49,465 nucleotides of DNA from Gemmatimonas phototrophica. Its GTDB lineage: Bacteria; Gemmatimonadota; Gemmatimonadetes; Gemmatimonadales; Gemmatimonadaceae. Made by a program: the position numbers and the translations under genes. Each line of letters opens with the position of its first letter. The stretch's first letter is position 1. The notes under the pieces were generated by a model. It was not told the DNA's origin and did no database searches. It saw nothing but the letters and a program-made list of their open reading frames with translations. The stretch is taken from the NCBI GenBank assembly GCA_945869195.1, contig CAMBNV010000010.1, positions 1 through 49,465 of the forward strand. Reading direction: 5' to 3'. Positions 1 to 49,465 of this stretch are shown one piece after another.

Positions 1-1
1 G

Positions 2-301
2 GGTGGCGGCCAGGGCATGGCCCAGCGCCAGAACGAGATGCTGTTCAAGGACATCACACTGACCGAGGCCCAAAAGGCCCAGGTCGATACGATCCAGACC
101 AAGGCACGCGATGCGCAGCGCGCCATGATGCAGGGGGCCGACATGCAGGACCCGGCGATGCGCGAGAAGATGACGGGGATGCGCAACAGCCAGAACGTCG
201 CCATCCGCGCCCTGCTCACGGCCGATCAGCAGGCGATTTTCGACAAGAACCTCGCCGCAGTGCCCCAGGGTGGCGGGCGGCGGCCTCCACTGGAGCGCTA
301 A
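2..301 (+). CDS. Spy/CpxP-like LTxxQ periplasmic protein, C-terminal part (5' end outside window)
   Basis: The frame is already open at the left edge (it reads GGGQG before the Met at 17), so only about the last 100 residues are present. The sequence is helical, charged and Gln/Met-rich, with two LTxxQ-type elements (LTEAQ near the start, LTADQ about 50 residues later) spaced as in Spy/CpxP envelope-stress proteins. It ends in a Gly/Arg/Pro-rich tail. Members of this family are exported and bind unfolded envelope proteins; the signal peptide expected here would lie upstream of the window. The gene is convergent with the acetyltransferase remnant that follows. The family call is based on short motifs only, so it is moderate. 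Confidence 0.6.
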   Translation, partial: GGGQGMAQRQNEMLFKDITLTEAQKAQVDTIQTKARDAQRAMMQGADMQDPAMREKMTGMRNSQNVAIRALLTADQQAIFDKNLAAVPQGGGRRPPLER

Positions 302-340
302 ACCCCGCGAGTCACCGCGCGAGTGACCGCGCGCGACACC

Positions 341-382
341 GCGTCCGTAGTCAGCGCGCGCAGGCGCGACGGCTACGGACGC
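341..382. terminator. Stem-loop between convergent genes, possible bidirectional terminator
   Basis: A perfect 10-bp inverted repeat (341-350 gcgtccgtag, 373-382 ctacggacgc) encloses a 22-nt G+C-rich loop. It lies between the end of the Spy-like gene and the end of the GNAT remnant, and the right arm contains the latter's stop codon. There is no T-run on either side, so this is not a classical intrinsic terminator. Confidence 0.4.
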
Positions 383-952
383 GGGTCGGTACGGAGGATC
401 GCGCAGATCGCGTTGTCCCCCGGAACTCCGTCGCGGAACACGACCCCGCGCAGAAGCCCCTCCTGCCGCATACCGGCCTTTCGCATGACGCGGCCCGAGG
501 CGGTGTTCTCAACGTAGTGGTAGGCCTCGAGCCGATAGAGCCCGAGCTCGTCAAAGCCGAAGGCGAGCACCGGGCGCACCGCCTCGGTCGCCGCCCCCTT
601 CCCCCACGCGGGCGCGCCAATCCAGTACCCCACCTCGGCCTTCTGATGCGCGAGTGCAAAGTGGAGGCCGACCGCGCCGACGAGCGCGCCATCCTCCCGC
701 TGCGAGATGGCCCAGACGGCGCGCTTCCCAGCCGCGCAATCGCGGGCCTGTCGCGCGATATACTCATCGGTGGCCCCGTCAGGATAGGGATGCGGGATGG
801 ACAACGTATTCCGAGCCACGGCCGGGTCCGAGAGATACCGGGCGACGTCGGGCGAGGTCGGGCGCGGCGGCGGCGACGAACGGCCGTAGGCGGAGCCGCT
901 CCGTGCTGAGCCTCGGCAGGGGCAGCGCGAAGAGGCGATCGCGATCGGTCAT
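373..952 (-). pseudogene. GNAT family (RimJ-like) N-acetyltransferase, frameshifted near the N-terminus
   Basis: From 819 downwards an intact frame encodes a RimJ/RimL-type GNAT: IPHPYP near its start, an acetyl-CoA loop region around GYWIGAPAWGKGAATEA, then YHYVENTASGRVMRKAGM. The usual N-terminus of this family (TERLRLRPF...) is present upstream, starting at the ATG at 952, but in a different frame. The frames separate exactly at a 10-bp near-perfect tandem duplication (845-854 and 855-864). Removing one copy joins them into ...AAAAPDVARYLSDPAVARNTL..., which fits the family without gaps. Either the gene is inactivated in this genome or the extra copy is a sequencing or assembly error. An alternative is a short product from the GTG at 819, which would lack the first beta-strand. 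Confidence 0.75.
845..864. repeat. 10-bp tandem duplication
   Basis: acgtcgggcg (845-854) is followed directly by aggtcgggcg (855-864), with one mismatch. Period-10 similarity extends left to about 839. The length is 3n+1, so it shifts the reading frame of the acetyltransferase gene that contains it. Confidence 0.85.
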
Positions 953-991
953 GCCTCAGTAGCGCGAATCGCGCCCGCGGAGCGACAGACG

Positions 992-1003
992 TAGATTGCG
1001 GCC
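992..1003 (+). promoter_or_regulatory. Candidate -10 element of the bshB1/kynAB operon
   Basis: TAGATT at 992-997 lies six bases before the ATG at 1004, and no convincing Shine-Dalgarno sequence precedes that ATG. The placement would start transcription at or next to the start codon (leaderless mRNA). No clear -35 hexamer is visible. Confidence 0.3.
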
Positions 1004-1726
1004 ATGACCACCCCCGTGGACCTCCTCGCCATCGCCGCCCACCGTGACGATGTGGAACTCACCTGCGGGGGCGTGCTCATCAAACATGGCCGACAGGGCC
1101 ATCGCACCGGGATTATCGACCTGACCCAGGGCGAGATGGGTTCGCGCGGCTCGGCCGCGCTCCGCGCCGATGAGTCCGGCCGCGCTGCCGCCGTGATGGG
1201 AGTCGCCGACCGACGCAACCTCCAACTCCCCGACGCGGGGATCGAGAACACCCCGGAGACGAGGCGCCGTCTCGCGATCCTCATCCGTGAACTGCGACCG
1301 CGCGTCGTGATCGCGCCCGCGCTCACCGGTCGGCACCCAGACCACCGAGTGGGGGCGGAGCTCATTCGCGACGCCTGCTTCCTCGCGGGACTCGCGAAGC
1401 TCGACAGCGGGACGGCGCCGCATCGACCGCACAAGGTGCTCCACGCGATCGCGTATCGCGAGGACCAGGTGAAGCCGACCTTCGTCGCCGACATCAGCGC
1501 CGAGTTCGAAACCAAGCTAGAGGCGATCCGGTGCTATGGGTCGCAGTTCGACGGCGCGACGCAGGCGGGTGAGGTCTACCCCACCGGCGAGTCGCTCTAC
1601 GATGTGGTGCGGGTACAATCGGCGCACTACGGGTCATTGATCCGCTGCCGCTACGGCGAGCCATTCCTCACCACCGAAACGATGCGTGCGGACGACCTCC
1701 TCGCGCTCGAGGTATCCACGTTTTGA
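1004..1726 (+). CDS. bshB1: LmbE/PIG-L family deacetylase, BshB1-like (bacillithiol biosynthesis)
   Basis: This 240-residue protein matches the bacillithiol deacetylase BshB1, which removes the acetyl group from GlcNAc-malate. The N-terminal metal motif reads AHRDDVE (residues 12-18); Arg replaces the Pro of the classical AHPDD, while H13, D15 and D16 are kept. The GEMGSRGS loop typical of BshB1 follows at 43-50, and a second metal segment HPDH is at 111-114. Length and motif order are normal. The last codons overlap the TTG start of the tryptophan dioxygenase gene, so the genes are probably translationally coupled. No bshA or bshC is in the window. A related amidase acting on another N-acyl substrate cannot be excluded. 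Confidence 0.8.
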   Translation: MTTPVDLLAIAAHRDDVELTCGGVLIKHGRQGHRTGIIDLTQGEMGSRGSAALRADESGRAAAVMGVADRRNLQLPDAGIENTPETRRRLAILIRELRPRVVIAPALTGRHPDHRVGAELIRDACFLAGLAKLDSGTAPHRPHKVLHAIAYREDQVKPTFVADISAEFETKLEAIRCYGSQFDGATQAGEVYPTGESLYDVVRVQSAHYGSLIRCRYGEPFLTTETMRADDLLALEVSTF

Positions 1727-2469
1727 ACGACCCTCGCGCGCTCTCGTATCCGACCTATCTCGAACTCGACCAGCTCCTCTCGCTACAGCGGCCGCAGAGC
1801 ACGCCCGAGCACCCTGACGAACTGCTGTTCATTGTGGTACATCAGGCCAGCGAGCTCTGGTTCAAGGTGTTGCTCCACGAGTTTGACCAGCTCATCGCGC
1901 ACCTCGAGACCGGCGAGGTGCAGGCGTCACTCACGACGATGCAGCGCATCAATACGCTGGTCGAACTCGTCTCGCACGAACTGTCGGCGCTCGACACGCT
2001 CCCGCCGCAGCGCTTCATGCAGTTCCGTGGCTATCTCGGGTCGTCAAGTGGCTCGCAGAGCGCGCAGTTTCGTGCCATCGAGGCCACGAGCGGGCTGCGT
2101 GACCCGCACTTCATGTCGGCATTGAAGGAACATGGAGAGCTCCCGCCGCGAGTGGCGCGCGCCCTCGAGAAGCCGACGCTGCAGGCGCTCTTCCTCTCGC
2201 TCATCGAGCGGCAGGGCGTGAGCCTCGAGGCGATCTACACCGAGTCGTCCCACGGTCTGTTATTGATGCTTGCCGAGTCGTTCCTCGCCTATGAACAGGG
2301 GTTCGCGCGGTGGCGCTTTCTCCATGTGCAACTGGTGGAGCGGATCATCGGCCCCGACACCGGCGGCACCGGCGGCACGCTCGGCGCAAAGTACCTCGCC
2401 AAAACCGTGAGCCAGCGCTTCTTCCCCGAGCTCTGGGCGCTACGCGCCCGACTCTACGGGAGCCGGTAG
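1723..2469 (+). CDS. kynA: Tryptophan 2,3-dioxygenase
   Basis: This is a heme enzyme that opens the indole ring of L-tryptophan to give N-formylkynurenine. The 248-residue product is slightly short for the family but keeps its landmarks: the distal His in IVVHQASELWFK (H40), the substrate-contacting FRGYLG (R102), SSSGSQSAQFR, the proximal heme-ligand His in WRFLHVQ (H201) and the GTGGT loop (215-219), ending in FFPELW. The TTG start overlaps the TGA of the upstream deacetylase gene (TTGA), the only start consistent with the full N-terminus. The formamidase gene follows after 3 nt, giving the first two steps of the kynurenine pathway in one transcript. Confidence 0.93.
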   Translation: MNDPRALSYPTYLELDQLLSLQRPQSTPEHPDELLFIVVHQASELWFKVLLHEFDQLIAHLETGEVQASLTTMQRINTLVELVSHELSALDTLPPQRFMQFRGYLGSSSGSQSAQFRAIEATSGLRDPHFMSALKEHGELPPRVARALEKPTLQALFLSLIERQGVSLEAIYTESSHGLLLMLAESFLAYEQGFARWRFLHVQLVERIIGPDTGGTGGTLGAKYLAKTVSQRFFPELWALRARLYGSR

Positions 2470-2472
2470 TCG

Positions 2473-3093
2473 GTGCACGACATTTCTGTCCGTTTCGATA
2501 CCACCACGCCGGTCTGGCCGGGTGATACGCCCTGGTCGTGCACCTGGGCGTGGGAGATGCGGAACGGCGCCAGCGTCAACGTCTCCCGGATCGCATCGAG
2601 CCCGCATGTGGGGACGCATGCGGACGCCCCGCTGCACGTGCGGCAGGATGGCCTCGCCGCCGACCGGCTCCCGCTCGTGCCGTTCCTCGGGCGCGCCGTA
2701 GTGATCGACGTCTCGGAGATGACGGGCGTAATCTCGCTCGCGGCCCTGCGCCGCGCAGGCTACACCGACGGGACCGTGCGACTCCTGCTCCGTACCGGAC
2801 AGACCGTCGCCAGCGGCACCTTTCCCCAGAGCTGGCCGAGTCTCGACCCGGTGGCCGTGCGCACGCTCACCAACGAGGGACTCAAACTGTACGCGGTCGA
2901 CTGCCCGAGCGTCGACGATCGCGAGAGTAAGTCGCTCGCCGTGCATCATGCGATTTTCGATGGTGGCGCCTACGTGCTGGAGAATCTCGATCTACGTGGA
3001 GTCACGCCCGGGCACTTCGACCTCCTCGCCCTGCCGATGCCGGTCGGTCCACTCGACGCGGCGCCCGTGCGGGCGCTGTTGCGGCCAACCTGA
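2473..3093 (+). CDS. kynB: Kynurenine formamidase (cyclase family)
   Basis: This enzyme hydrolyses N-formylkynurenine to kynurenine and formate. The 206-residue protein carries the metal-binding motif HVGTHAD (H45, H49, D51) and the opening PVWPGD typical of bacterial KynB. A GTG start lies 3 nt after the kynA stop, so the pair is co-translated. The later segments VDCPSVD and HHAIFDGG also fit the cyclase/KynB fold. Kynureninase (kynU) and 3-hydroxyanthranilate genes are not nearby, so the window shows only the route to kynurenine. Confidence 0.93.
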   Translation: MHDISVRFDTTTPVWPGDTPWSCTWAWEMRNGASVNVSRIASSPHVGTHADAPLHVRQDGLAADRLPLVPFLGRAVVIDVSEMTGVISLAALRRAGYTDGTVRLLLRTGQTVASGTFPQSWPSLDPVAVRTLTNEGLKLYAVDCPSVDDRESKSLAVHHAIFDGGAYVLENLDLRGVTPGHFDLLALPMPVGPLDAAPVRALLRPT

Positions 3094-3209
3094 CCTCACG
3101 GTCGCCCAGCCCCCAGAGCGTTCAGCCCCGCCGGCGCGTAGTCGACCGGCGTTCGCTCGCTCGCCCCTCCGTCCATCTCTCAACTCCTGCCTCACCCGAG
3201 GTTGCCCTC

Positions 3210-5105
3210 ATGTCGCTGATCCTGCTCCGCCGTTCCCTCCTGGCCTGCTCGCTCCTGGCGCTCACTTCGCCAGCACGCCTGGCCCACGCACAGTCCGCCG
3301 CCAGTGCCCGCCCCGCGCCTGCCGCTGACCAGCGCGTCTGGCCAGACGAGGGGCCCCGCACCTGGGCACCGCGCCCGACGACGACGGAGATCACCGCAAA
3401 CGATCTGCGGACGCGGCTGTATCAGATTGCCGATGATTCGATGAAGGGGCGTCGGATCGGCGAGCAGGGGAACACTAAGACCACCGCATACATCGCGCGC
3501 GAACTCGGCCGGCTCGGACTCAGGCCGGCGGGGGATGACGGCACCTACTTCCAGACCCTGCCGTACGGCGCGTTGGGTTTTGATGTCGCGTCAATCCGAC
3601 TAGTGGTGGCCGGCACGCCGATCGCCGTGACGAGCGCATTCCTCCCGACCGCGCCCACCGCAGGAAACGGCTTCGCGGCGTCGGCGAACTTTGCTAACGT
3701 CGGCGCCGTCTTCGCTGGACTCTGGGGCGACACGAGTGTCGTCCTTGACCCGGCGGTCTTTCGCGGCAAGATCGCGGTCTTCGTCAGCGATGCCCTGGCA
3801 GGCGGCACGCCAGCGAATCGTGCGCCGGTGAGCTTTGTCAGCTGCGCCGACGTGCCAAACAAGTTTGGAGCCGGTGCGGCAGCAGCGGTGGAAGCGGCAG
3901 CCCGTGCGAATGTGCGTCCTGGGGTGAGCGGGCCACCCGTGCGATCCGCCGCGCCCCTCGTGGATCGCCGCGCGCAGGACGCCGGCGCGGTGGCGATACT
4001 CGTGGTCGGGCTAGATGGCATGAGCGAGACGGCCCGCACCGCGGTGCTCGCCATGCGCGGCGCGATGCAGCCCCCAAGCGCACCAGGCACGGTGAACTCG
4101 GTGGCCGGAGCGACAATCTCGACGGCGGTCGCGGAGCGTCTCTTCGGACGCGCCCTCAATGCGATCACCGTGGGGAGCGCGGGTGGCGAGGTGAGTGGCC
4201 AGTGGACCTACGGGTGGAAGGCGACCGCCTTTCCTGCGCGCAATGTGGTCGCCATCCTGCCCGGCTCTGATCCCGCGCGCGCCGGGGAGTACGTGCTCGT
4301 CGGCGCACACAGCGACCATGTGGGCACCAGCGCCACGGCGATCGACCACGACTCCCTCCGTGCGGTCAATACGGTGACGCGTCGCCAGGGGGCGAACGAC
4401 CCCGCCTGTCAGCCGACGATTGAACAGCAGCGCCGGATCGATGCCCTGCTCGCCCATGCGCGGAGCATCCGACCGGCACGCCCGGACTCGGTCTTCAATG
4501 GCGCCGACGACGATGGATCGGGCACGGTGGTCATGCTCGAGATCGCCGAACGTTTTGCGGCCGAGAAGCCGGCGCGCTCAATCATCTTCATCTCGCATCA
4601 GGGCGAGGAGGCTGGACTGCTTGGCTCGCGCTGGTTCGTTGACCATCCGACCGTGCCACTCGCACAAATCGTCGCCGCGCACAACATGGACATGCTGGGC
4701 AAGGGTCGAGCCGATCAGGTGAAGTTTGGTGGCCCCAACTCGGTGCAGATGCTCGGCGCACGCCGCCTCGCGCCCGAGTTCGGCGACATCATCGACTCGG
4801 TGAACGCCGGGAGCAAAGAACCGATGGCGATCGACAAGAGCTGGGACGTCGTCGCGAATCCGATGAACCGTTTCTGTCGCAGTGATCAGGTCAACTATGT
4901 GAGCAAGAACATCCCGGTGACCTACTTCTCGACCGGGTACGCGCAGGACTACCATCAGCTCACCGACGAGCCGCGGTACATCCAGTACGATCACGCGGCA
5001 CGGCTGGGGCGGTTCATCCACGAAGTCATGAGTGCGATTGCGGCTGGCCCCAGTCGGCCAACGATCGTGGGCGCTGATCCAAGCTTCCCAAGCTGCGGGC
5101 GCTAA
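3210..5105 (+). CDS. Secreted M28 family zinc aminopeptidase
   Basis: This 631-residue protein begins with a signal peptide (RR, a Leu-rich core and an AHA-QS cleavage region at about 27). The long central segment (130-330) is likely a PA-type insertion. The M28 catalytic core follows: GAHSDHVG (H367, D369), NGADDDGSGT (about 430-438), HQGEEAGLLGS (E466/E467), NMDMLGKG, and a C-terminal HQLTDEP supplying the last zinc-ligand His. It should cleave N-terminal residues from peptides in the periplasm or medium. The ATG at 3210 has gagg about 8 nt upstream. The S9 peptidase gene that follows appears to have its own promoter. Confidence 0.9.
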   Translation: MSLILLRRSLLACSLLALTSPARLAHAQSAASARPAPAADQRVWPDEGPRTWAPRPTTTEITANDLRTRLYQIADDSMKGRRIGEQGNTKTTAYIARELGRLGLRPAGDDGTYFQTLPYGALGFDVASIRLVVAGTPIAVTSAFLPTAPTAGNGFAASANFANVGAVFAGLWGDTSVVLDPAVFRGKIAVFVSDALAGGTPANRAPVSFVSCADVPNKFGAGAAAAVEAAARANVRPGVSGPPVRSAAPLVDRRAQDAGAVAILVVGLDGMSETARTAVLAMRGAMQPPSAPGTVNSVAGATISTAVAERLFGRALNAITVGSAGGEVSGQWTYGWKATAFPARNVVAILPGSDPARAGEYVLVGAHSDHVGTSATAIDHDSLRAVNTVTRRQGANDPACQPTIEQQRRIDALLAHARSIRPARPDSVFNGADDDGSGTVVMLEIAERFAAEKPARSIIFISHQGEEAGLLGSRWFVDHPTVPLAQIVAAHNMDMLGKGRADQVKFGGPNSVQMLGARRLAPEFGDIIDSVNAGSKEPMAIDKSWDVVANPMNRFCRSDQVNYVSKNIPVTYFSTGYAQDYHQLTDEPRYIQYDHAARLGRFIHEVMSAIAAGPSRPTIVGADPSFPSCGR

Positions 5106-5144
5106 ACGAGCCACCGCACGCGCTTCACCCCCCGAGCCACCTTA

Positions 5145-5174
5145 TTTACCACGCGCGCGCGCGCGTTCTATACG
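5145..5174 (+). promoter_or_regulatory. Candidate promoter with a (CG)n palindromic spacer
   Basis: TTTACC (5145-5150) and TATACG (5169-5174) are separated by 18 bp. Most of that spacer is the alternating palindrome acgcgcgcgcgcgcgt (5151-5166), a sequence type able to adopt Z-DNA. A ggag at 5177-5180 precedes the ATG at 5190, so the transcript would have a short leader. Confidence 0.4.
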
Positions 5175-5189
5175 CTGGAGTTCACTGAG

Positions 5190-7823
5190 ATGCCGCAGTT
5201 CATTCGATCCGCCTCCACCGCGCTGCTCTGCGCGGCCGGCCTCCTCATCCCCGCCACGATCGCACAGGCGCAGAGTGCGGGCGCGTGGGACCCACAGGCG
5301 ATCCTCAAGACCGAGCAGTATGTGCGGCCGCCCGCGGTGATCGAGCGGATCGTCCTCGCGCCGCGGACGGACATTTCATTCGACGCACCGAACGCTGACC
5401 GCAGCTGGTTCCTGCGCAGCACCGGCAAGGACCGCGCAGCAGTCGCCACCTTTGGCGTTCCTCATCGATATCTCGGTGGGCTCCAGGTTGATGAACGCGC
5501 GCACCGGGCGCGGGCGCTCACCACAAGCACGCGCACCGGCCTGCTGGTGCTGAACCCGCGCACCGGCGAGACGCGCACCCTCCAGACGCCGACCGGCGCG
5601 TCGATTAGCGCTGAGGAGTTCTCGCCGGCCGGGACCCAGGTGGCGTACATCGCCAACTTCCCCGACGGGTCGTACGCATTCGTGGCCGACATATCTACCC
5701 GCCGCTCGACGCAGGTGAGTCGCGCACCGCTGCTCGCGACGATGGTGACGGGGCTCACCTGGACTGCAGACGGTAAGCAGTTGATCGCCGTGCTCGTCCC
5801 CGAAGGCCGCGGCCCGGCCCCGACGCATGGTGCGAATGGCATCGAAGATGGGCCACAGGTCCGCCTGACCGGTGGTCGCGCGGTGCCGCAGCCGGTGCAC
5901 GCGAGCCTCCTCGAGGACCCGCACGATCGGGCGCTGCTCAAGTACCACACGACCGGCCAGCTCGCCCTGCTCGACGTCACCAAGCGTACCGTGCGCCGCC
6001 TCGGCGCGCCGGCGATGATCCGCGCCGTCGACGCGTCGAACGATGCCGCGCACTTCCGCGTCACGCGCATGACCGAGCCCTTCTCGTACCTCTTGCCCGT
6101 CTCCTCGTTCGGCACCGTGCAGGAGCTCTGGGACGGGACGGGTCGGACGATCACCACTTTGCAGACGACGCCGCTGCGCGAACAGGGTCGCGGCGGTGGT
6201 CAGTCCGCCGGCGCAGGCACCGCTGATACGGCGAAGCGGAATGTGCAGTGGCACCCCGTCGGATCTGGTCTGGTGTACCTGCAGTCTGTCTTCGCGCCAG
6301 CCGCTGGCGTCGATGCACGCCCGGCGCGCGGAGCACCAGCGGCCGCCGCGACAGGCACCCCTCCGTCGCGACCGCAGGCGACGAGCGTGCGCTATATGCA
6401 CTGGCTCCCGCCATACGGGCCGACCGATACCAAGCTGATCTACGAAGGCGGCGTACAGTTGAGCAACGTCGCATGGAGCGCGGATGGCACGACGATGTTC
6501 GTCACGGACAGCGGCATGGTCTCGGCCCTGCGCCTGAGCGACCTGGCCAAGAAGTATCCCCTCGGCCGAGGCGTGACGATCCCCGGCGGCGGCTTCGGCG
6601 GCGGCGCTGGTGGCGCCAATACCCCGGCTGACACGATCGGCGTCGGCGGCACGCTCAGCACCAGACGCGGCGCGAACGGCCAATCACTCGTCACGCTCAC
6701 CGCGGACGGCACGGGAGTCTTCGTGAGTGGTCAGCGTTCCTATGGTGCCGCGTGGACTACGCACGCACCACGCCCTTGGGTGGACCGGATCGAAATCGCG
6801 ACCGCCGCACGCACTCGCCTCTTCGACAGCCCGTCTGACTCCTACGACCACTTCGTGATCGCGCTCGACGACGATCATCGCGAAGTCATCTTCACGCGCC
6901 AGACGGCGAGTCTGATCGAAGACGCCTGGCTGCGCGACACCAAGAGCGGCGCCGTGCGCCAACTCACGAAGGCCGTTGACGTCGCCCCCGAAGTGACGCA
7001 GGCGATTCGCAAGCGCATCAGCGTCACGCGGCCGAGGGACGGGTACCGGATCTGGGTCGACGTCGTGCTGCCGCGCGACTGGAAGTCCGGCGCCGAGATG
7101 CCAGGCGTGATCTGGTTCTATCCCCGCGAATATGCGACCGAGCAGGCGTATCAGCGCTCCCGTTGGGTGACCAATGTGAACCAGTTCCCCGCCGTGCCCG
7201 CCGCGCGCCCTGCCACCGCGACCGAACTCTGGGTCGCCGGCGGCTACGTGTTCATCGAGCCCGACATCCCGATCTTCGGCGACTCCGGTCGCATGAATGA
7301 CAACTACACGCGTGATCTCAAGGAAAATCTCGACGCCGTGCTCGACGCCGTGGTCGACTCAGGCTTCGTACGGCGTGACCAGATGGGGATCGGCGGCCAC
7401 AGCTACGGCGCGTTCGGTACGGTGAACGCAATGACGCTCGTGCCCTACTTCAAAGCCGGCATCGCCGGCGACGGGATGTACAATCGGTCGCTCACTCCGT
7501 TCGGATTTCAGAGCGAGCGTCGCAGCTTCTTCGAGGCACAGGAGACCTATCTCGACATGTCGCCCTTTTTCAGGGCCGACCGAATCTCTGGCGCGCTACT
7601 GATGTACCACAATCTCGAGGACCAGAACTCAGGCACTGCGCCGATGAGCTCGACGCGGATGTTCGCGGCACTCCAGGGCCTCGGGAAAGAAGCCGCACTC
7701 TACCTGTATCCCTACGAAGATCACAGCGTGGCCACGTACGAGAGCGATCTCGACCAGTGGGCGCGTTGGCTGGCTTGGTTCGACCTCCACGTGAGAGCGA
7801 AACGCCCCACGTTTACTCCCTAA
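5190..7823 (+). CDS. Secreted S9 family (prolyl oligopeptidase-like) serine peptidase
   Basis: This 877-residue protein has an N-terminal signal peptide (core ALLCAAGLLIPATIAQAQS), a long beta-propeller-like region (about 60-600) with a Gly/Ala-rich low-complexity stretch near 465-480, and a C-terminal alpha/beta hydrolase. The catalytic triad is readable: Ser738 in GGHSYGAFG, Asp811 in NLEDQNSG and His845 in YEDHS. Such enzymes hydrolyse oligopeptides after the propeller has filtered substrate size. It sits between the M28 peptidase and a YVTN propeller gene whose start is only 16 nt downstream, so those two probably share a transcript. Confidence 0.88.
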   Translation: MPQFIRSASTALLCAAGLLIPATIAQAQSAGAWDPQAILKTEQYVRPPAVIERIVLAPRTDISFDAPNADRSWFLRSTGKDRAAVATFGVPHRYLGGLQVDERAHRARALTTSTRTGLLVLNPRTGETRTLQTPTGASISAEEFSPAGTQVAYIANFPDGSYAFVADISTRRSTQVSRAPLLATMVTGLTWTADGKQLIAVLVPEGRGPAPTHGANGIEDGPQVRLTGGRAVPQPVHASLLEDPHDRALLKYHTTGQLALLDVTKRTVRRLGAPAMIRAVDASNDAAHFRVTRMTEPFSYLLPVSSFGTVQELWDGTGRTITTLQTTPLREQGRGGGQSAGAGTADTAKRNVQWHPVGSGLVYLQSVFAPAAGVDARPARGAPAAAATGTPPSRPQATSVRYMHWLPPYGPTDTKLIYEGGVQLSNVAWSADGTTMFVTDSGMVSALRLSDLAKKYPLGRGVTIPGGGFGGGAGGANTPADTIGVGGTLSTRRGANGQSLVTLTADGTGVFVSGQRSYGAAWTTHAPRPWVDRIEIATAARTRLFDSPSDSYDHFVIALDDDHREVIFTRQTASLIEDAWLRDTKSGAVRQLTKAVDVAPEVTQAIRKRISVTRPRDGYRIWVDVVLPRDWKSGAEMPGVIWFYPREYATEQAYQRSRWVTNVNQFPAVPAARPATATELWVAGGYVFIEPDIPIFGDSGRMNDNYTRDLKENLDAVLDAVVDSGFVRRDQMGIGGHSYGAFGTVNAMTLVPYFKAGIAGDGMYNRSLTPFGFQSERRSFFEAQETYLDMSPFFRADRISGALLMYHNLEDQNSGTAPMSSTRMFAALQGLGKEAALYLYPYEDHSVATYESDLDQWARWLAWFDLHVRAKRPTFTP

Positions 7824-7839
7824 TCCAGGATTCCACCGC

Positions 7840-8898
7840 ATGCGCCGCTCGCCAATGCAGACACCGCAGCGGGTGGCGCGCGACACCACGGGCGTCGCCG
7901 CCGGTATCGCCATTTTCATCGCCGCTCTCCTGAGCGGTGGCGTGACGATGGCGGCGGCGCAGGTGCCGGGACTCACCGGGACCGTGATTGTTACGAACAA
8001 GAACCCATCGACGGCGACACTCATCGACCTCGCGAGTGGGGCAACCCTGGCGACCTTGCCAACCGGGAACGGTCCACATGAGATCGTGATCTCGCGGGAC
8101 GGCCGCACCGCCGTCGTGACCGACTATGGCACCGCGCCCGCCCCAGGCAGTTCGCTCACGATTATCGACGTCGCCGCGCTGCGCGTCATCCGGAGTCTCT
8201 CGCTCGGAGAATATCGCCGGCCACATGGGATTGTCTTCCTTCCCGGCGACTCGGTCGTGGCAGTGACGGTCGAGGCGTCGCGCGCTGTACTCCTCGTGAA
8301 TGTGCGCAGCATGCAGGTCGTGAACGCGGTACCGACTGAGAAGGTCGGATCACACATGGTGGGTGTCGCCGCCGACGGCGTCAGGGCCTGGACGGGTGAC
8401 ATCGGCAGCCACACGGTGACGGAGCTCGACCTGGCGACGGGTCGGGCCCTCAGGAGCATTGCCGTTCCGGCCCAGCCGGAGGCGCTCACCGTGACCCCCG
8501 ATGGCCACGAGGTGTGGGTGGGCAGCAACGCGACGGGGCGCGTGAGCGTCGTCGATGCCCGCACCGGGAGCGTGACGACGGCCGCCGAGGGATTTCTGTG
8601 GCCGTATCGCGTGCTCTTCACCCCCGACGCCCGCACGGTGCTTCTGCCAGACTATCGCGGGGAGTCGCTCCGGTTCATCGAACGGGCATCACGCCAAGAG
8701 CTCGGGCGCATGGAGTTCACCGCCGGCGGCCCACAGGGGATTACCATCACGGCGGACGGGCGTACCGCGTTGCTCTCGCTCAGCGCGAAAGGCAAGATCA
8801 TTGCGATCGATGTCGCGCGGCGCGTGGTGATCGGCGAGCTCCTCGTTGGGGAGACGCCGGATGGCGTCGTGTACTCGCCGGTGGTGGTGCGGCGCTAG
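7840..8898 (+). CDS. Secreted YVTN/YncE-like beta-propeller protein
   Basis: The 352-residue protein has an N-terminal hydrophobic export segment (about 22-42), then repeated blades with T/SxDGxxxxV and IDVA/VDARTG-type ends (e.g. ISRDGRTAVV, TPDGHEVWVGSN, TADGRTALL). This is the pattern of seven-bladed YncE/YVTN propellers. No catalytic residues can be assigned; such proteins usually bind ligands, DNA or partner proteins in the periplasm. It follows the S9 peptidase by 16 nt. Its TAG overlaps the stop codon of the convergent M1 aminopeptidase gene by 2 nt. Confidence 0.75.
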   Translation: MRRSPMQTPQRVARDTTGVAAGIAIFIAALLSGGVTMAAAQVPGLTGTVIVTNKNPSTATLIDLASGATLATLPTGNGPHEIVISRDGRTAVVTDYGTAPAPGSSLTIIDVAALRVIRSLSLGEYRRPHGIVFLPGDSVVAVTVEASRAVLLVNVRSMQVVNAVPTEKVGSHMVGVAADGVRAWTGDIGSHTVTELDLATGRALRSIAVPAQPEALTVTPDGHEVWVGSNATGRVSVVDARTGSVTTAAEGFLWPYRVLFTPDARTVLLPDYRGESLRFIERASRQELGRMEFTAGGPQGITITADGRTALLSLSAKGKIIAIDVARRVVIGELLVGETPDGVVYSPVVVRR

Positions 8899-11513
8899 CG
8901 CGCCGCCCGGAAGAGATCATCCGACGCCTGCAGCATCTTGCCGCGGAGTCGTGGAGAGAGTGCCTGATGCGTTTGGAGGAACTCGGCGACGATGGCCGCC
9001 GCCTCGACCGAGCGATGCCCACCTAGCGTGGCGTTGAGCCAGTTGAGCGGGAAGAAGATGTCCCCCGTCGATTGGATCTCGGCCGTCAGCGCAAGCGCTG
9101 CCTCGAGGTTGCCGATCGCGGCGCGTTCACGCAATGGATGATTCATCGCCGACATCGCGTCGAGCACCCAGCTCTCGCGGCGGCGGTTCTCCACCTGTCC
9201 AAAGGTGCGGAAGAGTGAATCGCGGACCGCCACGTTGGCGGAGAGCGCGGCCCGCATAAAGCGCTGTCGCGCCTTGCGATCGGGATTGGTCAGTCGTGAC
9301 TCCTGCTCGGAGAGGATCGCCTCGGCGTCGGCCACCTGACGGATCGCAAGCCCTTCGGCGATCGCCACGAACTGTGACTCCGACACGGGAAAGCCGCGCG
9401 GCACCTCGCGCTTGCGCCAGATGCGCTCCAGGCGCGCGACGCCAGCGTCCGTCAACGTGATGCCAATGATTGTACTGAACAGCGACCCCTTGCGCCCCGG
9501 GGTCGGCGCGCGCGCGAGTGCTGCCCAGAGCGCGCGTTCCACGTCGGGCGCCACCGCGCGCCGCGACGAGTCGGAGAGATACCGCCAATGGATCCCACGG
9601 ATTAATCCGGTGAGTTGGGAGGCAACGAGCTCGTCACGTTCCTCACCGAGAGCGCGCAGCGCGGATGAGAGCAGCGCGCGGGGCGGCACGGTGCCATCGA
9701 GCATCTCCTCATAGAGTCCCTGCCACGCGACCGCGCGCGTGAGTGGGCCCTCGAGCTCACCGGCGCGTGCGAGGAGCACCGCACGCGTCGCCGCCGAGAG
9801 CGGGAATCGCGCGTAGCTCTGACCGTCGACACCGGGCAGGATGAGGTCGGGCTCGCCAACGGGCAGGCCGGACTGGCCGGCCAGGGGAATCACGACAGAA
9901 TCCCCGCGCAACGAGCCGCGCAGGAGTACCGTCTGGCGACCCCATCCGACGTGCACGGTGACCTGTTGCGTCCATCGCAGGTTCTCCGCGCGGTTCGTGC
10001 TCGGCGCGGAGAATCGGGCGGCCAGCGCCTTCCAGTCGTCGCGCTGCGAGAGCACGAGGTTCCCCTGCGCATATCGCGACTCGATCGTCGGGCGTCCCCG
10101 TTCCTCGACCCACACCCGACTCCAGGCGCGAACGTCCTCAGGCGTGAGATCGTCGAGTACCGCGACGAGATCGTCCCACGTCGCATTGCCGAAGCGGTGC
10201 GCGTCGAGATACTGCCGCAATCCATCGCGAAACGTCGACTCACCCACCAATGTCTCAAGCTGCTTCATCACCACCGGCGCCTTCTGGTAGATAATCGCGC
10301 CGTACAGCGAACCCGCTTCGCGCAAGTTGGCGAGCTCCTGCCTGATGGGATTCGCGCCCGGGGTACGATCGACGCCGTACGCGGAGGCATGGTGCGCCTG
10401 GAAGAACCGGAGATCATGATCGATGTCGGGGAAGGACGGCTGCACAATCTTCGCCGCCATGAAGTTGGCGAAGACCTCTTTCATCCAGACGTCATTGAAC
10501 CACCGCATGGTCACGAGGTCGCCGAACCACATGTGCGCGGTCTCGTGCGCGATCAGGCTCGCACGCCCAAGCTCCTGCGCGCGCGAGGGCGACTCGTCGA
10601 GCAGGAGCGCATCGGCGCGATACCAGATCGCGCCGGGGTGCTCCATGCCACCAAACTGAAAGGCGGGCACGGCGAAGAAGTCGAATTTGCCAAACGGATA
10701 TGCAATCCCCGTGTACTCCTCGAGCCACGCCATCGACGAGGCCTGCAGGTCGAAGATCGCCTTCGCATTGCGCGCGATCTTCGCCGCGTCGGTCTCTCGG
10801 TGGAACATCGTGAAATGACGACCATCGCGCTCCCCCTCGAGCCGTTGCAGCTTGCCGGCAGCGAACGAGAGCAGGTAGGTGCTGATCGGCTCCGTTTCGG
10901 CAAAGCGCAGCGTATGGCGTTCCACCGACGTGCTGTCGCGCGCGACGAGCGCGCCGTTGCTTACGGCATCCCAGGCGGCGGGCATCGCCAGCGTCACCGT
11001 CCAGCGTGCCTTGAGGTCGGGTTGTTCGAACACCGGGAAGGCTGTCGAGGCCCGATCGGGGACGAACAACGCGTAGAGGTACTCGTCATTGCGATTGAGC
11101 GCCGCGTCGGTGCTGGTGAAGTCGACCGTGATCAGGTGGGCGCCGTCGGGGACTGCACTCCCGGGGAGCACGATGTGGTCTGGTACAAGGCGCGGCGCGG
11201 CCGTGTCGCCATCGAGCTGTACCAGACCGACCTGCGCAGATGGCGCGCGAAAGTCGAGCACCAGATCCTCACCTGCCCCGCGCCAGGTGAACCGCACCTC
11301 CACCGTCCCTCGCACCGCGGAGTCACGGGAGGACGGGAGGTCGAACCGCACGGCGTAGCGCAGGTCGCTAATCACTGCCGCGCGCGACTCGGCGAGCGCG
11401 AGCGCGACTCCGGGTTCGGGCGTCGTGGCGCGGTCGGGCCCGCATCCGTGTAGGGTCACGAGCATGCCAATCACCGTCGCGACCGTCACCCACGAGTTCC
11501 GCCTGCCTTGCAT
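8895..11513 (-). CDS. M1 family zinc aminopeptidase, predicted lipoprotein
   Basis: From the ATG at 11513 the protein is 872 residues long and starts with a lipoprotein signal ending in LHGC. An upstream in-frame start is possible but would bury this signal. The M1 hallmarks are GGMEHPGA (GxMEN variant with His) and HETAH (H323, E324, H327), with the third zinc ligand E346 in WMKEVFANF. A helical C-terminal half of about 400 residues follows, as in ERAP-type enzymes. It should release N-terminal amino acids from peptides at the cell envelope. The 5' neighbour on the same strand is an uncharacterised secreted protein 137 bp away. Confidence 0.9.
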   Translation of the reverse strand: MQGRRNSWVTVATVIGMLVTLHGCGPDRATTPEPGVALALAESRAAVISDLRYAVRFDLPSSRDSAVRGTVEVRFTWRGAGEDLVLDFRAPSAQVGLVQLDGDTAAPRLVPDHIVLPGSAVPDGAHLITVDFTSTDAALNRNDEYLYALFVPDRASTAFPVFEQPDLKARWTVTLAMPAAWDAVSNGALVARDSTSVERHTLRFAETEPISTYLLSFAAGKLQRLEGERDGRHFTMFHRETDAAKIARNAKAIFDLQASSMAWLEEYTGIAYPFGKFDFFAVPAFQFGGMEHPGAIWYRADALLLDESPSRAQELGRASLIAHETAHMWFGDLVTMRWFNDVWMKEVFANFMAAKIVQPSFPDIDHDLRFFQAHHASAYGVDRTPGANPIRQELANLREAGSLYGAIIYQKAPVVMKQLETLVGESTFRDGLRQYLDAHRFGNATWDDLVAVLDDLTPEDVRAWSRVWVEERGRPTIESRYAQGNLVLSQRDDWKALAARFSAPSTNRAENLRWTQQVTVHVGWGRQTVLLRGSLRGDSVVIPLAGQSGLPVGEPDLILPGVDGQSYARFPLSAATRAVLLARAGELEGPLTRAVAWQGLYEEMLDGTVPPRALLSSALRALGEERDELVASQLTGLIRGIHWRYLSDSSRRAVAPDVERALWAALARAPTPGRKGSLFSTIIGITLTDAGVARLERIWRKREVPRGFPVSESQFVAIAEGLAIRQVADAEAILSEQESRLTNPDRKARQRFMRAALSANVAVRDSLFRTFGQVENRRRESWVLDAMSAMNHPLRERAAIGNLEAALALTAEIQSTGDIFFPLNWLNATLGGHRSVEAAAIVAEFLQTHQALSPRLRGKMLQASDDLFRAAR

Positions 11514-11650
11514 CGGTCCGCCTATGAGAGGTGCTGCCGTCCCGCGCTCCGCCGCCAGCCGGCGGCCGCGTTGAGCTCGAAACTTCCCTGCGTGTGTGGC
11601 GAGCCGCAATGCTCCCCGCGCGGGACCAGACGACGCCGGGCTACGCGAAG

Positions 11651-13231
11651 CTAGGTGCACCCCGGCATGCGGAAGGCGCCGATCCGTGTCGAATACGCCA
11701 TCGCGCCGGCGCGGAGGTAATCTCCGACGTACCAGACCGTGCAGTCGTCGAGCGGGTCGATGGCGGTCTGCGTGTAGTCCTCCCAGCGCAAGGTTGTCGT
11801 CTGCGACGCCTCACCCTGGGCGAGGACCGTCTCGCGTAGCGAGAGCAGGCCGAGCGGTGCGTCGGGGGTCCGCCCGGCGAAGCGCTGACCGGGAAACTCC
11901 GGCGCTCCGCCGTACGAATAGCCGATCCCGATATTGCCCAGGTGGTCGAGCGCTGGGCTCGCCATCCAGCGGAAGAGCGAATCAGGCGCGTACGTCCCCT
12001 GCTGGTAGAGGGTGAGGTCGCGGGCCGAGCCGACCCGCAGCTCATACCAGCGCACGCCGCCGCCGCCCGCCGACGTGTTCACCGAGTGGACGGCTACCAG
12101 CGCCTCATGCGTGCGGAATCGTCGATACACGAGTCGCGCCATAAGTTTGTCCCCTTGCGCGTCGAGTCGGCGGTCGGTGCCCGGCTGCGAGACGCAGCTC
12201 GTCAGCTGGCCGCCACAGAGGTACCGATAGGGCGCAACCTCGATTCGCTGCGGCCCGTCGAGTCGCGTCCCCCCCGGGGTCTCCCAATCGACGTAGAACT
12301 TCCATACCTGCAACTCAGAGGCGTCAATGATCCCCTTGAGCTGGGAGCCACCGGCCGCGATCACGATGTTCGGTGCGCCCGGCGGGGGAAGCCGCCTGCC
12401 ATCGAGATCGGAGGTGTTGAGGAAGTTCACGTCGGGCACGAGGATGCACTGCTCCGTTGCCGGCTCGCCGGCGAGCATCCGTCGCCGATCCACCACACAG
12501 ACATGCTTCTCGATCACGTCGTCGCCGGTGCTGGTCGGCGTGTAATAGCCGTCGGGCCAGACGGCCGGCCGCGGATAATCCGGGAAGAGGGGACGGTCAA
12601 ACTCGTAGCGATGCCAGCTCCCGAGCGCGTCACTCGTCGCACTCACGGCGTAACACATCGCGTAGCGCCCGGAATCGCTGGGCGTGCCCGCAGGCGGCGC
12701 ACTTCGCCACGGCACGCGGCGGAAGATCGGCATCACGAGCAGCCATCGATCGGCGAGCTGATCATAGCGGACCACCGCATCGCCATTATTGTGCGTTTCG
12801 CAAGCGCCACCGAAACCGCGGAAGAGCTGGTTCGTCGGGACCGGCCCGAGGAGTACGACGCCGGTCGAGTCGTACTTCGCCCCTCGCCTCGTGAAGATCG
12901 CCAGCCGTGAGTTCACCGTCTGTATGATCTGGTCGCGGCCCACGGCGATCGAGTTGTCCGATGGGTTTCTGAGTGCGGCCGTCCCCTCTGGTCCGCTGAA
13001 TCCCGCGCCGAGCCCGTCAAATGAGACGACGAGTCGAGCGGCCGACGCCGTGCCCTGAACGGTCTGCTCGACGACGACCGCGCCGTGCGGCACCCCCCTT
13101 GGAGTCGGCGCGACGGGCACCGGCGGCAACTGCTGGAGTGCCGGCGGCGACGCGGCGGCTGGTGACGTGTGGATCATTGAGAGCGCCAGGGCAGCCACGA
13201 GTGTACTGGCATGGCGGAGACAGATGGTCAT
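11651..13231 (-). CDS. Uncharacterised secreted protein (C-terminal WYVGDY / TRIGAF motif)
   Basis: Starting at the ATG at 13231 the protein has 526 residues with a signal peptide (core TLVAALALSMIHT, AAA cleavage region). The body is rich in beta-strand and aromatic motifs: NSIAVGRDQIIQTVNSR, FRGFGGACE, NNGDAVVRYDQLADRW, and a conserved-looking end WYVGDYLRAG...STRIGAFRMPGC. There are several Cys that could pair once exported. I recognise the pattern from secreted proteins of unknown function in soil bacteria but cannot assign an activity; a propeller-like surface protein is the best structural guess. It is divergent from the next secreted protein gene, sharing a 135-bp upstream region. Confidence 0.65.
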   Translation of the reverse strand: MTICLRHASTLVAALALSMIHTSPAAASPPALQQLPPVPVAPTPRGVPHGAVVVEQTVQGTASAARLVVSFDGLGAGFSGPEGTAALRNPSDNSIAVGRDQIIQTVNSRLAIFTRRGAKYDSTGVVLLGPVPTNQLFRGFGGACETHNNGDAVVRYDQLADRWLLVMPIFRRVPWRSAPPAGTPSDSGRYAMCYAVSATSDALGSWHRYEFDRPLFPDYPRPAVWPDGYYTPTSTGDDVIEKHVCVVDRRRMLAGEPATEQCILVPDVNFLNTSDLDGRRLPPPGAPNIVIAAGGSQLKGIIDASELQVWKFYVDWETPGGTRLDGPQRIEVAPYRYLCGGQLTSCVSQPGTDRRLDAQGDKLMARLVYRRFRTHEALVAVHSVNTSAGGGGVRWYELRVGSARDLTLYQQGTYAPDSLFRWMASPALDHLGNIGIGYSYGGAPEFPGQRFAGRTPDAPLGLLSLRETVLAQGEASQTTTLRWEDYTQTAIDPLDDCTVWYVGDYLRAGAMAYSTRIGAFRMPGCT

Positions 13232-13366
13232 GATCAGGCCAACGATACGTCGATTCGCGCGAGGACACCAGAACGTCGCGCGCGGCGGCCGCACTCGCAG
13301 GCGCCCGCACGCGAGGGTAGCTTGACTGGGAACACGGTCGCGGCTCTCTCTCGAGGAACAGCATCA

Positions 13367-14113
13367 GTGCGGATTCTGAGTGGGTTGATCGCACTGGCGT
13401 TCCCTGCACTGCTCGCCGCACAGAGCGCCGTGACGGGCGCCCCGCGGTGTGGCGTGGATCGTTGGCCCGTGAAGATCCTCACTGACGACGACCGTGACTC
13501 GGTCTCGTTCCAGGCGGAGCCGACGTCGGTCGGCGCGCTTGTTGCCCTGCCGCTGCCGCGTGAGTCGCGGGGCCAGAGACAGCGCCTGCCACTCGAACGC
13601 CGGACCTTCCGGGTGCGCGCGATCCTCGTAGCACGCCGGTACGAGACCGATAGTGACATCCATCTGGTGCTCGCGGATCCGTCCGATCGCACCAAGGTGA
13701 TGATCGCCGAAATCCCTGATTCGTCCTGCGCGCTCGGCTCTCATCATGCGAGGGAGTTCGCGGACGCCGGCCAGGCGGCGAAGCTGCTCCCCCTCGGGCT
13801 CGAGATCGAGGTCACCGGCATCGCATTCTGGGATAACGAGCACGGACAGTCCGGGAGCGCCCCGAACGGCATTGAGCTCCACCCGGTTCTCCTCCTGGTG
13901 CCCGTGCTGGCCACGCACGACATCCCGCGCATCGACGTCGGAGCCGATTCAGTGGCCGCGAAGGAGGTCCTCGTCTGGCTCAACCACTCGTCCAAGGTCT
14001 ATCACTGCCCAGGCTCGAGGTACTATGGCACGACCAAGAACGGGGACTACCTGAGGGAGTCCGCCGCCATCCGCGCCGGCGGAAAACCGTCTGCTGGACA
14101 GCCCTGCCGCTGA
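13367..14113 (+). CDS. Secreted protein with C-terminal YHCPG...YYGTTKNG domain
   Basis: The GTG at 13367 is preceded by gaggaa at a good distance and starts directly with a signal peptide (LSGLIALAFPALLAAQS). The 248-residue product has a central beta-rich part of unknown type and a C-terminal segment VYHCPGSRYYGTTKNGDYLRES. That resembles the small Ada-like/metal-binding tail found at the end of many exported nucleases and hypothetical proteins. Two paired Cys (one near the N-terminus, one at the end) may form a disulfide. No catalytic residues are recognised. It is divergent from the uncharacterised secreted protein on the other strand. Confidence 0.6.
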   Translation: MRILSGLIALAFPALLAAQSAVTGAPRCGVDRWPVKILTDDDRDSVSFQAEPTSVGALVALPLPRESRGQRQRLPLERRTFRVRAILVARRYETDSDIHLVLADPSDRTKVMIAEIPDSSCALGSHHAREFADAGQAAKLLPLGLEIEVTGIAFWDNEHGQSGSAPNGIELHPVLLLVPVLATHDIPRIDVGADSVAAKEVLVWLNHSSKVYHCPGSRYYGTTKNGDYLRESAAIRAGGKPSAGQPCR

Positions 14114-14118
14114 CGACG

Positions 14119-14163
14119 GGCCTGCCTAGGGCAGGCCAACTAGGGCGGCGGACCCCCTATATT
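14119..14163 (+). promoter_or_regulatory. Palindrome and -10 element upstream of the cysteine desulfurase gene
   Basis: An 8-bp perfect inverted repeat (ggcctgcc 14119-14126, ggcaggcc 14130-14137, spacer tag) lies 20 nt before a good -10 hexamer TATATT (14158-14163), i.e. over the expected -35 region. The start codon is 9 nt past the -10. It could be an operator for a regulator of sulfur/Fe-S supply, or simply the hairpin terminator of the preceding gene, which ends at 14113. Confidence 0.4.
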
Positions 14164-14172
14164 CCGCGCCAT

Positions 14173-15339
14173 ATGTCTTCCGCCCCAATCTACCTCGACC
14201 ACGCCGCCACGACCCCCGTCCGCCCAGAGGTCCTCGAGGCGATGGTCCCGTATTTCGGTCAGCGCTTCGGCAACGCCTCCTCCACGCATCGGTGGGGACG
14301 CGAAGCGCGCGCTGCGCTCGACGAGTCCCGTGAGCGCGTCGCCCGATGTCTCGGTGCGGCTCCCGACGAGATCTGTTTCACCAGCGGCGGCACCGAGGGG
14401 GACAACCTCGCCGTACTCGGCGGCTGGCGCGTGCTCAAGGCGCAGGGCAAAAAAGCGATTGTCTCATCGCCGATGGAGCACAAGGCGGTGTTGCAGGCCG
14501 TCCATCAGGCCGCGAAAGAAGGAGCCGAGGAGCGACTGCTCAAGGCGGACCAGGACGGCAGCGTCAATCTGGAAGACGCCCGCTCGAAGATCGGCGCGGG
14601 CAACCTCGCACTGACCTCGGTGATGTGGATCAACAACGAGACCGGCGTCATTCAGCCGATCGAGGAGCTCGTCCAACTCACCAAGGCTGCCGGCGGCATC
14701 TTTCACACCGACGCCGTGCAGGCCTTCGGCAAGGTCGACATCGACGCGCGCCGCACCCCATTTGACTTCGTCTCCGTCAGCGGCCACAAGGTCGGTGCGC
14801 CCAAGGGCATCGGGGCCTTTTTCATCCGCCGCGGCACGCCGCTCGAGCCACTCTTCTTTGGTGGCTCGCAGGACCGCGGCCGTCGCCCCGGCACGGAGAA
14901 CGTGCCCTACGCGGTCGGACTCGCGCGCGCGATGGAACTCGCGGTCGAGGAACGCGAGTCGCATTGGACCACCCTCGAGGCCCTCCGCGACCGGCTCGAG
15001 GCGGCGTTACTCGCCCGTATCCCCGACGCGCTCGTGCATGGCCGCGGCGCAAAGCGTGCGCCGCACATCCTCAACGTCTCCGTGCCCGGCACCGATTCCG
15101 AGTCGCTGCTCATGGCACTCGACCTGCAGGGGGTCGCCGCCTCGAGCGGGTCCGCCTGTCAGAGCGGGAGCGTAATGCCCTCACATGTGCTTGCCGCGAT
15201 GGGCGTGCGTGCCGACCTCGCGAGCGCCGCCGTACGCCTCAGCCTCGGCTCCCTCAGCACCCTGGCTGATATCGATCGCGTTGCCGAGCTCTTCCCCGCC
15301 CTGATCCAGAAGGCGCGGGGACTCTCCGGCCTCACCTGA
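14173..15339 (+). CDS. Cysteine desulfurase (NifS/IscS type)
   Basis: This PLP enzyme removes sulfur from cysteine as a persulfide for tRNA thiolation and Fe-S clusters. In the 388-residue protein the PLP Lys is K206 in SVSGHKVGAP, the stacking His is H103 in PMEHK, and the active Cys is C329 in SSGSACQSGS on the mobile loop. The N-terminus YLDHAATTP is canonical. The mnmA gene begins 13 nt after its stop, so this copy most likely feeds sulfur to MnmA. Iron-sulfur scaffold genes (iscU, sufBC) are not beside it. Confidence 0.93.
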   Translation: MSSAPIYLDHAATTPVRPEVLEAMVPYFGQRFGNASSTHRWGREARAALDESRERVARCLGAAPDEICFTSGGTEGDNLAVLGGWRVLKAQGKKAIVSSPMEHKAVLQAVHQAAKEGAEERLLKADQDGSVNLEDARSKIGAGNLALTSVMWINNETGVIQPIEELVQLTKAAGGIFHTDAVQAFGKVDIDARRTPFDFVSVSGHKVGAPKGIGAFFIRRGTPLEPLFFGGSQDRGRRPGTENVPYAVGLARAMELAVEERESHWTTLEALRDRLEAALLARIPDALVHGRGAKRAPHILNVSVPGTDSESLLMALDLQGVAASSGSACQSGSVMPSHVLAAMGVRADLASAAVRLSLGSLSTLADIDRVAELFPALIQKARGLSGLT

Positions 15340-15352
15340 GGCCAGCGATTCA

Positions 15353-16540
<1,188 letters not shown>

Positions 16541-16571
16541 CCTCGACGAGCGCCCCAGGCGACTGAAAAGT

Positions 16572-16582
16572 GGGGGGGGGGG
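16572..16582. repeat. G homopolymer tract (11 G)
   Basis: A run of eleven G lies in the 144-bp gap between mnmA and the symporter gene, about 100 bp upstream of the symporter start. Runs of this length are prone to slippage and to miscalled length. It lies outside any coding frame I can support. Confidence 0.8.
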
Positions 16583-16684
16583 CGAGAATCTCCCCCATCG
16601 CTGAGCGAACCGCCGCCCGAAAACGTAAATTGGAAGGCCAGTAGGCCCGGACCGTGCCCCTTCATTCTACCCGATTCACACCTG

Positions 16685-17965
16685 ATGACCGCTCACGCCG
16701 CTCCCGCGCCCAGCGCGCGCCGCACCGGAATCTCCCCGACGGTCCAGATCCTCATCGCGATGGTCATCGGCATCGCAGTCGGCCTCGCCTTTCCGGCCGA
16801 CTCGTATCCCAACGTAATCGTGGGGCTGAAAACCGCCTCAGGGATCTTCCTGCGGTTGATCAAGACGCTCATCGTGCCCCTGCTCTTCAGCACGCTCGTC
16901 GTCGGCATCGCCGGCCAGGGCAACGACATGAAGAAGGTCGGTCGACTCGCGTTCCGCTCCATCATCTACTTCGAGATTGTGACCACGCTGGCGCTGGTGA
17001 TCGGCCTGATCGCGGTGAACCTGATGCAGCCGGGCGTGGGGATCTCGCTCGCCGACGCCTCGGCCACCGCCGGCACCGAGTACGCCCAGACCAAGATCAC
17101 GTTCACCAGCGTAATCGGGCACATGTTCCCGGAGAGCTTCTTCGACGCCGCGGCAAAGAACGAAGTGCTCCAGATCGTCGTCTTCGCGATCCTCTTCGGG
17201 GTGGGGCTGTCGCGTGTCGACGGCCGACCCAAGCAGGTGATGCTCGACTTCTGCGACAGCCTGACGCAGGTCATGTTCAAGTTCACCGAACTCGTGATGG
17301 CGTTCGCGCCGATCGGTGTCGGTGCGGCAATCGCAGTGACAGTCAGCGTGAGTGGCTGGGAGGTGCTCTCGCGCCTCGGGATGCTCGTCGTGACGCTCTA
17401 CGCCGCGCTCGTGGTCTTTCTGCTCGTCGTTCTGCTGCCAGTCGCGCTCATCGCGCGGGTCCCGATCGCCCGCTTCTGGGGCTTCGTGAAGCAACCGTTT
17501 CTGCTCGCCTTCTCCACCGCGAGCTCCGAAGCCGCCCTCCCGCTCGCGATGGAGAACCTCGAGAAGTTCGGGATCCCCAAGCGGATCATCGCCTTCGTCC
17601 TCCCCACCGGCTACTCGTTCAACCTCGACGGCTCCACGCTCTACCTCGCCGTCGCGTCGATCTTCGCCGCGCAGGCGGCCGGCATCGACATGCCGCTCAG
17701 CCAGCAGCTGGTGATGATGCTCACACTGATGCTCACATCGAAGGGTGTGGCGGCGGTGCCGCGCGCCTCGCTCGTGATCCTCTCCGGGGCGCTTGCCATG
17801 TTTGGCCTGCCGCTCGAGGCGATTGCGTTGATTCTCGGCGTCGACGCCATCATGGACATGGCGCGCACATCGGTGAATCTCCTCGGTAACTGCCTCGCCA
17901 CCGCCGTGATGGCGCGGTGGGAAGGCGAGTTCCCCGATACGCCACCCGTTGCATCGGCCAGTTAA
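16685..17965 (+). CDS. DAACS family dicarboxylate/glutamate:cation symporter
   Basis: This 426-residue inner-membrane transporter is of the GltP/DctA type and imports glutamate, aspartate or C4-dicarboxylates with H+ or Na+. Many hydrophobic helices are visible. The serine-rich re-entrant loop TASSEAALPLAMENLEKFGIP and the substrate-binding FNLDGSTLYL (NMDGT equivalent) identify the family, followed by the second hairpin MLTSKGVAAVPRASLVIL. The ATG at 16685 gives the short cytoplasmic N-terminus expected. Substrate cannot be chosen from sequence alone. It precedes an APC permease on the same strand by 42 nt. Confidence 0.9.
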   Translation: MTAHAAPAPSARRTGISPTVQILIAMVIGIAVGLAFPADSYPNVIVGLKTASGIFLRLIKTLIVPLLFSTLVVGIAGQGNDMKKVGRLAFRSIIYFEIVTTLALVIGLIAVNLMQPGVGISLADASATAGTEYAQTKITFTSVIGHMFPESFFDAAAKNEVLQIVVFAILFGVGLSRVDGRPKQVMLDFCDSLTQVMFKFTELVMAFAPIGVGAAIAVTVSVSGWEVLSRLGMLVVTLYAALVVFLLVVLLPVALIARVPIARFWGFVKQPFLLAFSTASSEAALPLAMENLEKFGIPKRIIAFVLPTGYSFNLDGSTLYLAVASIFAAQAAGIDMPLSQQLVMMLTLMLTSKGVAAVPRASLVILSGALAMFGLPLEAIALILGVDAIMDMARTSVNLLGNCLATAVMARWEGEFPDTPPVASAS

Positions 17966-18007
17966 TCACGTCCTCTCTGCTCTCCCACCTGCTACCGGGT
18001 TAAACAG

Positions 18008-19330
18008 ATGACCACCAGTGCCATTCCATCCGAGCGGGGACTCGTCCGTGCCGTCGGAACCGTCGGTCTCGCGGCGGGCATCGCCAATATCATGATTGGC
18101 GGCGGTATCTACCGGCTCCCCGCCGCCGTCGCCGAGACCCTCGGCGCCTCGGCGCCGATTGCCTACATCGTCTGCGCGGTGGTGATGGGGTTGATCGGGC
18201 TCTGCATCGCCGAAGCCGGCAGCCGCGTCTCGCTCACCGGCGGCCCCTACGCCTACGTCGAGGTCGCGTTCGGTCCCTTTGCCGGCTACATGACGGGCGT
18301 GATGACTTGGATGGTGGGGATCACCGCCTTCGCCGCCGTCGCGACGGTGTTCATCGAGAGTCTCGGCGCGATGGTGCCGTTCTTTGCGGCGCCGCAGGGC
18401 CGGGCGCTTGGTCTCATCGCCGCATTCGGCTTTCTGGCGACGGTGAACATCGGCGGCGTGAAACATGGAAACCGCCTGAATACGATGATGATCATCGTGA
18501 AGACACTGCCGCTGCTCGTGCTGGTCGGCATCGGTCTCTTCGCCATCGACCCGGTCTTTCTGCAGCCGACTGAGACGCCCGCCATCTCCACCATCGCGCG
18601 TACGTCGATTGTGCTGCTGTTCGCGTTCACCGGGGTGGAGTCGGCCCTCATCGTCGGCGGTGAGTTGAAGGACCCAGCCCGCACCGTGCCCCGCGGCATC
18701 TTCCTCGGTATGGCTGGCGTCACCATCCTCTACATGAGCATTCAGCTCGTCGCGCAGGGCGTCCTCGGTCCTGATCTTGCTGGCGCCAAGACGCCCCTCG
18801 CCGACGCAGCGGCGATTGCCATCGGTCCCTGGGGCCGTCAGCTGCTCCTCGTGGGCGTGATTATTTCCACGTTCGGTTATCTGAGTGGTATGGCGCTGGC
18901 CTCTCCGCGATCGCTCTACGCCTTCGCCCGCGACGGCTTCCTTCCGAAGGGCCTCGCGGCGGTACACTCGCGCTTCCATACCCCGTGGATCGCCGTGCTC
19001 GTGCAGCTCGGTGTCACCTGCCTCGTTGCGATCACCAGCAGCTTCGGCGCGCTGGCGGTCATCTCGAACGTCGCGGCGCTACTCTGCTATCTCGGCTGCG
19101 CGGGCGCGGCCTGGCAACTGCGCAAGACCGGGGTGCAGATGGCCGGTACGACGCCGTTCCAGATGGCAGGCGGTCCGACCATCCCCATCCTCTCCTGCCT
19201 CGCAATCCTCGGCCTCCTCACGTCGATCACCGGCTCCGAGTGGCTGGTCCTCGTCGAGGTGATCACGGTGGCGACGGTCATCTTCTTCATGACCAGCGCG
19301 CACCGCGCGACGCTCAGAACAGCAGGCTGA
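18008..19330 (+). CDS. APC family amino acid permease
   Basis: The 440-residue polytopic protein has about 12 hydrophobic segments. The APC-superfamily start is visible (IMIGGGIYRLPAAVAETLG, the unwound TM1 with Gly-rich core), then GGPYAYVEVAFGP in TM3 and the TM6 region LLFAFTGVESALIVGGE. It probably imports an amino acid or amine by proton exchange. It follows the DAACS symporter and may share its transcript. Its end overlaps the end of the convergent DUF445 gene by 17 nt. Confidence 0.88.
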   Translation: MTTSAIPSERGLVRAVGTVGLAAGIANIMIGGGIYRLPAAVAETLGASAPIAYIVCAVVMGLIGLCIAEAGSRVSLTGGPYAYVEVAFGPFAGYMTGVMTWMVGITAFAAVATVFIESLGAMVPFFAAPQGRALGLIAAFGFLATVNIGGVKHGNRLNTMMIIVKTLPLLVLVGIGLFAIDPVFLQPTETPAISTIARTSIVLLFAFTGVESALIVGGELKDPARTVPRGIFLGMAGVTILYMSIQLVAQGVLGPDLAGAKTPLADAAAIAIGPWGRQLLLVGVIISTFGYLSGMALASPRSLYAFARDGFLPKGLAAVHSRFHTPWIAVLVQLGVTCLVAITSSFGALAVISNVAALLCYLGCAGAAWQLRKTGVQMAGTTPFQMAGGPTIPILSCLAILGLLTSITGSEWLVLVEVITVATVIFFMTSAHRATLRTAG

Positions 19331-20468
19331 TTGAGTAGAGCACGAGTCCGGCGAGGCCGCCCACCAGCGTGCCGTTGAGTCGGATGTACTGAAGGTCGCG
19401 GCCGACGGCGAGCTCAATCCGATCGGCCGCGAGGTCGGGGTCCCACCCGGCCACCGTCTGCTCGATCAGCGCGCCGACCTCGTCCCCATGCTCCTCGACG
19501 AGGTCGGCCACCGTCTCCGTGAGGCGCGTCTCCAGCTGGAGGCGCGCCTCACGGTCGTTCAGGAGATGCGTCCCAAGCAGCTCGAGCACGGGGGCGATGG
19601 TCGGCGCTGTGCCGTCGCCGTCTGCGTCAGGGGCGCCCTCGGGCCGCTCGGCGGCCCGACGAAACCGGTCGAGTGCTTCACGCAGGGCGACCTCGAGCCG
19701 CGCGCGCGCCGGGTGCTCGGCGTCGGTCCTCACCTCCACCAGGAACCGCTCGAGCGCCGCCATCACGCGCTTGTGGATCGCCTCCTGCACCAGCGCTGGC
19801 GTCCAGCGCGGCATCGCCGTCCTGATCTGCTCCCGCAGAGTCGCCGCAATCGCCTCCTCACTGCTCTCGACCGCGCGCGCGACGAGCTTCACTCCCTCGT
19901 CCACCAGGCCACCCGACCAGCGCTCCGCGGGCAGCGCGTCCACGGTGCGCACCACGCCCTGCGTGAGTTGTTCAGCAATCTTGCGGCTGTTCACCGGGTC
20001 GGCGAGCCACTGGCCGATCCGCGCGGCGATTCCGAGCGACTTGAGTCGGTGAGCGATCAGATCGCGCGTGAGAAAGTGTGTCTGCACAAAGGTGCCGAGC
20101 ACGCGCGCGATGCGATCCTTCTGCCGCTTCACGATCGCGGTGTGCGGGATCGGCAATCCGAGCGGGTGCCGGAAGAGCGCCGTGACAGCGAACCAATCGG
20201 CGAGGCCACCAACGAGTGACGCCTCGGCGGTCGCGCGAATGAACCCCATCCACCACCAGCGCGACTCGAGTGCACGCGCGACAATGAAGACCACTCCGGC
20301 CACGACGAGAAGTCCGGTCGCGCGGCGACGGACGCGAGCGATATCGGCGCGGCGCGCGTCATCGGTCGGACGCGGACCGAGCGTCCCCGGTGCGTGCGCG
20401 GTGGTTGCCGGTCCCGCAGGCAGCGTCACAACGCCGCCGTCAGTACTCGAGCGCGCCGGCGGCGGCAA
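19314..20468 (-). CDS. DUF445 family membrane protein
   Basis: This 384-residue protein has a Pro/Ala-rich N-terminal tail, one hydrophobic segment (LLVVAGVVFIVARAL), the DUF445 signature GGLADWFAVTALFRHPLGLPIPHTAIV, long amphipathic helices, and a second membrane helix at the C-terminus (LVGGLAGLVLYSISLLF). The family is of unknown biochemical role and is envelope-associated in other bacteria. The TTG at 20468 overlaps dnaJ by 29 nt; a GTG at 20429 would start after the dnaJ stop and is an equally plausible start. It is the last gene of the dnaJ-side operon. Confidence 0.8.
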   Translation of the reverse strand: MPPPARSSTDGGVVTLPAGPATTAHAPGTLGPRPTDDARRADIARVRRRATGLLVVAGVVFIVARALESRWWWMGFIRATAEASLVGGLADWFAVTALFRHPLGLPIPHTAIVKRQKDRIARVLGTFVQTHFLTRDLIAHRLKSLGIAARIGQWLADPVNSRKIAEQLTQGVVRTVDALPAERWSGGLVDEGVKLVARAVESSEEAIAATLREQIRTAMPRWTPALVQEAIHKRVMAALERFLVEVRTDAEHPARARLEVALREALDRFRRAAERPEGAPDADGDGTAPTIAPVLELLGTHLLNDREARLQLETRLTETVADLVEEHGDEVGALIEQTVAGWDPDLAADRIELAVGRDLQYIRLNGTLVGGLAGLVLYSISLLF

Positions 20469-21558
20469 ACTGCTTCATCAGCCGCTCCTGCTCCGCCGTG
20501 AGCGTCTCCGGCACGATGACGAATATCTGGACGAGCAGATCCCCAGTCTTGCCGCCATGTGTGATACCCTGCCCACGCACACGAAAGCGCTTCCCGCTCG
20601 GCGTGCCTCGAGGAAGCGACAGGGTAACTCTGCGGTCGTCAATCGTGAGGACCGAAATCTTCGAGCCCAGCGTCGCCTGCGCGATGTTCACCGGTGCCTG
20701 TACGATCAGATCGAGCCCTTCGCGCTCGTACGCCGCGTCTGGCTTCACCTGGAAGGTGATGAGGATGTCCCCCGTGGCGCCGCCCCGCACACCGCGGCCG
20801 CCCTGACCCTTCAGGCGGATTTTTGATCCGCTCTCGGTCCCCTGCGGCACCGTGATCAATACCTTCTTATGCGAGCGCGATGCACCGGCTCCGTTGCACG
20901 ACGCGCACTTCTCGCTCGGAACCGATCCCTTGCCAAGGCACTGTGGGCATGGGCGCGTCACGGCAAAACCGCCCTGCCCGAAGGAGATCGTACCGCGACC
21001 ATCGCACTCGGCGCACGACTGGATCCGCGCTCCCGTCGCGGCACCGTTTCCGCCACAGGTACCGCACGCTTCATTCACCTCAAGTTCAATCGGTACCTTG
21101 CCGCCGATCGCGGCGATCTTGAACGGCACCTCGAGCGTCGTTTCGACGCTCTGCCCTTTCTCCGGACCGCCCGGCCTCGCGCGGCTCCCGCCGAACATCG
21201 AACTGAAGATGTCGCCAAGACCTCCGAAGCCGCCCGCGTCGAAGTCATCGGCGCGTGCACCCCGCGGGCTCCCGCCCATGTGCGAGGCCGCGCCCGAGCG
21301 CGAGCTGCCGCGCGGACGCGGCGCGGACGGGTCGAAGGCGCCGAGACGACGCATCTCGTCGTACTGCTTCCGTTTCGCGGCATCGCCGAGGACGGTGTAC
21401 GCCTCCGAGATCTCCTTAAAGCGCTCCGCAGCCTTCGCCTCTCCCCGATTGGTGTCGGGGTGATACTGCTTCGCGAGACGGCGGTACTGCTTCTTGATCT
21501 CTTCGGCGGTGGCAGACGCGTTGACGCCGATGACTGCGTAGAAATCCTTCTGAGCCAT
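20440..21558 (-). CDS. dnaJ: Chaperone protein DnaJ
   Basis: This co-chaperone stimulates DnaK ATPase and delivers unfolded clients. The 372-residue protein has an N-terminal J domain (residues 1-70, with HPD in KQYHPDTN), a G/S/R-rich linker containing GGLGDIFSSMFGG, and four CxxCxGxG zinc repeats (CGTCGGNG, CAECDGRG, CPQCLGKG, CASCNGAG). It ends with the two C-terminal substrate-binding beta domains, including LPRGTPSGKRFRVRGQG. It is downstream of grpE with an 19-nt gap. dnaK is not in this window. Confidence 0.95.
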   Translation of the reverse strand: MAQKDFYAVIGVNASATAEEIKKQYRRLAKQYHPDTNRGEAKAAERFKEISEAYTVLGDAAKRKQYDEMRRLGAFDPSAPRPRGSSRSGAASHMGGSPRGARADDFDAGGFGGLGDIFSSMFGGSRARPGGPEKGQSVETTLEVPFKIAAIGGKVPIELEVNEACGTCGGNGAATGARIQSCAECDGRGTISFGQGGFAVTRPCPQCLGKGSVPSEKCASCNGAGASRSHKKVLITVPQGTESGSKIRLKGQGGRGVRGGATGDILITFQVKPDAAYEREGLDLIVQAPVNIAQATLGSKISVLTIDDRRVTLSLPRGTPSGKRFRVRGQGITHGGKTGDLLVQIFVIVPETLTAEQERLMKQFAAAGALEY

Positions 21559-21577
21559 GGAGGTCAGCGAGGCGCGC

Positions 21578-22201
21578 TCACCCGTTCCACTGCGTCACGA
21601 CGACGCGGGCGGGACGGAGGAGCGTGCCGTTGTGAACGTAGCCCACCTGGTAGACCATCGCGACGAGGTGATCCTCCTCGGCTGTGGCCGCGGGCGTGGT
21701 CGTGATCGCCTCGTGCAACGCGGGATCAAATGGCTGCCCCATGGGATCGATTACCTCGAGCCCATGACTCGCGAGCGATTTGAGCAACTTCTTCTCCACC
21801 ATCGCGACGCCCTCGACAAGCGTGGTGGAATCGGTGCTCGTCGGATCGACGTGCGCGAAGCGTGCGACGTCATCGATCGTCTCGAGTAGTCCGCGCAGCA
21901 AGTGCTGCATTCCCCGCAGTTCGGCCTCCTGGCGCTCGCGCACGGTGCGGCGGCGAAAGTTCTCAAACTCAGCGTAGAGTCGCAGATACTTGTCCTTCTG
22001 CTCCGTCACCTCACGCTCGAGCGCGCCGGTCACGAGTGCGATCCCCTCGCTGGCCGACGCGTGCTCGTCCGCCGCATCCGACGAGTCTGCCGACGAGGCA
22101 TCGAAGCGGGCCTGGGCCTCGGCCGCGGTGGCCGGGTCGATTGCCTCATGGTCAGACGCGGAGCCCTTGGTGGGGTCCTGAGTCACTTTTTGTTCGCTCA
22201 T
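21578..22201 (-). CDS. grpE: Nucleotide exchange factor GrpE
   Basis: GrpE releases ADP from DnaK. The 207-residue protein has a disordered acidic N-terminus (1-60), a long coiled-coil with the core DKYLRLYAEFENFRRRT, and the C-terminal beta domain with the family signature DPTSTD...LHEAITTTPA...VGYVHNGTLLRPARVVV. It precedes dnaJ on the same strand. I see no CIRCE-like operator (TTAGCACTC-N9-GAGTGCTAA) in the 136 bp upstream, so HrcA control is not supported here. Confidence 0.95.
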   Translation of the reverse strand: MSEQKVTQDPTKGSASDHEAIDPATAAEAQARFDASSADSSDAADEHASASEGIALVTGALEREVTEQKDKYLRLYAEFENFRRRTVRERQEAELRGMQHLLRGLLETIDDVARFAHVDPTSTDSTTLVEGVAMVEKKLLKSLASHGLEVIDPMGQPFDPALHEAITTTPAATAEEDHLVAMVYQVGYVHNGTLLRPARVVVTQWNG

Positions 22202-22337
22202 GGAGGGAAAGTTCGCCGTCTGCGTGCTTGCGGTGCAACCGCTCTGCCAACCGACTGGACCGGGACGGCCGACCCGCGGCGGGCCTAGCTCCGCTACGGC
22301 GCCCAGGTACCGGGCGTTTCGGGCGTGCCGGCAGCGG

Positions 22338-23585
22338 CTAGTCGCCGAGCGCTTTCCGAACCAGACTCAACGCCGCTTGCGTCGCGCGTTGCCGGATCTC
22401 GTGTCGGTCGCCGACCCCCGATGTCCGGAGCGAGCACACCTCGCCGCGCACATCGACGCCAACGCAAAACGTTCCCACGGGCTTCTCCGTCGTACCGCCG
22501 CCAGGTCCCGCCACCCCGGTGATGCTAACGCCCACATCCACGCCCATGCGCGTACGCACGCCGCTCGCCATCGCGCGCGCGGTCGCCTCGCTCACCGCGC
22601 CATGTGCGGCGATCGTCGACTCGGGCACGCCCAAGTCGCGGACTTTGACTGCATCGTCGTACGCGATCACGCCGCCGTGCACCACATCGCTGGAGCCGGG
22701 CACCGCCGTGAGCCGCATGCCGAGCATCCCGCCGGTGCAGCTCTCCGCGACCGCGATGTGCATCGACCGCGCACGCAACGCCTCGAGCACGAGGACGCTC
22801 AGGTCAGCCTCGTCCACGCCGTAGACCCAGCGTGCGACCCTGTCGCGCACGGCTGCCGCGGCAGCCGCGAGCAGCGCCGATGCGACCTCTGGGGGGACGT
22901 CGCGCACGGTGAGCCGCAGGTCGACACCCGCCCAGCCTGGGAGATACGCGAGCGACACGCCGTCCAGAGCCTTGGCGAGCGGGCCGAGCGCATCTGCCAC
23001 GGCCGACTCGGCGATACCCGTGGTGCGCAATGTGAGCGAACGCACCACGGTGCCGGTCGCACCCCGCGCACGGATGCGCGGCAGCAGTGTGTCGCCGGTC
23101 ATCCCCCGAAACTCACGCGGCACCCCTGGCAGCATCGCGACCCACCGCCCGCCCGCATCCTCAAGCCAGATGCCCGGCGCGGAGCCATGCGCGTTCATGA
23201 GGATGGTCGCGCCTTCAGGGATCATCGCCTGCGCGCGATTCGCCGCCGGGAGTTCGCCTGGCCAGCCGCGGGCTTTCCAGCGCGCGTGCATCGCCGCGAC
23301 GATCGACTCGTCGAGGCACATGCCACGCCCAAAGAGCGCCGCGATGGACGGTTTGGTGAGGTCATCGGCCGTGGGGCCTAGTCCGCCGCTCGTGATCACG
23401 GCGCCGGTGCGATCGAGGGCCTCGCGCACCGCGGCCGCTATGTCGTCGGCGCTGTCCCCGATCGTCGCGCGGCGCACCACACGAATGCCAAGCGCCGCTG
23501 CCTCGCGAGCGAAGAAGGCGGCATTCGTATCGATGGTGTAGCCGAGCAGCAGCTCGTCGCCGATGGAGACGAGTTCGACGTTCAC
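22338..23585 (-). CDS. cinA: CinA family nicotinamide-nucleotide amidase/competence-damage protein
   Basis: The 415-residue protein has the N-terminal MoCF/COG1058 domain (VELVSIGDELLLGYTIDTN, then SGGLGPTADD) and the C-terminal CinA amidase domain (AVAESCTGGMLGMRLT...GGVIAYDD...SITGVAGPGGG), so it is the full two-domain type. It deamidates NMN in pyridine nucleotide salvage and may hydrolyse ADP-ribose. The open frame extends further 5', but the GTG at 23585 starts exactly at the family N-terminus and lies 5 nt after the pgsA stop, so I chose it. Confidence 0.93.
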   Translation of the reverse strand: MNVELVSIGDELLLGYTIDTNAAFFAREAAALGIRVVRRATIGDSADDIAAAVREALDRTGAVITSGGLGPTADDLTKPSIAALFGRGMCLDESIVAAMHARWKARGWPGELPAANRAQAMIPEGATILMNAHGSAPGIWLEDAGGRWVAMLPGVPREFRGMTGDTLLPRIRARGATGTVVRSLTLRTTGIAESAVADALGPLAKALDGVSLAYLPGWAGVDLRLTVRDVPPEVASALLAAAAAAVRDRVARWVYGVDEADLSVLVLEALRARSMHIAVAESCTGGMLGMRLTAVPGSSDVVHGGVIAYDDAVKVRDLGVPESTIAAHGAVSEATARAMASGVRTRMGVDVGVSITGVAGPGGGTTEKPVGTFCVGVDVRGEVCSLRTSGVGDRHEIRQRATQAALSLVRKALGD

Positions 23586-23590
23586 GCGCC

Positions 23591-24277
23591 TCAGGCCTGC
23601 TTGGGAGTCGTGAAGACGCTCTGATACTTTCGCAGGTATTCCCCCAGCGAGATGAGCGTGAGCAGGAAGGCAACGGCGAGCGTGATCGCACCGATACCAC
23701 CAAGCAGTCGGGCCCAGAACATCGCGATCGGACCCTGCCACTCCTGCTCCAGGTACAGGAGCCGGAGCGTAAACCAGCAATAGGACGCACCCACCCAGGT
23801 GTACTGGAAGCCCGCCTTCCACTTGCCGAGACGTTGCGCGGCGATGACGACGCCGCGCGCCTGGGCGAAGCTACGGAACCAGGTCATGAACGCCTCGCGC
23901 CCGACGATCAGGACGAGCACCCACCACGGGAACCAGACGGCCTCGATCCCCCAGGTGATGAATGGGTACGCGGAGCGCTCTTGGATCATGGGCAGCCACT
24001 GGAGCAGTGCGTCCTGCGGATGCGCCTGCAGCAGAAACATCGGCACAAAGGTCCCGAGGAGCAGGAGCTTGTCGGCGAGCGGATCGAGAATCTTTCCGAG
24101 GTCGGTAATCAGGCCGCGGTCGCGTGCGATTTTTCCATCCCAATGATCGGAGATCGCCGTCACGAGATAGAGCACGAACGCGAAGAGTCTTACTGGTAGC
24201 GACGGGACGAACGGCAATATCGCTAGGAGCGGTGAGGCCACAATGCGCGCGGCCGAGATCGTGTTCGGAACGTTCAC
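23591..24277 (-). CDS. pgsA: CDP-diacylglycerol-glycerol-3-phosphate 3-phosphatidyltransferase
   Basis: This inner-membrane enzyme makes phosphatidylglycerol phosphate. The 228-residue protein begins with NVPNTISAARI and carries the CDP-alcohol phosphotransferase signature D-x2-DG-x2-AR-x8-G-x3-D-x3-D (DHWDGKIARDRGLITDLGKI followed by LDPLADK, about residues 43-69). It has five to six membrane helices and is somewhat long because of an extra middle segment (about 110-190). A GTG start is used. It lies between mglA and cinA in one minus-strand run. Confidence 0.92.
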   Translation of the reverse strand: MNVPNTISAARIVASPLLAILPFVPSLPVRLFAFVLYLVTAISDHWDGKIARDRGLITDLGKILDPLADKLLLLGTFVPMFLLQAHPQDALLQWLPMIQERSAYPFITWGIEAVWFPWWVLVLIVGREAFMTWFRSFAQARGVVIAAQRLGKWKAGFQYTWVGASYCWFTLRLLYLEQEWQGPIAMFWARLLGGIGAITLAVAFLLTLISLGEYLRKYQSVFTTPKQA

Positions 24278-24308
24278 GCGAGCGTCCGCGGCCGAGCAGC
24301 ATGCGCGC

Positions 24309-24986
24309 TCACGCCAGCGACTTGAGCACGAGTTTGCTCACCGCTTGAAGTGTTTCGAACACCCCCTCGCCGGTGACGGCGACGGCTTCAAAGTACGTCG
24401 CGTGCTCGACCCACTCGCCCGTCTCCAGTGGCGCGACGAGGTTCTCGCCCGGATGAAACGGGTCGGGCGTGATCTTCATGCGGGCGGCATCGGTGACCTT
24501 CCAGCCGGGATTCAGCGACTGCTGTAACTCCACGAGCGGCGCGGCGGTGGGAAGATCGCGTTTGTTGTACTGGATGACGAACGGCATCTTCGTGAGGTCG
24601 CCACCGTACTCTGCCATGTTGTCGCGCAGGTTCTGCAATGCTTCGAGGTTCGCGTCCATGCGCTCCACCTGAGAGTCGGCGACGAACACGATCCCGTCGA
24701 CCCCCTTGAGGATCATCTTGCGCGACGCGTTGTAGTACACCTGCCCGGGGACCGTGTAGAGATGAAATCGCGTCTTGAAGCCGCGGATCTCCCCTAGGTC
24801 AAGCGGGAGGAAGTCGAAGAAAACGGTGCGCTCCGCTTCCGTCGCGAGGGAGATGAGCTTGCCCCGCGTATCCGGCTTCACCTTGCCATGGATATGCTCG
24901 ACGTTCGTTGTCTTGCCGCCGAGACCGGGACCGTAATACACGACCTTACAGTTGATCTCGTGCGAGGCATAGTTGATCATGGACAT
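24309..24986 (-). CDS. mglA: MglA-like small Ras-type GTPase
   Basis: This is a bacterial polarity/motility GTPase of the MglA family. In its 225 residues the P-loop is GPGLGGKTT (19-27), a [18 protein letters not shown] segment spans switch 2/Walker B (65-82), and the base-recognition motif is NKRD (141-144). Most MglA proteins are about 195 residues; here an additional segment of about 38 residues (161-198) sits before the conserved [15 protein letters not shown] end. MglA normally pairs with the roadblock GAP MglB; only a short unidentified frame, not an intact mglB, lies immediately upstream. Confidence 0.93.
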
Positions 24987-24998
24987 GCGCGTTTTTCC

Positions 24999-25169
24999 TT
25001 AGCCGAATAGCTGGCCGATCTCGTCATCAGGATCAGCAAGGAGGCCGGGCTGCGCTGCCGACTTGCCGCGCGTGAATACGTCATGAATGCGCTTGGTGAC
25101 GAGGATGACCGATGTGCCGAACCTGCCGCCATGCTTCTGAAATGAGCCGCCGAGAACTACGACCAACAA
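24999..25169 (-). CDS. Small unidentified frame between recR and mglA
   Basis: From a TTG at 25169 (no ATG is available) this frame would give 56 residues: a short hydrophobic start (LVVVLGG), then TSVILVTKRIHDVF and an acidic end DPDDEIGQLFG that stops 12 nt before mglA. Position and the hydrophobic-strand/helix pattern loosely recall the C-terminal half of an MglB/roadblock protein, but the similarity is too weak to assert. It may be a remnant, a short real gene, or noncoding. The gap between recR and mglA (193 bp) is too small for a full mglB. Confidence 0.3.
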   Translation of the reverse strand: MLVVVLGGSFQKHGGRFGTSVILVTKRIHDVFTRGKSAAQPGLLADPDDEIGQLFG

Positions 25170-25179
25170 AAGTACCCAC

Positions 25180-25767
25180 TCACATCGCCCGCCGCGCTGA
25201 GAGCGCCTGGACAATCGTCACGCCATCGGCGTACTCGAGATCCCCACCCACCGGCAGACCCCGCGCGAGACGACTCACCGTCACCCCGGTGGGGCGTAAC
25301 TGTTCCTGAAGATACAGCGCCGTCGCCTCACCTTCGAGCTTGGGATTGGTCGCGACAATCACCTCCCGGATCGCCCCGGACGTGACGCGCGCCACCAGCT
25401 GGTCCACCGTGAGGTCGCTGGGCCCCACCCCATCCAACGGCGCGAGCCGGCCCCCGAGGACATGGTACAGGCCGCGAAACTCCCCGGTGCGCTCGATCGA
25501 GGGAATGTCAGAGGCCTCCTCCACCACGCAGACCATACTCCGATCCCGCCGCGGATCGGTGCAGAGGGTGCACCGGTCCGACTCGGTCAGGTTGAAGCAC
25601 TCGGTACACGGCCGGACCTTGTCGGCCAGTGTCACCAGCGCCAGCGCCAGCCGATGGCTCTGCTCGGCGGGCTGTCGGAGGAGGTGATACGTCAGCCGGA
25701 GCGCCGACTTCCGACCGATGGTCGGGAGCCGAGCGAGCTCCGTCACGAGATCGTCAATTGCCGACAT
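25180..25767 (-). CDS. recR: Recombination mediator RecR
   Basis: RecR works with RecFO to load RecA at gaps. The 195-residue protein has the helix-hairpin-helix start (LPTIGRKSALRLTYHLL), the four-Cys zinc finger CTEC...CTLC (about 54-69), a Toprim domain (VCVVEEASDI; ...YHVLGGRLAPLDGVGP) and the C-terminal Walker-like end EYADGVTIVQAL. Its ATG directly abuts the TAA of the upstream ybaB (TAAATG), a classic dnaX-ybaB-recR operon arrangement. Confidence 0.95.
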   Translation of the reverse strand: MSAIDDLVTELARLPTIGRKSALRLTYHLLRQPAEQSHRLALALVTLADKVRPCTECFNLTESDRCTLCTDPRRDRSMVCVVEEASDIPSIERTGEFRGLYHVLGGRLAPLDGVGPSDLTVDQLVARVTSGAIREVIVATNPKLEGEATALYLQEQLRPTGVTVSRLARGLPVGGDLEYADGVTIVQALSARRAM

Positions 25768-26094
25768 TTAGAACGGCAGGTTGAACGGAAGTCCAGCAAG
25801 GCCCAGCCCACCGGCCATTTTCTTCATCTCGACCTCACCCGCTTCCTTGGCCTTCTTCTGGACTTCTTGGATCGCCACCGTAATGAGGTCCTCGAGCAGC
25901 TCGATGTCCGCCGGATTCACAACGGACGAGTCGATTGACACGCAGCGGACGGTGCCCTTTCCGTCGGCCTCGACCTTGACGAGCCCACCGCCGGCCGAGC
26001 CCGTCACGGTCAGGCGGCCCAGTTCATCCTGGACTTCCTGCAGTTTCCCAGTCATCTGCTGAGCCTGCTGCATCATCTTCATGAAATCGGTCAT
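25768..26094 (-). CDS. ybaB: YbaB/EbfC family nucleoid-associated protein
   Basis: This small dimeric DNA-binding protein has 108 residues. The ATG at 26094 begins with the family N-terminus MTDFMKMMQQAQQM, then KLQEVQDELGRLTVTGSAGGG and the beta-hairpin VEADGKGTVRCVSID; the C-terminus is LPF-rich. The frame is open upstream to 26166, but that extension is outside the family. It lies between dnaX and recR as in most bacteria, touching recR without a gap. Confidence 0.93.
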   Translation of the reverse strand: MTDFMKMMQQAQQMTGKLQEVQDELGRLTVTGSAGGGLVKVEADGKGTVRCVSIDSSVVNPADIELLEDLITVAIQEVQKKAKEAGEVEMKKMAGGLGLAGLPFNLPF

Positions 26095-26168
26095 CGCATC
26101 ACAGGGGCGTAGTGTCGCAGGACGAGCAGGTGAGGCGTTCAAATCAGGCTGGACAAGCTGAGTCACGA

Positions 26169-27959
26169 CTAGTCGAGCAACTCCAGGTCGAGTGCGTCGA
26201 CCGCCGCGTCGAGCAGGGGCGACTGCTTCCGCAGGGTGGCCATGCGATCAGCCTTGACGGCCGTTTCGTTGAGCCGACGCGGGGCACGATCGCCCTCGGG
26301 GATGACGGTCCGCACAATCACCTTGTGCACACCGTCGAACCGCCGGCGCAGGGCGCCAATGATCAGAGCCTCGCCTCCGGCGATGATCTCCGCGTGCGAC
26401 TCCGACTCGACGGTGAGAGTCACGCTCCCGGCGGCGGTGACGGCCGTAGGTGTCGCATGTGCCAGCGTGCTCGACAATAAGAGCGCGCGATGGTCTGCGT
26501 TGACGCTGTCGATGATCGCGTCCCAGTGCTCGGCCACCCGATTGATGTCCAGTGGCACGAGCGCCTGCTTCGCCGCGGGCCGATCGGCGACTGCTGGTAC
26601 CGCGGGTGCGTCCCCGACACTCGAGGGCGGTGCCATCCGGCGCGACGGTGGCGTCGGAGAAGACGCGACGGGCGACGCCGAAATACTCACCCGAGCAGGA
26701 GCCGGGGGAGCCGGCGATGCAAAGAGCGCTCGAGCGCTTGCCCGCATCGGTGCCCCTGCAGTCGCTCCACTGCTCGAGCGCCCTGCGCTGGACGACGAGC
26801 CAGCAGCACCCGCACCGCGCGTGTCGTCGGGCAGGCCCCGCAGCACCGACTCGAGATCGACCGTGCGGTCCAACAACGCAAAGCGCACGAGCAGCATTTC
26901 GAACAGCATCTGCTGTTGCGCGCTTCGCCGGAGATGTGGTTCGACCTCTGATACGAGATTGAGCATTCGCAGCAGATCGCCCGCCGAGAAGACCTTCGTC
27001 CGCCTGGGAAGCTCGTCCTTTAATCGGTCTGAGAGGTCCGGCATCGTGCCGCCAAGGACGATCGCGAGCTGCGCCCGGAGCAAACTCGCGAAATCGCCGA
27101 GAAGGATTGCAAAGTCGACGCCCATATCCGCGAGACGTCCAACCGCGGCGAAGACGTCCCCGGCACGCCGCTCAGCGATGATGTCGAGTAGTGCGAGGTG
27201 CTCATCCTCGTGTACGAGTCCGAGCGCCTCACGGACGCGCTCGGCCGTAATCATGCCGCCACCGAGGGAAAGGACCTGGTCGGTCAGCGACAGCGCATCG
27301 CGCATCGACCCATCGGCGGCGCGCGCGAGCATCCCGAGTGCGTCGGGCTGGGCCTCGATTCCCTCAGTCGCGAGTACGGCGATCAGGCGCGTCCGCACGT
27401 CGGCGGGCCCGATGCGCTTGAGGTCAAAGCGCTGAAGGCGCGACAGCACCGGCGCGGCGGCCTGCTGGATTTTATTGGGCTCGGTTGTCGCGAAGACGAA
27501 GATCACGCGGGGGGGCGGCTCTTCGAGGATCTTCAGGAGCGTGTTCCACGCCTCACGCGTGAGCATATGTGCTTCGTCGACGATGTAGATCTTGTAGGTA
27601 TCGTTGCCCGAGGGGGCGTACATGGCGCGCTCGCGGAGTTCCCGGGCGTCGTCGACCCCCCGATTGGACGCGGCGTCGATTTCCACGACATCAAGCGACG
27701 TGCTGCCACTCCAGATGCGCGTGCAGGAGGGACACTCACCGCATGGCTCGTGGTCCGGGCGCTTGCGCTCGCAGTTGAGCGCCATCGCGAGCACGCGTGC
27801 GAGGGTCGTCTTGCCCGTGCCGCGTGGTCCGCAAAAAAGATAGGCGTGGCCGAGACGATCGCCGGCAATCGCGTTGCGCAGGGTATTCGCGACATGCGAC
27901 TGGACGGCGACGTCGGCGAAGCGGCGCGGGCGGTACTTGCGAGCGAGCGCGAGAGACAT
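26169..27959 (-). CDS. dnaX: DNA polymerase III subunits gamma/tau
   Basis: This is the clamp-loader ATPase of the replisome. The 596-residue protein shows Walker A FCGPRGTGKTTLAR (about 43-56), a four-Cys zinc module (CERKRPDHEPCGECPSC), Walker B YIVDEAHML, and the SRC-like arginine-finger region VLSRLQRFDLKR. After residue 375 comes a Ser/Ala/Pro-rich linker and a tau-like C-terminal domain with TLTVESESHAEII. No slippery A/T heptamer for programmed frameshifting was evident. The -10-like TAATTT six bases before the ATG suggests a leaderless mRNA. Confidence 0.95.
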   Translation of the reverse strand: MSLALARKYRPRRFADVAVQSHVANTLRNAIAGDRLGHAYLFCGPRGTGKTTLARVLAMALNCERKRPDHEPCGECPSCTRIWSGSTSLDVVEIDAASNRGVDDARELRERAMYAPSGNDTYKIYIVDEAHMLTREAWNTLLKILEEPPPRVIFVFATTEPNKIQQAAAPVLSRLQRFDLKRIGPADVRTRLIAVLATEGIEAQPDALGMLARAADGSMRDALSLTDQVLSLGGGMITAERVREALGLVHEDEHLALLDIIAERRAGDVFAAVGRLADMGVDFAILLGDFASLLRAQLAIVLGGTMPDLSDRLKDELPRRTKVFSAGDLLRMLNLVSEVEPHLRRSAQQQMLFEMLLVRFALLDRTVDLESVLRGLPDDTRGAGAAGSSSSAGRSSSGATAGAPMRASARALFASPAPPAPARVSISASPVASSPTPPSRRMAPPSSVGDAPAVPAVADRPAAKQALVPLDINRVAEHWDAIIDSVNADHRALLLSSTLAHATPTAVTAAGSVTLTVESESHAEIIAGGEALIIGALRRRFDGVHKVIVRTVIPEGDRAPRRLNETAVKADRMATLRKQSPLLDAAVDALDLELLD

Positions 27960-27971
27960 GGGCGAAAATTA
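27960..27971 (-). promoter_or_regulatory. Candidate -10 element of dnaX, six bases before the ATG
   Basis: On the minus strand TAATTT (27971-27966) is followed by TCGCCC and the dnaX ATG. There is no Shine-Dalgarno sequence between. The arrangement matches that seen before mntH (TAAATA TCGCCA ATG). Confidence 0.35.
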
Positions 27972-28012
27972 GCCTCGGCAACGGGTCGGCGTGAGCCTTA
28001 ACGGTCGAACAA

Positions 28013-28053
28013 CTAAAACGCGCGGGGAGCCCGTAGTGGAGGCTCACCCGCGC
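28013..28053 (-). terminator. Intrinsic terminator of the SRP RNA gene
   Basis: On the minus strand a stem of 7+5 bp (GCGCGGG, a bulged T, GAGCC pairing with GGCTC, CCCGCGC) with a 9-nt loop is followed by GTTTTAG. It starts 4 nt after the closing helix of the SRP RNA and ends before the dnaX promoter region, separating the two units. Confidence 0.75.
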
Positions 28054-28056
28054 GAG

Positions 28057-28155
28057 TGTTCCAGGCCTGACGGAGCGACGACGGACACCACGTACCGTTG
28101 CTGCCTTTCGGCCCTGGCGGAGTTGGCGGGCCGAAGCCCTCCGGGACCTGGAACA
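28057..28155 (-). ncRNA. ffs: Signal recognition particle RNA (4.5S type)
   Basis: On the minus strand the ends pair (GTTCCAGG at the 5' end with CCTGGAAC at the 3' end), enclosing an elongated hairpin. The apical domain carries the conserved SRP core CCAGGGCCGAAAGGCAGCAA: a GAAA tetraloop on a GGCC/GGC stem followed by the asymmetric AGCA side that binds Ffh. About 99 nt, the short bacterial form without an Alu domain. It guides membrane-protein translation to FtsY. Location just upstream of dnaX is common in bacteria. Confidence 0.9.
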
Positions 28156-28214
28156 ACCGAAGGATAGTCGGTCCGGCGCTCGCTCACAATCGGGCCGTCC
28201 GGGAGGCTATTCCC

Positions 28215-29237
28215 TCAGGCGAGCGCTTCGGCGAGGACCGCCCCCGCCCGCGCCACCCCCGCATCATCGACGTCGAGATGCAGCACGGCACGCACTCGGG
28301 TGTTGGTCCAGGCGGAGACCCAGACACCGGCCTCACGCGCCTTCGCCACAACCTGCGACGCCTGCTGCCCCGCGAGCAGATCGAGCATCACAATGTTGGT
28401 GTCCGGCGCCACCACGCTTACCCCCGGCACGTTGACCACCGCCGCCGCGAGCATCCGTGCCCTCCGGTGGTCCTCGTGCATGCGCGGCAGGTGATGGTCG
28501 AGCCCGTGCAACGCCGCCGCCGCGAGGATCCCCGATTGCCGCATCCCCCCACCGAACCGCTTCCGCACCTCCCAGGCGCGCCTCATCGGTACCTCGTCGC
28601 CCACGAGACAGGCGCCGACCGGTGCACCGAGTCCCTTCGAGAACGAGACCATCACGGTGGAGGCACAGGCGGCGAAGTCGGCGAGCGGCGTGCCCGTTGC
28701 GACACTCGCATTCCAGAGGCGCGCGCCGTCGAGATGCAGGGGAAGCCCCGCCTCGGCGGCGGTCGCCTGAATCGCGCGGAGCCGGTCGAGCGAGGTGACC
28801 ATGCCGCCGGCGCCGTTATGGGTGTTCTCGGCGCAGACCAACGAGGCACGGGGCGCGTGCACCGAGTGCGGCCGGAACGCGGCGCGCAGCGCGTCGGCAT
28901 CCATCACCGGACTGCCGCGCACGAGACGCACCTGGAGCCCGACGAGCGCCGCGGTCCCCGCGAGTTCCCAGTTCACGATGTGGGAGTCGTCGTGACAGTA
29001 GACCTCGGTGCCCGGCTCGCCGAGCAGCCAGAGGGCCGCCTGGTTCGCCATCGTGCCGGTTGGAAAGTAGAGCGCACTGTGTTTCCCAAGCAGCTGCGCG
29101 ACGCGCGCTTGGAGCCGCAGCACCGTGGGGTCACCGTCGAGGACATCGTCGCCGACCTCGGCCTCGGCCATCGCGCGCCGCATCGCAAGAGTCGGTTGAG
29201 TGACGGTGTCACTGCGCAGGTCAATTGGAGCGTTCAC
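28215..29237 (-). CDS. ltaE: Low-specificity L-threonine aldolase
   Basis: This PLP enzyme cleaves threonine or allo-threonine to glycine and acetaldehyde. The 340-residue protein starts with the family signature DLRSDTVTQPT, contains GDDVLDGDPTV, FPTGTMANQAAL, HLDGARLWNA and the PLP lysine in VSFSKGLGAPVGACLVG, and has normal length. The GTG start overlaps the stop of the YihY gene (GTGA), so it is co-translated as the last gene of the central-carbon row. The SRP RNA gene begins 60 nt beyond its 3' end. Confidence 0.93.
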   Translation of the reverse strand: MNAPIDLRSDTVTQPTLAMRRAMAEAEVGDDVLDGDPTVLRLQARVAQLLGKHSALYFPTGTMANQAALWLLGEPGTEVYCHDDSHIVNWELAGTAALVGLQVRLVRGSPVMDADALRAAFRPHSVHAPRASLVCAENTHNGAGGMVTSLDRLRAIQATAAEAGLPLHLDGARLWNASVATGTPLADFAACASTVMVSFSKGLGAPVGACLVGDEVPMRRAWEVRKRFGGGMRQSGILAAAALHGLDHHLPRMHEDHRRARMLAAAVVNVPGVSVVAPDTNIVMLDLLAGQQASQVVAKAREAGVWVSAWTNTRVRAVLHLDVDDAGVARAGAVLAEALA

Positions 29238-30112
29238 GTGGGATCCGACGGGCGAGAGGGAATGCCGAGGGACGCGGCACGCGCCTCTGCGGTGGTCGCG
29301 AACTCGGGGGCGAGCTTGAAGCGGGACCTGATGTCCCCATTCGGGACGGAGCGCATCTCATGCACCTGCACGACTTCGGCGCCGAGCACAAAGATCAGCG
29401 CGGCATAGTAGGTCCAAAAGATGACGACGAACATCGCGCCGAGCGTCCCGGTGTACACCGACGACGGCGGATACTGCACGATGAACACCGCAAAGAGAAA
29501 GCGTGCGACTTCAAAGAGCCCCGTCGCGGCGGCCGCGCCAACGACGGCGGCGCGCCATTGCGTGCGGATGCGTGGCAGCCAACGGTAGAGCGCGACGAAG
29601 ATGAGGAAGACCACGCCGACGGCCAACCCTCGCAGCAGCGCGGCCGCGAGCTGCCCAGTGACTTCCGGTAAGATGCCCACGCGCTCGAACAAACTGCCTA
29701 GGCGGCCAGTGGTGAGCACGAGGACGGCGCTGATGCCGAACCAGGCGGTCATGAGCAGGACCGAAACGATAATCAGGTTCAGATCGACCAGCTTGCCGTG
29801 GAAGTAGCCGCGATCGCGACCCTGCACAAATACAAAGGCAATCACGGACCGCAGTGTCGAGAAAAGGCGGGAGACGAACCAGAGGAACGCGAGCCCGCCC
29901 CAAAAACCGACGGCAGTACGCGTCCGTATGACGTCCGCGAGTACGGGATCGAGGATCGACCCCTGTAGGCGGAGCCCACTCGGAAGCAGGTACTGGAGCG
30001 TCGCGTCCACGATGCTCGCGGCCCGATCCGGCGACTGATCGAGGATGAATCCAAGACTCGCCACCAGGAGCAGGATGAACGGGATGCCGGCGAGGAGCAC
30101 GTTAAACGCCAC
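29234..30112 (-). CDS. YihY/BrkB family membrane protein, true start uncertain
   Basis: The YihY/BrkB family fold has six membrane helices and unknown function (formerly called RNase BN). Helices are visible across 292 residues, with the conserved patches WFVSRLFSTLRSVIAFVF and YTGTLGAMFVVIFWTYYAALIFVLGAE. The first canonical start in frame (GTG 30112) falls inside TM1. Upstream in the same frame, the family-like N-terminus LNALWRFLRDV...ADDAFFLAGG is encoded back to a CTG at 30190, with AAGGA upstream. That CTG overlaps the TGA of an 18-codon ORF starting at 30243 (CTGA). The gene therefore uses CTG, or a frameshift has split its N-terminus. Confidence 0.8.
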   Translation of the reverse strand: MAFNVLLAGIPFILLLVASLGFILDQSPDRAASIVDATLQYLLPSGLRLQGSILDPVLADVIRTRTAVGFWGGLAFLWFVSRLFSTLRSVIAFVFVQGRDRGYFHGKLVDLNLIIVSVLLMTAWFGISAVLVLTTGRLGSLFERVGILPEVTGQLAAALLRGLAVGVVFLIFVALYRWLPRIRTQWRAAVVGAAAATGLFEVARFLFAVFIVQYPPSSVYTGTLGAMFVVIFWTYYAALIFVLGAEVVQVHEMRSVPNGDIRSRFKLAPEFATTAEARAASLGIPSRPSDPT

Positions 30113-30292
30113 CCCGCCGGCTAGGAAGAACGCGTCGTCGGCATCGGCGCGCGCGATGACGTCGCGCAGGAACCGCCAGAGCGCGTTCAGGTGCCCGCGT
30201 CCTTGGCGTCGACGTTCAGCGTGCCGACGCTCTGATGGGACATCAGTCTCTCCGAGCGCTCGACGAGAACGAGGAACTTCGACCCGACCATC

Positions 30293-31714
30293 CTACTCGC
30301 CCGCGTCGGCATCATCGGGGGCCGCGTCGACCGCGGGACCGCCCAGGCCCGGTGCCAACATTGCAATCGCCGGCCCCCTCACGTATTGACGCACCGCCGC
30401 CGATGTTCCTCTCACGCCGAGATTCTCGAAGAGAAAGGTGAACTTCGCGTCGTAGGCAGCTGCGATGGTCGCCTTCACGTCGGCCGGCAGGGCCCACAGC
30501 TGCCTCTTGAACGGCCCAAATGCCTTCTTGCGCGTCTTGTAGAAGAACTGTTCATCGGAGTCGCCGGACTTCCGCTCGTCGGCCGCGTTCACGCCCAGCC
30601 AGGCATAGATCTCTGTTCGGAGCGCCGCCGGCATGAGGTCGTACATCATATTCTGGAAACCCGTCGCAAGATGGATTTCTGCGGTCTCCGTCTTGGGGAA
30701 GTGATCGAATGCGTCATCGGTGAGCGTCGAGGCGCCATGCTGCACGGCGCCGCCGAGTCCGTACTGGTCGCGTGCGACGCGTGAGAGATCCTCGAGCGTG
30801 TTGAAATCGAGCGCGACCTCCTTGATCGAGCCATCGGCGAGGACCACGCCGCCATGCGACGTGCCCGACTGGACCGAAATCTTGGAGAGCCCGACCATGC
30901 CGGGCGCCTGCGCTTCGAGCATGCGGGTATAGCCGTCCATGAACGCCTGTAACTCGGCCACGGTCGAGTTCTCGGTGCCCACCTCGCCGATCTCCCCGCC
31001 GAGCGAAATCGTGACGCCGTGCGGTTCGAGCCCGCGCACATGGCGAGTTAGTTCCACGCCGATTTCGTAGTTGAGTCGTTGCTGCTCGGTGAGCGTCGCG
31101 TGCGCGAGGTCGACGAGCGTGGACGAGTCAAGGTCGACGTTGTAAAAGCCGCCAGCGACCGCCTCGGTGGCGAGCGCTTTCACGGCGTCGACTTCTCCCT
31201 TCGGGTCGGCCTTGTACTTCTTGGCATTCACCTGAAAGTGATCGCCCTGGATGAAGACGGGGCCGCGATAACCCTCACGAAGCGCCGCCGCGAGAATGAC
31301 GGCAACGTACTCCGTCGGCCGTTGCTCAGTGTACGCGATCTCGGAGCGTGCGATCTCGAAAATGATCGCCGCGCCGTCGAGCTTGAGCGCCGTGCGCCAG
31401 ACCGAGCGGACGGTATCGTAGGTCGCACCGCGGATGTTCAGGGCCGGCACGGTGACGCCCTTCACGTCGCCGCGGCCGCGCGCCATGTAAAAGTCGTGGA
31501 TCGAGGCCGAGTAGGTACCAACAGCACGCGCGGCCTCCCAGATCACCCAGCGGGCCCACTCTTTCTCGAGGGGATCCCCGAACACCGCCAGCCGGACGAG
31601 GTCGTCCATAAGCGGCGACGCGAGCTGCGCGGCATCGGTGACGCTCAGCTGCCCAGCATGGATGGAGATCGCGGCGCCTAGCGCGCGACGGACGGATTCG
31701 GGGGCGTTGGACAT
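30293..31714 (-). CDS. fba: Class II fructose-bisphosphate aldolase
   Basis: This zinc-dependent aldolase interconverts fructose 1,6-bisphosphate with glyceraldehyde 3-phosphate and dihydroxyacetone phosphate. It belongs to the long class II type (473 residues). Metal and substrate segments seen: VFIQGDHFQVN (zinc His), NVDLDSSTLVDL, ISLGGEIGEVGTENST, KISVQSGTSHGG (phosphate loop) and AVQHGASTL. The C-terminal 60 residues (FFYKTRKKAFGPFKRQLW) are also characteristic of this long form. It lies 88 bp downstream of pgi, a gap with two hairpins, so it may be separately controlled. Confidence 0.92.
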   Translation of the reverse strand: MSNAPESVRRALGAAISIHAGQLSVTDAAQLASPLMDDLVRLAVFGDPLEKEWARWVIWEAARAVGTYSASIHDFYMARGRGDVKGVTVPALNIRGATYDTVRSVWRTALKLDGAAIIFEIARSEIAYTEQRPTEYVAVILAAALREGYRGPVFIQGDHFQVNAKKYKADPKGEVDAVKALATEAVAGGFYNVDLDSSTLVDLAHATLTEQQRLNYEIGVELTRHVRGLEPHGVTISLGGEIGEVGTENSTVAELQAFMDGYTRMLEAQAPGMVGLSKISVQSGTSHGGVVLADGSIKEVALDFNTLEDLSRVARDQYGLGGAVQHGASTLTDDAFDHFPKTETAEIHLATGFQNMMYDLMPAALRTEIYAWLGVNAADERKSGDSDEQFFYKTRKKAFGPFKRQLWALPADVKATIAAAYDAKFTFLFENLGVRGTSAAVRQYVRGPAIAMLAPGLGGPAVDAAPDDADAGE

Positions 31715-31740
31715 CGGTGGTGTTCAGGGGAGAGCGCGCG

Positions 31741-31798
31741 CACCGCCTGTGCGGTGTCCGCGGTAGGTCAATTTGCCCACAGCGACTTATGGGGGCAA
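31741..31798 (-). promoter_or_regulatory. Two hairpins in the pgi-fba gap
   Basis: An inverted repeat of 9 bp with one mismatch (ttgcccaca 31773-31781, tgggggcaa 31790-31798, loop 8) is followed on the minus strand by a 5-bp hairpin (31741-31745 with 31752-31756). No T-run follows either. They may attenuate read-through from pgi into fba or process the transcript. Confidence 0.35.
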
Positions 31799-31802
31799 CG
31801 CG

Positions 31803-33182
31803 TCAGAGCACCCAGTCTGGGTCGGCCGGCGGGAGTGCCTCCCAGGTCGCTTCCATCTGTTGCCAATCCGGGTGGCCGAACTGGTAATACGTGAGCTGTT
31901 TCCCTAGCTCGACGCCCGGCTGGTCGAGCGGGTCCACTCCATACAACTGGCCGCCGTAGATCGTTGCGAGCTCCAAGAGCATGAAGAGCCCGCCCAGGTG
32001 CCAGGCGTCGGCGCGGGTCAGGCGGATCGTCATCGTCGGACGGCCCATGGTCGCGAGCGCACGAGCCGTCGCGCGGCACTCCGCGCGGAGCAGCTCGGCG
32101 AACCCGTGCCCACCCAGGTACGCGAGCTCGGCGGGCCCATGCGCGGGGATCATGAGCTCGCCGCCGTCTGGTTCCTCGACGTCGATGAAGGTCACCGACT
32201 TGTCGGCAGGGCCCTCCATGAAGAGCTGTACCTGCGCATGCTGATCAGTCGCGCCCACGGCGGCGATCGGAGTCGGGCCCACGGACTGGCCCTCTTGGTT
32301 CTTCTTGCCGAGACTTTCGGCCCAGAGCTGCACAAACCAGGGTGCGACATCGCGGAGGGCGTCCGAGTAGGGCATCATCACCTGCGTCCCCTGCCCCGCC
32401 TCGAGGTGGGCGCGCCACTGGAGAGTGGCAAATGCGAGCGCCGGATTGTCGCGAAAGCGGTCGTTGTCGCAGCGGTCGCGCATCGCGACGCCACCCGCGA
32501 TGAGTTGATCGACATCCAGGCCGAGCAACGTGGCGGGGAGCATGCCGACAGGCGAGAGCACTGAGAATCGACCGCCGACATTCGCGGGGATGTCGAAGGT
32601 CGTGATCCCCTCGTCTACCGCGATGCGTCGCAGCACGCCCTTCACCGGATCGGTCACGAACGCGAACGCGTCGCTCTCCGCGATCCCGGCCGCGCGCACC
32701 TGCTCTCTGACGAACAGATACTGCGACATCGTCTCGGCGGTCGCCCCGGACTTTGAGATTACCAGGAAGCGCGTTCGCCGCAGATCGACGACCTCGAGCA
32801 GGCCACGCACCGACCGCGGATCGATGTTATCGAGGAGATGCCATCGTGGCCGACCACCGCGTTGGGCGCGCGACCGCGCGTTCCAGTCGCGGGGGAGCAG
32901 CGCGGTGCGCAGCGCCTGCGAACCAAGCGCGGAACCGCCGATGCCGAGGACCACCACCTCGTCGAGCTCCAGCGACGCGCTCCGCGCCCACTCTTGTACC
33001 CGCGCCCGTTCGGCCCCCTGCGCCTCGAGTTCACGGAAGCCAAGGAGGCCGCGTGCGGCATCGGCGAGCAGCGCGGCGTGTGCCGCGGCAAGGCGCGGCG
33101 CCAGCGCCGAGAGACCAGCGGGTGTCGCCCCCTGCGGGACGGCACGACCGAGCATGCCGGTGACGTCAAGCTGAATGGTCAT
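31803..33182 (-). CDS. pgi: Glucose-6-phosphate isomerase
   Basis: Interconverts glucose 6-phosphate and fructose 6-phosphate. The 459-residue protein is of the shorter bacterial type. Seen: VVLGIGGSALGSQALR (about 79-93, sugar phosphate loop), FLVISKSGATAETMSQYLF, GGRFSVLSPVGMLPA and the catalytic-His region GATDQHAQVQLFMEGP. The ATG overlaps the TGA of the metallo-hydrolase gene by 4 nt, so the genes are co-translated after pyruvate kinase. Confidence 0.94.
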   Translation of the reverse strand: MTIQLDVTGMLGRAVPQGATPAGLSALAPRLAAAHAALLADAARGLLGFRELEAQGAERARVQEWARSASLELDEVVVLGIGGSALGSQALRTALLPRDWNARSRAQRGGRPRWHLLDNIDPRSVRGLLEVVDLRRTRFLVISKSGATAETMSQYLFVREQVRAAGIAESDAFAFVTDPVKGVLRRIAVDEGITTFDIPANVGGRFSVLSPVGMLPATLLGLDVDQLIAGGVAMRDRCDNDRFRDNPALAFATLQWRAHLEAGQGTQVMMPYSDALRDVAPWFVQLWAESLGKKNQEGQSVGPTPIAAVGATDQHAQVQLFMEGPADKSVTFIDVEEPDGGELMIPAHGPAELAYLGGHGFAELLRAECRATARALATMGRPTMTIRLTRADAWHLGGLFMLLELATIYGGQLYGVDPLDQPGVELGKQLTYYQFGHPDWQQMEATWEALPPADPDWVL

Positions 33183-33958
33183 GACCCGGTGATCTCCAGG
33201 GTCAGCCCGTCGTACGCCGGCCGGATGTCGGCGGGAAGTTCCGCCTCGAGCTCGGCGTGGGCCGTCTCGTGGGTGAGGTGCGTGAGGAAGGTACGACGCG
33301 CGCCCACCAGGCGTGCGGCCTCGACGGCCTCGCTGATCGAGAGATGCGTGGGGTGCGACCGGTGGAAGAGCGCGTTGAGGACGAGCACTTCGGCGCCGCG
33401 GAGCCGCGCGATCGCCGCCGGGGGAAGCGATTTCGCATCGGTGACATACGCCAGCGGACCGATGCGATAGCCGAAAACACGGGCGTGGCCGTGCGGTACT
33501 TCTACCGGTGTCACCTCGAGCGGCCCGATGCGCACGGGGAGATCGACGACGAGCGCCCGGGCCAAGCCGTCGGGCTTGGTCGTGCCAGGGATCGGATGCA
33601 CCGCCGGGTCAAAGATGTACCGAAACCGGAGCTCCAGCGCCGAGAGCGTCTCAGCGGGGCCGTACATCGGCAGCGCCGTACCCCGACGAGAGACGGCGCG
33701 CAGATCGTCAATGCCATGCGTATGGTCTGCATGGTCGTGTGTGAAGAGGACCGCATCGACCCGATCCACCTGGGCCGCGATGAGCTGGAGTCGGAGTTCG
33801 GGCGGCGTGTCGATCAGCAAATTGAAACCACCCGATTCGACGAACGCGGCGACTCGCGAGCGCCTGTCCCGCAGGTCGGTCGAATGACAGACGGCGCACC
33901 CGCAACCCACCTGCGGCACGCCAAAGCTCGTCCCCGTGCCGAGGAAAGTCAGCTTCAC
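33179..33958 (-). CDS. MBL-fold metallo-hydrolase, PhnP-like
   Basis: The 259-residue metallo-beta-lactamase fold protein resembles PhnP-type phosphodiesterases: N-terminus LTFLGTGTSFGVPQVGCGC with a Cys cluster (CGCAVC), the metal motif FTHDHADHTHGID, LIDTPPELR, and later metal ligands in YVTDAKS and THLTHET. PhnP hydrolyses cyclic ribose phosphates; the substrate here is unknown. It uses a GTG start that overlaps the pyk stop (GTGA), and its own stop overlaps the pgi ATG (ATGA). Such tight packing between two glycolytic genes suggests a role linked to sugar phosphates, perhaps damaged-metabolite repair. Confidence 0.82.
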   Translation of the reverse strand: MKLTFLGTGTSFGVPQVGCGCAVCHSTDLRDRRSRVAAFVESGGFNLLIDTPPELRLQLIAAQVDRVDAVLFTHDHADHTHGIDDLRAVSRRGTALPMYGPAETLSALELRFRYIFDPAVHPIPGTTKPDGLARALVVDLPVRIGPLEVTPVEVPHGHARVFGYRIGPLAYVTDAKSLPPAAIARLRGAEVLVLNALFHRSHPTHLSISEAVEAARLVGARRTFLTHLTHETAHAELEAELPADIRPAYDGLTLEITGS

Positions 33959-35364
33959 ACCGTCTCCACCTTGAGCTGATTGGTCGTGCCCGGGACGTCG
34001 AACGGCACGCCCGCCGTGACGACGATCCGCTCACCCGACCTGGCCAGTCCATGTTCGAGAAGCTTCTGGGTCGCAAGGGCAACCATCTGCTCGTACGTAT
34101 CGCAGTGCGGCACGAGGAACGGGATCACGCCCCAGACCATCGCCATCTGGCGATAGGTGCGCGGATTGTCGGTGAGGACGACGATCCGGACGTTCGGCCG
34201 CCGCGCCGCGACGATGCGCGCCGAAAAGCCGCTCTTGGTGAAGACGACGATCGTCTCAGCGCCCAGCAGACGCACGGCGGTGACCGAGGCTGACGCAATC
34301 GTCTCCTCGACCGTTGCGGAGCCAGCGGTCACGCGATCGAGCCCCTGTCCGCGCGTGACCTCCGCCTGCTCAGCCGCGGTGGCGATCCGGCGCATCGCCT
34401 GGACCGCGAGCACCGGATGCAGGCCGGCCGCGGTCTCGGCCGAGAGCATCACCGCGTCGGTGCCGTCGAAGATCGCGTTCGCGACGTCGCTCGCTTCGGC
34501 GCGCGTCGGCCGCGGATGCTGTACCATCGACTCGAGCATCTGCGTCGCCGTGATTACGGGACGGCCGTAGCGCGCCGCGAGCCCGATGATCCGTTTCTGC
34601 TGCAGCGGAACCTCCTCGAAGGGAAGCTCGACGCCGAGATCGCCACGGGCGACCATCACGGCGTCGGAGACCCTGAGAATCTCCTCGATGCGGGCGATCG
34701 CCGAGTCCTTCTCGATCTTCGCGACGATCAGCATGCCCTTGGGGAGGAGCGCCCGGAGCTCCTCGATGTCCTCCGGGCGGCGCACGAACGAGAGCGCGAG
34801 GTACTCGAGTTCGTGCTCGATCGCGAACGGGATGTCGGCGCGATCCTTGGCGGTGAGCGAGGGAGCCGAGACGTCAATCCCGGGAAGGTTCATCCCCTTG
34901 TTCGACTTGAGCTGCCCGCCGTAGCGCACCTGCACTGCGACACGCGGTCCGTCGATCCCGATCACCGTAAACGCGAGGAGCCCGTCGTCGACGAGGATCG
35001 AGCCGCCCTCACGCACATCTCGTGCGATATCGTCGTATGTGACAGGGATCTCGCCCGCACGAGCGATGGCCTCGGGGGCGAAGACGAACGAGTCCCCCTC
35101 GACGATCGCGCGCGGCTCCTTGAGTACGCCGATGCGGATGCGCGGCCCCTGCAGGTCCCCGAGGATCGCGATCGGTTTCTGGATCTCCTCGGCGAGGCCG
35201 CGGATGGTCGCCACGGTCCGAGCATGCGCTTCGTGGGTGCCGTGCGAGAAGTTTAGGCGCGCAACGTTCATCCCCGCGAGCATAAGCTCGCGAATCACAT
35301 CGGGGTTGGCCGAGGCCGGGCCGATCGTGCAGACGATCTTCGTGACGTCGTGGCGAGGAGGCAT
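33955..35364 (-). CDS. pyk: Pyruvate kinase
   Basis: Transfers phosphate from phosphoenolpyruvate to ADP. From the ATG at 35364 the protein has 469 residues with the canonical start TKIVCTIGPAS and NVARLNFSHGTHEAH. The metal/substrate segments are IVAKIEKDSAI and ARGDLGVELPFEEVPLQQK, then ITATQMLESM and AVMLSAETAAG. A C-terminal allosteric domain ends the protein. The frame is open upstream to 35463 but that stretch is Ser/Arg-rich junk and would overlap the transaldolase gene. Followed by the metallo-hydrolase with a 4-nt overlap. Confidence 0.95.
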   Translation of the reverse strand: MPPRHDVTKIVCTIGPASANPDVIRELMLAGMNVARLNFSHGTHEAHARTVATIRGLAEEIQKPIAILGDLQGPRIRIGVLKEPRAIVEGDSFVFAPEAIARAGEIPVTYDDIARDVREGGSILVDDGLLAFTVIGIDGPRVAVQVRYGGQLKSNKGMNLPGIDVSAPSLTAKDRADIPFAIEHELEYLALSFVRRPEDIEELRALLPKGMLIVAKIEKDSAIARIEEILRVSDAVMVARGDLGVELPFEEVPLQQKRIIGLAARYGRPVITATQMLESMVQHPRPTRAEASDVANAIFDGTDAVMLSAETAAGLHPVLAVQAMRRIATAAEQAEVTRGQGLDRVTAGSATVEETIASASVTAVRLLGAETIVVFTKSGFSARIVAARRPNVRIVVLTDNPRTYRQMAMVWGVIPFLVPHCDTYEQMVALATQKLLEHGLARSGERIVVTAGVPFDVPGTTNQLKVETV

Positions 35365-35377
35365 CAGGTCCTGAGGG

Positions 35378-36514
35378 TCAATGAGAGGCGGCGAGTGCGA
35401 TGGACTTCTGCTCGATCCCCGCGATGAGCGTGTCGAACGACTTGCCGAACGAGGCGAGGCCATCGGTGAGGAGCTGGTCCGTCACGTCGTCGAGTTGAAT
35501 CCCCAGATCCGCGAGGTCGGCAATCAACCGGTCCGCGTCGGCGAGGCCGACCTCGATGGTGTGCGAGGCAATCCCATGATCGCGGAACGACTCGATCGTC
35601 GCCGGCGGCATCGTATTCACTGTGTCGGCGCCGATGAGTTCCTCGACGTAGAGCACGTCGCGGTAGCTCGGATTCTTGGTGCTCGTGCTCGCCCAGAGCG
35701 GACGCTGGAGCTGCGCACCCTTGGCGGCGAGTGCCGCCCAGCGCGGGCCGCTGAACCGCTCGCGGAACAGGCGGTAGGCGCGTTTGGCGTTCGCGATCGC
35801 AGCCTTACCGCGGAGGGCCGCGAGACGCTCCGCCGGGAGCGTACCGGCCTGGGCCTGCGCTTCGAGGGCGGCGTCGATCGCATTGTCGACGCGACTCACG
35901 AAGAACGACGCCACCGACGCCACATGCGAGAGATCGCCGCCGTGGACGACCCGGTCCTCGAGGCCGCCGAGATACGCCTCGATCACGCGCGCATGTGCGG
36001 CGACCGCGAAGAGCAGCGTCACGTTGACATTAAGGCCGTCGGCGATCAGGTGACGCAGCGCGATGCAGCCCTCGGGCGTGCCCGGCACCTTGATCATCAC
36101 GTTCGGCCGACCGACGGCCTTCCAGAGCCGGTGCGCCTCGGCGATGGTCGCCGTCGCGTCGTGAGCGGAGCCGGGCGAGACCTCTATCGAGACGTACCCG
36201 TCGAGGCCCTTCGTGTCGCGGTAGACGCCGGCGAAGGCGTCACAGGCGACGCGCACATCGTCGGTCTCGACGAGCTCAAAACGCTCCCAAGCGCCCATGG
36301 TCGCCGGGGCGGCGGCGAGTTGCGCGTCGTACGCGGTGCCGGTGGCGAGCGCCTTCTCGAAGATCGTGGGATTGGACGTCATCCCCGTGAGCGCGTCGCC
36401 ACTGATCCGGCGCGTGAGTTCCCCGTTGCCGAGAATGGTCCGGTCGATGAAGTCGAGCCAGATCGACTGGCCAGCGGCGTGAAGGGCGTGGAGCGGGGTC
36501 GGCGTTGGCGACAT
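35378..36514 (-). CDS. tal: Transaldolase
   Basis: Pentose phosphate pathway enzyme moving a dihydroxyacetone unit between sugar phosphates. The 378-residue protein is of the long type also found fused to glucose-6-phosphate isomerase. Seen: SIWLDFIDRTI, ALTGMTSNPTIFEKA, YVSIEVSP, the Schiff-base Lys in NVMIKVPGTPEG, and the end region LWASTSTKNPSYRDVLYVEELIG. It is first in the row tal-pyk-MBL-pgi-fba, with a 13-nt gap to pyk. A -10-like TAAATT (36559-36554) lies about 40 nt upstream. Confidence 0.95.
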   Translation of the reverse strand: MSPTPTPLHALHAAGQSIWLDFIDRTILGNGELTRRISGDALTGMTSNPTIFEKALATGTAYDAQLAAAPATMGAWERFELVETDDVRVACDAFAGVYRDTKGLDGYVSIEVSPGSAHDATATIAEAHRLWKAVGRPNVMIKVPGTPEGCIALRHLIADGLNVNVTLLFAVAAHARVIEAYLGGLEDRVVHGGDLSHVASVASFFVSRVDNAIDAALEAQAQAGTLPAERLAALRGKAAIANAKRAYRLFRERFSGPRWAALAAKGAQLQRPLWASTSTKNPSYRDVLYVEELIGADTVNTMPPATIESFRDHGIASHTIEVGLADADRLIADLADLGIQLDDVTDQLLTDGLASFGKSFDTLIAGIEQKSIALAASH

Positions 36515-36832
36515 GGCGGCGAGGGGGATGATGATAAACAGAGGGGAGGCGGCAATTTACCATGCTTCGGGGCCGCGTGCCGCTGAGTCCTCCAGCCGGG
36601 GGGACTCGTCGATGAGTCATGCCCCCGACCTCCTCCGAAGCCCACTCCCCGCGCCCGAGCCTCGTCCGCCTCTGGCGCGCCCTCCCGTTCACCGCCTCGC
36701 GTGAAATCAACCGTGTCGCCGCTCCGAGTGCTTCGCGGTGGGAGTACCACGACGCCGCTGACAACTAACGAATGGCAGGGAGCGCTCGTATTCGGCCGCT
36801 GGCTCTGGGATCCAGCAGTGTCCGCGGCCGGA
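36515..36832. other. Intergenic region without a supported gene
   Basis: 318 bp between the DUF2911 gene end and the tal start. It contains a hairpin (gggggactc...gagtc, then a three-base bulge and ccccc, 36598-36626) without a T-run, and a weak -10 for tal (36554-36559). The open frames crossing it have no ribosome site or recognisable product. Confidence 0.6.
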
Positions 36833-37399
36833 CTAGCGCACCGCCCACGTCGTAGCGAGATGCAACGTGCCCCACGAAATCGTGAGCGCGCCGGTCGCCG
36901 GCCCCAACGCCGGTGGCACCAGCGCGATCTGCAGCGACTCCTGCGCCTCATGGAGCGTGCGCACGGCAAGCGCCACCCGGACGAGGTCCTTGTCGACCAC
37001 GTACTCGGTGCCCCACTGCCCCGTATTCGTGTTGATGATCAGGAAGTACTGGCCGCCGGTGCGGATCGTGTAGAGCGAGTACGCCCCTGTGGGCACCGCC
37101 GCGCCACCGATGGTGAGATCGACTTCGGTGGTCAGGGTCGTCGAGCCGTTCGCCCCGGTGCGCCAGACGGTGCCGTCAGCGGCGAGTTCGATCGGCACCG
37201 CGCGGCCACGCGCATGCGGCTGCCCGTAATCAACCTTCACCGTCAGCGCGGTCGGTGCCGGCTGCCCGGCGACACGCGGAGGGCTGAGGCTGAGCACGGC
37301 GGTCGCCCGGGTGCTTGGCACGGCAGAGAGCTTCGGCGCCTGGGCGGAGAGGGGTGCCGTGATAAGGGCGGCGAGGGTCAGAGAAGAAAGAAGGCGCAT
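36833..37399 (-). CDS. Secreted DUF2911 domain protein
   Basis: From the ATG at 37399 the protein is 188 residues with a signal peptide (LLSSLTLAALITAPLSAQA). The DUF2911 core follows: VKVDYGQPHARGR, GTVWRTGANGSTTLTTEVDLTIGG, VPTGAYSLYTI and TNTGQWGTEYV. The family consists of exported beta-sandwich proteins of unknown function. The C-terminal end (GALTISWGTLHL) is also typical. It follows a GNAT gene on the same strand after an 82-nt gap. Confidence 0.82.
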   Translation of the reverse strand: MRLLSSLTLAALITAPLSAQAPKLSAVPSTRATAVLSLSPPRVAGQPAPTALTVKVDYGQPHARGRAVPIELAADGTVWRTGANGSTTLTTEVDLTIGGAAVPTGAYSLYTIRTGGQYFLIINTNTGQWGTEYVVDKDLVRVALAVRTLHEAQESLQIALVPPALGPATGALTISWGTLHLATTWAVR

Positions 37400-37481
37400 C
37401 GACCGAGGGGTTGTGAGGATTGATGGGTGGCCGGAGAGTGTCGAGCTCTCGAGAAAGATATGCTCGACACGGCGCTGCGGT

Positions 37482-38066
37482 TCATCCCTCGTTCCTACGG
37501 CCTGTAATCGCGCCAGCGGTCGCGCCTCCGGCAGTGCCGAGCCCATGCGTATACACGACGTCCTGCTCGAGCACCTCGCCGAACAGGAAGGGCTTCGTGC
37601 CCGCCACGCGGAAGCCGCTCTTTTCATAGAAACGCCGTGCTCGCGCGTTCTCCTCCCAGACGTTCAGCCAGACGGCGTCATGTCCACGCACAGTCGCCAA
37701 GTCCAAGGCCGCCCCCATGAGCTGTTGCGCGACGCCGCGTCCGTGCCACCGCCCACGGACGTAGAAGCGCACGATTTCAATGGGTCGTGCGGCGACGACG
37801 CAGTCGACCAGTCTCTCCGCATGGAGCCTGACGAAGCCCGCCCAGTCTCCAGCGGGCTCCCGGGCGGCGAGCACGGTGATCGCCGGGTCCTCGAGCTCGC
37901 GGCGCTGCTGCACCTCGCCGAACTCGCGAGCGACGTGGGCCGCCAAGTTCGATGGGACGGCGGTACGCGCGTACGCCTCGACAAAGGTCTCGGCGGCCAC
38001 GGTCGCGTACTGCGCCGCCTCATGCGGCGAGGCAGCGCGAATCTCAAGAATAAGAAGGTCGCTCAT
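37482..38066 (-). CDS. GNAT family N-acetyltransferase
   Basis: The 194-residue protein has a complete GNAT fold: beta-strand VLAAREPAGDWAGFVRL, acetyl-CoA-binding VRGRWHGRGVAQQLMGAAL (R/Q-x2-G-x-G/A), and WLNVWEENARARRFYEKSGFRVAG, the usual closing motif. The substrate cannot be inferred. The C-terminal 20 residues are Gly/Ala-rich. It starts 18 nt after the dipeptidase gene's stop on the same strand and may be its operon partner. Confidence 0.85.
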   Translation of the reverse strand: MSDLLILEIRAASPHEAAQYATVAAETFVEAYARTAVPSNLAAHVAREFGEVQQRRELEDPAITVLAAREPAGDWAGFVRLHAERLVDCVVAARPIEIVRFYVRGRWHGRGVAQQLMGAALDLATVRGHDAVWLNVWEENARARRFYEKSGFRVAGTKPFLFGEVLEQDVVYTHGLGTAGGATAGAITGRRNEG

Positions 38067-38084
38067 CGGCGTAAACTTACCCGC

Positions 38085-39299
38085 TCAGCGCGGGGCTCCG
38101 TCGAGCTGCTCCAGCGTCGCCGTGCTCGGCGGACGCGACGTACGCAGACGAGCCGAGACCTGCTCCGCGCGCGCGAAGGCCCGCAACACATTTTCGCCGG
38201 CGAGCTTCTTCATGTCGGGCTCGCTCCAGCCGCGTCTCGAGAGTTCGGCAAAGAGCCGCGGGTACGCGGCGACGTCCTCCAGGCCCTCGACCACCTCGGT
38301 GATCCCGTCGAAGTCACCGCCGAGCCCCACCTGGTCGACGCCGGCCACGCGCCGCACATGCTCAATGTGATCGGCGACCTGTGCGAGCGTTGCGCGCGGT
38401 GCGGGGCCCCTGCGCTGTGCCGCCGGCGTGCGGTTCCACGCGATGAGCGCCTGGGAGGAGAAGCCGGGCACGAAGGTGATCATCACCACCCCGCCATTCT
38501 GTTTGAGTCGCGCGAGGACGGCGTCGGGGACGTTGCGAACATGATCGGCCAGCGCGCGTGCATTGGAGTGGGAGAAGATCACGGGCGCCTCGGCAACGTC
38601 GAGTGCGTCCATCATGGTCGCGGGAGAGACGTGCGAGAGATCGACGAGCATGCCGAGGCGGTTCATCTCGCGCACGACCTCTTTGCCAAACGCGCTGAGG
38701 CCGTCATGGCGCGCAACGTCGGCGGCGGCGTCGGCCCAGTCGAGCGTCTGGTTGTGCGTGAGGGTCATGTAGCGACCACCCATATCGTAGAACGTCCGGA
38801 GTGCGCCGAGTGAGTTCTCGATCGCATGGCCGCCCTCGAGACCGAGGGCCGAGCCAATCCGGCCACGGGCGAACGCCTGCCGGAAGCCAGCGGCGGTAGT
38901 GACCAACTCGAATCGCTCGGGATACTTCGCGATCACGCGGCGCGCGATGTCGATCTGCTCGAGTTGCACTTTCGCGAAGCCCAGTCGCGCGACGCTCGTG
39001 TCGCCGGGGATGTAGACCGACCAGAACTGCCCACCGAGGTGACCGGCGGCGAGGCGCGCGAGGTCTGTGTGCCCGACCGTGGTGCGGCGGAGGTCGTAGG
39101 CCTCCACGTCGTGCGGCGCGGTCTTCGACTCGCGGATCGCCCACGGCAGATCGTTGTGACCGTCAATGAGCGGTGACGAACTGAGCACGCGAAGTGCGCG
39201 CGCCATGTGCTCGTCTTTCGTCGCGACCGCGGCACCCTGTGCGTGCACGGAGACGGCGGAGAGAAGCAGGAACGAAGAGACAACTAACGTGCGGCGCAT
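38085..39299 (-). CDS. Secreted M19 membrane dipeptidase (renal dipeptidase family)
   Basis: From the ATG at 39299 the protein has 404 residues and starts directly with a signal peptide (TLVVSSFLLLSAVSVHAQG). The two-zinc site of M19 dipeptidases is readable: LIDGHNDLPWAI, LEGGHAIENSLGAL, LVDLSHVS and FSHSNARALADH, with the substrate region DQVGLGGDFDGI near the end. It hydrolyses dipeptides, including D-amino-acid dipeptides, outside the cytoplasm. The frame is open 11 codons further upstream, but that would displace the signal peptide. Confidence 0.92.
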   Translation of the reverse strand: MRRTLVVSSFLLLSAVSVHAQGAAVATKDEHMARALRVLSSSPLIDGHNDLPWAIRESKTAPHDVEAYDLRRTTVGHTDLARLAAGHLGGQFWSVYIPGDTSVARLGFAKVQLEQIDIARRVIAKYPERFELVTTAAGFRQAFARGRIGSALGLEGGHAIENSLGALRTFYDMGGRYMTLTHNQTLDWADAAADVARHDGLSAFGKEVVREMNRLGMLVDLSHVSPATMMDALDVAEAPVIFSHSNARALADHVRNVPDAVLARLKQNGGVVMITFVPGFSSQALIAWNRTPAAQRRGPAPRATLAQVADHIEHVRRVAGVDQVGLGGDFDGITEVVEGLEDVAAYPRLFAELSRRGWSEPDMKKLAGENVLRAFARAEQVSARLRTSRPPSTATLEQLDGAPR

Positions 39300-39406
39300 G
39301 AGGGGATCGGTTCGGGTCGGATGCAAGCTCACCAGCGCGGGACCCGAGTGAGCGGGTGCGTCCGCCCTCCTTCAGGTCGTGATCATTACAGGCCCTGCCC
39401 GCCGCC

Positions 39407-42094
39407 TCAGCGGCGGCTCGTGTCCGCCGCCAACTTCGGTGTCGTCCAAAATCCGCTCGTGGACTTCGCTTTCTCCGCCACCTCGCGGCCGTAGAGCGCC
39501 GCGTTGAATACCAGACGGAACAGCCCAACGGTCTGGCCACGCCACTGCGGACGAAACCCGATCAGCACCACATGCCCGCGCTCGTGCTTCACGTCGAGTG
39601 CGGCCGCCGTCCCCTGCAGGTATTTCTCGCCAAGTAGATAACCGGAGAGGAGTGGTGAACCCGCAGGCGCATAGCGCGCCAGTGCGCTGCCTTGAAACCC
39701 GTCGGTGGTCGCAAAGGCAGGACTCCGATCGAAGAACACTTTCGCGCGGTCCGGCATCCCCGCCATGACCGGATGCGCGACGTCGGTAACGACCTCGAGG
39801 ATCGAGCCGCTGGCAAAGAACTGTTTGCTCGTGAGCCCGGCCAGCACATTGCGCACCGGGAGATGCAACGCGTCAATCGCGAACTGCGTGCTGGCGTTAA
39901 GCGCGACCATGGTACCGCCGTTGCGCACGAACGCATCGAGCGCGCGCACGCCCGCGTCGTCCATACCGCCCTCCAGGATCGGCGGCACGCTGCCGGGCTG
40001 GAACCCGCTGCGAAGCGTCGCCGCGCGATCAGAGGCGAAAATCATCACGTCAAACCGTGACGTGAGCTCCCCCGCCTGCAGATCGCTATTGGTGATGACG
40101 GTATACGAGAACTCCTGTCCGTCGAGGAGCCACTCCGTCCAGCCTTCATCCATGCTTGGCACGAGTGAACGGAAGAGCGCGATGCGCGCCCGCACCGGCG
40201 CACTCGCGGCGTCGGGGGTGAGACGTTCGGCCCGCAGTCCGAGGGCATTCGCCCAGCCGTCGAGCGTACCCGCCGCGACGCCCGAGATGACATAGCGTCC
40301 GCCCTGCGCACGCACCGTCCCGCCGGCGGCGAGCGCACGGTTGATCAGCGTGAAAGCCGCGTTCTGTGCCGGATCGACCGCGAGCGCTGGCCCAGTGCCG
40401 GTAATCCGCGCTGCGGGCAACGCGATGCCCGCCGCAATCGCGCTCGTAGTGAGCGGCGCCGACGGCGCACTCGTGTCAGTCGCTCTCCCTTCGACCGGTT
40501 GCAGTGCGGAGACCACGTCGGCCGCGAGTGGCAGGCGCGCCTCGAGCACGCGCACATCCATCAGGTACGGGAGCGTCCAACCGGCCGCGTCATACGGGGG
40601 CTCGGGCGCGCCGTCCTGGCCATCGCGCAGGTCAGGGTACTCCTGTCGGTCGAAGAGCTGCCGCACCAGCTCGGCGAACTCCTGATCCATCGGGATCACC
40701 CAGGTGCCCCTGGGCTGCTTGATCCCCGCATGGACCACGTCGCGCGAAAGTTGACTGACGCGCACCCCGAGAAACGCGAGTCGCTGTAGCAATGCCACTG
40801 CGGCACCCGGATCGCGCTGGGCTTGCGGGACGAAGTACGCGTACGGCGGTGCCTTGCGGTAGCGCGCGATGGCGTCGCGTCCGGCCTGGTACCGATTCCA
40901 GAGCAGGTCCTCGCGATACTTGGCCGCGTAGTCGAGGGTGGCGATCGACGCCGTCTCCATGTAGTCCACCGCGTCCCGCAGGCGCCACCAGCCCCCCTTC
41001 CACGGACTGGCGTAGAGCGACTGGGCGCGAAGGTCGCGGTACTCCGCGGGGAAGTCGCTCACCGTGTAGAAGCCGGGCGTCGCGTAACTAAAGAGCGCGG
41101 TCTCGGTCCAATAGGCCGCGATGTTCTGCAGCATCGGCATGTAGTCGATGTAGCCAGGGTACCAGGCGTCGAACCCCTTCCCCATGTGCGTGGCGCCCAC
41201 CTGCCCGTTGGTCTCGAGCGCCTGCGCGATGGTCATGCCGATCGTGTTCACCTCGCGCGACATGAGCCCAGGCGCACGCGTGGCGATCGGCTCGGCAAAC
41301 GGCGGCAACCAGATACGCGTCGGAAATGGCGCCGTCTGGTGCTGTACGTAGATGATCTGCGGCTCCCAGTGCCGCCAGGTCCGCGCCACCACACGCGACT
41401 CCACAACATTGAGCATGTATGCGTCGCGATTATTGTCGTGGCCGATGTACTTCTGGTAGAGCGAGTCGAGCGGCGCCGTCTCGTAGGGCGTGCCAACGTT
41501 TTTCTCATACCAGTGGACGACGATGTCCTGCCCGTCGGGGTTGATTGACGGCCAGAGTAGCAGCACCGTTTCGTCGAGGATCGCGCGAGTCCGCGCATCG
41601 TCGCGCGTGAGGAGATCGTAGGCGAGCTGGATGGTGTGCTGCGAGCCCGCGATCTCGGAGGCATGCAAACCACCACTGATGTCAACAAAGGCTTTGCCTT
41701 CGTGCGCGAGCGCACGGGCCTGTTCGTCGGTGAGGCCTGCCGGATGCGCGATCCGCTGCGCAATCGTCCGCAACCGCTCGAGGTTTGCGAGGTTAGCCGG
41801 AGACGAGATGACCGCCAGCATCCACGCCTTCCCGTTGGAGGTCTGACCGACGTCCAAGAGCTTGATGCGATCGCTAGAGGCCGCGAGCTGTCGGAAGTAG
41901 GCGATCGACTTGTCGTAGTCGATGAGCTTGAAGTCCGCGCCGACGGCGTGACCAAATGCGGTCTCGGGCGCTGGGATAGCGGTGCGCGGTGCGGTGCGCG
42001 GTGCGGTACGCTGGGCGGCCAGCGGGGTCGCACAGCCTGCGGCGACCGATGCGGCGCACAGAACGATCGCCGAGGCGCGAATCAGTGTATGCAT
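39407..42094 (-). CDS. Secreted M14 family zinc carboxypeptidase
   Basis: The 895-residue protein starts with an export signal containing a possible lipobox (AAGC at 18-21), then a repeat-coded RTAPRTAPRTA stretch. The carboxypeptidase domain comes next: GKAWMLAVISS and the zinc motif in GGLHASEIAGSQ (H144, E147), followed by LLWPSINPDGQD with the substrate-binding residues. The remaining 500 residues include strand-rich regions and a C-terminal GATase-like/Ig-like half common in large bacterial M14 enzymes. It removes C-terminal residues from peptides outside the cell. Its neighbours are the M19 dipeptidase and a stress protein. Confidence 0.88.
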   Translation of the reverse strand: MHTLIRASAIVLCAASVAAGCATPLAAQRTAPRTAPRTAIPAPETAFGHAVGADFKLIDYDKSIAYFRQLAASSDRIKLLDVGQTSNGKAWMLAVISSPANLANLERLRTIAQRIAHPAGLTDEQARALAHEGKAFVDISGGLHASEIAGSQHTIQLAYDLLTRDDARTRAILDETVLLLWPSINPDGQDIVVHWYEKNVGTPYETAPLDSLYQKYIGHDNNRDAYMLNVVESRVVARTWRHWEPQIIYVQHQTAPFPTRIWLPPFAEPIATRAPGLMSREVNTIGMTIAQALETNGQVGATHMGKGFDAWYPGYIDYMPMLQNIAAYWTETALFSYATPGFYTVSDFPAEYRDLRAQSLYASPWKGGWWRLRDAVDYMETASIATLDYAAKYREDLLWNRYQAGRDAIARYRKAPPYAYFVPQAQRDPGAAVALLQRLAFLGVRVSQLSRDVVHAGIKQPRGTWVIPMDQEFAELVRQLFDRQEYPDLRDGQDGAPEPPYDAAGWTLPYLMDVRVLEARLPLAADVVSALQPVEGRATDTSAPSAPLTTSAIAAGIALPAARITGTGPALAVDPAQNAAFTLINRALAAGGTVRAQGGRYVISGVAAGTLDGWANALGLRAERLTPDAASAPVRARIALFRSLVPSMDEGWTEWLLDGQEFSYTVITNSDLQAGELTSRFDVMIFASDRAATLRSGFQPGSVPPILEGGMDDAGVRALDAFVRNGGTMVALNASTQFAIDALHLPVRNVLAGLTSKQFFASGSILEVVTDVAHPVMAGMPDRAKVFFDRSPAFATTDGFQGSALARYAPAGSPLLSGYLLGEKYLQGTAAALDVKHERGHVVLIGFRPQWRGQTVGLFRLVFNAALYGREVAEKAKSTSGFWTTPKLAADTSRR
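41979..42014. repeat. 12-bp tandem repeat within the M14 peptidase gene
   Basis: gcggtgcgcggt occurs twice (41979-41990, 41991-42002) with a degenerate third copy (42003-42014). On the coding strand it encodes RTAP repeats just after the signal peptide. The unit is a multiple of three, so copy number changes keep the frame. Confidence 0.8.
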
Positions 42095-42133
42095 AACAGA
42101 ACGATGCGGCGGCGCGCGCGCTTCGTCCAGCCG

Positions 42134-42592
42134 CTACTCGGCCGCAGCGCTCCCCACGAACTGCTCCGGATCGCCACGCACCAACAGCACCGGCACCATC
42201 GAGCGGTGCCGCACGTCGTTGGCGACCGAGCCATGGATCAGGTCGCCGAAAAACCGATGGCCGTGCGTGCTCATCGCGATCAGATCGCACCGCTCCCGCT
42301 CGGCCGCGGAGGCGATCTCCGTCGCCGGGTCGCCGCAGCCGAGCACGGCATCGGCGACAAAGCCCTCGCGCCGGAGCGCGCTGGCCTGTTCGTCGAGATA
42401 GGCGCGATCCTTCCGCATCTCCTCACTCTCGCGCAGGTCGAGCTGGGCCACATTGCGCGCCGCGAATCCATCGGCGACGTGGATGAGCAGCAGTGCGCTG
42501 CCGTGGATCCGCGCCAGCTGTCGCACATGATGCAGGATAATGCGGTCCCAGCGACTGTGCTCCAATGGGACCAGAATCCGGGCGTACATCAC
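42134..42592 (-). CDS. Universal stress protein (UspA family)
   Basis: The 152-residue single-domain protein starts with [14 protein letters not shown], the first USP strand and loop, and ends with the nucleotide-binding region [21 protein letters not shown]...VPVLLVRG. The G-x2-G-x9-G(S/T) ATP motif is only partly kept, so ATP binding is uncertain. Its ATG overlaps the TGA of the Nramp transporter gene by 4 nt, so the two are co-translated; a role in metal or oxidative stress is an inference from that linkage. Confidence 0.88.
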
Positions 42593-43950
42593 AGCACTCC
42601 TGCGGTGAAGGTCTGTATGAGCAACCAGACGTTGAGCGACGCGATCACGCTGGCGACGCCCCAGGAGAGCCCCTTGAGCCAGCGCGGATTCACGAAGCTG
42701 CCCATCTTCAGCTTGTCACTCGTGAACATGACGAGCGGAAAGACAGCAAACGAGAGCTGAAGCGAGAGGATCACCTGGCTCAGAATGAGGAGCTTGGCGG
42801 TCCCTGAGTCGCCGTAAATCACGCTCACGATGACCGCCGGGACAATCGCAATCGCGCGTGTGATCAGTCGGCGCAGCCACGGCTGCAGGCGGATATCGAG
42901 AAAGCCTTCCATGACGATCTGTCCGGCGAGCGTGCCGGTCAAGGTCGAGTTCTGCCCGCTCGCGAGGAGCGCGAGGGCGAAAACCGTGCTGGCGGCGCCC
43001 ACACCGAGGAGTGGAGTGAGGAGCTGATACGCCTCCTGGATCTCGGCGACCTCGGTGTTGCCGGACGTATGGAAGGTCGCGGCGGCGACGATGAGAATTG
43101 CCGCATTAATGAAGAGTGCGATGGAGAGGGCGATGGTTGAGTCGATGAACGCGTACTTGACCGCCTCCTGCTTCCCCGCGAGCGTCTCGTCGTAGCGCCG
43201 CGTCTGCACAATCGAACTGTGCAGGTAGAGATTGTGCGGCATCACCGTCGCGCCAAGGATCCCGATCGCGATGTACAGCTGGCCTGGGTCGGTGAGAATC
43301 GAGCGGCTGGGCACGAAGCCCGCGGCGATCCCGGCTATGTCTGGACGCGAGATGATTATCTCGAAGAGGAAACAGGCACCGACGGTCGCGACTAACGTGA
43401 TGACGAGCGCTTCGAGCATGCGAAAGCCGCGTTGCTGCAGCATCAGAATTATCAGCACGTCGAGCGCGGTGATGATGATGCCCCACGTGAGCGGGATCCC
43501 AAAGAGCAGGTTGAGCGCGATCGCCGTGCCGATCACCTCGGCCAAGTCGCAGGCGGCGATCGCGACCTCGCAGAGCACCCAGAGGATGAACGACACGGGG
43601 CGCGAATAATGGTCGCGGCAGGCCTGGGCCAGATCGCGACCGGTAACGATGCCGAGTTTGCAGGAGAGCCCCTGCAGGAGGATCGCCATGAGGTTCGAGA
43701 TCAGGATCACGCTGAGCAGCGTGTATCCATATTTGGAACCGCCAGCCAGGTCGGTGGCCCAGTTGCCCGGATCCATGTAGCCGACGGCGACCAGGTAACC
43801 CGGTCCGGCAAACGCGATCATCTTGCGGAACCAGCCGCCTCCCGAAACCGGGATTGAGCGGTAGACCTCGCTCAGCGAGGGTGTGGTGCGCGAATGACGC
43901 CAGCCATCGCTGTGGTGCGGAAGGCTGCCGCGAGGAGGAATCGTCGCCAT
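42589..43950 (-). CDS. mntH: Nramp family divalent metal (Mn2+/Fe2+) transporter
   Basis: The 453-residue inner-membrane protein has 11 hydrophobic segments and the Nramp metal-site motifs [14 protein letters not shown] (TM1, Asp and Asn ligands) and [11 protein letters not shown] (TM6, with the typical MPH), plus [25 protein letters not shown]. It imports manganese or iron with protons. The cytoplasmic N-terminus of about 35 residues is His/Ser-rich. It is followed by a USP gene with a 4-nt overlap. A promoter/operator candidate lies directly upstream. Confidence 0.93.
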
Positions 43951-43954
43951 TGGC

Positions 43955-43985
43955 GATATTTAGCATATACGAACTTTAATATCAA
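43955..43985 (-). promoter_or_regulatory. Promoter and candidate operator of mntH
   Basis: On the minus strand TTGATA (43985-43980), a 17-bp spacer and TAAATA (43962-43957) lie six bases before the ATG at 43950, predicting a leaderless mRNA. An inverted repeat GATATT...AATATC (43955-43960 and 43978-43983) spans both elements. This A+T-rich block stands out from the surrounding G+C-rich DNA and could bind a metalloregulator such as MntR or Fur; no regulator gene is nearby. Confidence 0.5.
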
Positions 43986-44155
43986 GCCCCACCAAACCAA
44001 GGGCCTGCCTGTGCGGCACTCTCGCCTCGCTTTGACGCCCCGCAGCGCCCCTCCACGCGGCGACACCGCGTCAACGAACAGCCCCCGAGAGGCGTAAAAG
44101 AGGCGTTGCCCTACTTGGCAGTGTGCTGCCCCTATTCCCCTCTGTTCCGTCGATT

Positions 44156-46795
44156 ATGCCGCTGCACGCTCGAGTGCTCGTTCGTTCCTTCCTCCGTTCT
44201 ACCGTCGTCTTGCTTGCGATTGCGACTCCCCTCAGTTCCCAGAGCTCCGACAAGCGGGCGCAGGCGGAGCGCATTGAGCGCACGGAGGCCCCGAAGATCG
44301 ACGGGCGGTTGGACGAACCGATCTGGCAGGGTGGGGCGCTGATCGAGGACTTTCAGCAGCAGCGGCCAATCGAGGGGGCTGCCCCGACCGAGCGTACGCG
44401 CGTCTACATCCGCTACGACGACGAGGCGATCTATTTGGGCGCGCGGATGTTCCGGGACCGTCCGCAGGATATCAGTCGCGCGATCACGCGCCGCGACGGC
44501 TACGGAAACGCCGAGCGCCTCCAGGTGACATTCGACACCAACCACGACCTGCGCACCGGGTACGGGTTTACCGTCTCGGCCTCGGGCGTGCGTGGCGACT
44601 TTCACCACTCGGCGGATGACGAGATGCGGGGACGCGAGGCCCAGTTCGACCCCGTCTGGTCAGCGAACGCCGTCATCGATTCGCTCGGATGGACCGCCGA
44701 GATGCGGATTCCGTTCTCGCAAATTCGTTTTCCGAACGCCGAGACGCAGGAGTGGGGATTCCAGATCGACCGATGGATGCCCGACAAGAACGAGGACCTG
44801 CAGTGGATCGTGATCCCGTCCAGCCAGAACGGGTACATCTCGCGTTTCGGCACCCTGACCGGGATCAAGGGGGTGCGCGCGTCGCGGCCGGCGGAGTTCT
44901 TGCCGTACGTCGCAGCTGACGCCAAAAAGTCCGCGGTGGTGGACGCGCTGAACCCGTTCCGTGAGGGGACGAAGGCGCGCGCTGGAGTCGACGCCAAGTT
45001 CGGGATCGGAACGAATCTCACGGTCGACGCGACGATCAACCCCGACTTCGGGCAGGTGGAGGGCGATCCCGCCGAAGTCAATCTCACGGCGTTCGAAACG
45101 ATTGTTGAAGAGCGGCGACCGTTCTTCACCGAGGGCGCGCAGCTGCTCCGCCTTGAGGGACCGAACTACTTCTATTCGCGCCGGATTGGCGCTGCCCCGC
45201 ATCTCTCGGCGTCCGGCGACTTCGTCGACCAGCCGCGCGCGAGCACGATCCTCGGCGCCGCGAAGCTCACCGGGCGTACGAGCTCGCGACTCTCGGTCGG
45301 GGCCCTGCTCGCGACCACGGGCCGTGTAGAGGCGCGCGTGTTCGAACAGGACAGCAACTTCACTGACCGAGTCACGGTCGAGCCGCAGACCGAGTACGCG
45401 GTGGTCCGGTTGCAGCAGGAGCTCGGACGGCAGGCCTCTACGGTAGGCGGCATGTTCACCGCGATGCGCCGCGAGATGGACGGGCGGGCAAACCTCTCGA
45501 ATGCGCTGACGCGCGAGGCCTACTCCGGCGGCATCGACTGGCGAGTCCGGTTTCAGCAGGGTCGCTACGCGATCAGCGGCTGGACGGGGTTCAGTTACAT
45601 CGCCGGTGACTCGCTCGCGCTCGCGCGGGTGCAGCGCTCGAGTGCGCACTACTTCCAACGCCCCGACGCGGAGCACCTCGACTACGACACCTCGCGCGGA
45701 TCGCTCGCGGGACTCACGGCCTCCCTACGGGCGGACAAGGATGCCGGCGAGCATATCCTCTGGGGCATTCAGGTCAACACCGAGTCACCGGGCTACGAGG
45801 TGAACGACGTGGGCCGCGTGCAGTCGACCGATGACGTCGACTATAACGCCGACATCCAGCTGCGCGAAACACGGCCCGGCCTGTATTTCCAGAACTGGCG
45901 CGTTGGTGTGATGACGAAGGGTGCCTTCAACTACGCGCGCGAACGCACGGATCATGAGTGGAGCCTCACCAGCTCGCTCACCTTCAAGAACCTCTGGTCA
46001 CTCAACCTCACCGCGCGCGTGTCCCCCTCGACGCTCGACGACGGGCTCACGCGCGGCGGTCCCATGATGACCAGCGCGGCTTCGACGGGCCAGGATATCC
46101 GTCTCAACAGCCCGTATGGCGGCAAGAGATCCTACCGACTCAACTCCACCTTCAGCCGCGACGAGCTCGGCGGCTATCGCGGTTCGTTCGGCGGGAGCAT
46201 CACGGTCCGGCCGACGCCGCGATGGCAGACGTCGTTCGAGCCGAACTTCTCGCACAGCACCGACTCCCGTCAGTACGTGACGAGCATCGCCAACGTCTCC
46301 TCCACTGAGACCTTCGGACGTCGGTACGTTTTTGCCTTCGTGGACCGCGTGACGATCTCGCTCAAGACGCGGGTCAACTACGCGTTCTCACCGGCGTTGA
46401 CGCTGGAGGGATACGTGGAGCCGTTCGTCGCGAGCGGCCAGTACCGCGACTTTGGGGAGTTGCGCGCCCCACGCGCGAACGCCCTGCGCACCTTCGGCAC
46501 CGAAGGCACGAGCATCGTCGACAGCAGTGGCCGGTACACAGTCTCGGGTGGCGGCACGGCATTTTCGCTCTCCAATCCAAACTTCAGCGTGCTGTCGTTG
46601 CGGTCAAACGTCGTGCTCCGGTGGGAGTGGAACCCGGGCAGCACCTTCTTCTTGGTCTGGCAGCAGAGCCGACGCGCCGCCGACGCAGTGGCGGATCCAG
46701 TCCGATTCGTTGACCTCCGCAACACCGGGCGGGCACGCGGTGACAACTTCCTATCCATCAAAATGAGCTACTGGTTGCCGATCGGCCGGCGATAA
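44156..46795 (+). CDS. Secreted CBM9-like / DUF5916 outer-membrane protein
   Basis: From the ATG at 44156 the protein has 879 residues with a signal peptide (STVVLLAIATPLSSQS). The N-terminal 200 residues are a CBM9-like carbohydrate-binding module (KIDGRLDEPIWQGG, YIRYDDEAIYLGARM, TFDTNHDLRTGYGFTVSASG). The long C-terminal DUF5916 region (about 220-879) is rich in alternating aromatic strands, as expected of an outer-membrane beta-barrel, ending in MSYWLPIGRR. Homologues of this architecture are common in Bacteroidetes-type and soil phyla and are of unknown function. It is convergent with the HEPN-like gene. Confidence 0.85.
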   Translation: MPLHARVLVRSFLRSTVVLLAIATPLSSQSSDKRAQAERIERTEAPKIDGRLDEPIWQGGALIEDFQQQRPIEGAAPTERTRVYIRYDDEAIYLGARMFRDRPQDISRAITRRDGYGNAERLQVTFDTNHDLRTGYGFTVSASGVRGDFHHSADDEMRGREAQFDPVWSANAVIDSLGWTAEMRIPFSQIRFPNAETQEWGFQIDRWMPDKNEDLQWIVIPSSQNGYISRFGTLTGIKGVRASRPAEFLPYVAADAKKSAVVDALNPFREGTKARAGVDAKFGIGTNLTVDATINPDFGQVEGDPAEVNLTAFETIVEERRPFFTEGAQLLRLEGPNYFYSRRIGAAPHLSASGDFVDQPRASTILGAAKLTGRTSSRLSVGALLATTGRVEARVFEQDSNFTDRVTVEPQTEYAVVRLQQELGRQASTVGGMFTAMRREMDGRANLSNALTREAYSGGIDWRVRFQQGRYAISGWTGFSYIAGDSLALARVQRSSAHYFQRPDAEHLDYDTSRGSLAGLTASLRADKDAGEHILWGIQVNTESPGYEVNDVGRVQSTDDVDYNADIQLRETRPGLYFQNWRVGVMTKGAFNYARERTDHEWSLTSSLTFKNLWSLNLTARVSPSTLDDGLTRGGPMMTSAASTGQDIRLNSPYGGKRSYRLNSTFSRDELGGYRGSFGGSITVRPTPRWQTSFEPNFSHSTDSRQYVTSIANVSSTETFGRRYVFAFVDRVTISLKTRVNYAFSPALTLEGYVEPFVASGQYRDFGELRAPRANALRTFGTEGTSIVDSSGRYTVSGGGTAFSLSNPNFSVLSLRSNVVLRWEWNPGSTFFLVWQQSRRAADAVADPVRFVDLRNTGRARGDNFLSIKMSYWLPIGRR

Positions 46796-46818
46796 ACCAC
46801 TGGGTTGCGTACGCCGCG

Positions 46819-47364
46819 CTAGAAAACCAGCTCAGCGTTCTCCGCTCGCATGGCCTGTAGCGCGTCGGCACCAAGCCTCTGCGTGAACGCCGCTGAAGTC
46901 AGGCCAGTGCTACGGAACGCCGTACAGAACAGGCGATCGATTTGCGCCAGCTCCAAGAAGTAACCGTCTGGGTTGCCGGAGAGCGCCTCTGACCGACGCC
47001 GGTCCGTCAGCTCGCCAGCCGTGAAGGACAACATCCCCTCCGACAGAATCCGGTCAGGAAATCTCAACTCCCATAGCTCGTGAAGGAGCGCTGCGGTCGC
47101 CCGGTGCTCGTCACTCCGAAGCTCCGTACTCCGTGCCTCCGCGGCACCGAACAGGTCGGGCAAGCGATGACCAAACTTCTTCATGTCCGAAAGCGTCGTG
47201 TGCCGGGCAAGCGTCGCTTTCAGGACGAACTCAATGGCATGGTGAAGCAGCTGTGCAGAGACCAACGAGCCAGCGCCAGCACGAAACGCCAGTCGTCCTG
47301 ACGCGTAGTAGCCGAGCGCCAAAGCCGCAAACTCGTGTCTCACTCGATCAGGGAGCGCTGCCAT
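46819..47364 (-). CDS. Uncharacterised helical protein with HEPN-like pattern
   Basis: From the ATG at 47364 (gagg at 6-7 nt) the product is 181 residues, all predicted helical. The segment SAQLLHHAIEFVLKATLARHT followed by KKFGHRLPDLF resembles the first two helices of HEPN-fold proteins. A possible Rx6H element (R89...H95) is not the usual Rx4H spacing, so RNase activity is not supported. No nucleotidyltransferase or other antitoxin-type partner is adjacent, although HEPN genes usually have one. Codon use and base composition look less G+C-rich than in the genes before 46.8 kb, possibly acquired DNA. Confidence 0.5.
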   Translation of the reverse strand: MAALPDRVRHEFAALALGYYASGRLAFRAGAGSLVSAQLLHHAIEFVLKATLARHTTLSDMKKFGHRLPDLFGAAEARSTELRSDEHRATAALLHELWELRFPDRILSEGMLSFTAGELTDRRRSEALSGNPDGYFLELAQIDRLFCTAFRSTGLTSAAFTQRLGADALQAMRAENAELVF

Positions 47365-47640
47365 CTCAATCCTCGGCGAAGTTCGTGTCACGTCTCATCG
47401 TGCCGTGGCCGCTTCAATACCGTGCGGGTGGCCGGCGGCCGTACCTGAAGATACCATGGCGCGCGGCCAACGACCGTCCGCTCTCCACTCGTCAACTGAC
47501 ACCTGTGTGCCGCGACGCGTCGCGTCGCCCGGCATACTGCCCCTGCCCTCGACGCATGGCCTATCCTGTTCCCCGAGTTTGACAGGGTGATGGTGTTCAT
47601 CGGCTGCCCTGTCCTTCCTTGCCAGGCGCGCCGGCGCCCG

Positions 47641-47970
47641 TCAGTCCACGATAAACAACGTCGCGCCCACGGTAGTGTGTGAGCGGTGCGACTCTGCGTC
47701 GTCGGCAACCTGGTAGCTCATCCCCGGTGTGAGCACGAACCGTCGCCCGTCCTCGAGTTCGGTGTGCAGCTCGCCGGCGATGCAGAGCAGGATGTGCCCC
47801 TTCGCACACCAATGATCCGCGCGATACCCCGGCGTGTACTCGACCATGCGTACCCGCAGGTCGCCAAACCGCTGGGTGCGCCAGATGGCGACGCCCTCTT
47901 CGCCTCGCTTCTCCACGCGTTCGATTTGCGACCAGTCGGTTGTCCCGAACGGGATGGCTTCCATGCGCAT
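47641..47970 (-). CDS. DHCW-motif cupin protein
   Basis: The start at 47970 has AGGG at a suitable distance and gives 109 residues; the family N-terminus EAIPFGTTDWSQIE follows directly. A longer upstream frame has no support. The cupin motifs are FGDLRVRMVEYTPGYRADHW (with the DHWC signature), GHILLCIAGELHTEL and PGMSYQVADDAESHRSH. The single-domain cupin likely binds a metal; substrate unknown. It sits alone between lgt and the HEPN-like gene. Confidence 0.85.
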   Translation of the reverse strand: MRMEAIPFGTTDWSQIERVEKRGEEGVAIWRTQRFGDLRVRMVEYTPGYRADHWCAKGHILLCIAGELHTELEDGRRFVLTPGMSYQVADDAESHRSHTTVGATLFIVD

Positions 47971-48138
47971 GCGCTGATCCCTCGAGGAGCTGCCGACCGT
48001 GGAGTGTGCTAAGAACGACTGAATAATGCAGCCGTCCCGTGGCCGCTCATATGCTGTCTCGTGGAGATCGGCAGAGCAGCCGCCGCGGCGGCGCTGAGGA
48101 CGCACCAAGAGCGAGCAACTGTACTGGGAGTCTCCGCA

Positions 48139-48990
48139 TTAGGCCGACGCTGCGGGCGTTGCGTGCCGCGGCGGCACCTGCAGCCGATAGGCCCGGGCGA
48201 TGAGGACAATCCCGGCGAGCACGGGAAGCACGCTCAGCCACTGACCGGTATGAATCGGGACTCCGATCCACTGCTCGACGGCAACGAATGGTGCGAGCGC
48301 ACGAAGGTCCTCCCCATAGAACATCTTGTATTGCTCGACAAAGATTCTCAGCCCGAAGTACACGGTGAGAAACGTCCCCGCGATCAGTCCCGACCCGACC
48401 GGCCGGATGTTCCGGCGTTCGACGGCCGTGAGCACCAGCCAGGTGGCCGGCCCGATTAGCAGATCGTACAGCTGGGCCGGGTGGCGGGGCACAAGGTCGT
48501 GACGAGCGAACACAACAGCCCACGGCACTGACGATGGGCTCCCGAGCACCTCTGAGTTGAAAAAGTTGCCGACCCGCATCCAGCCCACCGCGAGCGCGAC
48601 GGCAGGCGCGAAATAGTCGGAAAGACGTGTCCAGCTGATTCCATGTCGGCGGCTGAACAGAAAGAGCATGATCGGCAGCGCCAGCGCCGCGCCGTGCGAC
48701 GCGACCCCGCCTTCCCAGACAGCGAAGATCTTGAGCGGATGCGCGAGGTAGTACTTGGGCTGGTAGAAGAAGCAGTGACCAAGCCGTGCACCGATAATCG
48801 CGGTGGGGGCTGCCCAGTAGAGCATCACCTCTGCGAACTCCGCAGTCTCACCAAAACGCTGCACGCGTGAACGCCATACGGCGAACGCCGTGACAAAGAC
48901 CATCCCGAAGCAGATCCCGTAGTACCGGACCTGGATTGACCCAAGCTGGAGTAGTACCGGATCAAGGTTCCACACGAGGGGGTCACTCAT
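48139..48990 (-). CDS. lgt: Prolipoprotein diacylglyceryl transferase
   Basis: Lgt transfers diacylglycerol from phosphatidylglycerol to the Cys of prolipoproteins in the inner membrane. The ATG at 48990 gives 283 residues and about seven helices. Signatures: GARLGHCFFYQPKYY, WEGGVASHGAALA, the Lgt motif RVGNFFNSEVLG and RHPAQLYDLL, ending with QWLSVLPVLAGIVL. The sequence pattern resembles Bacteroidetes-type Lgt rather than the short proteobacterial form, and the region looks less G+C-rich than its surroundings, possibly acquired. The first 58 upstream codons of the frame are not needed. The substrate lipoproteins probably include the M1 aminopeptidase of this window. Confidence 0.92.
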   Translation of the reverse strand: MSDPLVWNLDPVLLQLGSIQVRYYGICFGMVFVTAFAVWRSRVQRFGETAEFAEVMLYWAAPTAIIGARLGHCFFYQPKYYLAHPLKIFAVWEGGVASHGAALALPIMLFLFSRRHGISWTRLSDYFAPAVALAVGWMRVGNFFNSEVLGSPSSVPWAVVFARHDLVPRHPAQLYDLLIGPATWLVLTAVERRNIRPVGSGLIAGTFLTVYFGLRIFVEQYKMFYGEDLRALAPFVAVEQWIGVPIHTGQWLSVLPVLAGIVLIARAYRLQVPPRHATPAASA

Positions 48991-49029
48991 TGCTTCCGCA
49001 ACGCACCTTGCCAAAGGGGGATTTCCACT

Positions 49030-49048
49030 GCACTCTATAAAGTAGTGC
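49030..49048. promoter_or_regulatory. A+T-rich palindrome in the lgt divergent region
   Basis: GCACT CTATAAAGT AGTGC (5-bp arms 49030-49034 and 49044-49048) overlaps TATAAA on one strand and TTATAG on the other, midway between lgt and the edge gene. It can serve as the -10 of one or both and as a binding site. No reliable -35 is seen. Confidence 0.35.
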
Positions 49049-49094
49049 TGCAACGAATCTAATGCCGCTGCGCCATCCCGTGTCGTACACCTAA

Positions 49095-49465
49095 ATGTCG
49101 AGCCCCCAGATGATCCGCACAACTTTCCGGGCGTTCGTGGAGCGCCACCGCCTTGCCATGACACTCGGCGGGATTGTCGCGGGCCTCGCAGTGATCATCC
49201 CGGCATGCGGTGCTAACGAACCGTCCTTCACGATCGTCATCGGAACGCTCACGATCGTGAAGGACGCGCAGCCCAATAGCGCCCAGGATTTCGCCTTCAC
49301 GCATAACATCGCGAGTAGCCCAGGCTTCTCCCTCGACGATGACGCCGACGCCACGCTCTCCAATCAGCGTGTCTTCTCCGCCCTCGCCGTGGGGACCTAC
49401 ACCTTCGCCGAGACGCCCGTCAGCGGCTGGAACCTCACCAGCGTGGTCTGCTCACCCTCCGCCGG
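49095..49465 (+). CDS. Surface protein with prealbumin-like (SpaA-type) domain, 5' part
   Basis: The frame opens with ATG at 49095 (taa just before) and runs off the right edge after about 123 codons. A hydrophobic segment (about residues 22-37) ends in IPACG, a possible lipoprotein or export signal. Next is a beta-sandwich repeat: GTLTIVKDAQPNSAQDFAF, then FSLDDDA and AVGTYTFAETPVSGW, the pattern of prealbumin-like/SpaA domains in adhesins and large surface proteins. More domains are expected outside the window. A perfect 16-bp inverted repeat lies within it (49222-49266). Alternative starts at 49110 and 49158. Confidence 0.75.
   Translation, partial: MSSPQMIRTTFRAFVERHRLAMTLGGIVAGLAVIIPACGANEPSFTIVIGTLTIVKDAQPNSAQDFAFTHNIASSPGFSLDDDADATLSNQRVFSALAVGTYTFAETPVSGWNLTSVVCSPSA
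49222..49266. repeat. Perfect 16-bp inverted repeat inside the coding sequence
   Basis: cgtccttcacgatcgt (49222-49237) and acgatcgtgaaggacg (49251-49266) are perfect reverse complements with a 13-nt spacer. It is in frame within the surface-protein gene, so both arms encode TIV-containing peptide segments. The mRNA hairpin would be very stable about 130 nt after the start codon. Confidence 0.9.

Follow-up and report, generated by a model that had tools for sequence, protein, structure and literature searches.

A perfect 16-bp hairpin between the leader and the first domain of a lipoprotein-like gene of Gemmatimonas phototrophica, probably a template-switch scar or a coincidence in a linker under little constraint

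The DNA analysed here (the window) is a stretch of 49,465 nucleotides from Gemmatimonas phototrophica, near the end of which lie two divergent genes. On the minus strand, lgt, which codes for prolipoprotein diacylglyceryl transferase, occupies 48139-49164 as its ORF is listed; its true start is probably further in, near 48990. On the plus strand, the 5' part of a lipoprotein-like gene (49095-49463, 123 codons) is cut by the end of the contig, as is its first SpaA_4 (PF24514) prealbumin-like domain, which a profile match places at 49248-49454. The translation opens with the leader MIRTTFRAFVERHRLAMTLGGIVAGLAVIIPAC, whose Cys lies in the context IPAC, a putative lipobox that differs from the consensus at a single position. 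The divergent lgt beside it fits the identity of a lipoprotein. The earlier note on this DNA called the product a surface protein, which the hydrophobic leader, the lipobox-like Cys and the SpaA_4 domains make plausible, with the surface location itself putative.

The rest of the gene is found on another contig. The window's contig, G000:C10, ends in the 143 bases (window 49323-49465) with which G000:C8 begins (L005:1-143). This is the sole exact overlap of 30-500 bases among 30 contig ends, and the two probably adjoin each other in the genome. The frame is open on C8 up to a stop at 580-582, so that the gene ends at base 582 of that contig and has 269 codons in total, with the overlap counted once. 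Its product consists of the hydrophobic leader and two SpaA_4 prealbumin-like domains, each with a TIVKDAQPN start; the window part scores 34.9 bits and the C8 part 83.7 bits, both above the curated cut-off of 27.3 bits. Further along C8, a metallo-beta-lactamase-fold frame (L005:675-1289) is broken by an in-frame TAG at 1050-1052 and is then open to 1287-1289; it is probably a pseudogene or a sequencing error.

The hairpin occupies codons 43-58 of the 49095-49463 ORF, at the junction of the export leader and the first folded domain. The earlier note had described it as a perfect inverted repeat inside a coding sequence, near the 5' end, and both this position and its geometry proved exact in every respect: two arms of 16 nt, at 49222-49237 and 49251-49266, are complementary at 16 of 16 positions and are separated by a 13-nt loop (49238-49250). 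The left arm, CGTCCTTCACGATCGT, contains the codons for (P)SFTIV, and the right arm, ACGATCGTGAAGGACG, those for TIVKD(A), with which the first SpaA_4 domain opens. The self-complementary octamer ACGATCGT, inside the right-arm codons ACG-ATC-GTG, is present in both arms and hence also as a direct repeat; a looser inverted repeat, with arms of 21 and 21 nt that match at 90%, has a loop of 3 nt. An assembly artefact at the contig end was considered and rejected: the frame runs into C8 with a complete second domain, and the leader is common to the gene in the same place in a relative from another genus (G163, below), so the coding sequence is coherent on either side of the stem.

Folded as RNA, the 45-mer reaches -27.2 kcal/mol, whereas its shuffles average -11.78 (z = -6.45), and the stem is retained when it is folded in a context of 301 nt, although that region as a whole is only slightly stabler than its shuffles (z = -1.68). 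One possible explanation is a functional mRNA hairpin: a ribosome pause just after the leader would aid export or lipid attachment, or the stem would tune the stability of the mRNA. The strength of the local fold and its place directly after the leader would suit such a role; the modest score of the wider region speaks against it, as does the comparison with relatives given below, and we hold it to be unlikely. A literature search on pausing hairpins at lipoprotein leaders found nothing, one on Gemmatimonadota inverted repeats found nothing relevant, and one on prealbumin-like lipoproteins found nothing. Another explanation would be an intrinsic transcription terminator or attenuator, for which there is the strong stem near the 5' end. 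The loop of 13 nt, the lack of a T-run after 49266 and a frame that carries on through two domains make this the explanation that we credit least. A consensus scan of 48900-49465 found no terminator-like sites (it covers loops of 3-8, and the window loop is 13), and its promoter part found none either.

The two arms differ in kind. On the right is ordinary coding sequence, the TIVKD with which SpaA_4 begins, and it is used twice in the gene: positions 49241-49273 are an exact direct copy, of 33 nt, of the start of domain 2 (G000:C8:249-281), a run that takes in the last 10 nt of the loop (49241-49250). TIVKDA begins at least one domain in 16 of 23 SpaA_4 loci from species genomes, a figure that is partly so by construction since TIVKDAQP was among the six search patterns. 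The left arm, in contrast, lies in the linker between the leader and the first domain. The exact arm sequence occurs at three sites in the genome, all in the hairpin gene, and in the plus orientation only at the left arm; the nine further arm-like sites listed have two mismatches each.

These counts bear on the suggestion, made in the earlier note, that the repeat attracts a recombinase. On this explanation, the hairpin would be a recombinase's recognition site or invertible loop, or would belong to some mobile or repeated family of palindromes. Inversion of the loop would not close the frame, and the contig end is 199 bases away on the downstream side, so local heterogeneity is possible. However, with three exact sites in a single gene, the arm lacks the many copies of a REP-like repeated palindromic element; moreover, the exact hairpin pattern has no matches in viral contigs, where 19 pattern stretches were checked and no relative of the protein was confirmed, and Rfam gives no structured RNA at E values up to 1 in 47500-49465. 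The suggestion is thus unsupported, and we regard this explanation as very improbable.

What the stem looks like elsewhere was examined around the starts of SpaA_4 domains, in 63 rows from 28 sources. The longest perfect stem was 4-8 bp in 62 of the 63 rows, and only at the window hairpin was it 16 bp; a match was counted if it began no more than 6 residues into its domain, one start in L038 was dropped for its short flank, one in G009 was counted twice, and domains in tandem within a gene are related rather than independent cases. The window gene, with its two SpaA_4 domains and their TIVKDAQPN start, is the only one counted with the stem: within the SpaA_4 starts sampled, the hairpin is private to one gene.

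The sole relative with a gene in the same place, G163, belongs to another genus; its lgt is 73% identical to that of the window and is likewise divergent. Its leader is 62% identical over 37 residues to that of the window gene, whereas the gene has no SpaA_4 domain, and a Pfam comparison of its first 546 residues gave no family. The similarity between the two DNAs fades just after the Cys codon, the linker is without a clear counterpart in G163, and no inverted repeat of at least 12 nt was found in the 601 bases of the G163 gene tested. The check in homologues that the earlier note had proposed thus showed no such stem, either at the other SpaA_4 starts counted or in the same-place gene, and the idea that it slows translation is left with no comparative support, since none of the other 62 rows has a stem above 8 bp. 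Since the right arm is a conserved and twice-used domain start, and since G163 keeps the leader with neither SpaA_4 nor an inverted repeat in that place, we infer from the sequences that the right arm came first and that the left one is derived.

A similar leader (44% identity over 36 residues) is found in a gene of G202, with matches to Big_2, aBig_2 and RibLong instead of SpaA_4; the leader-sharing genes are at L042, from 1504 (G163), and at L043, from 1632 on the minus strand (G202). From these sequences, the leader appears to have been combined with different domains in different genomes. The 23 species-genome loci that match do so from residue 36 or later, that is, in the domain and not in the leader. 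Among 288 genomes of the order, five match the protein, the window's own included, and the other four do so at 50% identity or less, with no close orthologue that has an unconverted linker among them. Among 16 other genomes of the same genus, SpaA_4 domains occur only in G009, in a different frame of 1015 residues. Consequently, no event can be placed on a branch.

The window lgt is matched in 41 of 118 genomes of the family (its own included), at 73% in G163 and at no more than 36% in the others; 57 genomes without a match are unlisted in this search, whose loose first look may miss distant lgt genes. In the same-genus genomes listed, G011 has a weak match and six have none. A neighbourhood of lgt and lipoprotein gene common to many relatives was not found among the 118 genomes, and the two genes may be an exchanged pair.

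How far does chance account for the stem? The earlier note had judged it unlikely by chance, and this holds with respect to base composition: an order-3 Markov simulation of 12.0 Mb gave one stem of at least 16 bp with a loop of 3-20, a rate of about 0.19 per 2.33-Mb genome that rests on this one event. The judgement becomes much weaker once the peptide and the codon preference are given. When synonymous codons were resampled for the same peptide, with the codon usage of 241 long frames of the same genome, all 16 positions were paired in 661 of 200,000 draws (0.33%) and at least 14 of 16 in 34,130 of 200,000; when the whole 369-nt ORF was resampled, a stem of at least 16 bp arose somewhere in 7 of 1500 cases. 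Peptide and codon preference thus account for much of the hairpin.

A simple explanation would then be a coincidence, in which the linker encodes, by luck, FTIV seven codons ahead of LTIVKD, and the usual codons (TTC, ACG, ATC, GTC/GTG, AAG, GAC) make the arms largely complementary, with one less-used Ser codon, TCC, completing the stem. The draws just given favour it, as do the presence of ACGATCGT in both arms as a direct repeat, with a genome count that is only mildly high (27 seen against 20.5 expected), and a genome big enough, at the Markov rate, for rare coincidences. An over-represented iterated octamer was considered separately and rejected: ACGATCGT and four related palindromes were counted near expectation. 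Coincidence nevertheless requires that the right linker peptide, FTIVIGTLTIVKD, arose by luck, and it has to face the excess of long coding stems described next; we regard it as a serious possibility, albeit one that we would not bet on.

Long stems are not rare in this genome. A survey of 62 pieces (1,242,465 bases, about 53% of the genome) gave 14 stems of at least 16 bp. In 12 of the 14, the loop is of 3-6 nt, and in 12 of the 14 the local coding score is at most 0.07 per codon, features such as terminators would show; at the window hairpin, the score is 0.30 per codon. For stems within genes, a first count in 2.04 Mb of four genomes of the genus gave 8 of at least 14 bp in called genes (5, 1, 2 and 0). 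A recount on the extracted genes gave 9 (5 + 2 + 2 + 0) against 0.84 (0.42 + 0.17 + 0.17 + 0.08) in synonymous shuffles, the latter being means of 12 shuffles per genome summed over the four genomes; both counts depend on our own crude gene caller, and the number of at least 14 bp is small. One of the nine stems, L175:703-747, most likely lies between two genes, and without it 7 or 8 remain, according to the count. The excess does not climb smoothly with stem length, which counts against a template switch: stems of 11 bp number 36 where the shuffles give 22.2, those of 12-13 bp 15 where they give 10.1, and those of 14 bp or more 9 where they give 0.84. Its being slight among the shorter stems and marked only among the few longest suits the copying of segments by template switching, for which it is no proof. 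Since coding stems of at least 14 bp exceed their synonymous shuffles roughly tenfold, the window hairpin belongs to a small and ordinary class.

The hairpin may accordingly be seen as a by-product at the level of the DNA, with no selected function of its own, whose left arm was made by a template switch (quasipalindrome correction); we give this reading an even chance of being correct. The right arm would be the old coding sequence for the first strand of the SpaA_4 domain. During replication, the nascent strand would briefly have copied a nearby complementary segment, in a switch seeded by the palindromic octamer ACGATCGT and by the partial pairing that codon choice gives to FTIV and TIVKD. 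The left arm, in the linker between leader and domain, would thereby have turned into a perfect reverse complement of the right arm, and it would have persisted because the linker tolerates such a change. The arms, the domain, the twin of the right arm in domain 2 and the lack of such a stem at the other SpaA_4 starts counted are observations; this direction of copying, and the template switch itself, are the most likely reading of them.

The duplication of a short segment in inverted orientation, the third of the readings offered in the earlier note, is therefore the best supported of the three: the right arm is conserved and twice used, and its reverse complement, the left arm, sits in a linker that has no homology to the G163 gene. 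A direct duplication of seven codons fits in part, since TCACGATCGT occurs again 21 nt on and 14 of 21 nt are identical at an offset of 21, but it fits worse than the inverted reading, with its 16 of 16.

Precedents exist for such events. Template switching from one short inverted repeat to another is a documented origin of perfect inverted repeats in coding DNA. In yeast, multi-base changes in 39 genes arose in this way, and in REG2 a repeat with 5-bp arms was converted into a perfect one with 16-bp arms (PMC8604942). Template switching can create hairpins in a single event (PMC8794818), and quasipalindrome template-switch events have been studied in E. coli, in lacZ and thyA (PMC7202029). 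Quasipalindromes are perfect or near-perfect inverted repeats with a short spacer, and the window hairpin, with 16 of 16 nt and a spacer of 13 nt, looks by its sequence like a putative product of this kind. It resembles the mutations explained by the Ripley model (PMC7202029, PMC8604942) in being a short perfect inverted repeat with a small spacer in coding sequence and in having one old arm, another apparently copied, and a partial pairing as a seed; it differs from them in that it is known without its ancestral imperfect state, so that here the event would be reconstructed from its product. In the mitochondrial genes of Nematomorpha, coding palindromes are numerous and reach 284 bp (PMC6649704). 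As in the window hairpin, both arms are translated; however, the Nematomorpha palindromes are long and numerous and encode conserved protein in both arms, whereas the window hairpin is a single short stem with one arm in conserved protein.

Taken together, the hairpin does not look like a functional element; mutation and codon choice, in a linker under little constraint, appear to have left it as an unconserved by-product, and a template-switch scar or a coincidence is the best reading. It offers a tidy case of how an inverted duplication or codon preference can place a strong stem in coding sequence with no selected role, at the very junction of a lipoprotein-like leader with a domain that the nearest same-place relative lacks. 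This single case alone changes nothing. If such scars proved numerous in this lineage's export leaders and linkers, template-switch events in bacterial genes could be counted by means of them.

The distribution of coding stems with respect to export leaders also bears on the functional mRNA hairpin. In the window's own genome, four of the five stems of at least 14 bp in called genes (three of four without L175) fall within the opening 70 codons of a gene whose N-terminus is hydrophobic, a zone that makes up 7.0% of the coding bases; for shorter stems, the numbers are 2 of 8 at 12-13 bp and 3 of 19 at 11 bp. This pattern, which would favour a pause after the leader, was first seen in the same data, and in three genomes of the same genus it did not recur (0 of 3 at 14 bp or more, 1 of 7 at 12-13 bp and 1 of 17 at 11 bp), so a clustering of coding stems at export leaders is not confirmed. 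A broader proposal would be that long perfect stems at the leader-domain junctions of this lineage's exported-protein genes are retained in the mRNA as pause signals, setting the timing of export or lipidation, a set that would include the window hairpin, L084:6141-6177 and L158:19592-19626; we think this quite improbable. Both of the latter are in the window's own genome. L084:6141-6177 is a 17-bp perfect stem with a 3-nt loop inside a signal-peptide-like leader, in an ORF of 392 codons that matches no Pfam family, and L158:19592-19626 is a 15-bp perfect stem with a 5-nt loop just past a lipobox-like Cys, in a long and credible gene. Stems of such size also occur away from export leaders, since in G005, of the same genus, a 16-bp perfect stem with a 17-nt loop (L216:488-536) lies in the middle of a called gene of 494 codons.
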